A stretch of 64,000 nucleotides of DNA from Cheilinus undulatus (Eukaryota > Chordata > Actinopteri > Labriformes > Labridae), in assembly GCF_018320785.1 (NCBI RefSeq), contig NC_054885.1, forward strand, positions 9,794,421 through 9,858,420. The letters run 5' to 3'. The notes under the pieces are model-generated. The model worked only from the letters and a program-made list of their open reading frames with translations. It had not been told where the DNA came from and did no database searches. Shown one piece after another: positions 1 through 64,000 of this stretch. Each line of letters begins with the position of its first letter. Within the stretch, counting starts at the first letter, position 1. The position numbers were made by a program, and so were the translations under genes.

Positions 1-80
1 TTTTTTAGGGCAACTGGAGACCTCCTCTCAGTGTCTCGCGACCCCCAAGGGGGTCCCAACCCCAAGGTTGAGAACCACTG
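1..80. mobile_element. hAT-type MITE right end (cut by window edge)
   Basis: Ends CAAGGTTGAGAACCACTG at 80, the same outer sequence as the elements at 3849 and 21114. The left part is outside the window. Confidence 0.6.
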
Positions 81-374
81 CTCTAAAGGCCTCTCAGATT
101 TTACTGGCCTGTTGATCTCTCACTCCTTTAAGACATTTGAGGAAATTAAAAATGATTTTGATATTCATCATAAAGACTTTATCAGGTATCTCCAAATCTG
201 ACACTTCACTGTGTCTTTATTGGGGAGTGCTATGGTCTCTTCCAAATCACTTAGGTTTTACGCTTTACTACTTTACTCTGATTCTTCAGCTTGTGAATCT
301 CTGGGACCGTGATCTGGGGGTAATTAGGAGAATTCAATGAAATAAATAAAAGCTATAAAAGAAAAGGACACATT

Positions 375-380
375 TTTATT
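375..380 (-). terminator. Polyadenylation signal of the granulin gene
   Basis: AATAAA on the minus strand, about 60 bases after the TAA stop at 442-440. It gives a very short 3' UTR and supports the last-exon call. Confidence 0.6.
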
Positions 381-439
381 CATTGCTTTACAGAGCTCAC
401 TGTCTGCCAGCAGGTTGTTATGGTGCTGTTTGTTGATTT

Positions 440-3400
440 TTATTTCTGAGTGTCTATATCTGAAAAAAAAGTTTTATCATTTTTATAATATATTTAGTCT
501 AGTACTATGACTGTTATAAAACAAATATACAATAAGAGAGACTTGGTGTTCTTCACAATAAAAAGTATGTTTCTATATTGGTATTCACATAAGCATCAGC
601 TAAAATGAGTCTGAATATTAGATTAAAAAAACTCTGGTGAAATGTGCTTTGTAAGGCATTTAAAGGCACTGAGGCAAAAATGCATCAAACACACGGCAGT
701 CAGAAAATTTAGAAGTCATAAGCACTAGTCAATAACTCATAGCCAGCGGAAAGGTTTGGAGCCTTGATTTAAAGAAGTGAGAGGGTGAGCAAGCTTTTTG
801 AAAGTTTGTTTTAGATATGCAGCTTCACCAGGTTTCATTTTGACTATGCTGGAAGTCAGCAGACTTGATCAACAAGATACTCTTAAAGATCTCAATCATT
901 AACAGCGGAGAAGCATATCAAAATAAATTCTTTGAATTTGTAGCATGTCTCTGCCTTCTGAAAACACAGACTGTTTATTTAAACTCCTTCTAAATTCTGG
1001 TTATTTTATTAAAAATAAAAGTAGTCTGACTTTGTGTTTAATTTGGAAGCCTAAAAAAAGTCTAGATCTGGATTATGACCTGTGGAATGGTTTGTGGATT
1101 CAAAGTGACTGAAGCTTTCCAGTAACTTTAAATAAGCCTTGTTTGGTTAAAAAACATGACTTCCTTTTTTATTTTTGTTCCCTTGGTACTTGTCATTATT
1201 TTGTGTTATGCACTTGTGCTGATATCGTAAGTAATGCAAGTTTGCTGCATATTATAGGAAGTTTTGCTTTTATTAATCATCTGAACAGACAGGATGTGGA
1301 ACATATGAGGACCAAGGATGGAGCCTTGGGGAACATAAGTAATTACACATTGACAGGTTTGCTGCAGATATGAGGGACGCAACAGAAATACCTAAATAAT
1401 CTACCTTACTATGGAGTAAAATGTAGTAGACTTGAGAAGAAGAGTTTTACCTTTCTTGATACAAGAGCGGCAGTCTGCGCTGCACTGGTGACCCTCTGGA
1501 CAGCAGTGTTTCCCATCAGGGCATGGGACTCCCTTGAAGAGTTAAGAAACAATCAAAACATCAAGACATCTTACTGTACCGTATGTCTATTATCAATAGT
1601 ACTCTAGAAACAGCAAAATATGTGAAAGACTGAAGCTTGAGACAAACTTTCCTAAGGGGAAAAAATGGTATCTTCAGCCTTTACATATTTTTCTGCACAG
1701 AAAGTAACAATGGTGCAATAAAGTAATCATAGTACACTAGTAACTAGGGCATGGGACTGTTTTAATCTTGAATTGTTATTGATAAGGATTTTTTATTATC
1801 AGGACTAGGACTCAATTTTAATCCAAGTCTTTTGAACAGGTCATAGCTCAATCTTTCATGTTTTAATTTGGCTGAGAAAACAGATTTATCCACCAAACAG
1901 CTGTATCTATTCCATTTTCTTGCCATAATCATTATCTGCTTGCTTCATTTGAGCACATCATGATTGTCTCTTATTTATCTTTGCATAAGTCATTTTACTG
2001 ACCTGACCTTCAACACCCCACAATGAAACCTTGTGTCAACTAATGACGCATAAAAATGTGAAATGTTGCTGCACTGGATTGAGCATTGTTTCTTCCATAT
2101 AGATACAGCAAAGCATAGGAAGCTTGTACTCTTTCACTGTGTGAAAGGTGACATTTAGCTTTCTACATCCCATTTATGAATGCACTGAAGTGAAACTGTT
2201 TACGTAGTCAGAAAAAGAGCAATTGTCCTCTTTGTAATGGAAAATGACCAAACTTTGACGAAATAATAGTTCATTTTGACAACATTAACCTGTGTATTGA
2301 TGGAATAAACATTTTATGTCTGTTTTGGACCAAGTTTGATTACCTGAGCTAAAGGACAGCAGCCAAACTTTGTCAAAGCCCTCAGACAAGAAAACTCAGC
2401 TGGACATCGGGACTGATCAGGACAAATGTTGTCATCCTCTTCCCCGATGTATGATTTTATCATTCTGAAAGACTGCAAGTGAAAAGACAATCTTACAGCA
2501 GGCACTCACATGAGACATGACAAATACTTCCCTTTTAACTTCTTAAAGCTCTGGGATGGTTTTTATTCTTACTTTAGATTTTTGGGGTGTATTCGCATCA
2601 CTTCTTTCTATCCAGGGAATGGACACTGTAGAGTTCATGCAGCTGGATGTTGCTGTATCACAGAGCATTCCTGCAGGACAGCAGTGATCGTGATCCTCAC
2701 AGCACTCAGCCTACAAGGACAGGAGTAGTAAGAACACTTTGACTAACAAAGTTTTAAAACTGCTATCACTCCTACTTGATGAGGCTTGTGCTTTTATCGG
2801 TCACATAAAGAAGTAAAACACCACTGAGCATGAATAGAACCACTGTATAGTCTTATTTTATTTCATTTTATTTAAGAGTACATATGAATGTCTATCTCAC
2901 GTTTACATTTTACTACGTGATGAACAAAGGGAATGAGTATGTTACTGAAGGTGTAGTAGCCATCGCTTGGCTCTGGTTTATCTTGTTAAAGGAAATTGTG
3001 CTTATATAGCAGACAGCAGCCAATTAAATGCAAGTAGACAGTTTTAAACCTATGTTTTTTTGGAATTAAATATATATACATTAAGTTTTAAAATAGATCT
3101 AAAACTCTAAGAAGTATGTAAAAGGACATATTAAGACAAAAGACTGTTTTTAGCACTTACAGTGCCCAAACTTGTTTAAACTGTCTTCAGTTTACTATAC
3201 CATATAAAATTACACTTAAATCACACAGATATTTACACATAAATGTGTAAAGAGTTACTTCACCACACCAAATGTTTGAATTTCAGAAATTACTCTCTCT
3301 CCGTTAAGCTAGACTGCTACCTTCTTTAAATGTTAAGCTATCCGTGTATTTTACATGAATTACTTTAGAAAACGAACTTTTATAAGGAAAACACACCCAT

Positions 3401-5519
3401 GTTCAGTTTTAGTTCAGCTAAAATTCTGCATTTCACTTTAAAGAGAGCAATTTCTTTGGGGGGTGAAAGTAAAAGCTTAATGGGTGTATGTTACATTAGC
3501 TGCAAAAATTACTGTGTCATTTGGTTTATGGCTATATTTTGTTGTAACTGCCCATTTAAAAACTTCTGGAATTACTTCTACAAAACACCATCTACCTATA
3601 TTGTTGTTTAAGAGCTAAGTTTGAAGATAACTAAACTAGCTTTATTATACTAGCTTAAATATAACTTGGCTAGCTAAAAGATAACTTTACTAGCTTAAAG
3701 GTAACTTTAATAGCTTCAAGATAATGTGGCTAGCTTAAAGACTATTGAGCTAAGGCAGGCAAAAAGTTCGAAGTTTTTAGCTTAGCAGTGAAGTTTATTC
3801 AGATAGAAAGGATTCTCTCTATTTTACATTACATTTTAATGACTAGAGCAGTGCTTCTCAACTGGTCTAGCCTCAGGACCAATCACCAACTCTTCCCTGA
3901 AAAATCACAACCCAAATTTTCCAACCTTTCATAATAATTTGATCAAGAAAAAAAAAACCCTTTGGTCTTTTAAAGATTGCAAAATATGGCAAAACAAAGA
4001 AATTGAACTGAACAGACACGTTTAAAAAGCATTTCATAGACCTTTAGAACAATACTTTTATAGGCACAAATTTGCGACCCACTGAAAACAGCTCTGCTAC
4101 CCACTTTTGGGTCCAGACCCCAAAGTTGAGGACCAGTGGACTTGAGGATTTAGAAGTAAGCCGGATCAAAATTAGGGATGCACAATATAATGTTATCCAC
4201 AGATAGCTCATAAAGATAAAATTGTTATTAGCAGATATGAAAATTGATGTCAATATACATCCAATATATCAGCTGCAAATGTCGGCATATCAGCTGTAAA
4301 CTGTATGTACTGTATTTTAAAACGTATTTTAAGAACCAAAGTTTGTTTCATTTATCATCCCTAAGCTTTAAAAAATGATTAGGACTTAAGTTTTAGGTCT
4401 GAAATATGTATTTCACATTTCTAGTTATATCAGAACTGGTAAAAAAAAAAAAATGTAAATACATAGCATATGGAATATTGGAAAAAAAAAAAAAAAAAAA
4501 AAAAAAAACCTAGTGTGCATCCCTATAAAAATGCTTTGTTTTGCATCTAGAATGATATTTCTACAGAAAAGGATAAGGGTCAGGGGTAAAGGAAAAAAAA
4601 ACATTACTGGGCACTTTAAGGGTAAAGTCAAAATGATGACAAAGTCAAAATTTAAGGAAAAAAGTTAAAAAATAGTTCAAGATTAAAGCTGAAATGTCAA
4701 CAATAAAGCAGACAGTGGATATTAGATAAGCAAACTGTTTGGGAGCTAAAAGAAAGAATATCTTTGTTGTTAAATACTATCCTGAAGCATCGTTTCAAAA
4801 ATTCATTAATTCAAGGCAATTAAGATAATCGTCTGTTTAAGTCTCATTTTGATATTTTATCTTTAATCGTCAAACTGTTTTTCTATTTTATTCATAAATT
4901 TCAACTATTTTCTCAACATTTTGACTTTTTAATTCATATCTAGTTTGTCTTGAAATTGTATTTCAACCTTATTTTTGAATGTTTCAACTTACTCTCAACA
5001 CTTACTTTTTTCCTCTCAGTACATTGCATTATTTTCCTTTCTTTGCCCTAATCCTCTTCCATACATTTCTTTCACCAAAAGGTAAGAGGTTTTTTTTGTT
5101 TTGTTTTGTTTTTTAAACAAGCAAGATTTAATTTTTTGTTTACTTCTTGTTTTTCTTTTTGGACTTTTAACACATCTTTACATTCTTAAAAGAACCAAGT
5201 CTGACAAAGTGACAATGAAGATATGACTTGAAATATTCTCCCTAAATCTCCTGTATGACATCTTTAACTTAAATTGCAACACTTTATAAGTCAATTTCCT
5301 TTCATTATTTTGACGGGCTTCTTAACCTGGTGTATATGCAAATCTTAACGCTAAGAATGCAGGTAGTACAATAATATCTACCTGTTCAAATGGGCAGCAT
5401 TCATAGCCATTAGCCGGGTCATGGCAGCAGGTATGACCGACTTCACATCGTCCTCCATCTGGACACTCATGTGCACTGACCAGGGTCAGGAAAGCACAGA
5501 TCACAACCCACCTCTGCAT
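440..5519 (-). CDS. grn: Short-form granulin (two granulin modules), five coding exons
   Basis: Secreted cysteine-rich growth and immune factor of the granulin family. Coding exons, in transcript order on the minus strand: 5519-5382, 2710-2573, 2472-2344, 1532-1451, 459-440 (stop TAA at 442-440). All junctions are AG/GT and phases agree; the total is 507 nt, 168 aa. Residues 1 to about 17 (MQRWVVICAFLTLVSAH) form a signal peptide. Module 1 (residues 19 to about 70) has all 12 cysteines, including CCEDHDHCCP, and is split between exons 1 and 2 after residue 46, as granulin modules usually are. A linker (about residues 71-108) leads to module 2 (about 109-159), which lacks two canonical cysteines: SC replaces the first CC pair and PC replaces a later one. 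The tail is KKDIDTQK. Full progranulin has many modules, so this matches the short fish forms (grn1/grn2 type); the exact paralogue is uncertain. The start ATG lies immediately after the intron acceptor. Confidence 0.87.
3624..3770. repeat. Minisatellite with CTAGCTTAAAGATAACTT unit
   Basis: Six or seven degenerate copies, unit about 22-25 bases, in granulin intron 1. Confidence 0.7.
3849..4138. mobile_element. hAT-type MITE with 8-bp duplication
   Basis: Ends CAGTGCTTCTCAACTGGTC and TTGAGGACCAGTG. Flanks GACTAGAG (3841-3848) and GACTTGAG (4139-4146) match at 7 of 8. Lies in granulin intron 1; 290 bp. Confidence 0.72.
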
Positions 5520-6125
5520 CTGCACACAGGAAGACACAAATTAGGCAAAAGAAAGTGAAAGACGGAATTTCCCTGTTACACATAGCCTTAGGAATGGGAC
5601 TTCTGTATCAAAATCTGGGAAAAACTACCTTAAACATGTACTGTAAATGGATAAAAGGATGGCTAAATGAACATGCTATGACATATTTACATTTCTCTGT
5701 GCACTTATTTTCCCTTTCTGGTGATTTTTAATCATTGATTAATTCATTCAGTGAGTCATACGGCAACAGAATAAAGCATGTAATGTTGAACGACCAGGAT
5801 TTCATGTAATAACCGACTGGAAAGGTTCCTTTGTGATATGTTTACTCCACGGTAAAATAAGCAAGTCATTCTGAAGGTGAGCAAACAATAGCCTTACAAC
5901 TTTCAGTTTCGTTTCGTATGCACCAAACTTCCATGAAATGGGATTATTTTATGAAAAAGCGTCTGACAGGGAAATAGCCTGCAAATCAGAGTTGTGTCAA
6001 TGTAAATAAGTAAATTGCCTTAATGACAAACGTCGTGACGAGTAAACTCATACTGCTAATTTTTAATAAATAATGCATATAGTGTAAATATCTTTGCTAA
6101 ATCAACAAGTTTATTCTGTTCTTAC

Positions 6126-6195
6126 CTTGAAAAAAGACTGAAGAGCTGTTGTGAGACGGCAGCTGTCTAATGAGTGTCGCACCAGCAAGTAACAC
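6126..6195 (-). other. grn: Non-coding first exon (5' UTR) of the granulin gene
   Basis: On the minus strand a consensus donor (AAG followed by GTAAG, donor GT at 6125-6124) ends a short exon. It is the best partner for the acceptor next to the start codon at 5519. The upstream limit (transcription start) is not visible, so 6195 is only an estimate. Confidence 0.5.
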
Positions 6196-6758
6196 TTATT
6201 ACAATGAGCTGCATGATATCAAAACACGCCCCCAAAACTGAGAAAGAGAAAAAGAGAGAGAGAGAGAGGAAGAGAGAGTGAGGGAGAGGAAGAAGAGGAT
6301 TAATGTGCGCCTACCTACCACATACACACAGCGCCCCTCCTGGTTTCTCCGATTAAAGCATATTTTCATCCAAAAGAAAAAGTTGAGTGAGGTTGCCCTT
6401 GTTGCTGCACTTATCAGGTTAAAGTTGACCACCGGATAAGCTTGTTTACATGCGACAGCTGCAGGATACTAATTACATGTCCAGTAGGCGGCGCCAGAGT
6501 CACCGTAACGCCACAGGAAGGGGGCAGAGCCAAATAACTGCTGCGCTCTTACCGCTGATCTCCAAATCACCTGCACTGGCTTCGCTGAGGATACAGTAAT
6601 AAATAGTGATATATAAGTCAGTGACATCAACCTGCAGCGTTTACATGTACATTCTATGACTTTTAAACGGCCCTGGTGCGGCTCTAAAAACATGTTCACG
6701 GGTCAACCACGATGGATATTAGCGTTAGCTCTTAAATGTAAACGTTAGTTTTAGTAAA
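6196..6758. promoter_or_regulatory. Divergent promoter region between granulin and slc25a39
   Basis: The first exons of the two genes point away from each other and are separated by about 0.6 kb at most. A purine (GA/GAA) simple repeat occupies about 6238-6298; the part around 6480-6560 is richer in G+C and CpG than the flanks. No TATA box is obvious. Human SLC25A39 and GRN are also neighbours in head-to-head orientation (established knowledge), so the arrangement is ancient. Exact start sites cannot be fixed from sequence alone. Confidence 0.5.
6238..6298. repeat. GA-rich simple repeat in divergent promoter
   Basis: Alternating GA and GAA runs, purines on the plus strand; next to the granulin 5' exon. 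Confidence 0.8.
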
Positions 6759-6803
6759 ATGGGCGAGGAGGCCTTTACTGTTACAACAAATCTGGCAGCT
6801 TAA
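6759..6803 (+). other. Upstream ORF of 14 codons in the slc25a39 leader exon
   Basis: ATG at 6759 opens MGEEAFTVTTNLAA and stops at TAA 6801-6803, six bases before a strong donor (exon end 6809, then GTAAGT). It lies wholly inside the presumed non-coding exon 1, so it would be in the mature leader if transcription starts upstream of 6759. It may reduce initiation at the main ATG; that is inference. Confidence 0.4.
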
Positions 6804-8029
6804 GAAGAGGTAAGTAATGTTTGCGTTTTATTGAAAGCCGTTGCTCGATATGCTATGTTCCTAGCTAACAACGTAGCATTATATTACAAAATTGACAGTT
6901 GAGCTAGCTGCGTCAAACAAATTTGTCATACTTTACTAGATTTATTCGACAGACAACTGCTTGACAGCTTTAGTTTTCATTTAAAAATTTTGTTCAAGAA
7001 TTACAAATTAATTTAATCCTAAATAAGCCAGCTCAGGATAGAGAAAAAAGAACATAGTGTGCCTTGAATGTGTATCTTTCTTTCTAGAGGTAATACGTCA
7101 AGAAAAAAGGCTAGGTTTACAGTATATTTAGATTTTAGAGAGTGCAGTTATAATGTACTGTTTTAATCGCGTTGTGTCAATCAAATGCAAATGTACACAG
7201 ATGCTGCGATATTAAGGCTTCTTGTATCGTTAAATGTAGCTGAAGGAGACAGAAAGATCCCTCTGAAATACAGTTTACAGTATTATTTTGGCAGCTTTGT
7301 AATATTTAGATTAACGTTATTTAGTTTTAGACATCATTTTAGCCTTTATAAGTTTGGCCCAGTTTTAGGTGAAGTCTCAGTCAATAAAAGTCCTTACATT
7401 TTTGTCTTTGCCTTTAGTCAAGGCATGTTTTTGGTTAGTGTAGTTTGAATGATCAGCCATATGATCAGCCACTTCTACATAGATTTTTAATACACTGATT
7501 TAAAATAGAATAATATATTTTATGTACTGTGGAAAGTATCATGGATTTTTGATAATCAAAGGTCCAGCTCCCACATTTTAGTCTTGTTCAGATCCCCGTG
7601 ATGAAAACTAGACATACTTTTTTAATCATGAAAGATCTATTTTAGTCAATTCTTCCTTGTGTAAAAAAAGTAGTTGACTAAAGTAGCTGACTAACATGCT
7701 CAGTCATAGTTTTAGTTGACAAAATATATGAACAAAAATATGACTGAACAAACAGACTGACAAAATATTTGGAAGGACGTGCATGCAACATATTTTATTC
7801 TGTGTTGCCCTTATAATACTAATTTTAGTTTTTTTAAGGGCCCAAGATTTTAAGACAATATCACAGGAATACAAACTTTTTTGAGAGATTTCCATCCAAG
7901 ATAACAGGGTACCTGAGCCAAGATCTCAAGAAAACTATTAGAATTTACTCTTTGACTTAAAAACAGAGTATAAGAAAATAAATGGATACATGTTTGCCCA
8001 GGACTTCAGTTTATCCTCGATATTTTGTC

Positions 8030-8107
8030 ATGATTTCTGTGAGCAATCCCCTGGAAAAAGCTCTGAGACCCATTTTTGGATCCCAACCCACCAGTCGAGA
8101 ACCACTG
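8030..8107. mobile_element. hAT-type MITE right-end relic
   Basis: ACCAGTCGAGAACCACTG ends at 8107, in the family style of the other hAT ends. The left end is not identifiable. In slc25a39 intron 1. Confidence 0.5.
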
Positions 8108-9633
8108 GTATAGATAGCCCTGTCTCTTTCCTTGTGTTTTGTATTACTCTTTTGTCAATAATCACCTGCAGCACGTTTTATAAAGAAGCTCAAACAACAT
8201 CACATGCCTCTGGAAATGTTTCACTTGATCATCCTTATTATAGCACGTGAGCTGCATTTAAGAAGGCTTACTGCTGATGAGATAGCATCACACAGCAATC
8301 ATCCAAGAGGGCAGGAGAACAGGATATGGGTAGCAAAAAGCTGAAAAAAATGTTTCAACAATGGCATAAAAAGTTGAATTTTTAACGAGACATCACACCT
8401 CAATTGGTGTATCTTTGGTATGGTTGTGCTCGTGGATTTTTCTCTTGCACAAACAGATGGTGACTATGTATAAATTTAGAGAAAGAATGAAAACATGGTC
8501 AGCAAATATACTGGGGTGGCTTTAAATTACCTGAGTGGCCGGTTTCTCTACCACTGCAACAAAATTGAAAGTCCTGCACCCAATATTGGAATATTTCTTG
8601 TTTTAGGGAACAAAATATTGTAGGTGAACTACCACACACAGTCTATAATACAGAAAAACAATGAAAAAGTGTTTTCCTAATGTTTTTATGTAATTTAGAC
8701 TGTGCTTACTTTCTCACATTGGAGCTTTAGGTTAAAATAACTGAAAAATGATGACCTTTTAAGCTTTGTTACCCTTCAGTACTATTTATCATTAAAATGA
8801 CTGCAATGTTTTAAAACATTTGGTCCTGAAAAGCCTTGAACAATCAAAGAAAAGGGAAAAGATGTTTGTGACGTGTTTAATTGGCTAGCCAAAAAGCCTG
8901 ACGCCCAGGTGGCCTCAGATGTAACACTTATGTGTAAATAAATTGAGGAATAGAAATAGCCATAGGAAACATATGTCATCTACACAGTTTGAAAAACAGG
9001 AAAGCTTAAAATGAATGTAGTGACCTTAAACTTCTCCACTCTTGAATCTTCCTGAGATTATCTTTGCTGTCAGTCACAGAGTTGCTCGAATTTTTTGGAA
9101 AACAGTTTGTACTTCTTGGGAGTCGTGACATCTCTGAGGACATTTGTTGGTTTTGTACAAGTTTATCTATCAGCAGTTTGTCACTTTCTCAGTAGGGAGT
9201 GGATGGTCTCTCGGCCTGTTTGGCTCACTGCACATGCACACTATAGATAAGCTATCACACCGTTTCAATGACCCCATTACAAAAAACTCCACCTTGGCTT
9301 TGCTGGGCACATCAAAGAAACTCACTCTTATTTGCTCACACTTCTCATATTGCAGTATTACATTTGCATTAAACTGTTTTGGTGATCTGACTCTGACTAA
9401 GGTTATCTCAGGTGTTACACAAGTGACTCTTTGACATAACAGGACACAAACCAAGCCACAAATAAGGTGTTAGGTTCCAGTACTCCTCCTCGGTTGTTTT
9501 ACATAACAGGGAGACAAAGACATCCGGACACAAAGCTTCTACAGGGTCAGACAACACCTTACAGGAGTTTACTTACAGAACATTATGTCATCTTGGTGTT
9601 AAATGGTGTTTTTTTCACTGACAGGTGCGCAGG

Positions 9634-12600
9634 ATGGGGGAGCGAGCTGTCAGCGGCCCTGTGGCTGCAATCTCACCAGTGCAGCAGATGTTGGCGTCTG
9701 GCACCGGAGCTCTCCTCACATCTGTTTTTGGTAAGAAAATAGAGTAAAAAACAGAAAATATAACTTGTGTCTAGCTTTGGATGGTGCATCTTTGTGTGCT
9801 TGGTTTATTGTCTCTAAATCATGCTGTTACCAGTTTATCAGATGCCTTCAAAATCTAATTAAAATGTAACTTCTGGTAATGTTGAGATTGTACTCCAGCC
9901 TTTTTAAAGCATTGTTGACACTACAAAATGCATCCACTAAAGCTACCAACAACTTAATGAAAGACAACCTCTAGCTTAAGACTATATTATTCTTATGCTT
10001 TTGAACCTGATAAGTAGGAGTGGGACAAAATATCCATCCATACATCCATCCATCCATCCATCCGCTTTCTACACCGTCTATCCTGTTCGGGGTCACTGAG
10101 GGACAAAATACTAACAAGGCAGTATGTCATCATCTTAACTCGTGCGTCACAGTTTTGCAGTTTGTAGTGGATTCCCTGGCAATGTGAGTCACATAAATAA
10201 GTATTTTATGACTCCTCATGGAGGCGATTGTGACGTAAGTGTGGGATAACATGAACAGAAGTTATGACAGCAGGATAGTGTTGAACCTCAGTAAAAAGAA
10301 GTAAAGAAATGAAGTATCATAAGAGGTAACACTGCATCAAATTGCAGTGAATAATTGATAAATTAATCTTGCTCTAAATTTTTTATTGGCATTTTATTTT
10401 CTTCAGTTAATCAGATATGTATCATTGTAAGATTGTCTTGCAATACATAGATTTTCACTGTTCCGTTGTGGTTTTGTTAACATGTTCCCTTCATGGTGTA
10501 TCTTACTATACCATATTGTATCGTCAGGGATGGAATATAAGTTATTACAGTTACCCATTTTACTGTAATTGTGAAGCTTTTTTGGGTTGTTTTAAAAAAC
10601 AATCATTTTACTTTTATTCAAGTATATTTTTCGGGAATTTTTGTTGCAATTTAAAAAGTGTCCGTTACTGAGTAAAAGTAAAAAAGAAAAATGGCAAAAA
10701 GCTCAAACCTTCCACCAACTATGTGAAACTTTGTGCCAGTTGGTGGCAAAAGCAAGAGAATGATTACACATTACATCCCAAAGTTGCTTTTGCAAAGCAC
10801 TTTATCATACAGATGTAACTTTAATTAAAAAACCTGATTAAGATGGAATTTTCTTGTTTTTGCACTGCACCTGAAGGAAAAAAAATCATATCTTACTTTT
10901 AAACCCCCACCCCCTCAAGTATAAAAGGAACTGATCACCACACAGTAAATATCAAATAAATCACCTTTTACTGTTACTTGATTTTTTAAAATATTTGAAA
11001 TGTGTTGTGGCTGCTTTACGGACTTATTATTTTTATTCAAGTAAATTAAAACCAAAGAACTTTACTTTTACCTCATTGTAATATTCTTGTACTTTTTCCA
11101 TCCCTGTGTATCCTATCGCACCCCATAGCATTGCATTGCACCATATGGTATAATAACATAGCCTATGGTATTGCATCATATCATATCATATCGTATCCTA
11201 TCTTATCGTATCGATATCCCATGGTATTGCATTGTACCATATCGTATAATAACATATCCCATGGTATCGTATTATATCTATATCCTATGATAATGCACTG
11301 CATCGTATCGTATTGTATCGCCTCCCATGGGATTATACTATATTGAGCTGTATTGTATCATATTATGAATGATTCTGAATACTACTTATTATAAGCCAGC
11401 AACTGCAAACTGTTAGCTAGATATTAGTCAGTTTTAATGAGATTTTAATGCATTTGTTTACAGTCACACCACTAGATGTTGTGAAGATCAGGCTTCAGGC
11501 TCAGCAAACACCATTTCACCAAGGTAAGAGAAGGAACCTTAATCAGCTTCGTTGTTTGAATTGCACATTATTAAAGCTCTTGTGAGGAACTTAAGTTTGT
11601 GTTGATGTTGGTGCCCCTTTGGACAAAGAAGTACATTTGAGCTCTTTTCTCACTATTTCATTCGTATTTAAGAAGTGTTTTTCAAATACCTAACATTATT
11701 TTTGATAGATCTATCTTTTTCTGCTTCTTGCTCAAACTTGCTTGATCTGACACCTACCCCACCACAGGGGTTTCAAACTATTAAATGAGCTAATAAGAGA
11801 TGGTGTGTTTTTATTCTGATGGTCTTGTTACGTTTGATATTCAGACAGACATCAGCATTCATTTCAGTCTGTTTCACTATCTGAAAACCCTCACAGGAGC
11901 TTTAGGCGTATGAGATACCGGCTTTGCCTTTAAAACTCACCTGTTGATGCCACATCCACAGCCTGTGGATTTATGTTGATGCTTTGCTAACCCTAAACCT
12001 GACCACAGAGTCTTATGTGTCACTGTCTGTACTGCCTTTTTGCTTTGTTTCATAGCTTTAGCCTGTGAAGCAGCTCCATGGGGTGGCGTCCTCCGCCAGT
12101 CCAAGTGTGAGTATCTGACCTGCAATGGCTGCATGAAAAAAAACTAGGACGCTATTTAAATAAACACGGTTGTCTAGCACAACTGTCTGTCTTTATGTGG
12201 GCACATGCTCAACTAACCAATCTCACATGCCAATATAAATACAAGATGACCTCTTGTATTTAAATAGATTCACGTGTGTAGCTTCAGATAAGAGATGAAG
12301 GTTGTAGTTTAACCTTTAAATGGATAAAATTTGGGGTTAAGTTGCTGTAGTTTTAAATGTGGATTGGTCATTTCATAGTGATGGAGATTGCTCAATTTGG
12401 AAAGTCCAAGAAACAAAAGCAACAATGAAAATGTTCCCTAGCCACACTTCACTGCTTACAGATCATCTCCCTGGAAACTTCCTGGAAAAATATCTTACTC
12501 ATTCAGCTATGATTCTGTTCTGGGTGAATGTCATCTTTTTGTTTCCTGTATTGATTCCTCAGAAAGGAGTCTTTTGTAAAAGAAAGTTGTGAAACATGTC

Positions 12601-15600
12601 TTTTTTTTAGAGTTTCCTAGAACTTTTGTCAAAAGTCTCTCTTAAACCAGCCCTGAACAAACAGGCAGAGTAAGCAGAGGCAAGGACGGCCCTGATGTTA
12701 TCACCTGAGTGACTGTGTGGTCATTGCCTTTGCATGTATTATTAATCACCTCTCTACCCTGAGTCAGCTCAAATTAGAACACATGACGCCTAAGGTTGTC
12801 AAGACTTTCATTGACTTTGATACTTTTTGATGCCAAAGTTTTAGAAACTGTACAATCTCTAATAATCAATGGTTTATAAAGTCCAGAAGCTTAATAGCAC
12901 TTAAGATCTTCAGGCAAATTTTTTAATAAAAGGCTGCCACAAATGAAAAAGGGACTTTGCCTAAATTAAGCAAATATACTGGCAATATTTTAGGACCAAC
13001 AAGTCGCTAACATATTTGTGCAGTTTAGACAGTTTGCAGGAGTTTGTCTGCAGTTTTTGTTGAATGATTAAAGAAATTACCCTTTATAGGTGCTCAGGCC
13101 TTGCATTTTTTGCTGTGTTGTAGAAATAGTATCAATTTTGTCTGAATTTTACTTTAATAATGCCTTTTTTTGTACCACAGCAACAAAATACAAGCCATGA
13201 GCACCCAGAGTTGGGCAATTTTGTTTGTAATAACCAAAAATGGCAAGCAGACTCCTGCACACTGTTATGCACCTATATAAGGAGGAGGGTGTGCAGCATA
13301 ATAGTTTTTTTTTAAGTGATGTTCCCCTCCCAGTCCCCAAACAAAAGGTTGGATCAAAATCAACTTATTTACTGCAAGGTGTAAAAATTAACAGCTGAAA
13401 TCAAATAAACCATGGATACAAAAGAAAGAGGCTCTCACTGCTCTCAAAAGAAAAGATTACCCTGAGAAAAAGACAGTTACTGGATTACCAACTAAAACCT
13501 TGAATATTCCGAGTTTAATAAATGATCCAAAAGACACAATCTTTAAACACAAGAACTAAGGTTCGGTGACCGAGAATGAACTGCAGTGCTGCTTTCAGAA
13601 ACTCCACCAGTGTCGGCTTGAGAGCCAATCCAGCGCTCCCTCCCCCCTCCTGCCAGCCCTGCTGGATTGGCCAATCACTGATCTCCACCTGGGGATCAAC
13701 AAAGATTCACACACACAACAGACGGTACTCCCACAAATGAAAAAAGCTGCACGCATGGGCAGAGTACACTTTCTCATGTGATAACAGAGATTGAACAAAG
13801 ATCAATAAGCCAGTCAGAGCACTCACTCGTACAGAAAAACAAATACCAGCCTTCACAAAATACTACAGAAATCACAAAAAATTGCACCAAAGCATTGCCA
13901 ATGTTTTGCTTTTCTACCAAAGCTTGCAGAAACTTTAGATTAACAATATGCTCAGCATTGCAAGCGATATTTTATTGCCTTTTTGTTGGAATTTAAAAAT
14001 ATACAACCTTAATTGTAAAACTATAGATGTAGAATTATAAACTTTTTTTCCCCATCTAGAATTTTGTTTCTACATTTTTCCTCATTGGTCTCTGCTAACG
14101 TCTTACTGTCATGCCTCTCACAGGGAAGTGTTTCCTGTATTGTAACGGGTTGATGGACCACATCTATGTGTGTCAGAACGGAACTAGTTGCACAAGCTGG
14201 TACAAAACTCCAACACATTTCAGTGGGACACTTGTGAGTATGAGTACTTTTTAAAAAAATATTTTATTGTGCCGTTTACATTTTCACAGCAATAATTTAG
14301 ATATATTTGGTGCCGTAGGACGCGTTTGTGAAAATCACTCGACATGAAGGACTCCGGTCTTTGTGGAGCGGGCTTCCACCAACACTGTGAGTGTTCACAA
14401 TTAGATTTTTTTTCCAAAATTGTTCAGCCCTAGTCCGTTGTAGCTTTGTAAGTTTTAAGTGTACACATGCTAAAAAAAGAAAAAATATATATTATTTTTT
14501 TCAAATACTTCAACAAGCTCCAGTGCTGTTCGGAAGCACATCATGTCAGGTAATTTAATTGCTATTATTTTTAAATTTACCTGTAATGCAATTCTTCTCA
14601 TATTAATAGTATAAATGTGATTAATTGCAACTGATTAATTGCAAATCCTGTGGGTGATTAGGTGATCAGACAATATATTTATTGGTATGGAAAGTAAAAA
14701 TGCAGGCAGATTGAGGCCAGAAATAGTATTATTTCTACACACTTTAGACTGTTGTGTAATAGTTTCTTTATCTGAATTAACTAATATCATCAAGCGGTGG
14801 GTTCTTGCAGATCCTTAAAATGTTTCCTATCAGATTTTACAGTCTAAAGGTGAAACAGTGCATTTGAAAATCTGATTTTTACTTGTGAAAGGTCTGACAT
14901 TTTGATGACTGAGTCATTGCTCAACACTTTACACTGTCTAGTTAGCGCTATGTCATTCTTTATCCTTGTTTTTTAATGCTTTGATTGTTTTTGTGACTAT
15001 TCTCAGCATTCACATTATCATTTATTGGGGTAAATGACAGATGCATGCAAGGATCTTGATTGGAATAGAAAAGGAGGGAAGATGGGAAGAAATTTGGCCT
15101 CAGCAGAGCAATGATTGGCAGACGATGATTATGAGTAGACTTATAAAAACTGTGAAAAGCTTTTAAACTTTGAGCCTTGGGAATCAAAGCCATGGATGCC
15201 CCATAAAGCACTGATGTTGGCAAGACAAAAATGGTGTTAATAACTGTTTATTTGGGTATTTAAATTGTCTGCAAAATTCTTAAATTTGTTTTTTAAGTGT
15301 CCACTAATCCTGTTGTTAACAACGCTGGATTGTAAAACCAGTGTGTTGAGTACTGTAGCCTCAGTGTAGGGGTGCCTGAGCTTAACCTGCACCCAGGATT
15401 TATTTATTTTTTTGATAGGAGAGCCTTTCACACAACCTCCACCCCTTAATCAAAATCCTGCATCATAATGAGACACCACTGATGGAAAAACAACAAATAA
15501 AACTGTTTAGATTTATAAATCAAGTGCTATGAATGAAGCTCTAATAAAGGACTGAGAACAATAGAATTCTTGCTCTGCAGCCTCATCCACATGAGCAAAT

Positions 15601-18600
15601 TTGTGAACATCAGCATAGTGAGTAACATCAGTAATATAGTGAAATACTCTGCCATGTTGGCAACAGTTAATTATAATTAGAATATGTTTGTACTTGTTCT
15701 AGTTGGGCAAATAACAGTGCACTCAACTTGAGTCACTTGTTTTGATTCTTCTGCTGAGCTTTGCAGTTTTACAAATCTGAACCTGTGCATGACTGTGTAA
15801 AATGATATTAAATACTCACTTTCTATTTTAAAACCTTTGCTCCATTTCATGTGTGTGTGCAGCGTCATGGCTGTACCTGCCACCGTCATCTACTTCACCT
15901 GCTATGACCAGCTGAGGGACTTCCTGCGATACGGTCTGGGTTTCCAAGGGAATCACATCCCTCTGGTTGCTGGAGGTCTGGCCAGATGTAAGTCATTAGA
16001 GGCAGCATGAACATCCTGACTGTGTTATGTTAATAGGGTTCTGACATTATTGATGTATGTATGTTGCAGTGGGGGCTGTGACAGTGATCAGTCCTCTGGA
16101 GTTGGTCAGGACAAAGATGCAGTCCCGTCGGCTGCCCTACAGCGAACTGCGGGCATGTATCCGCTCGGCTATAGCTCAGGACGGCCTGCTGTCTCTGTGG
16201 AGGGGCTGGGGGCCCACCGTGCTCAGAGACGTCCCCTTCTCTGGTAAGATCTGAACTCCATGATACAAAATAGAAAGAGGCTGTTGCATTTAATGCCAAC
16301 TTGTTGAAACACTGCACAATATTTCACTTTCACATTATCCTCTACAGTCATTTTTTCATAAAAGCATTACCTGAAGGATGTGCATCAACACATCAGAACA
16401 TTAGCCTTGTTCACACCAAAACAAAACCCCTGAAAACGTCCACAAATTTTGAGGTGAGACTTTTATCTCCCTGCCTCTTTATTTTATAAGAAGCTGGAAG
16501 AAGTTGATGTCTCAACACAGAAGAAGATATTCAGGAATATCCAACTGGAGGAAGTCAGCGTGGATGAAAACATTAATTTTCTGCAGAAAATGTGGCTGCT
16601 GCATACTGCTATGTGCTTTTCTTAACTCTAACAACATGTAGCATTGATATAGAGGCAAACATTCGTCATCATATTGTAATGTCTGTTGCTCTCAGCCATC
16701 TTGGCACCCCTCTGCATTGCACTGTAAAGTATGACGATATAAATTGCAGAGAAGACTATGCAAATGATAAAGAGCTACCCTTAGACCTTTAATTTAGATG
16801 AAGAAAACCCTCTAAAAGTTATCACAAGGACATTCAAATTGATGCTTTCATTTGTCAAATTACTTAGGGGACTCACGATGACCACGGTGGGAACAAAGGC
16901 AATGCTGTTAACCAGACTTTTTATGTTTTGCAGCACTGTACTGGTTTAACTATGAGCTGGTGAAAGCCCACCTGTGTGAAAAGTCCAGAGTGACTCAGGC
17001 CAACTTCTCCATCAGCTTCACGGCAGGAGCAATTTCCGGAGCTGTGAGTATTCAGATTTAATCCACACTCACCTGTCTCTCACCCTCTATGTAATCCCTG
17101 TCTAAAGGTTGTATTTTAGACTATATCCTTTATATTAGCTAACAAAAGCTTCTAAACTCGTACCATTTAAGAAGTATAGAATCTATAATGCAGTACCACA
17201 AGTTCCTAAATTTTGGAGCTGTTCTCATTTGTTATATTCATCATAAGAGGTTGTAGGCTAGTTTTTCTACCTTTGTTTTTACATTTAGTTTCAAGTACCG
17301 ACCCAACGTCAATCTGCACGCTTGTTTGTGCGCTGTTGAGCCATCAGTGCATCCTTAACACTCCACTGTGTCTCTAGATAGCACATTAACTATGTGATCA
17401 AGTCGTGTGTGCATATGAATGATCTGTAAATGCAGGTTTTCAGAGAAGTGGTTGGAGGAGCTGATGCTGCGGCTAATACTCCTTATCATTTCACAGGATT
17501 TTGCAAATAAAAAGTAGCATTGCAGTGTAGGTTTTGTGTAGTGTAGTACTAGCACAAAGTCTGTTAATGTTAGCACTGCTAGCACCTCAGAGCTTTAACT
17601 GCATACTACAATAACACATGCTACATGCCTTTTTATAGACTATGTTTTAAGATAATTGTCATCTATATGAATGGGGTCTTAAAATATTAAGAGAGTCTTG
17701 GAAAAGGTCTTAAAAAGTAATAAATTAGATGTCAGATTTTCTGTATGACCCTGCAATGTAATGCTAGCTCTTGAACGCATGTGTTTTATTTTTTACATTC
17801 CCATGACATTTATCTGTCTGAATACTGCATTTTTTGTATGAACTTAAACTCTGAGTAAGTAAGGGTTTCCACACATTCTAGAAAACAGTTTGTCAATGGT
17901 CTAATTACAGAAAACACATGGAAAATTAGAGAAAAAGCTAACTGTCCTGGAAAATTATTTAAGCATTCTCCTTATTTCACATCATAAATGCCGTAACATG
18001 TGTTGTATCAGGGTCAAAGGTGATCCGCCCTAATCTTAAGACTGTTCCTAATTTTATTGTGCTGTTATTATAAATATTATCTTATTTTAATTTAATTTAA
18101 TTTTGACCCAAATATTAAGACAACAGGAGGGTTAAAAGAGGCTCATTTACATGAATATGAAAATGGTGTGACTTGAGATTTAAGCTTGGTCTAAGGTGTG
18201 CCTTGGGAAAAATAGTTTGACAACGCAGGGCTACATACTAGTAACACCTCTAAGTCACTGCACTGGAAGACATTAGTTACAACTGTAGAGGCCAAAACTT
18301 AAAGAACTGTAAGGATTATGATGTTCAGATGTAAAAATCAGTCACTGCTGGCTGCGTACTGTAGTTTATATTTAGTGTATGAATTAATTCACCTATTTTG
18401 TCTTGCTTTAAATAAATGAATAGTTTTGAATTGTCAACTGGGTTAGGGGTTCTTGTTTTAGATGTATTTTAAAATAATTAATAAGCATATAAAAGTTTGT
18501 GGTTACATTCAAACATCTTTTGACTCAGACCTGAAAAGTTCTGTACAATCTTCTCTTGAGAAGAGTGGATAGGTGACATAAAATTGTTGCCCTGAGGATT

Positions 18601-20104
18601 TTTGTGTTTGCTTTGCTGACTTCACCAACAGTTCTGAATAAATGTGTCACGATGACTTAATAAGACCAGGATATCAGATAACAAGGATTCAGGTTGAGCT
18701 GTGAACAGTGAGAGCTTTGTCAGGGGTTAGCTCAGAGAATCAGGCCACTTTCTGACCCACATTCACCGTGTCGTGTTTCTTGTGCAATAATTGAACCTCA
18801 GCCCACCTGATACGACTGCGGATGCTGATTATGCACATACCCCCACTTAGAGGTGTAACCTCTGCCTGCTCCTGTATCATGTGACTGATTTTTGTCTGTT
18901 ATGGTGTTTAGATCGCTGCGATCCTGACGCTGCCGTTTGACGTGGTGAAGACGCGGAGGCAGATTCAGCTGGGAGAAATGGATACTTTGGGAGGTTTGTT
19001 CACATAAATAGTGATGAAGAAATCTGTTTTCTTAATAGTATATAATTTAATAAACATTTTTAATTTCATCGTAGTGTCCTTGAAGAGAACCACGTCCACA
19101 TGGCACATCATGAAGGAAATATGGGCTGAGCTGGGCTACAAGGGCCTTTTTGCAGGTACACACATACTGAATGCAATGTTTATTAGATGAAGTATTTGGA
19201 AACCAGTGTAGTATTTACTATCACTGATACTGAGTCAAGATTAAATTCTAAAATAGCTGCATAGAGAGCATGCTTTGAGTGAAATAGAGTTTATAAACCC
19301 AATGCTGTGTAAATGCTTTTCTTTTGTGCATTGCATTGAAAGGAAGAAATACACAGATCAAAAGCTGCTTCTTGATGTAATATTTTTATTTCTTATAATT
19401 ATTTGATTGCGGGTCTTTTTGGAGCACTTGTATTGTTTAGTTATTGCAACTGTGATTGTCCCCTACACAACACATGAAACTTTAATGCTGAGCTGAATGA
19501 AACGAGTGCATCTGAATTAGTCCGTTCCCTCATTACTTTAAGAAAAATGAAGCAGTTCAGGAGATGGTTTTAAGTGTTGGAATGTCATTTTGTGGCTTTT
19601 TACAAGAATTGAAATGAAAAAACTGCATCTTTGTCCAAATACTTATAGACCTTATTGCATTTTCCTCACTCCTCTCTGCCTCTTTAGCTTTAGATAACGG
19701 TGCATTTGCATCTAAATTAACCACAGTTTTCTGGAGTATTTGATGGCTAATTGGGACTTTATGTGACTTGACAAAGTGCGTAACTGCAGCAGGTCTACAC
19801 CTGAATGTTTAAGTGTTAATGTCTGAGTGTGAATGCATTACTTGTACTTAAAATTTTAGTCTTTTGCAATGAGTGTTTTTGTTTTTTTGTATAGTTAACG
19901 TAAGATTTCACTGACATTTATTGTGACAACGCTTGTATTTCTTCAGGTTTCATGCCCAGGGTGATCAAAGTGGCCCCAGCCTGCGCTGTCATGATCAGCA
20001 CTTACGAGTTTGGGAAAGCTTTCTTCCAAAAGATGAACCTCGATCGAGACAGAGCGCCATCCTCAAGGCTGGCTGTGCGTGAGGACGTCCACGGCAGCAC
20101 ATAA
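9634..20104 (+). CDS. slc25a39: Mitochondrial solute carrier SLC25A39 (glutathione importer)
   Basis: Inner-membrane carrier that brings glutathione into the matrix. Coding exons: 9634-9730, 11464-11523, 12056-12106, 14124-14233, 14319-14386, 15863-15987, 16070-16243, 16934-17043, 18912-18993, 19075-19155, 19947-20104. Total 1116 nt, 371 aa, every junction AG/GT and in phase. The three repeats carry the carrier signatures [10 protein letters not shown] (about residue 34), [10 protein letters not shown] and [11 protein letters not shown]. The first matrix loop is long and has cysteines at residues 72, 76, 86 and 92, spaced C-x3-C-x9-C-x5-C, as in human SLC25A39. A 51-bp exon (12056-12106) adds a segment with one more cysteine (56) before this loop. 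The closest alternative is the paralogue slc25a40; the granulin neighbour favours slc25a39. A non-coding exon ends at 6809 and intron 1 is about 2.8 kb. An AATAAA lies at about 20190, but the 3' end is not certain. Confidence 0.93.
10030..10100. repeat. (ATCC)n microsatellite with LINE-type 3' tail
   Basis: ATCC/CATC repeats are followed by GCTTTCTACACCGTCTATCC and GTTCGGGGTCACTGAGG, the usual 3' end of abundant fish retroelements. In slc25a39 intron 2. Confidence 0.55.
11104..11372. repeat. Pentamer-like satellite (TATCG/TATCA, CATGGTATTGCA)
   Basis: Repeating ATCGTATC, ATATCCCATGGTAT and ATTGCA words, with a larger period of about 90-100 bases (GTATAATAACATA at about 11149 and 11243). In slc25a39 intron 2. 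The 71-residue open frame here is a product of the repeat. Confidence 0.7.
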
Positions 20105-21113
20105 GAACATTTTCATCAGCACAGTTTGGATGAAGACTCTTCAGAGTAAAGAGGAAGAGACTAGCCTGGATGTGGGTTTGTTTGAACCCAATAAAGGAGG
20201 ATTTGTTTGTATTTCAAGGACGCTGCTGCGCACTCTGTCAAAACTTTCACTCAGACTGTAATTAACTGTCCTTGAACTTTTTCATGAGCTTGAACAAGAA
20301 GACCTGATAACGGGCAATACTCAAAGATTACAGACTTTTTGTGTTGATGTGAAAGGTGGAAACTTTAACCAAGTGACGCACAAACATTACTAGACGCTGA
20401 CCCACTGAGCAGATCAGTGGCGTGGGAGTTTTACTTCATAGATGCATGAGTCTCAGGAAAACAGTTCTCATTCCTTCACTTTGCATTGATTGAGACCAAC
20501 TGCATGGTGTGAGAAGCTCCAAACATACTGCTACTAAAGCATGACATTTCAAGCATTTGCTGGTCAGTATATGACAGATAAATTTGTGTATGCTGGATTG
20601 ATTTGATCACAGGAGCACTTAAGAATTGCAAGACAATGTGAAATGAAATCATACAAATGAAAAGTTTTATTGTTTGATGAATGTAGGTCTCTCTTCTTTT
20701 TCATACCTAAAGAAAGCCATGGGATTCAAAACATAAGACTTAAAGGAGAATCCAGCAAAGCATCTTGGAAGATATGTTATGGATAACATATATGTATGTA
20801 TGGTTTTAGTTTTGAGAGGTTACAAATATGGCAAGAATTCATGAACATTTCAGCTTCTTTCACTTGAATTGTTACCACTACAAAATATCAGTGATGGATA
20901 AAGAAAACAGCTGATTGAATTTGTTTACTGCTATAAATATTACAACAACAAAGCTCTGTTGGAACACTGGATCATAAATCATAAAGTTTTGTTGCCTTAT
21001 ATCATAAATGTAAATGTGTGTTGTTTATTTTTTAATGAATGAAATCATTAAATGTGTAAGAAAATGTTAAAGCTTTTGCTATTCATCCTTGATATAAACA
21101 CTTTTATTTAGAC

Positions 21114-21574
21114 TAGTGGTTCTCAAGAGGTGGTTCAGGACCCAAAAGGGGGTCACAGCGATCTTTTAGGGGGGTTGCAAATGAGTACATAGGAAACAAA
21201 CTGGCAAAAAAGTCAGTTGGGTACTGAAGCCCTGAGTGGAAAACAATCCATACTTTTTATTTCACTTAGGTTTTCCAGTGATGACGAGTCAGTTCAGTCA
21301 TTTTCCCCAGATTTTTACTTATTTCTCTCCTTTCTCAGGGTAAAGAAACTGGTTTTCCCATGACAAATCCTCAAGAAGTTACCAATATTTTTATACTGCC
21401 TTGGTTTAAACATACTTGTTTCATTCTGCCTCCTTGTTTATAATTTGTTGTTCCATGTAAGGTCAAAAATACTACATTTTTCATTGTATTTATTTGGGAA
21501 GTTGAAAATTTGGGGTGTGATTTCTCATAGATGGTTGCTGTGGTGGGTCCTGCCTAACCAGTCTAGAAACACTG
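21114..21574. mobile_element. hAT-type MITE with 8-bp duplication
   Basis: Ends TAGTGGTTCTCAAG and TCTAGAAACACTG (inverted CAGTGTTTCTAGA). Flanks ATTTAGAC (21106-21113) and ATTTAGAA (21575-21582) agree at 7 of 8 bases, as expected for a hAT insertion. 461 bp, no transposase. Confidence 0.75.
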
Positions 21575-22392
21575 ATTTAGAATATATTTAACAGCCTTTT
21601 AGCATATCTTGAGCACTAAAATGTATGGCTAAAAAACTAAAATCCAACCTGAACAAATGATTTTTCTTTGTTTCATTCAAGATTAGAGTCTTTTTTGTTC
21701 AAAACAATGATACAGTGAGGCTTCTTCATAAGGAAACAATACAGAAAGGTAAAAAAAATAATAAAAAAATAAAAATAAAAATAACAGTTCTGTACTGTAC
21801 TCTATTCCAACCTCCTACAACCCTGCCTTCTCATATGAGGACATTGTGTTTAGGTTTTTTGCACTATTATGCTTTATTTTGATTTTCTTAGACCTGTTAG
21901 CCTCATTTGTGGACAGATTGTCTGCCATCTTGTGGTCAAAAAAGCACATTACAGTTATCAGTTTGCAATAAAACTCCCCAAAATATTCTACAACCAGTCT
22001 CGACACAAAACTGGCTGATGAATAATGGCTCTTCAAATGTTATGACTGATGTTTGTTTATAAGCATTTGATACAGCATAAAAAGAACATGACACATTTTC
22101 TTGACTGTAACAAACTACAACACCACTAAACAGCAGGAACTCTTATGAGGACACTGGGACTTGGTTACTATTTCATTGTTCAGTATAGATTGAAATATTT
22201 TGGAATGGAACCAACAGTTTTCAAGCAAAGGTGAGTATGAATGTTTCTGCACCATTCTACTAAATTGTTGTTTTACAACAAATTGGGTGCTCATATTTTG
22301 ATACACAATGGAGACTTTACTGTGTTATCCAGTAGATGTAAACCCACTTCCCTTGAGTGAGGATATCTTTTTTAACTAAAATATATTATGTA

Positions 22393-22395
<3 letters not shown>

Positions 22396-22434
<39 letters not shown>
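22396..22434. repeat. Poly-T homopolymer (about 39)
   Basis: Long T run about 0.4 kb upstream of the rpl3 promoter; possibly the tail of a reverse-oriented retroelement, but no body is recognised on its side. Confidence 0.7.
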
Positions 22435-22437
<3 letters not shown>

Positions 22438-22795
22438 GAAAAGTTCCTACTGGTCCCAAATAACTTGGAGAAATCAAAAATCCCAAAAATTAAAAGCCTG
22501 GGTCTCAGGAAGTTAAATCACCTCTTCTCAAATTAAGGGACTCAAATGAAGAAAACAAAACCTAAACAGGCCTAAGGTCTAGATTTATAACATGTAGCGG
22601 GAGAAAGACAGAAGAACCTCAAATTTTCAACAACAAATTGTACACCTCCTATCTTACAGTTACGATTTAATTTCATTTGTGTAATAACTGCTTTTACACA
22701 AACTGCCATCTAGTCAATTTTGTGAAACAGCGGCATCTGGTGGCTGCTGGGTAAATCTTCAAGGGCGGTTCTTCTCGCATGATACTCACGCTTTA

Positions 22796-22805
22796 TCTCG
22801 CGAGA
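22796..22805. promoter_or_regulatory. TCTCGCGAGA palindrome upstream of rpl3
   Basis: A perfect 10-base palindrome about 40-50 bases upstream of the presumed rpl3 start. This motif is enriched in CpG promoters of ribosomal-protein and housekeeping genes in vertebrates (established knowledge). It stands alone in an otherwise AT-rich region. Confidence 0.6.
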
Positions 22806-22815
22806 TTTGCTTGTG

Positions 22816-22872
22816 TATAAAAATGTTGGTTAGCCACGCTAAAGGCCTCTTTTCAGTCGGATCGGAGACAAC

Positions 22873-22875
<3 letters not shown>
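22816..22875 (+). promoter_or_regulatory. rpl3: rpl3 core promoter: TATA-like box, TOP start and first exon
   Basis: TATAAAAA begins at 22816, and about 30 bases downstream a pyrimidine run (CCTCTTTTC, from about 22846) is the expected 5'-TOP start that makes ribosomal-protein mRNAs respond to mTOR/LARP1. Exon 1 runs from there to the ATG at 22873-22875, which is followed directly by the donor GTAAGT. An exon 1 that ends with the start codon is typical of vertebrate RPL3. Confidence 0.7.
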
Positions 22876-27273
<4,398 letters not shown>

Positions 27274-27342
27274 AGTCTCTGTCCCTGTCAGGAGTCTCTG
27301 CTGTGTTCACTGTCACCATCTTAATGTTCTGCAGAGTTATTT

Positions 27343-27348
27343 AATAAA
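27343..27348 (+). terminator. Polyadenylation signal of rpl3
   Basis: AATAAA 70 bases after the stop codon, followed by A-rich sequence; a very short 3' UTR, normal for ribosomal-protein genes. Confidence 0.85.
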
Positions 27349-27359
27349 AACAGAAAAAC

Positions 27360-28536
27360 AAGATCCTGTCTGCATTTGTTTTTGTTTACTAGATCATTAA
27401 GTATTCTGGAGTTCTCCACAGCATTCAGCCTTTTTGGTTTCATGGTGTATAGAATTGTTTTATACCAGTGGTGTCATACAGACCAACCATTATACAGGTG
27501 TAACCCAGTCTGCATGAGAAGTTGTAGAAAACACTTGTTTTTGCTGTGTAATAAAAGCCACAGTGGTTATTGCTTAACTGAGAAGTTGATCCAAATGACT
27601 AAAAAAGCTGGGTATTTTAGATTTTATGTACCTGGAAATTTTGGCTGTAAAGATTAAATAAAGTAAACATTAGACAAGTTAATGGAGTTGTTTCTTAAGC
27701 CAAGGGGAATTAATGCTGTATTGCTGTGATGCCTTAACACTGACTAGCAGAAGACATGCAATTTGTAAAGAAGCAAGTGAGAAACTTTTCCTGTAGCTTT
27801 GAGACACTGCTGACATTGACAACCATTCAAAGGTGATAAAATGGTGTCGTTTTCAGCTACACAGGCTACAAGCTGTCCCACTGTTCTTAAAAATGCTGTC
27901 CAACACAAGTGCTGAATTCTGCAGGATCACAGTCATCTTTTTAAAATCCTCACTCAGATTCTTCCTGTCCCATGAGCTGATTATTTTTATATTATCTGGT
28001 CAGATTATTGCACCGTGTTTGCTAAAGCTGGAGTGGTAGTCTATGTGCCTCTTCTATTATTAACCATTAGATGTCATTGTCTTTGTTAGTGAAGACTGTA
28101 AATGGTTATACTGTATTATCTGCTTGAGCTTTTGGCATTTTGAGTGCTACATTAGGGCCCTCTGCTGGAGCGTCTACAGACCAGAAACTGTGCAGTCCAG
28201 ATTTACAGTACAGCATACTGCAGCCTGTTAAAATACTGTAAAACAAGTTTATTCTCGTCAAAATTGCTATGAAAGTGTGTGGAGTTTTGACACAATCTCT
28301 GACATTTATACCACGCATTTTTATATTTCATTTTGATGTAGAGCAATTTTGGCTCTCTATGATGCTTTGCAGACTGACTCACAGCATCATCATCAATCTC
28401 CATGGTAGTTCTCTAACCCACAGTGAAACTATTTCTTCTGTGATTTAACAATGTCTGAAGCCAGTAACTAACACAAAGATGGCTGTGGCTGGTCTGATAT
28501 ACCTGTATTATTATCAGAACGAACTCTAGTGGAGCC
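27360..28536. other. Intergenic region after rpl3
   Basis: AT-rich single-copy-looking sequence. I see no coding exon, RNA gene or recognisable transposon before the SINE. Confidence 0.5.
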
Positions 28537-28553
28537 AAAAGTGATCATTTGGG

Positions 28554-28740
28554 AGTCGCAGGTGGCCGAGTGGTTGAGGCGCGCCCCATGTACGTGGACG
28601 GCCCGGGTTCAAATCTGCCCTGAGGCCCTTTACCGCACGTCTGTCCCCCGCTCTTTTCCCTGTTTCCAACTCTGTCCACTGTCCTCCTCTATCAAATAAA
28701 GGCACAAAATGCCCAAAATAAGCCTTAAAAAAAAAAAAAA
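28554..28740 (+). mobile_element. tRNA-derived SINE with target-site duplication
   Basis: The head has a tRNA-like A box (GGTGGCCGAGTGG) and B box (GGGTTCAAATCT). A tRNA-unrelated body, an AATAAA and a poly-A tail of 14 follow. The direct repeat AGTGATCATTTGGG flanks it (28540-28553 and 28741-28754, identical), so it is a young insertion. Confidence 0.88.
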
Positions 28741-29127
28741 AGTGATCATTTGGGGGGCACACTCATTCTAGGCCCAGTTGTCTCATACTGCAGTCAAGCA
28801 TGGTCTTCTCCACCCTTTCAGCTGTCTTGCTGGCCTGTGCTCATGGTCACCTCTTGTACATACATAATCATTTATTACTATACTCACAGGGCTTTGTTTA
28901 CAAGAAGTGAAGTCTATGAGCCAGCACAGTAGAGAACACGGCAGTGACTTTACTGACTTTGTGGCTATTTAAATTAGTTGTTTTGGTCATGTCTGGAATA
29001 CATGGGTTGTATTTATTAGGCTTTACTGTTACATACTCTTATTAACCAGCTATTAAAGAAGTTTCAGATGTGTGTTAGCTGTATGTATGAGCACTTTATT
29101 CCATTCTTCAGTCGTTACGTTTTCTTG

Positions 29128-30220
29128 TAAGTGGTCTCTCCATGCATTCTCATCACCACAGGTGTATAAAGTCGAGCTCCCATGCAGCCTCCACTTACGA
29201 ACATTTGTGCTGTCAAGCATGGTACTGTGATGGATACTATCTTTGCAATAAGACGGTTTGTGTCTTATCTCTGCTGGATATTCAACATCAGCTTTAAGTG
29301 ATATAATAAGAAAGTGGAAGTGTTTAGGAACAACAGCAACTAAGTGGAAGAATTGTGCATTGTAATAATAGTATGGAGCTGTTCTCCTGGGTTTAGTTTG
29401 GGCCTCTTGGCTCCAGTGAAGGCCAATCTTAATGTTTCAGCACACCAAGACATTTAGGACAATGCCATGCTTCCTATTTTGACCTTTTTAAGTCATTATT
29501 TTGACTTTTATCTCATGTTTTGACCTTTTTCAACTACTAACTTTGAGTTTTATCTAGGTTTTTTTTTTTTTTACCCTTAAAACTCATGTCCTTTAATCTA
29601 AATTTCATATTTTGACTTTTAAAATTCATTAATTTAAAATGTAATCTCATAATTTGACATTTTGAACTCACTATTTCTATGTTTATCTCATATTTTATTG
29701 TTAAATGTGATTTTGAATTTTTTCTCAGGTTTGCTGACTATTTCAACTCCTAACGTTGACTTTTATCTCATTTGTTTACCTTTATAATTCATGATTTTGA
29801 ATTTTATTTCACATTTTGACTTTTAAAACTGGTGAATTTGAAATGTTATTTCATATTTTGACCTTTAAAACTCATGATTTTGACTTTTATCTCATTTTTC
29901 GCCTTTTAAATACATTATTTTGACTTAAAATGTCATGTTTTTACCTTTAGAACTTAAAAGTTTGACTTCTTATCTCTGATTTTGTGTTTTTAACTTATCA
30001 CGTTGACCTTTAATCTCAAAATCATTTAGGTTGACACTCAATGGTTAAATATTGACCCTGTTAAGCCCTCAGGTTAGACCCAAATTCAGTACCCGGCCCC
30101 TGCTGTGATTGAGTTTGACACCCCTGCTCTACAGAATGAATGGGCAAAAACTCCCACAGAAATCCAAGATCTTGTGGAAAGCTTTCCAAGAAGAGTGGAA
30201 GCTGTTATAGCTGCAAATGT
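29128..30220 (+). mobile_element. Tc1-like transposon family II, split by a simple-repeat element
   Basis: 5' half 29128-29476 (recognisable: CACCACAGGTGTATAAAG, later the HTH region, and a middle deletion to CTTCAGCACACCAAG-like sequence). The 3' end is at 30129-30220 (GTGGAAAGCTTTCCAAGAAG, then GAAGCTGTTATAGCTGC). The break holds a 650-bp repeat (29477-30128). Heavily decayed. Confidence 0.7.
29477..30128. repeat. GTCAAA-rich tandem repeat element ending GTTTGACACCCCTGCT
   Basis: About 30 degenerate copies of a TTTTGACTTTTATCTCAT-like unit, ending in TTGACACCCCTGCT. The same element occurs in the opposite orientation at 56283-56880. It interrupts a Tc1-like element. Confidence 0.65.
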
Positions 30221-30229
30221 CATTACAGT

Positions 30230-31330
30230 CCCTGTTGGTGTAGTGGTCAGGCGGCTGAATACTTGTGTCCGTATAATATACATGCTATTGCACAAAAATC
30301 TAACTCAGAGTGCTGTTTGGTTACTGTCCTGACTTTTCCCCCAGCACTGCTCACTGAGCGGGTTAGAGTCGCGCCTGTGCAGCAGCTTAAAAGGTCGACA
30401 TCAGCTGTGACGAGAGCAGCCACCTATGCAGAACTGATGGACAGTGAGACCCCTCGTTTAGCCAACACTGCATGTTTTAAAGCGGCTATATGTGTCCTTG
30501 AGCTGTTAGCCTTGTATTCGGCTGACCACAGAGCTCCAGCAGTCACCGTGCGGTAATTAAGGCCCAACATTATCATCTATTCTGACTCATCAGTGCCAAA
30601 AGTGAAAGCTCCTGTTCAGCAGGTAATGAGGAAGACCCTGAGAGGGCTCCGAGGGCCGTTTAGACGTTCTGCAAAACACCTCCCTGAGACTAGTCTGCAT
30701 AATATTCAGCTCTCTTTGCAGAAATGTGGATTTCCTGTATGGATTCCCAAGGTCCCATCCTGGTCCTGTTAACCCGCAGTGCAGGGAACTGAAGGACGAC
30801 TGTTCTCTGCTGAGCTGCATTTCAAGAAATTCACATTTTCTCAACCAAAGCAGTTCTGCAGCAAAGACAAAAAAACCCTCAAAGGACACTGAGAATGATC
30901 TGTTCCCCTTAAAAGATGAAGGTGTAGAAGTAGCATGAGAAAGAAGCGAGGTGAAGCCCTCCGTGACCGAGGCCAGAGGACGCTCATGGAGATGTCCCCG
31001 CTGTTACATAACGGAGCCCTTCTGCCCCACAGAGAGCAGCAGTTCAAAGCTCCCACACTGCTCTGCTTTACATAATGCCCTCTCCTCGTAATGTGACAGC
31101 TAACGGCCACAATTATGCCATTAATTACCCCCCTCAGTCCCATCAGGTGAGGTCAGGTGTCCCAGCAGACGCTCACTTTATGACCCCGTGCATCTGCTCG
31201 GCTCTGCAGGCCCATCCGCTCCATTTCTACCCATCAGCTCAGCCCTCCATCATCGGAATGAGCTCTGAGCACAGGCAGGGACCAGAGGAGACACGCGGTG
31301 CAACATGATTGTGCAATGACAATAAAGGCG
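30230..31330. other. Low-repeat intergenic block, possible conserved non-coding sequence
   Basis: Balanced composition, no transposon, and no open frame with family features. It includes TAATTA-type homeobox sites (for example GTAATTAAGG at about 30555 and CATTAATTAC at about 31119). It ends near GTGCAATGACAATAAAG (about 31312), a common retroelement 3' end. Conservation cannot be tested here. Confidence 0.35.
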
Positions 31331-31857
31331 ATTTATATTGTTATTTTTCCAAACAAATCCTGATCTAGAAGTAGCACCAACAACTCTGCATAACTCTCTG
31401 TTCATTTTGTACCTTTTGACCACATTTTCGTGAAAGCTATGCTCAAGTTTTTGGTTGTTTTGTGTCCTCTTAGAAAGATTTGGTGTCTTTTTCTGTAGTT
31501 TTGTATCCCTGTATGATCATTTTGGTTATCTTGTGACTTTTACTAGCTGATCTCACTCACATATCTTAAAGAAGTTTGATTGAAAGAGCCTCAATAGTAC
31601 TTCAAATGAAGCAGCATCATATTGCCAATGGGACTTACTTGCATGATTTGTTTTCTTTCTTTTTGGAAGGATTTGAGTATGTTTAGTCTTTAATTGTTTC
31701 TATATTAGTTTTCAACGGTCTCATATAGAAGTAGACATAATAGAAATAATATTAAGATGGTTATAAGAATAGAAATTGGGGTAGAAAAGGGAAAATAAAC
31801 TGTTGAACAAGTAAGGGAAATAAAACAAGCCGCCAAAGCGAAGTAAAACCAACCCAC

Positions 31858-32815
31858 TTCTCTTTTAAGATAGTTGTGTTGGCCCCCCTTTTGAAGCTAT
31901 AACAGCCTCTTGTAATATTTGAATTGAGTTTGAATTTGTGCCCATTCATTCTTTAGAGCATGTATGAGGTAAGGCATGAGAAGTCCTGGCTCGCAATCTT
32001 CGTTCCAGTTCATCCCAAAGATGCCTGATGGTTGAGGTCAGGGCTCTGAGCGGGCCAGTCAAGTTTCTCCACACTGATCTCATCAAACCGTGTCTTTATA
32101 GTCCTTGCCTTGTGCACTGGGGTACAGTCATGTTGGAATAGAAAAGGGCCTTCCCCAAACTGTTGCCACACAGTTGTAAAGCATGGCATTGTCCTAAATG
32201 TCTTGGCATGCTGAAGCATTAAGATTGACCATCACTGGAGATAAGGCTGGAGAACCGTCCCATACCATCATCCCTCCTCCACCAAACTTCACAGTTGGCA
32301 TAGTGCAGTCAGACAGGTAATGTTTTCCCAACATCAAAAAACCAAGACTCGCCCATCTGACTGCCAAACAGTGTAAAGTTATTTACCACTTAACAGAACA
32401 CATTTCCACTGTTCCTCAGTCCAGTGTTTGGAAAACCCATTCCATGAAGCTTTTGCCGCACAGTTTTTGGGTTTGCATTTATGCTAGTGGAAGCTCAGAA
32501 CTCTGCAACTATGGATTCAGCAGAGCGTTGGTGACTATTATGCACCATGCATCTTGGCAGTCATTGATTCGCCCTGTGGTTTTATGTAGTCTTATGCTTT
32601 GGGGCTGAGTTGCTGTTGTTCCTAAACGCTTCCACTTTCTAATAGTATCACTCACAGTTGACAGTGAGGGGAGAAATTTCCCAAACTGTCTTAGTGCAAA
32701 GGTGGCATCCATCACAGTACCATGCTTGAAGTTGCTGAGCTCTTGTGGGTCTGATTGAATCCCCTTAAATCAATAATTAACAGGTGTAGCTGAATACTTT
32801 TGCCAGTATAGTGTA
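31858..32815 (-). mobile_element. Tc1-like transposon family II, minus strand, near full length
   Basis: The right end CAGTATAGTGTA (ending 32815) is the typical outer terminal repeat of this family. Reading the minus strand, the order is N-terminal HTH remnants (LSTVSDTIRKWKRLGTTATQ), the middle, then the catalytic block GEGPFLFQHDCTPVHKARTI at about 32150 and LDWPAQSPDLN at about 32050. Several frameshifts and stops; the left terminal repeat is not seen. Confidence 0.8.
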
Positions 32816-32819
32816 TGAT

Positions 32820-33000
32820 AGCAATCCTGCATACTGTAGATAGAAGCATATCTTGCTTATAAACCTTTATGTACCTCTCATTATTAATGGTGCATTCACA
32901 GATGTGCAAGTTACTCATTCCATGGTCACTAATACACCCCAACACCACCACAGATGCTGGCTTTTGAACTTTCAGTGATGCCAATCTGGATGTTTTGTTT
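32820..33000 (-). mobile_element. Tc1-like family I transposase fragment
   Basis: Minus-strand frame contains MASLKVQKPASVVVLGCISD, then GMSNLHICECTINNERYIKVYKQ: the catalytic-domain middle of the same Tc1-like family as 34152-37582. It is only about 180 bp and abuts the outer end of the family II copy. Confidence 0.7.
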
Positions 33001-34150
33001 CCTCTTCAGCCTGGATGATTCAATGGACATTTTTTCCAGATTCAATTTGAAATGTAGACTCGTCTCGGAGACATCAGAGCTTTAGAGACTGACTTTCCTC
33101 CACAAGTGTTAATAGTCACTTCATAAAGCATGTTGGCTGGCCGGTTCAAAAAGACATGATGCAAGCAGGCTAACCACCCATCACTTCCTGGCTCTTGCAG
33201 GGGCTGGAAGGGTCAGCCAATCAGATTCCAGCAGGTGAAGTGCCAGCCTGGGCCCCTCTCTCTGACCTGGGTTAGTCCAGTCCTCCATCATGTTCAGTGG
33301 GCTCTCCTCAGAGGTGAAGAATGAAGCCAGAATGATCTGTGTCTGCTTTCTGTGACTGCATTCGTGAGTGAGTGTCAGTGTGGCTGCCGTCCTGCAGCGG
33401 ATCTTCCAGTCCGGTCCTGAGGTAGCAGCTGTTGCTATTGGGACAGCAGCCAGGTAACCACAGTGCACGCTGGGACGGCAGAGAGGAGGGCCAAGCATTT
33501 GTGATTTATGGGGAGAGTGTGAGAGTGTGTGCAGTTGCTCGTACATGTAAGGAGGTGTGTGTGCATCTGTGTGTAGGTGTGTGTCCTGGCAGCGGCTTCA
33601 GCCGGCTGGCACACAGTTGAAGGTGGGGGGGGTCCTGCAGAGCAGGGGAAGTGAACGGCGGAGAGTCTGACAGGAGGACAGACAGTCGGGGGGACGACCA
33701 CATACACAGGACCATTATTACACAGGACGGGGACCACGGGCTATAAAACTACTACCTCAGTATAAAAATATGAATGCTGGACCACTGTTTGGATCTGTTT
33801 TACCACCCGGAGAGAGGGGAACTACAAAGAAAACGAGTTAATTCAAAAATTAATTTTAATTCATTAAGAAACTAAAAAAGAGTATCCTGTTAAAGCCAGG
33901 CAGCAACACAAGCAGATTTAAAAAACAAGACTAATGACAGGATGATACAGAAGCCCTTAAAGAGACAAACAAGGAGCTTTCAGTTGTTTTTTGAAATCTT
34001 AATGTATTTATTTCAGTATTCCAGTGATAACTTTATTTCTTGAGGTCCTGAAAAAGATCGACAAAATGAGCAAAATAAAATATATATACATGCATGTTAT
34101 TTTAGTATGGAGGCCCTAAGAAAACATGCAATCCCTAGCTTCCCATGAAA
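33000..34150. other. Intergenic region with GT-rich stretch
   Basis: About 33490-33620 is rich in GTGTG on the plus strand, followed by a GC-richer patch to about 33760. Open frames of up to 121 residues have no recognisable features. Confidence 0.4.
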
Positions 34151-34747
34151 ACTACAACCCAAATTCCAAATAAGTTGGGACGCTGTGTAAAACATAACTA
34201 AAATCAGAATGCAATGATTTGCAAATCTCATAAACCCACATTTTATTCACAAAAGAACATAAACAACACATCAGATGTTAAAATGGAAACATTTTACCAT
34301 TTTATGAAAGAATATTTGCTCATTTGGATATGATGGCAGCAACACATCTCAAAAAAGTAGGTACAGGGCAACAAAAGGCTGGAAAAATACCATTAAAAAC
34401 AGCTAAATGAGCATTTTGCAACTACTTTGGTTAATGGGAAACACGTCAGTCACATAACTGGGTATTAAAGGAGCATTTTAGAGAGGCAGTCTTATGTTGT
34501 AGTACTCGACGGTCTTGGTCTTGAGACCGGTCTCAAGACCACATTTTGAATTTCTTGGTCTTGTCTCGGACTTGAAAGCATTTTTACTCGGTCTCAGACT
34601 GGCTGGACTTGGGATTTTCCATCAAAATCGGCCGAGACCAGCACTGATCTGCTATTCTTCAACTTCATTAATGTGATAGTAATAAGAGGCACTAGCTAAA
34701 AAGACAAATAGCTCGGACATGAGTCCATCTTATTTCTAGTCAGAAAG

Positions 34748-35278
34748 TAACCTTGCAAAGCCGATGGATACGCCAGTTTCCTTATTTTTCACTGGCAAAT
34801 CCATCTTGTTAGGCTTCCATCTGAACCGTTTGGGCCCAGTTAGAAAGTGACAGGACCAGTCAGCGACGAGGGGCAGTACTTTCAGACACAGCAGAGTCGT
34901 GACGTAAACAAGCAGCAATAAGAGCTGGTGTAGTTATGGAGGAAGAGATAAGCATGGATGTTGCTAAAGCACCAGTTTTATCAGAGCTTGACAATATTTC
35001 TTTGTTAAAAGAAGAACAAAGAACAGCCATGAGTTGTTTTCTTTTCAAAAACGACAAGTCGAGTACTTACATATCTATAGTCGCCATGTTTCGCGTTATT
35101 CCTCAGTAGCTGCACACATGCAGCTTGATAGCGGCTATGTCACATGTTTTGTTGCTCTTTTTGGCCCGTAGAGATGTGACAAACAGAACGTTCATCCAAT
35201 CACATTCCGAGTTTTTTCAAAGCCTCTGCCTTTTCTCAAACGTTTCCTATTGAAGCTCTGGCATGGCGTGTCAGGTTA
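34748..35278 (+). mobile_element. TAACCT-family transposon, copy A (531 bp, helicase-like first exon)
   Basis: Begins TAACCTTGCAAAGC and ends GTCAGGTTA; flanked by a perfect 9-bp duplication GTCAGAAAG (34739-34747 and 35279-35287). Just inside the left end is a hairpin (GGATACGCCAGT against ACTGGCAAATCC). Then come CCAAT-like and GC-rich promoter-type sequences and an ORF from ATG 34936 to TAG 35107-35109 (57 aa). It starts MEEEISMDVAKAPVLSELD and continues with LKEEQRTAMSCFLF. The latter resembles the region just before the Walker motif of RecQ-like helicases (KEEQ..A...F), an inference. No transposase is present. The copy is nested in a larger composite insertion within a Tc1-like element. 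Confidence 0.8.
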
Positions 35279-35624
35279 GTCAGAAAGACCTCTGACCTCT
35301 TACTTTAGGCCTCATTCACCTGACAAATCTAGATAAACATCTCATTTTCAGATATTAAAAATAATTCCAGACCTGTCATTGGCTTTTAAATACATACAAG
35401 GATTTATTTTTACAAGAAGTTACTTGAACACATTTTTAAGATTTGAGATTTTTGTGTGATGTGCTTTGAAAGAGTTGCAGACACCTTATTTTCATCTGTC
35501 AAATTTATGAAAAAAAAAAACTAAAATTAAGGAGAGAATGCTTTTTACTGCTCAACCTTGTCATGTTTTTTCAAAATTGATTTGTTTTTTTACTTTTTAT
35601 TTTTCATCTTTTTTCATTTTTACA

Positions 35625-36105
35625 AAAACAGCGGGGGCTATACAGTCATCCCGCCCATTGTTCAAGGTTCTCAGTCTGGCTACAATGGTTCCACCGTTCT
35701 CTTGTATTGAAACCATCTGTCCCAGCGATGGTTGAGGGTTTTTGTTATAAATGTCAGAAGGTGAGTCAGTTTTTCCAGAGAGTATATTTCCTCTAAAATT
35801 GTGAGCCACTGGGCTATTCCTTGGGGGTCACTTTTCAGCCAGCTTCTCACGATGGCCTTTTTGCATGCGAGAATCATTATTTTGAAGAGATACATGTCCT
35901 TTTTAGGGATGTAGTCTCCTGGGGGTAAGCCCAGGTATAGCACCCTGGGTATCCCCATCACAAAAATCTTTTCCAGGATCTGGGTAACTCCTTCCCAAAA
36001 TGTCTGAATTTTCATACATGACCAGAAGATATGAGAACGAGTGGCAAACGTATGACCACATTTCCTCCAGCAATGTTGTTGTATGTCACTGTGTTTAGTC
36101 AAAAT
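35625..36105 (-). mobile_element. L1/Tx1-like LINE ORF2 C-terminal fragment
   Basis: Minus-strand ORF 36102-35680 (140 aa) reads RSHIFWSCMKIQTFWEGV, then LYLGLPPGDYIPKKDMYLFKIMILACKKAI and WLTILEEIYSLEKLT. This is the conserved tail found downstream of the reverse transcriptase in fish L1/Tx1-type elements (CCHC-like HxxxxC region). It is truncated at both ends, so a dead 5'-truncated or recombined copy. Confidence 0.7.
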
Positions 36106-37612
36106 TGATTTTTATGGTCTTGCTCTTGACTCGGTCTCGACCCCCTAAAGTCTTGGTCTTGTCTTGGTCTCGGTGCACTCTGGTCTTGGGCATGGCTTGG
36201 TCTTGAACAGTGTGGTTTTGAGAACAATACTAGCAGAGTCTCTCGGAAGTAAAGATGGGCAGATGTTCACCAATCTGCACAAAGCTGCATCTAAAAATTG
36301 TGGAGCAATTCCAGAAAAAATGCTCCTCAGTGTAACATTGCAAAGATTATGTAAATCCCACCATCTACAGTTCATAATAACATCAAAAGATTCGAAGCAT
36401 CTGAAGAAATTACTGCACAAGGGACAAAACCAAAGGTCAAAATTGGATGCTGGTGACCTTCGGGCCCTCAGGTGGCACTGCATTAAAAACAGACATAATT
36501 CTGTACTGGAAATCACTACATGGTCTCAGGATCACTTCCAGAAACCAATGTCTGACAACCAAGGTTATGACAGGTGTGGATTTTCATTCAGTGTTTAGTG
36601 TTAGTTTCAGAAATTTCATCAAGTTTTTAACTGCTGCTTTGTTAGTTTAGTTTAGTTTTTGCTAAATGGTTTGTTTTAGTGTAGTTTTTTTTTTTGTTTA
36701 AATAAGTTTTAGTGTTAGATTTTGCTTTTTCAGAAATAAAGAGATTCTAGTGAGGGACAAGACCGAAAGGGGTCAGAAAAAGTAAACATATAATTTTCAA
36801 ACTCTTTACTTTTCATTCTTTTTATTTATTCAAATTAAATGCTTGAATACAACTCAAGTACTAATCAGGCAATTTTAAACCCCCTCCATTCCAAAGGCAC
36901 ATTTTTAAGCACAGAATTTATTTTTTGCTAGTTTTAATATTTTTTGTAAAGCTTATTTTTATTTAATTCAGTCAACCAAATCGTAGTTTAACTTATTTAG
37001 TTAGTTCTAGTAAACTTAAATAATCTTGCTGTCAACACAGTTGCCATGCCTTCCACAAATGTAAGTTAAAGCTTAACGTGAAAATAAGACGCTCTATGTG
37101 AACACAATCAGAAATTGTGCTGTCTTCTCTGGGCCGAAGTTCATTTAAAATGCATGGAAAAAAACGTTCTGTGGTCAAATGGGTCAAAATTTTAAATGCA
37201 TCCTGGAAACCACGAACGCTGTTCATATGCTCCCATCCAGGGAAGGCCTTGCATATTTCAGCAAGACAATGCTAAACCACATCCACCACAACAGCATGGC
37301 TTCTTAGTAGGAGATTCAAGGTGCTGAGCTGGCCCTGCCAGCAGTCCAGCCCTCTCACCGATAGGAAACATTTGGTGCATTGTAAAACAAAAAAAAATTG
37401 ACAAAGAAAGCCCAGGACTGTTGAAAAGCAGCTAGAATCCTAAATCAGACAAGAATGGGACAGCATTCCTCTCCTAAAACTCCAGCGACTGGTCCCCTCA
37501 TATCCCAGACTGTTGTTAAAAGAATAGCTACACAATGGTAATCATGGCCTTGCCCACACTTTTTTGAGATGTGCTGCTACTTACCAGTGTTGTTATGCAA
37601 AGATTTGAATAC

Positions 37613-38104
37613 TAACCTTCACACATCCATCTGGAAAACCTCCCATAGACGGTGTTTGGGAAAGGGCAGAGACATTCTGTCTGGCACATCTTTACGGGCC
37701 AATCAGAGCAACAAAACACGTGACGTAGCTGCTACCGAAGTGTGCTGTTACCGACTAAATAAATTCCATAGATAGCTGCATAATGCTAACCGTGGTGACT
37801 GTAGACATGTCAGTGCCGGCCTTTGTCGTTTTTGAAAAGAGAAAAAAAATCACTGCTGTTGTTTGTCCTGATGAAACTGGCACTTTAGCAGCATCCACGC
37901 TAATGTTTTCTGCCATAATTGCACCAGCCTCTTGTCGCTGCTTGCCTACGTCATGAGTCTGCCATACCAAAAAGTACTGCCCCTTGTTGCTGATTGGTCC
38001 TGTTACTTTCTATCCAGGCCCAAACGGTTTAGACGGAAACTTTGCAAGATGGATTCGCCAGTAAGAAACACGGAAACGGCGAATCCTTATGCTTTGCAAA
38101 GTTA
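37613..38104 (-). mobile_element. TAACCT-family transposon, copy B (492 bp)
   Basis: Left end TAACCT at 37613, right end GCAAAGTTA at 38104. Flanks TTTGAATAC (37604-37612) and TAAGAATAC (38105-38113) match at 7 of 9 positions. It is inverted relative to copy A. The ORF on the minus strand (ATG near 37916) starts IMAENISVDAAKVPV, then diverges by indels. It retains CCAAT boxes (CCAATCA near 37691; ATTGG near 38003) and the subterminal hairpin. It lies just beyond the decayed 3' end of a Tc1-like element. Confidence 0.75.
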
Positions 38105-38113
38105 TAAGAATAC

Positions 38114-39582
38114 TAGATATCGCTAGAAAATATGGTGTAATGAAATGCATGGATGCACTGTATGTCTGCTAAGGGCTTGTGTGCAATCTAAAGAGCACCT
38201 AAATCCTTTATTTTTAAGCCCAGGAGCCAGTTCTACCTGTAATTTGTCGTTCATGTACATCATTAACTTAAATCTAAGATATATTAATTTCTGTTTCCTG
38301 AAAAGGTTATTGATGGCGGTAACTACCATGTTGAGCAGAGGGAATGAAAACAAAATGTACCTGAGGATGCTGCAGAGGCGAGGAACTGTTATAATGACTT
38401 TAAATGAAGGATGCACTTTATTGTTTGTGTTGGATGGATCCCCAACAAGACCATTAAAAAACACTAAATTTTCATTCCAGAGACAACAGAGATCTTGCTG
38501 CAAACCATGATGTAAACAGGTGGAAATCACTTTTTTTGTCTTCCTGCCATGCAGCAGTGTGTTTTTTGTCTTTTTTTAAATGCCGTGATTCCCCATCCTC
38601 TCTCTCTGATTAAAGCCATAATTTATCACGGACAAAGCCGGAGTCCTCTTTGTTCTGTGCAAAGGACAGTGAGACTGAGGGCCTGCCAGACTGCAGCTCC
38701 TGCACCCCTGCACTGTGGCATCAGTATTCAGGGCCCGTTCACGGACACGGCGTTCTCTGAGCTGACGGTGGCTTCCCTGCGCTCCATCCCCCCGTCACAC
38801 CACCAGAGGGCAGAGCACGGCGCTGCATTTCTGCATCATGCATCCTGGAGCACTCTGTGCATGTAGCCTACTTTGGTTCTTCCTCTTTATCTGTGTCTTT
38901 TTCTTTTTAAGCGGCCCTCCATTCAGAGGCGGATTTAAGAGCTTCACTTGTGTATAAAGCAGCAGTGACATCTCAGACTCCTCGGAGTTTTTTATCCAGG
39001 AAATGTTGAAGCTTCATTGTGCTGTTATCAGCAGTGGGGGTGATGTGAATGTGTCATTTCAGACTATGTTTGCTCCAATGATTTTTTTTTCTTTTTCACT
39101 TGGTTGACCGTGCTTATAGCTCTGTGATGCCACTCAACTCTGCATGACCCAAAAATAACCCGGGGTGAGCGCAGTCAGCAACTGTTCTCTGGTCAGCACA
39201 AACAACAGGCCTCATCCCTCTCTCTCAGCCTTCCTCTCTCTCTCTATCACAGGAATGCACATGCAGATATAATGTTTGCACGCACAGGAGTAAAGATAAA
39301 CATTCCTCAGCACACATATTTCAGGTTGCATTATATTTTCAGGGCATTAATTCACAAAGAGTAAGCGTATACTGCTGCAGCCTCCGTCTCAGCCACTTAA
39401 AGTTGGAGGTATCAGTGGTGGAGGCTTCAGGTGACGCTCCCACACTGCTCCCATGGGTGCTTTCTTCTTCTCTGTCCCAGAACGTCGTCCAGTAAAGTCA
39501 GAGAAAGGTCATTAGTCGGTTTGATGTGAGGTTATGTAACATCGCAGCCCGGGAAGAGACACAAAGCCAGGGCAGGGTGAGG

Positions 39583-39613
<31 letters not shown>

Positions 39614-39950
39614 TGTTTGCTCTTAATATTCTCGGCCAGGAGGAGTCTTATCTCCTCACCTGGCCATCAACCCTCCTTCAATACCTCCATCCCCAGTGAC
39701 CCCACCCCAGCACTGCAGAGAGACTTTGATCACCACAACTGAACAAATAAAAAGAGAAAGGAAGGAAGAGAAGGAGTGGGACAAAAAGGTAAGAATAAGG
39801 GGGTCAAATGATGATTAGCATATGTGCACTCTTGAAGATTTCTAGACACCAAAGTAGCAGAAAAACAACAGAAACCAACAGGATGATGAGAATTATTTTT
39901 ACATCACAAGATAAAGGAATCCAGTCCTGACATTTTCAGCAGCTGTACAC
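38114..39950. other. Low-repeat intergenic block
   Basis: Apart from the (GA)n run at 39584-39613, no repeats are seen. The part 38580-39480 is compositionally balanced with TGATTAAAGCC and GGCATTAATTCAC-like AT cores. It may hold conserved regulatory sequence; no gene is visible. Confidence 0.35.
39584..39613. repeat. (GA)n microsatellite
   Basis: About 14 uninterrupted AG dinucleotides. Confidence 0.85.
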
Positions 39951-39954
39951 CTGG

Positions 39955-40315
39955 AAAGGCCGTGTCAGGTATGGGAGCATATGCCGGTTCGGCACTTTGC
40001 CGTGTCGACCTTGGTCCTGTACTGCCCTGGCATTCTGATAGTCATCGTCCCATGCCCCCATCTCTTTAGATATCCTCCCAGCTGTCCCCTCCATGACATG
40101 TGCACCTGGACAGACCATCGGGTCCAAGGCACCCAGAATGCAATGAGCTGGATCAGGCCTGGGAGGCAGCTGACCCTTCCCATCCTTGCTGTCCTGAGCA
40201 CATCAGCATTAGACACACGGTCTTGCCAACGATACCCAAAGAAAAGTCGTCACAAAGGTGTCCAGTCGGCACCTCTGGCTGTCAGTCAGCAACCATCGTT
40301 TCTCTTATAAGATAT
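39955..40315 (-). mobile_element. 3' fragment of the same non-LTR element
   Basis: Parallel to 43846-44190: both have GTGTCGACC(C/T)TGGTCCTGTACT, a clustered CCTCCC(A/T)GCTG region and CGATACCCAAAGA in the same order and orientation. No reverse transcriptase core. 5'-truncated copy. Confidence 0.65.
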
Positions 40316-40789
40316 TCAATGCTAATAATATAAGTGTTAGCTCTGGAGCTTTGTCCACCTCCGTTACCATGCCAAGACATAAAAAATGAAAAGATTTGAC
40401 TCTTTGAGGGCATGTCTGGCTTCCTCCTCTTCCTCTCCCTCCGTGATGAGCCAAAGGGAGAAGAAGAGGAGGAGGAGGTGAGGGGGGAGGATATGTTGCT
40501 TCATCAAACACCTGCACAGTGAATCACGCTGTCAGGAGCTAAAACATAACAGTATCATGTCAGTAGCTAGTCAGTAGATTTTAAGATTTATTTGTGTTTT
40601 CAATTTTATTTAAAGGTTTTTAGTCAAAATCAGCTGTGATTTTGTCCATGTGTGTTTTTCAACTATTTTTTTGTATAATTTACGGGGCAAAATTTGTCTT
40701 TCTTCTCAGCTAAAATGTTTTATTGGCTTCAACTGGGCGAATGGTGTCAATAGCATTGGTCCACCACGGGTTAAATGTGGACTATGTGG

Positions 40790-42210
40790 ACATAGGCTTG
40801 AACCGGGAAAATGGTGTGGGCCCCATATGATTTCAGTAACATAGGCCCTAAATGGGTTCATATTGGGCATGATGAGCATGGGCTTGATCTCGGGAAATGG
40901 TTTTGCCTCATATGGTTCGAGTAACATGGGTTCCCACATAGGTTAAACCTGGGCAAAATGGGCATGAGCTAACCTGACGGAAAAGTTTGGGAAAGGGCAG
41001 AGGCTTTGAGAAAACTTAAAAGGGTGATTGGATGAACGTTCTGTCTGTCACATCTTTATAGGCCAATCAGAGCAACAAAACATGAGGTAGCTGCTACCGA
41101 GATGCAACTCTATAGAGAACTGCATATCGCAAACCTGTAGACATTTTAGCACCACACTTTTGTCATTTTTGAAAACAACTCAACGCTGCTCTGTGTACTT
41201 CTTTTAATGAAGAAATATCATCCAGTTCTGATAAAATTGGCGCTTTTGCAGCATCCATGCTAATGTCTTCCACCATATCTGCACCAGCCTCTTCTCGCTG
41301 CTTGCATATGTCATGACTCTTGCGCTTGAAAGCACTGCCCCTCGTCGCTGATTGGTCCTGTCACTTTCTAACTGTGCCCAAACAGTTCAGACGGGAGCTT
41401 TTCAAGATGGATTCGCCAGTGAAAAATAAGGAAACTGGCGTATCCATCTGCTTTGCAAGGTTAGGTATGGGCTTGACCTGGCCAAATGCTGTGGGGCTCA
41501 TTTGATTTAGTAACATAGGTCCCACACGGGTCAAATTTAAGCAAAATGGGCATGGGCCTGATCTCGGGAAAGTGGTGTGTGCCACATACAGGCTCAGTAA
41601 TCTAGTTTCCACAAGGGTTAAATTCCGGCTAAATGGGCATAGACATATTTTGGGAAAATGGTATGGGCCCCTAATGATTTTAGTAACATAAGAACCAAAA
41701 AGAGTTCATCTTGGGCAAAATTGGCATGATATGGGCTTGATCTCAGGAAAGCGGTGTGAGCCCCATTTGGTTTAGTAACACTGATCCCACATAGGTTGAA
41801 ATTGGGCAACGTGGGCAAAGGGTGTGGGCCCCATATAGTTTAGTAACATAGGTCCCATATGGGTTAAATTTTTTTGCTTTATCTCAGGAAATGGTTTGGG
41901 CCCATTATTGTTAATGACACATAGGTTCCACATGGGTAAAGTTTGGCCGGGGAAGTGGTGTGGGCCGAGTATGGGTTCAGCAACCTAGGTTCCACATTTG
42001 GGCTGTATGGGCATGGGCTTAAATTGGGCAAATGGTGGCCCCTTATGGTTTCAGTAACATAGGCCCAAAAAGGCTACTTGGGCAATATGGGCATGGGCTT
42101 GATTGGGAGTGGTGTGGGCCCCATTTGGTTTAGTAACATAGGCCCTACATGGGTTAAATTTGGGGTATGTGGGCATGAGCTTGAACTCCATAAATTGTGT
42201 GGGCCTCATA
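40790..42210. repeat. 84-bp minisatellite (about 11 units)
   Basis: Each unit has GTAACATAGG, then CCCACATGGGTTAAATT, GGGCATGGGCTTGA and GTGTGGGCCCCATATG. Spacings between successive GTAACATAGG-type marks range from about 60 to 93, most near 84. The array is interrupted by transposon copy C (40970-41463). Reading frames here are by-products of the repeat. Confidence 0.8.
40970..41463 (-). mobile_element. TAACCT-family transposon, copy C (494 bp) inside a minisatellite
   Basis: Ends TAACCT (40970) and GCAAGGTTA (41463). The flanking 9-mers GGCATGAGC (40961-40969) and GGTATGGGC (41464-41472) match at 7 of 9 positions. The element interrupts the 84-bp minisatellite, whose units resume on both sides, so it inserted after the array formed. 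Its reading frame carries several stops and indels. The subterminal hairpin is well preserved next to the right end. Confidence 0.78.
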
Positions 42211-42214
42211 TTTC

Positions 42215-43840
42215 TTGTCATTATTCCATTATTTTTTTTGGCTCAAAGTCCTACCTTCGAAACTTGAAGCTGCTTATCTCTGAACGTATAGCAGTGTTAA
42301 ACAGTGAATTTCACAAAACAAAGACTTTGACTCTGACTTCTACCTTTGAGTCATGGTTTCAGACCACAATGGTGTAGCAGTGCACTCATTTATGTACTAA
42401 TTATTTTGATTACAATCTGATACAGTTCAGAGAGATTATCATTACACAGTCTTTGGCTTGAGAGAATCTATCTGTATCATTACACAGTCTATAATGTCAT
42501 CTGTTACTATTTACTTGTATTTTGCAGACATTACCTGCTGTCAAACAGGACAGAGCCATTTCAAAGACAAAGATATATCTACAAAGGGAGCCAAGGAGAG
42601 AAAATTAGACTTTTTCAATCCTAAAACACATTAAAATTTGAAACAAAAGCCCCTCGCTGCTTCATAAGAAGGTCAGTATTGCTAAGCTTCCGCCCCAAGA
42701 CACACATTTTCTCTTGAATGTAATCCGGGCTGTAAAATGACTTCTGCATATGAATTCTAAATAAAGATGGCTATACATAAAAAGCCCTATTCATTTAAAC
42801 TGCTATGTTGACATATTTTTCCCATCAAATTTATGGAGAGCGGCTTGTGTCAGTGAGCTCGGATAACAGCAAATCAGGATCTCAGCACTTTTTCTAAGAA
42901 AACTTATTTCCTCCCATCCCTTATTTGATGATTATGCTGGCCTCTTAACTTCTCCGGAGGACTTAGTGTACATACTATCAAACAGAACTCCATTTACACT
43001 GTGTGTGGATCTCATTTTATTTATTTAGCCTTTTTCCTTGAAGGATCTCCCTTTCTGTACTCTGCTCTCCCTCGATCTCGCATTCATGACTTACAAGAAT
43101 GGAGAATGAGCCACTTTTGTCTCACAAATACGATTGCTTTGTACCTGCCTTGACAGCATACATACGCACTAAAAGAAGCACGTTTGGCCCTGAAAAAGAA
43201 GTTTTTAGGTTGTTCTCTTTGCAGTAGACTAAACCTGATGGTGTGATTGCAAACCTGTGTTTGCCTCTCATGAATGTCTTAGAGATGCTAAGATTGTCTG
43301 TGTCTTACATGCTGTCTTGTCTAAAGCTTTTTACCTCAAAGAGAGAGGAAAAATATGCCCAGTGGAGTTTAGAAAAAGCTTTTTCTAAGCGGTAGGAGTC
43401 AAAACAAGCACAGATTTCTTTTGAGGAAATAAAGCATTTGCAAATTGTCAGATTAAGACACTAATGAGGATATAGAAATGCATCTTATAAAGGCATAATT
43501 GGCACGGCGTTTGAGTGAAGTTAACAGAATGTGTCCACCTTTGTTAACTTTGTGGACCGTCTGGTATGAGACGGCTAAGTTGTATATTTGGATTGCTTCT
43601 CCCAGTGGGCGCTTATATTTCAACAACAGCAGAGCACAGACAGTTTCATGTTTAACAACTCAGCTATTATTTTTTTTATTGCTTCATAAAGGCTGGTGCC
43701 AACATTTTGTATCAATTTTCATGTGTCTGAAAACTGGCAATTTTCAAGTCTGAGACAGTTTATAAAGATGTGCCTTTATTCCCTATGTCATCTATATTTG
43801 TTTTCAAATAAAGCCCTGAACTTAAAGAACTCTTTAAAGG
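42215..43840. other. Low-repeat intergenic block
   Basis: The longest stretch without a recognisable repeat between rpl3 and cacng2. No coding exon. Balanced single-copy composition with AT-rich cores; a candidate conserved non-coding region. Confidence 0.35.
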
Positions 43841-43845
43841 ATGTT

Positions 43846-44990
43846 GGTCAGGTCAGGTCAGATATGGGTGCATATGTCGGTTTGACACTTCACTGTGTCG
43901 ACCCTGGTCCTGTACTGCTCTGGCCATCCTTCAGGCTTGCACCAGGCCCATACCCCATCTCTTCAGGCATCCTCCCTGCTGCCCCATCCACAACGCGTGC
44001 AGTCACCCTCAGCATCTGGACCGGTCCACCAGGTCCTGGGCACCCAGTATGCAGTGAGCTGCATCATGCAGGGGAAAGCATGCCAGATGACCATAAAAGC
44101 ACAGCTGACGGTTCCCATTGCCATCGATACCCAAAGATATACCAAAGACAAGTTATCATGAGGAGTCCAGTCAGTGTCTCTAGCCATCAGTCGACATCCA
44201 GGTCTTACAAGATTATAGTAAGACCGGAAGGACCAAGGATCCAAAGACTGTGGCTTTCATCCACATGCTCAGATACCAGGTACGCCACATTGTCTTGCTC
44301 AGCAAACCCATTGCCAAAAGAGCATGTTCAGGTCTGCAGTTGATCTCAGCCTTGCAGTTAGCTGATCGATGGATTACACCACCAAGGTAGGTGAACTGCT
44401 CTACAACTTCAGTGTCCTCACCATTCACTGACAAAGATTCAATGTCAGGACCCAATGCATACCCAAATGTCTGGATCTTGGTTTTGGCCCAGTAGACGTG
44501 CATTTACAGTGCTTTAGCCTCCTCACTCAGCAAGTTAAGAGCCCCAACAAGGACATCTACAGTCTCCACAAGGATCACAACATCATCAGCAAAGTCCAGA
44601 TCAGTGATCTGGACCTTGCCAAATGACACTCCACAGTTCACTGCCCTTGTTACTTGCCTGATTGTCCAGTCCGTACAGGTACTGAAGAGTGTAAGTGCTA
44701 AAATACACCACTGCCTCACCCCAGAATCAACTAGGAAAAAGTCAGAGGTGGAGCCGCCACACTTCACAGCACTCTCTGGACCAGAATACAGGGCAGATAT
44801 CAGGTGGATGAGCAAATATAGGATCTTGTGGTGCTGGAGAATCCTCCACCAAGTCGAATGCCTTCCGGAAGTCAACATAGGCTGCAAGCTACCTTCTATT
44901 AAATTCCTAAAAATGAACAGTGAGGACCCAAAGAGCCAGGACGGCATCTACCACTGACCTCTTAGGTGTAAAGTCGACTGTTGAGGTGTT
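43846..44990 (-). mobile_element. Degenerate non-LTR reverse transcriptase (with 3' domain)
   Basis: Minus strand: VRQWCILALTLFST (usually VRQGC.LAP.LF) near 44720, then the catalytic box ITDLDFADDVVILVETVDVL near 44600. Next come KTKIQTFG, EVVEQFTYLGGVIH at about 44390, and a C-terminal region reaching 43846. Several frames are joined by shifts. The clade is uncertain. Confidence 0.7.
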
Positions 44991-45137
44991 GGTGGTGACT
45001 CAACAATACACATTTTGAAAAAAACTATTGCAAAAAAATGTCAGCACTTGACCTTTTATTCTGCAGCACAGACTAGAATCGTATTAAACGTTCATGGTGC
45101 TGACCAGAAATTTGTTTGATTTTATCAGCCTGTCTTA

Positions 45138-46263
45138 GGCCTTGTCCACACAGAGACGAAAACGATATATTTCCATTTTGTTTCGAAAAAGTTTTCCATA
45201 AATACAGAATCATTTCAGGAAATGTCCCTGTAAACACTAACCTGGCATTAAAACCTTACATAGATGGCATTGGGAAAAGGCAGAGCCTTCAAAAAAAAAA
45301 ACAACTTGGAGGGTGATTGGATGAACATTCTGTCGGTCACATCTCTACGAACCAATCAAAGCAACAAAATGTGTGACGTAGTTGCTACCGAGGCTCGCCA
45401 CTATGGAGGAAATTAATCTCCATAGATAGCTCCATTGATAGCGAACCATGGCCACTGTAGACATGTCAGTACACAAATTTCGTTGTTTTGGAAAAGAAAA
45501 CAACTCAATGCTTTTCTTTGTTCTTCTTTTAACGAAAAAATGTTGTCAAGTTCTGATAAAATGTACACTTTAGCAGCATCCATGCTAATGTCTTCTGCCA
45601 TAATTGCACCGGCCTCTTCTCGCTGCTTGCTTATGTCATGAGTCTGCCGCACCTGAAAGTACTGCCCCTCGACGCTGATTGGTCCTGTCACTTTCTATCT
45701 GGGCCAAAACGGTTCAGATGAGAGCTTTGCAAAGTTATGTAAACACGAAACCACTAAAAACGACTGAAAACACTGTAGTATGTATGCCAAGCCTGTAAGT
45801 GGTGCTGTAATGCTGCCAATGAAGTGCGCTAAAAGAGAAAAGATTACCTGCCCCACACTTTCTCCTAGTTGCCCTTCTGGTTGTTCTCCACGGTGGATTT
45901 AAGAACATATGGTGTCTGCTGTTCTCGGTGGTGGTAAGATTTTGCTGTGAAAGCCATAATAAGCTCAGTAGCTTCTGTAGCACAAACACTCTCCTGTAAT
46001 CCACTATTGTTGTTTTGGGTGGACCCGAGCACATAGCTTAAGTGGGCTACACTATTTACGATGTAATCGTTTCCAGAAAGATGCGGTTGGCTTTTCCACA
46101 TGAAGACGAAATGGTAAGTGTTTACAGATTTCTTCACTCTGGGACCTGGTTTCAAAAAGTAGCGTTTACTGCCTCCCAAAATGCTGTTTCCCTGTGGATG
46201 AAATGCCGATACAGCAAAAAACTTTGCTTATACTCCTAAATTTGTTTCTGTGTGGACGGGACC
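45138..46263. mobile_element. PIF/Harbinger-like MITE hosting copy D
   Basis: Terminal inverted repeats GGCCTTGTCCACACAGAGAC (from 45138) and, inverted, GGTCCCGTCCACACAGAAAC (ending 46263). TTA lies on both sides (45135-45137 and 46264-46266), the 3-bp duplication typical of PIF/Harbinger. Without the 500-bp insert and its 9-bp duplication it is about 617 bp. No transposase is seen; short ORFs inside are not recognisable. Confidence 0.7.
45238..45737 (-). mobile_element. TAACCT-family transposon, copy D (500 bp) inside a Harbinger-like MITE
   Basis: Ends TAACCTGGC (45238) and GCAAAGTTA (45737), with a perfect 9-bp target duplication TGTAAACAC (45229-45237 and 45738-45746). The minus-strand ORF is the best preserved of the inverted copies: from ATG 45601-45599, MAEDISMDAAKVYILSELDN, then LKEEQRKALSCFLF. 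A longer in-frame extension reaches upstream to 45691. CCAAT boxes are at about 45351 (plus strand) and 45678-45682 (as ATTGG). The subterminal hairpin present in A, B and C is missing here. Confidence 0.85.
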
Positions 46264-46269
46264 TTAGAG

Positions 46270-48285
46270 AGCCTAACAAGGTATGGTATCACTGTATGGT
46301 TTCAGTAAACGGTCTATGCAGTTAAAATTCCAGACTGATATGACAAATCTAGACAGCAAGGAAAATAAAACATTCTTGCAGACTGTTTTTGAAAAGGCTT
46401 CTGTGCAACATGCCACAAAGACTGTCAACGATCAATCTCGTTCTACATCCAGAGTATGAACGTCTGCCACCCGGTAGGGGTTTCAGGGTTCCCTGCTGTA
46501 GACTCAACAGGTTTAAAAATCAATTTCTTCCTAAAACTGTAAAGCTCTTAAATCCTCCCAAAAGGTTGAAATGGAAATGGACTGGACTTTGATTTCTCTT
46601 TGCATTTTTCCACTTGTACTCTTGTAGTTTACACCTTTTGGAAAGTGATATTTTTTGATACTCAATGTCTTATGGTGAAGTGTTTTTCATGTGTAAAGTC
46701 TAGTGTTGTAATGCATGTGCTGACTTTGTCTGAAAATTCAAAATTCTGGTTTTGCAATAACCTTACAAGTAAGTGAAAGAGACAACGTGAGCCACGATGA
46801 TTTGTTCCCCCTAGGGTTTGTATTTTATTCATCAGGACTTGATGCATCCAAGTATAGGATCATTCGGTTTTGGCACCTTTTAAGATTTCATTTTTCAATT
46901 TGAACAACACATTAAAAATCAAAAGAAAAAAGTAATGGCTAAGGCTGTGTGAGTTTTAAAAATAAAATACATACATACATATATTTATATATTTATAAAG
47001 AAATCAACCAAACTTTTTTTAAAAAAGCAGTTTTTGTTCAATGTAGACCGTTTGGTTCGTCTCACAAAAGCAAAATGAACTAAAAAAAAGAGAAAACATA
47101 AGAAAATTACACATGAAAACATTAATACTTTAGCATCATTGCTTTTTTCCCCTTATAATTATTAACCTTTAAAACTTAAGTTTCTCAAGAGCAGATTTGC
47201 TGTAATTTAATAGCATGCATTTAATTTCTGAAATTGTGAGTCACTTAGCTTTTCTTGTACTATTTTATATTTAACTTTTTATTTTTGTTTTTGGCGTCCT
47301 CTTCTTTTCCTTTCCCTCTGCTCCTTCCTTTTTTTTTCTAGAAGTCGTGTTTGGAGTGTGTTGTAAAAATGTTGAACCCTTTGTTTGGCTCTTTTTGTTA
47401 AGGGGTTCATTTCTCCAGTTACGACCTCATCATAAGAAAAAGAAAGTGAAGAGCGATTGAGAAAAAGACGAGGAGGTTCTATTAAAAGAATAGATATTAT
47501 TCTACTGTTGACTGTCTGCCTCAGCCTCTGGTGGCATCAGTCAAACTTTACTGCTGCTACCTAAAGCACCCTCTCTTGTTCTAAACCTTCAAATAAATGG
47601 ATACTAAAAGAGTCCTCTCTCATTACAGCAACAGCACTTGGTTTAGTTCCTTTGTTTTTTGTCTTTTTTGCTTCAGTAAAGTTTGTAACTCTTGATTATT
47701 AACGTAATAATTTATTTATAAAAGTAATACATATATATAGTACCTTTGTTAGAGAGTACAGATTGGGCTAATTCTTACTGAATCCCAAACTGTAACAATT
47801 CACAGTTTTAATGCAAAAATTGAACAAATAAGTCAATAAATAAAAGAGGTGTATTTCTGAGCGGTGGGCTGGCTGGGGGAGCTAGACCTGTTGCTCCAAC
47901 CAAACATGTTGGGCAAAACTGTCAAACCAAAGGGCTATGAAATCATGAAATCGTTTCTTTATCTCATAAATGCCCATCCCCCTCCCACCCTCCTTTCCAA
48001 AGCCCCATACCTCATAAACAAACCCTGCGCAAAGAAAGTTACAGATCTCTATCTCTCGGGACAATCTGTCCCGCTCTGACTGTGCTGCCATTCAATCCGG
48101 GAACACAGCAGACTTGTTGAAACTCTCTCAACAATGGTAATGGAAAAGTCATGCAGCTGAACAAAAAGAACAAATGTCTATAAACATGGAAATCCATCTT
48201 CTCCCGGGGCGTACGGCACCCACAGGGGTTCCCGTGTCTCCTGGTCTCTGCTCTCCGCTGGCCTGCCCGGCCTGTGTTGACTCCC
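46270..48285 (-). other. cacng2 3' UTR and downstream region
   Basis: Minus-strand sequence after the cacng2 stop. About 47840-48285 is moderately GC-rich and repeat-free and is probably 3' UTR. AATAAA-type signals exist on the minus strand near 47714, but no single polyadenylation site stands out. From about 46270 to 47800 the sequence is AT-rich; I see no gene there. A short AT dinucleotide-rich run lies at about 46970-47000. Confidence 0.35.
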
Positions 48286-54600
<6,315 letters not shown>

Positions 54601-54639
54601 CTTGTTTCAATGGCCAAGCCACACTGGACTAATCCACAC

Positions 54640-55042
54640 TGTGCTGTGGAGCAGTGGAAAGAGGAGAGTCTGTATGGCAGTCACATGGGCGAGACTGTTT
54701 GGATGGATGGATAATGGTAAGGGGCTTTTCACGGTTTGGGTGGTGAAGGCCAATCTTAATGCTTCAGCATACCAAAACATTTTGGACAATGCTATGCTTC
54801 CAACTTTGTGGCAGCAGTTTGGGGAAGGCTCTGACCTAAAACTCATGGAGCTCCTTTGGGATGAACTATACTGGAGGTTGTGAGCCAGGCCTTCTTGTCC
54901 AACATCAGTGCCTGACCTCCTAAATGCTCTTCAGAATGAACGGGCACCAACTCCAACAGAAACACTCAAAATCTTGTGGAAACCTTCAAACAAGAGTGGA
55001 GGCCATTATAGCTGCAAAAGGGGGGCCAACTCCATATGAAAG
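54640..55042 (+). mobile_element. Tc1-like family II, 3' half relic
   Basis: Contains, in order, coding remnants equivalent to NLNASAYQNILDNAMLPTLW at about 54750-54810, then QFGEGSDLKL, LWDELYWRL, and the end AGCTGCAAAAGGGGGGCCAA. The catalytic middle and terminal repeats are partly missing. Confidence 0.7.
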
Positions 55043-55074
55043 TACATCTATTGGAATACGTTTCATACTAAACA

Positions 55075-55949
55075 TACACAGCAAATTCCCAGAGTGAAAA
55101 AAATGGGAGTTAAACAAAAAAGAGTGAAAGACTTAGATTTTCAGAGTACATTCACACACTTAGACTCCAGCTAGTGTTTAGTGATGCTCCTGAGCAGTGT
55201 TAGAAAAGTAGTTCATTCACACGCTGTTGAGGGCAGTGAATCAACTCTGTTCATTCCCAACAGCTTTGTTGCCACGCCCCTACTGCCACTTCAAATCTAG
55301 GGAGTAGAGTTTTCCCATCATGCATTGTGTGTTTAGATGTATTTTAGATGTTTTTAGATGTATTTATATGTGTTTAGATATTGCCTGTTGTACAGTTACT
55401 ATTGCTGTTTTTCATTTGCTCATGTTTCTGGTGAATTGTTGTTGATTTGATGTTAGATGCATCTGCACCATGAGTGACACTGTCCACTGAGTTATACACT
55501 TCCCACACATGGCAAGGGCTGGTTTGTTGAAAGAGACTACAAGCTGTTTATCACTTTGCTCATCCTGATGAGAGCACAGCAGCTTAGCCACAATGACCAA
55601 TCAAAATTGGTAGGTTTTAGTGGCATGGTAGATTTTCATCTGGTGGTGTTTAAAGTTGTCTGAAATATAACCTCTGTACAAGAAAATAGATCTGTAAAAT
55701 ATTAACCACAAACACTGAGAATGAGTTCATGTAACTCAAGATGGGAGTCAATTTTACTCTTAGTGAGAGTAGTATTTTAACTCCCATAAGAGTTTATTTT
55801 AACTCCTGATAAGAGTTAAGAACCAACTCCCAGAAAAGAGTTACTTTAACTCGGCTCTAGAGTTTATCCGATGGTCTCACATGTACACTCAGATTGAGTT
55901 GATTTTTACTCACACAGAGTTTATTCCAGTGACCTGAATTTGCTGTGTA
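55075..55949. mobile_element. 875-bp MITE with TACACAGCAAATTC ends
   Basis: The left end TACACAGCAAATTCCC and the right end, inverted, TACACAGCAAATTCAGG form terminal repeats. The inner part is full of AACTC/GAGTT motifs in both directions (55740-55920), which could fold into long hairpins. It starts about 30 bp after the Tc1 family II relic. The target duplication is ambiguous. Confidence 0.6.
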
Positions 55950-56282
55950 CTAAAAGTCAGGTTAGCAGGCTGACAGCGCCACTTTTTAACAGCTTTTCTC
56001 CCACATATAAAATTCAATAAAAAATTCCAGGAATACATTTTTTTTAATTGAAGACTTCCAAAGTCAAGAAACATGACCAGAGGTTGGCACTGTGTGGTTC
56101 AGCAATGAGGGAAGTTTTCCTGAAGCTACAAAAGGAAAAAAAGACAAAACTCCAAAACCTTAAGAAAAATGCCACCCTTTGCAGGACATCTTTGACTCTC
56201 CTAGGGGCCTGGGTCTTGGTCTTCACTGCATGGGCCAAATCAGGCCAGTCTCAGGTTCAGGAAGTGATTTAACCTCTAGAGC

Positions 56283-56880
56283 AGGGGTGTCAAACTGAGT
56301 CACAGCAGGGGCCGGACTCTGGATTCAGGACTAACCTGAGGGCCTTTTTAACCATAAACTGTCGACTGCATTTCCCCAGTAATACAATATGACCCCCCCC
56401 CCCCAAACTTAGCACCGATGATAATTAAAAAGTTAAAAAGAGTAAAGTACATTTATTAGTCCAAAAGTCAAAACATGAAATTGAAATGGAAAAGTTATGT
56501 TTATTTTAATGGCAAATATATAAAAAGAAAGTAAAAATTATGAGTTTGAAAGGTCAAAATATGAAATAAAATTTGTAATTATGAAATTAAAACTCAAAAT
56601 ATGATTCAAAATTTTAAACTGTGAGTCTAACAGGTCAAAATATAGATTATGACCTCAAAGTTTGCAGTTGAAAATATGAGGTAAAAAACAAAATAATTGG
56701 TTAAAAAGGTCAAAATATCACTTAAGAATTATGAATCTTAAAGCTCAAAGTATCATATGGGAAGCCAAAATTATGAGCTGAAATGCTCAAAGTATTAGAT
56801 TAAAAGTCAAAATCCTAAGTTTGAGTCCCTATTGTGAGATTCTAAATTGAAAATATGAAATTAAAACACAAAATAATTTC
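56283..56880. repeat. GTCAAA-rich tandem repeat element, inverted copy
   Basis: Starts CAGGGGTGTCAAACT, followed by a CAGCAGGGGCCGGACTC-type head and then repeated AAAAGTCAAAATATGA-like units, mirror-image to 29477-30128. A C10 homopolymer lies near 56393. Confidence 0.65.
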
Positions 56881-57854
56881 GTTTCCCACATTCCAACATA
56901 CAACATTAACACCGAGAAAAGGGGAAGTTTATATTCAAGGGTTTCTTACCCCCCAAAAATCATCTGTAGAGTAGAACCAGAAATCTACTTAAAGGCCTGA
57001 AGTGAAACCTGGCATCAATGTGTTTATCCAACATTTGGTCCTGGAGTTTGAATTTCAACCACTGCTGCTCACATTGACGTGAAACTTCATCCTCTTATCG
57101 CTGTTCTAAAGTGGCAGAAAACCAATGATTTCCACGACCTTCTTGACCTTTCTGCTTGTTCGACCATCTGGCTAAAAGTTTGCCCTCGCACTCAAGTAAA
57201 ATCCAAATCTCATGGGAAGATTTTCGTGACACTTGATCAGCACTTTATTAGAGCAAAGTAGATAAAATTATTCAGATCTTGTGACCCTTGGCCAGCAAAC
57301 ATTACAGTTTCAGCTGAAACACTGGTAATGGTTTTTAGAAACCAATGACTCATATTTTGTGGGCGTATAATAAACAAACAAGGCTGTAGGAGACCGTCAA
57401 TAAAAAAGGCTACACAGAACAGTCAATAAAGGCATCATCTTCAACAAGCTCGCTGAAAACATGAATAAAATGACTTTTTAAAACACATGTAAAGGGAGCA
57501 ATAATAAAGTGTTCATATGTATATAGGCACTAAAGCTATCCATGTTCCTTTTTTTATTCAGCTTTTTATTCAGATCATTATCCGACAGAATATTCAAGAC
57601 TTTCACAGTACAAGCACTTTTTCGACTGTAATGCAGGCGAATCGATACGTTAAACCCTGAAGACATTTTTGCACAGGAACGAGATATTTAACGTGGAAGT
57701 TAATCTGATATCAGATCCATGTGTGTGCCACTGACTTGTATTTCAGGAAGCAATTAACAAATCTATTCTTGATCTATTTTGCCTAACCTTACTCCTCACT
57801 CACAAACTGATGCTCTAATATCATACTAAAGCCCTCTTCCTGATTTTTTTTCAT

Positions 57855-58600
57855 ATTTCAACCGTTGACTCTGGGAAGTCTGCTGTTTTATTGCTTTTAG
57901 ACTTATCAGCAGCCTTTGACACTGTGGATCCTTTTATCCACCTGGAAACACACGTGGGCATTAAGGGGACAGCACTTAGTTGGTTTCGTTCCTACCTGTC
58001 AAAGTTTTTCTGTTAATTTAGGACAGTACTCCTCTGTGTCTCCCTTAAACTATGGTGTGCCCCAGGGTTCCACATTAGCGCTGGCCCTTTTCACCCTGCA
58101 TATGCTTCCCCTGGGTGCTATTTTTAAAAAACACAATGTGTTGCTCCATTGTTTTGCAGATGACATTCAAATACATCTGCCTGTGACTGTGAATGACAGC
58201 CAGACCACAATCAAAACTCTGCAAGAGTTTCTCAGTGACGTACAGTCCTGGATGAATACCAACTTCCTGAACTTAAACAAAAACAAGACAGAGATAGTGG
58301 TTTTTGGCCAAACTAACCCACTGATTGGACAGGACAGTGTGATTGGTTCTCTGTCTTCCTACTGTCGCTCTTCAGTGAGGAATCTTGGGGTGATTGTGGA
58401 CTCCATGTTCAAACTTGACAAGCATATCAGCGCTGTCATAAAGTCCAGCTTTTTTTCAGTTGAGACTGCTAGCAAAAATTAAACCATATCTCCCTCCGGC
58501 TGATTTTGAACGAGCAATTCATGCCTTTGTAACATGGCGTCTTGATTATTGTAATTTCTTGTATGTAGGGTTGGACCAGGGCTTGGTGAGAAATAATAAG
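57855..58600 (+). mobile_element. L2-type LINE reverse transcriptase fragment
   Basis: Plus strand: LLLDLSAAFDTVD at about 57890, a frameshift near 58005, then NLGQYSSVSPLNYGVPQGST, the catalytic box HCFADDIQIHLPV at about 58151, and LNKNKTEIVVFG, NLGVIVDSMFKLDKHIS. This order is typical of L2/CR1-like reverse transcriptases of fish. Truncated at both ends and frameshifted; dead. In cacng2 intron 2. Confidence 0.8.
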
Positions 58601-58734
58601 ACGAATGAGTGATTTTCAAGTAGTACATGAGGGACAGTGAAAGATAAAGAGGGGGAGGATTTTTTTTTTTTAGGTATACCGGTGTATATCAGTATATACT
58701 AATGATATGAAATATAATAATTAAAATGTTTCTT

Positions 58735-58985
58735 ATTAATAATAATAATAATAAAAAAAAAATAATAATAATAACAACAACAACAACAACAATAATAATA
58801 ATAATAATAATAACAATAATAAATACAATACAAGGGACACATAGTTGAGACAGCAATACAGACTACTGGAGGACAATAACAGAGTATAGCTGTTGTGAAA
58901 TTAGAGTGTTATGGTCATTAGTCTGGGCTGTCTTATGCAGAGGACAATCATACTACTACTACTACTACTACTAATAATAATAATT
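58735..58985. repeat. AAT/AAC/ACT trinucleotide microsatellites
   Basis: (AAT)n with inserted (AAC)6 at about 58735-58830, and (ACT)n(AAT)n at about 58950-58985. Between the L2 fragment and the Tc1-like relic. Confidence 0.85.
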
Positions 58986-59029
58986 CCTGTGCACCCACTC
59001 ATCTTTGCAGAATTGTTTTAATTCAGCAA

Positions 59030-59945
59030 CATCGAAGTGTTTTGTTGGGCATGAATGGCTGATTTGAGTCTGGATGTTTGACTTGGCTGCTCCAAAATCT
59101 TCATTTTGATTTTTTTAGCCATTCAGAAGTGGACTTCTGGCATGTTTTGGATCATTGTCCTGCTGTATAACCCAAGTGTTTTTGAGTATGAGGTCAGGAA
59201 CTGATGGCCAGACATTCGCCTTCAGGATTTTCTGATAGAGAGCAGAATTCATGGTTCCATCAGTTACAGCAAGTGGTCCAGGTCCTGAAGCAGCAAAGCA
59301 GCCCACTACCAGCACCATGCTTAACTGTTGGTTTGATGTTCTTTTAAAGAAATGCTGTGTTAGTTGCACATTAGATGTAAAGGACGTGCACCTTCCAAAA
59401 AGTTCAACTTTTGTCTCGTCAGTCCACCGACTGTTTTGCTTTTGGCCTTGGAACTCTTCCATGGATGCCATCTTTGCCCATTCTCTTTCTTATTGCTGAA
59501 TCATGAACACTGACCATAGCTGAGCCAAGAGAGGACTGCAAGTCTTCAGATGTCATTCTGGGTTGTTTTGGGACCTCCTGGATCACTCTTCAATGCACTC
59601 TTGGAGTCATTTTGGTAGGCTGGCAACTTCTCGGATGGTTCAAGACTAGTCAAAGTTTTTTTCCATTTGTGGGTAATGGCTCTCCCTATGGTTTGCTGTT
59701 GTCACAAAGCTTTGGAAATGACTTTGTAGCTGTTTCCAGACTAGATGCCAATGACTTTGTTCCTCATCTGTTCATGAATTTCTTTAGATGGCAACATGAT
59801 GTGTTGCTTTTTGAGATCTTTTAGCCTACTTCACTTTGTCAGTAGGTAATTCAGTTACTTTTTCCCGTAGGGCCAGGTAAGTTTGGATGACTAAATACAT
59901 GATATCACCATTTTAAACTGCATAAGTATTTGCTCACCTATTTTA
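59030..59945 (-). mobile_element. Tc1-like transposon family III in cacng2 intron 2
   Basis: Minus-strand frame at 59471-59115 reads WTDETKVELFGRC, then CFAASGPGPLAVTDGTMNSA and WVIQQDNDPKH. These are the catalytic DDE-region blocks of a Tc1-like transposase, including the second acidic block. The flank GGGCCAGGTAAGTTTGGA (about 59869) matches the same position in the 48952-50246 copy. Frameshifts elsewhere. Confidence 0.78.
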
Positions 59946-59949
59946 GTCT

Positions 59950-61335
59950 GGACACATAAGAACATATGAAGAAATTCATCAGTTTTAAGACAATCCAATG
60001 GAAGTTAAGCCGTTAAAACGTTATGCAGTTAGTTTTTGTATCCATTTGTGATAGGACAGCCTCAGACAGACAGAGTAATGAGGGGAGGGATTCGATTCGC
60101 CTAACAGCGACAGAACAGAGTCGTACCTGTGATGAGCGTGACGAAGACGGCCCGCCTTTATGAACGTTATTGACCCGACTCTGTAATGTGTCTGCTCCCT
60201 GTCTAACCTCAGCTCATCATGTCATCCATCAGCATCATGATGTTCTCTTCACTGTCTCTAACCTTGGCTCAAACAGCTCCAGTCTGTATGATAAAGAACA
60301 TTTTAATGCCGTCCTTCAACATCTTCCATTTTTCTTTCTTTGTCCACTAACCACGGTCATCCCATCGTCTCTGTCACCAAACGCCCGCCATCACATCGCC
60401 TCTCTCACTTAATTCACACTCAGTCAAAGCACAAAATGATTTCAAAGACAGAGTGTCATCTCGCCCTCCCCCTGTATTTCTCCCATCTTCTCTCCCATTT
60501 GTCTCCTCGTGCGACCAGAGGGGATTGTGGGGTTTTGGGTTACAGGTGAGGTGGGTTGATTAAATATTAAGTTGTCCTGAGAGTTGACCCTGCTCCTGTG
60601 TCCCGCTCTAAATGCATCAGTCTTCCTAAATTCTCCTCCTGTCGTCTCATTCCTCCATCGCTCTCTGCTGTTAACCCTGAAGATATTGACACAGCTGTAC
60701 AGCACGTCACCGAGAGAGGGCAGAGGGGGTCTTTTTCATTCATCAGCTTCATTTAGAGCAATAAACGGGGACAAAGACCAGCCAAATTTATTGATCACGG
60801 ACAGTGGAGCTGTTAAATAATGCTGGACTTAGAGGTGACATGAAAGTCTGAGACACTCTGAGGAGGCTTTACAGAGGGCAGATGTAGAAATCTTTGCCTC
60901 TTAAGTTTACTAAGCTGCTGCATTTTCTGTGCAATATTTGTTCACTAAATCTAATCTTAGCAACTTTAACTTCATCAATAAATAAAAACATGAAAAATGT
61001 TTTTATTCTTTGATGAAGACCAGACAATGAAAAGCTCTAATCCTGGGACTTTGATTATAAAACTGATCAAAAATATGGGCAGGAGAAGACAAAGATCTTA
61101 CTGCTTAACTGTTGGACATTTAATATCCATGATATTTCTCCACTTTGTGTGATCAGTCGAGACGTAAGCAGAGGTGAGAGAGCAGACATTTTTTTGTAGG
61201 TTGGATTGACAGGCAAGCTTTTTAGGTGTAGTCTCTTCTCTACATGACAGTAGTAACAGTGTGGATGAGTGCACTGAACTAAACGTTTGGAAAGTTATGT
61301 CAGACTTCAGGGTTAAGCCACAATGTGCACAAACA
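59950..61335. other. cacng2 intron 2, middle part
   Basis: Balanced, repeat-poor sequence. An exon-like minus-strand segment at about 60127-60180 is discussed among rejected items. No cacng2 exon 2 was found. Confidence 0.4.
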
Positions 61336-61339
61336 TGAT

Positions 61340-62640
61340 GCTGGAAATTAAAGTAGGAAAAACTGAGACAATTTTAACTGAAAAGAACAGAATAACAGAA
61401 AAACAGGAAAAAAATGAGAAAGAAAGTGGAAAATATGGGTTAAAAGTGGCAAAAAAGTGGCAAAAACTAAAAAAAAAGGTTTAAACCTGCAAAATTGGTT
61501 AAAAGTGGTAGTGAAGAAAGCAGCACGAAATTGGAAAACATTGGTTAAAAGTGTCAAAAAGATTTTTAAAATTTGGCAAAAAAGATGGCAGATCTGGGTA
61601 AGAATTGCCAAAATGGGTTGAATATGGCAAATAATAATATTCAAAAGTAATAAAGTGCAAAAAATGGCACAAATTGGTAAAAGTGGCAAAATGGGCTGAA
61701 AGCATAAAAAAAGCAGCAAAAATGGGTTAAAAGTGGCTAAAAGATGTGGGTGAAAAGGTGAAAAAATGGGTTAAAAAAGTGCAAAAAGCAGCAAAGGGTT
61801 TTCAATTTGGCAAAAGGTGGTGAATATGGGTAAGAAATAGCCAAAATGGGTTAGAGTGCCAAATAAAAGTGGCAAAATTAGGCTAAAAGTGGTAAAAAAA
61901 CAACAACAACAAAGGGCAAAAAGTGACACATTGGTTAAAATGACAAAAAAGTGGAAAACATGGGTGAGAAGTGGCAAAATTGGTGAAAGCTGTAAAATTT
62001 GTTTAAATGTGGTTAAAACTGCGAAAAGCAGCAAAAAAGGGTCAAAAAGGGCAACAAGATGTGGCTAGAATGGGTGAAAAGCTGAAAAATGGGTTAAAGG
62101 TAATAAAAAACTGCAAAAAGCAGCAGAAGTTTTTCAATTTGGGGAGAAAGGTGGCAAATATGGATAATAATTGGCCAAATGGGTTATAGCGCCAAATAAA
62201 AGTGGCAAAATTTAGGTAAAAGTGGTAAAAAAAACCCTAACAAAGTGCGAAATTTGATACATTGGTTAAGAATGGCAAAAAAGTTGCAAAAATGGGTGAA
62301 AGCTGCAAAATTGGGTTAAAGGTGGTTAAAAAAATGCAATAAGTGGCAAAAATGGGTAAAAAGCATTTAAGAGAAGCTTCGAAAACTAGAGAAAGCCTCA
62401 AAAATGGGTTAAAAGTGGTAGAAAAATGTTGAAAAACTTTGTGAAAAGGTGGAAAAATAGGTTAAAGATAACAAAAATGGTGCAAAAAGTAGCACAAATG
62501 TTTTAATTTGGCAAAACACTTTCAAATATATGTGAGACATGGCAACAGTGCCAAATAAAAGTGCTATAAAATGAGTTTGAAGTGGTAAAAAACTAAGTGT
62601 GAAGAGTGGCACATAGGTTTAAAGTGGCTGAATCTAACTT
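61340..62640. repeat. Satellite of GGGTTAAAAGTGGCAAAA units with higher-order period
   Basis: About 1.3 kb made of a degenerate motif of roughly 20 bases. Marker words recur at larger spacing: TTTTCAATTTGG at about 61799, 62129 and (as TTTTAATTTGG) 62491; CAAATAAAAGTG at about 61860, 62193 and 62551. This gives a higher-order unit of about 330-360 bp, three copies. Purine-rich on the plus strand. In cacng2 intron 2. Confidence 0.75.
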
Positions 62641-62754
62641 AAATCTCAGCTAGCTTTGTTACAGCTGAAGGCTAGTGTGTGAACTAGTGCTACAAAGTCA
62701 TACATTCCTCATGAGAGACGTTAGACAACAGCCACACTATATAAAATGCCGCTG

Positions 62755-62890
62755 ATGCCTTTCTCTCTGTTTTGGTACTGTCTTTACTGATAGAGGCAGG
62801 ATAGTGGGTAGATTTGGACACTGGCGTGAGAAAGGAGCCACAAGCTGCCCACGTGCATGGGGCACAACCTTACCACTAGGCCATCTACAC
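62755..62890 (-). mobile_element. tRNA-derived SINE relic
   Basis: On the minus strand a tRNA-like head (GATGGCCTAGTGGTAAGG) and a GTGCCCCATGCACGTG stretch correspond to the SINE at 28554. The tail (TTTACTGATAGAGGCAGG in plus orientation) also matches fish SINE bodies. Divergent, with no clear duplication. Confidence 0.55.
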
Positions 62891-62894
62891 CCTG

Positions 62895-63827
62895 ACATTT
62901 TAAGGTGGAAAAGTTATAAAAAGTTTCTTTAATTCAAAGTGTATGAACACTGGGAGCATAGAAAACTCTTGCCAAAAGGTGTTCATCCTCTTAAAAGCTC
63001 AAACTGTTGACAGCTGACACTTTAACCAGGTTTATATCACAGGTAAAAACAGCGACTGTCTTGAGAATCCTGCATCATTTGAACTCTACTTCAAACACTA
63101 CATCCGAACATATAAGAAGTCTTTGCAGCAGCTGGTGTCTACAGAACAAGCGCCCCAGGTTTTCTGAGAAATCATAAAAAGCGAGGATCAGGCGAGTGAT
63201 GCCGGAGCTTTCCAGGCAGAGCATCCAGCTCATCTGCATGTCTTCCAGGATTATCTGGCCTGTGGTGCTGCTCCAGTCCTATGCATTCTCTCTATTAACG
63301 TCCATGTTTCACTGCAGTGGCAGACTGAAAAGTGCAGTGACCTTCACAGTGACCTCCCAGCAAGCACTGAGCCATCCCTCGGATCAGGCTCCAGTTTGCT
63401 GCCCCTGGGTTTGGCTGACCAGGCGTATACCTCGGACGAAAAGGCTGAAGTCCCTGCAGATTTTTCCTGACAGGATACAGCGCTCTGTTCTCCTGCGTAT
63501 GTGTCAGCATGCATAGAAGACATGAGGCTCACATGGAGCAGCTTGTTGCCTGCAGTGAGGGCTGACGATGGGAAATGTTGGAGGAAGACGGGACAATAAC
63601 AGAGCCCAAAGGCAGTGAGGCTGCTTCTCTCAGAGAGGACACATATTCAGAATCAATCTCCCCACATTCATGAGGCTTCACATCTCCACTTTCCATCTTT
63701 TACACACATACTGTCAGAGTTTGGGATCCTGCCTGGAGGGATGTTTAAGCACCGCAGCACCCCGAGGGAGAGGCAGGAAGAGAGACTGACACGCTGACAG
63801 ATAGATGGGGACTGTGCTTTCTTATGA
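62895..63827. other. cacng2 intron 2, distal part
   Basis: Repeat-poor, with moderate G+C at 63190-63560. The 106-residue plus frame there shows no domain. No exon seen. Confidence 0.35.
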
Positions 63828-64000
63828 AGTCAGAAAAAAAGGGAGGAAAGAATATGGAGAGGAGAAGCGGAGAGTAAGAAAGATGGAGAGGAAGGGAAAG
63901 AGGAGTGAGGAGAGAAACTGAGGGAGAGGGAGAATGAAAGGGAAGAAAGATGAAGAAAGAGATGGGGAGACATGTAAAAAAAGGGGAAAGAATGATGAGA
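63828..64000. repeat. Purine-rich (GGAAGA) tract at right edge
   Basis: Nearly pure A/G over about 170 bases on the plus strand, continuing past the window. Confidence 0.75.

Follow-up and report, generated by a model that had tools for sequence, protein, structure and literature searches.

Four copies of a short transposon in the window

The analysed window, a stretch of 64,000 nucleotides, corresponds to C21:9794421-9858420 of the host genome. On re-reading the letters, four copies of a short element (A to D) were confirmed, each with TAACCT...GTTA ends and a 9-bp target duplication. They are given here in positions of the window, together with the gene remnants that are discussed below.

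34739..34747, unstranded: target duplication GTCAGAAAG left of copy A; right copy at 35279-35287, 9/9 matching
34748..35278, plus strand: MITE copy A, 531 bp, with the helicase orientation on the plus strand; 7.0% from the 559-bp consensus
34936..35043, plus strand: remnant of the first coding segment of the helicase, of which 36 codons can be aligned to the parent on C14
35070..35087, minus strand: remnant, in copy A, of where the opposite-strand gene begins; it reads MATIDM, against MATVDK... in the parent
37604..37612, unstranded: target duplication TTTGAATAC left of copy B; right TAAGAATAC at 38105-38113, 7/9 matching
37613..38104, minus strand: MITE copy B, 492 bp; 16.6% from the consensus; helicase start codon at 37916-37914 (minus strand)
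40961..40969, unstranded: target duplication GGCATGAGC left of copy C; right GGTATGGGC at 41464-41472, 7/9 matching
40970..41463, minus strand: MITE copy C, 494 bp; 15.0% from the consensus; helicase start codon at 41276-41274 (minus strand)
45229..45237, unstranded: target duplication TGTAAACAC left of copy D; right copy at 45738-45746, 9/9 matching
45238..45737, minus strand: MITE copy D, 500 bp; 19.8% from the consensus; helicase start codon at 45601-45599 (minus strand)

The orientation of A is opposite to that of B, C and D, and the pairwise likeness of the four copies ranges from 70.5 to 79.6%. When the window was scanned with all four copies (E up to 1e-3), no further copy was found. 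Copy C sits within a degenerate repeat. The coordinates, ends and flanking 9-mers of the original prediction were all correct, with perfect duplications around A and D and 7/9 matches around B and C. CCAAT boxes on both sides of the open reading frame had been claimed for all copies; this holds for the consensus and for B, C and D, whereas a single box, at 35196, is left in A.

The family in the host genome

The host genome (1.17 Gb, 46 contigs) yielded at least 40 strong matches to copy A. We viewed 24 other genomic places from this match list by eye. The 559-bp consensus was built from the 21 of them having both ends, whose divergence from it is 3.8-6.4%. As these 21 copies were chosen as nearest to A, they describe the group of A and not the whole family. 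Judged by divergence (7.0% for A versus 16.6, 15.0 and 19.8% for B, C and D), A is nearest to this young group, while the other three window copies look older. An additional search with the protein gave 20 loci, ten of which are complete and seven of these new; two long-frame matches to the exon (L034 and L041) look like MITE variants by eye and were set aside.

The 1.17-Gb genome contains 15,838 matches to the 27-base left end, counted with at most 3 mismatches, and 10,646 to the 25-base right end, whereas the reversed end patterns, searched in the genome as a control, gave 0 occurrences. If each left end stood for about 0.53 kb, the family would make up roughly 0.7% of the genome, although not every end is a full copy. 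The elements are short, are without a complete transposase gene, have their ends in common with a longer coding element (see below) and exist in very many copies. The window copies belong to a non-autonomous DNA-transposon (MITE) family.

Ends and target duplications

In the 24 viewed places the flanks differ and the shared sequence stops at the ends, as had been predicted, with a few exceptions: the left end is altered in L019 and L023, and the right end is absent in L023, L026 and L027. A 9-bp duplication matching in at least 8 of 9 positions flanks 21 of 28 further complete copies, made up of 16 of the 21 found by DNA search and five of the seven new loci from the protein search (9, 8, 9, 8, 9, 7 and 2 of 9 positions duplicated). 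Among the remaining copies, L028 shows a 6/9 and L046 a 7/9 duplication, and none was seen in L017, L019 and L048. When other duplication lengths were tested, none did better than 9 bp, except that 8 bp fits better in L004 and L012. The 22 duplicated 9-mers have no fixed sequence, with an A at position 7 in 13 of them. A lack of 9-bp duplications in copies across the genome would have refuted the original prediction; with the duplications present in 21 of the 28, its claim of a DNA-transposon family that makes them is supported.

Terminal inverted repeats are present but short: TAACCT at both ends is followed by an inverted pair, GATGGAT/ATCCATC, near each end. In addition, a palindrome with 14-bp arms lies at positions 517-547 of the consensus.

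A full-length parent element on C14

Of the 28 matches to the RecQ profile TIGR00614 in a search of the genome, three lie on C14 near 1.086-1.088 Mb. At this place we found a full-length unit of 8,995 bp (C14:1079324-1088318, minus strand) that has the same ends as the MITE and is flanked by AAAACCAGC and AAAACCAGA, a 9-bp duplication matching in 8 of 9 positions. In the alignment, positions 1-295 of the MITE match the left end of the unit (84%), and the right end of the unit is matched by MITE positions 290-356 (84%) and 392-559 (94%); MITE positions 357-391 have no counterpart. Since the two arms of the MITE match the two ends of the unit, the MITE is an internal deletion derivative of a C14-type element. 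As the left arm is just 84% like the MITE, the C14 unit is a relative of the direct source and not necessarily the source itself.

The C14 unit is broken by stops, frame breaks and two nested unrelated repeats, and its gene structure is therefore approximate. We scanned all 64 of its open-frame pieces of at least 50 amino acids, 20 of them at E up to 1 and 44 at 0.1. Helicase motifs and a DUF6589 domain both lie inside this one unit. XPG, Mutator, Merlin and hAT domains were found in none of the 64 pieces, in a unit whose decay could hide one. The remaining domain matches in these pieces are few, weak and below cut-off.

Given this state of decay and the two nested repeats, the helicase and DUF6589 sequences on C14 could in principle be host genes or other repeats hit by MITEs, so that the 9-kb unit would not be one element. 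However, its ends are complementary parts of the MITE and not two full MITEs, and one 8/9 duplication surrounds the whole. Moreover, the first exon runs in frame into the helicase, and the only DUF6589 match of the 1.17-Gb genome lies within the unit. We therefore consider such a chance assembly highly improbable and treat the C14 unit as a single element.

Two genes on opposite strands of the parent

At the left of the C14 unit, the exon that is shared with the MITE runs in frame into RecQ-like helicase motifs. TIGR00614 has three matches in the unit, at 2.5e-11, 5.0e-7 and 1.2e-4, of which the second contains two stops and begins within the MITE-shared exon; each match alone is below the family cut-off of 219.8 bits. 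On the same strand, Helicase_C was found at 1.2e-12, above its cut-off, and DEAD at 7.8e-5, with 22.9 bits versus a curated cut-off of 26. The exon-1 peptide alone gave 0 matches against solved structures at E up to 10. The suggestion that the open reading frame of the MITE is the N-terminus of a RecQ-like helicase was thus confirmed by the continuation of the exon in the parent, and the idea that it was once part of a helicase-bearing element is supported by the C14 unit, with its identical ends and its 8/9 duplication.

On the other strand, DUF6589 was matched at 8.5e-15; a second DUF6589 piece is weak (0.01) and below its cut-off. No other match at E up to 0.01 was found in the 1.17-Gb genome. 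In Pfam, DUF6589 is listed as a 'family of unknown function', and a literature search found no paper using the name. The domain is common in fungi and cnidarians. A search for relatives in viral and genome contig collections, with one 103-residue piece as the query, confirmed none.

Read on the other strand, the right arm of the MITE contains CCAAT blocks, CACGTGACGTA, then MATIDM and then a stop. At the place of MATIDM the C14 parent reads MATVDKSVHDFCRFCKEN, its ATG lying 251 bp from the right end. The left arm has the order CCAAT, TGACGTA, helicase ATG. By motif, strand and position, the right-arm ATG would belong to the DUF6589 gene, to which no unbroken frame joins it, and the CCAAT blocks may be the promoters of two convergent genes. 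Two such genes in the parent, each with its own block, would account for CCAAT boxes on both sides of the MITE. The DUF6589 protein is probably the transposase, in a gene in which no catalytic residues were identified.

These data bear on a further explanation, namely that the MITE is Mutator-like or Merlin-like and took up a promoter of the host together with a helicase first exon, as the original prediction had partly proposed. MuDR elements make duplications of 4-10 bp, a range that includes 9, and Merlin 8-bp duplications, as summarised in PMC10045372. However, the exon is continuous with helicase motifs within a longer element having the same ends, the far MITE arm corresponds to the beginning of a second frame in the parent, and the two CCAAT blocks lie where two convergent genes, seemingly native to the parent, begin. 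Furthermore, a Mutator transposase domain was absent from all 64 pieces of the decayed C14 unit, as was an IS1016-like transposase domain, and the duplications are of 9 bp in 21 of the 28 copies and of 8 bp in two. A Mutator or Merlin affiliation was accordingly dropped, and a capture of this kind is, in our judgement, very hard to credit. As the MITE descends from a helicase-bearing transposon, no capture is needed.

Coding constraint in the MITE exon

Between the MITE consensus and C14, dN/dS of exon 1 is 0.48, from 36 codons and 13 changes, which are too few to weigh. Constraint among MITE copies was assessed in the 21 copies chosen by DNA similarity, with overlapping comparison windows. 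The N/S ratio of the exon frame was 0.51 (lowest 1.1% of windows), and 0.54 (lowest 0.7%) when each change was counted once. Changes seen in one copy mostly postdate insertion; for these the ratio was 0.67 (23%). Without CpG sites the three values were 0.56 (6.7%), 0.55 when counted once (1.1%) and 0.70 for single-copy changes (27%). When CG, TG and CA sites were all left out, 9 silent and 22 amino-acid changes were found versus 8.0 and 33.8 expected. A set of 28 copies gave 0.43, but seven of these copies were picked by protein similarity. On the simplest reading, the exon-frame signal is weak inheritance or chance and not evidence that the peptide works today. The open reading frame had been expected to match a helicase or to show coding constraint: it does lead into a helicase on C14, while the constraint in the MITE copies is weak and ambiguous.

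Scarcity and decay of source elements

With the 271-residue helicase tail as the query, six genome matches were found, including C14 itself. Broken fragments lie on C12, where two rows overlap (37%), and on C9 (54%); the other two matches, at C9:29790237 and C24:5148629, are weak and were taken for host helicases. Searches with the parent DNA recovered the same C9 and C12 fragments and added, on C7, a piece of the opposite-strand gene (79-81%). A C9 match to parent positions 7672-8136 was rejected as a sign of kinship, this stretch being an unrelated nested repeat. An open frame of 251 codons on C7 gave a dN/dS of 0.81 against C14, compared with 0.76 and 0.68 in the two wrong frames; as the ratio is not below that of the wrong frames, this frame gives no sign of a maintained gene. 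In total, one full-length parent and three partial relics came out of these searches, which score best candidates only, and diverged parents may be missed.

Origin of the family

All the evidence taken together, the MITE family very probably arose by internal deletion of a helicase-bearing DNA transposon of about 9 kb, for which AcademH is the likeliest lineage. Such a parent would have carried a pair of convergent genes, preceded by CCAAT blocks and beginning 0.19-0.25 kb inward of their respective ends, with a RecQ-like SF2 helicase on one strand and the DUF6589 gene, probably encoding the transposase, on the other. The MITE has kept both ends, the CCAAT blocks and the start codons (about 295 bp on the left and about 270 bp on the right) and is without the 8.4 kb between the two arms. 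It may have been mobilised in trans by the parent proteins, with cutting at TAACCT/AGGTTA and insertion with a 9-bp stagger. The helicase would have been needed for movement, and movement appears to have stopped.

We regard these elements as a new family within a known type, with unusually many copies and a dead source. With 15,838 left ends versus one full-length parent found, the MITE has outlived the element it came from, and an abundant, otherwise anonymous repeat is now tied to a helicase-carrying transposon. The C14 unit moreover suggests a role in transposition for DUF6589. Opinion could fall evenly on either side of a wider proposal: that transposition in AcademH, or in a new sister group, is helicase-assisted and catalysed by DUF6589, with convergent helicase and transposase genes, and that the double promoter of the MITE is a remnant of this arrangement, some sixteen thousand elements scattering inward-firing CCAAT promoters over the genome. 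As each MITE carries two promoter-like blocks, effects on nearby genes are testable.

Comparison with known transposons

The nuclease of AcademX is XPG. If the AcademH placement applies, AcademX belongs to the same superfamily as the MITE family; it was rejected as the closest group, with XPG found in none of the 64 C14 pieces and with duplications of mostly 9 bp versus the 3 or 4 bp that are given together with a nuclease for AcademX in the overview in PMC10045372.

KolobokH likewise has a RecQ helicase as an accessory gene, and so does Kolobok-1_CCri, where it lies on the complementary strand, according to the account in PMC9587614. Kolobok elements, as that account has it, duplicate TTAA, in contrast to the 9 bp of varied sequence seen here, and both Kolobok and KolobokH were rejected.

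The family may also be a deletion derivative whose parent is not AcademH but a separate superfamily, with a DUF6589 transposase and a RecQ-like helicase on the opposite strand. This is a minority reading, which we think unlikely but well worth keeping in mind: a domain of unknown function, a name that our literature search did not find and the opposite strands of the two genes all point this way, and the RecQ helicases of the Kolobok elements in PMC9587614 imply that helicases were gained more than once. Against it, a 9-bp duplication together with a helicase is the reported AcademH pattern, as far as citing papers describe it.

Kojima's AcademH paper of 2020 is said to name 'animals and fungi' in its title. 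A survey of four teleosts (PMC4746887, Table 2) counted 987, 791 and 334 Academ copies, with tetraodon having none, a loose comparison with our 15,838 left ends, as the repeat library of that survey predates AcademH. For bivalves, the mean length of curated Academ elements is 5,565 bp in the figures drawn from PMC10294476, versus 8,995 bp for the C14 unit with its nested repeats. Unlike AcademH as described, the C14 unit has a second gene, on the other strand from the helicase, that contains DUF6589. Academ elements have a DDD/E transposase, for which this gene is the candidate in the C14 unit. AcademH, which we know through citing papers, is characterised in PMC10045372 by duplications of 9 or 10 bp and a helicase. 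The C14 unit encodes a RecQ-like SF2 helicase, and 9-bp duplications flank 21 of 28 copies, the parent (8/9) and the window copies (two at 9/9 and two at 7/9). Since helicase and 9-bp duplication occur together here as in the description of the citing papers, AcademH is the best candidate placement for the family.

Sequence features of the MITE family

In the 559-bp family consensus of the MITE, the exon (consensus 189-296) showed a deficit of amino-acid changes among the shared variants, and this deficit was smaller among single variants. If the MITE never codes, the deficit would be left without an explanation. At the right end of the element, a palindrome was found at consensus 517-547, consisting of CCAGATGGATGTGT, a 3-base loop and ACACATCCATCTGG, which is shorter or missing in several copies, including copy A of the window. 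The C14 parent, the broken helicase and DUF6589 unit with the same ends as the MITE, contains two unrelated nested repeats: one at its positions 7672-8136, with at least 38 relatives at 80-85%, and one at about 1130-1400, with numerous short inverted pieces.

Genomic surroundings of the MITE copies

Features of the window
25711-26088 (+), open frame with a Pfam match to ribosomal protein L3 (3.2e-38)
36149-36595 (+), Tc1-like transposase remnant (by eye)
40720-42220, degenerate repeat, units of roughly 80-100 bp (by eye)
44507-44947 (-), reverse-transcriptase fragment (RVT_1 at 3.9e-5, under the profile's cut-off)
48289-48903 (-), claudin-family gene, one exon (PMP22_Claudin in Pfam, 1.6e-13)
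57901-58479 (+), reverse-transcriptase fragment (RVT_1, 1.1e-13)
59118-59489 (-), Tc1-like transposase remnant (by eye)

MITE copy C is inserted inside the degenerate repeat, from which Tandem Repeats Finder reported only 41998-42145 (period 80). A Pfam scan at 0.001 gave no match for the Tc1-like remnant on the reverse strand, and the L3-matching frame is either an exon or a retrocopy. Judged by eye, the claudin-family exon appears to be the final one of a TARP gene of the stargazin type and ends in TTPV, a C-terminal motif of such proteins. If so, the four MITE copies would be located 3′ of the TARP gene.
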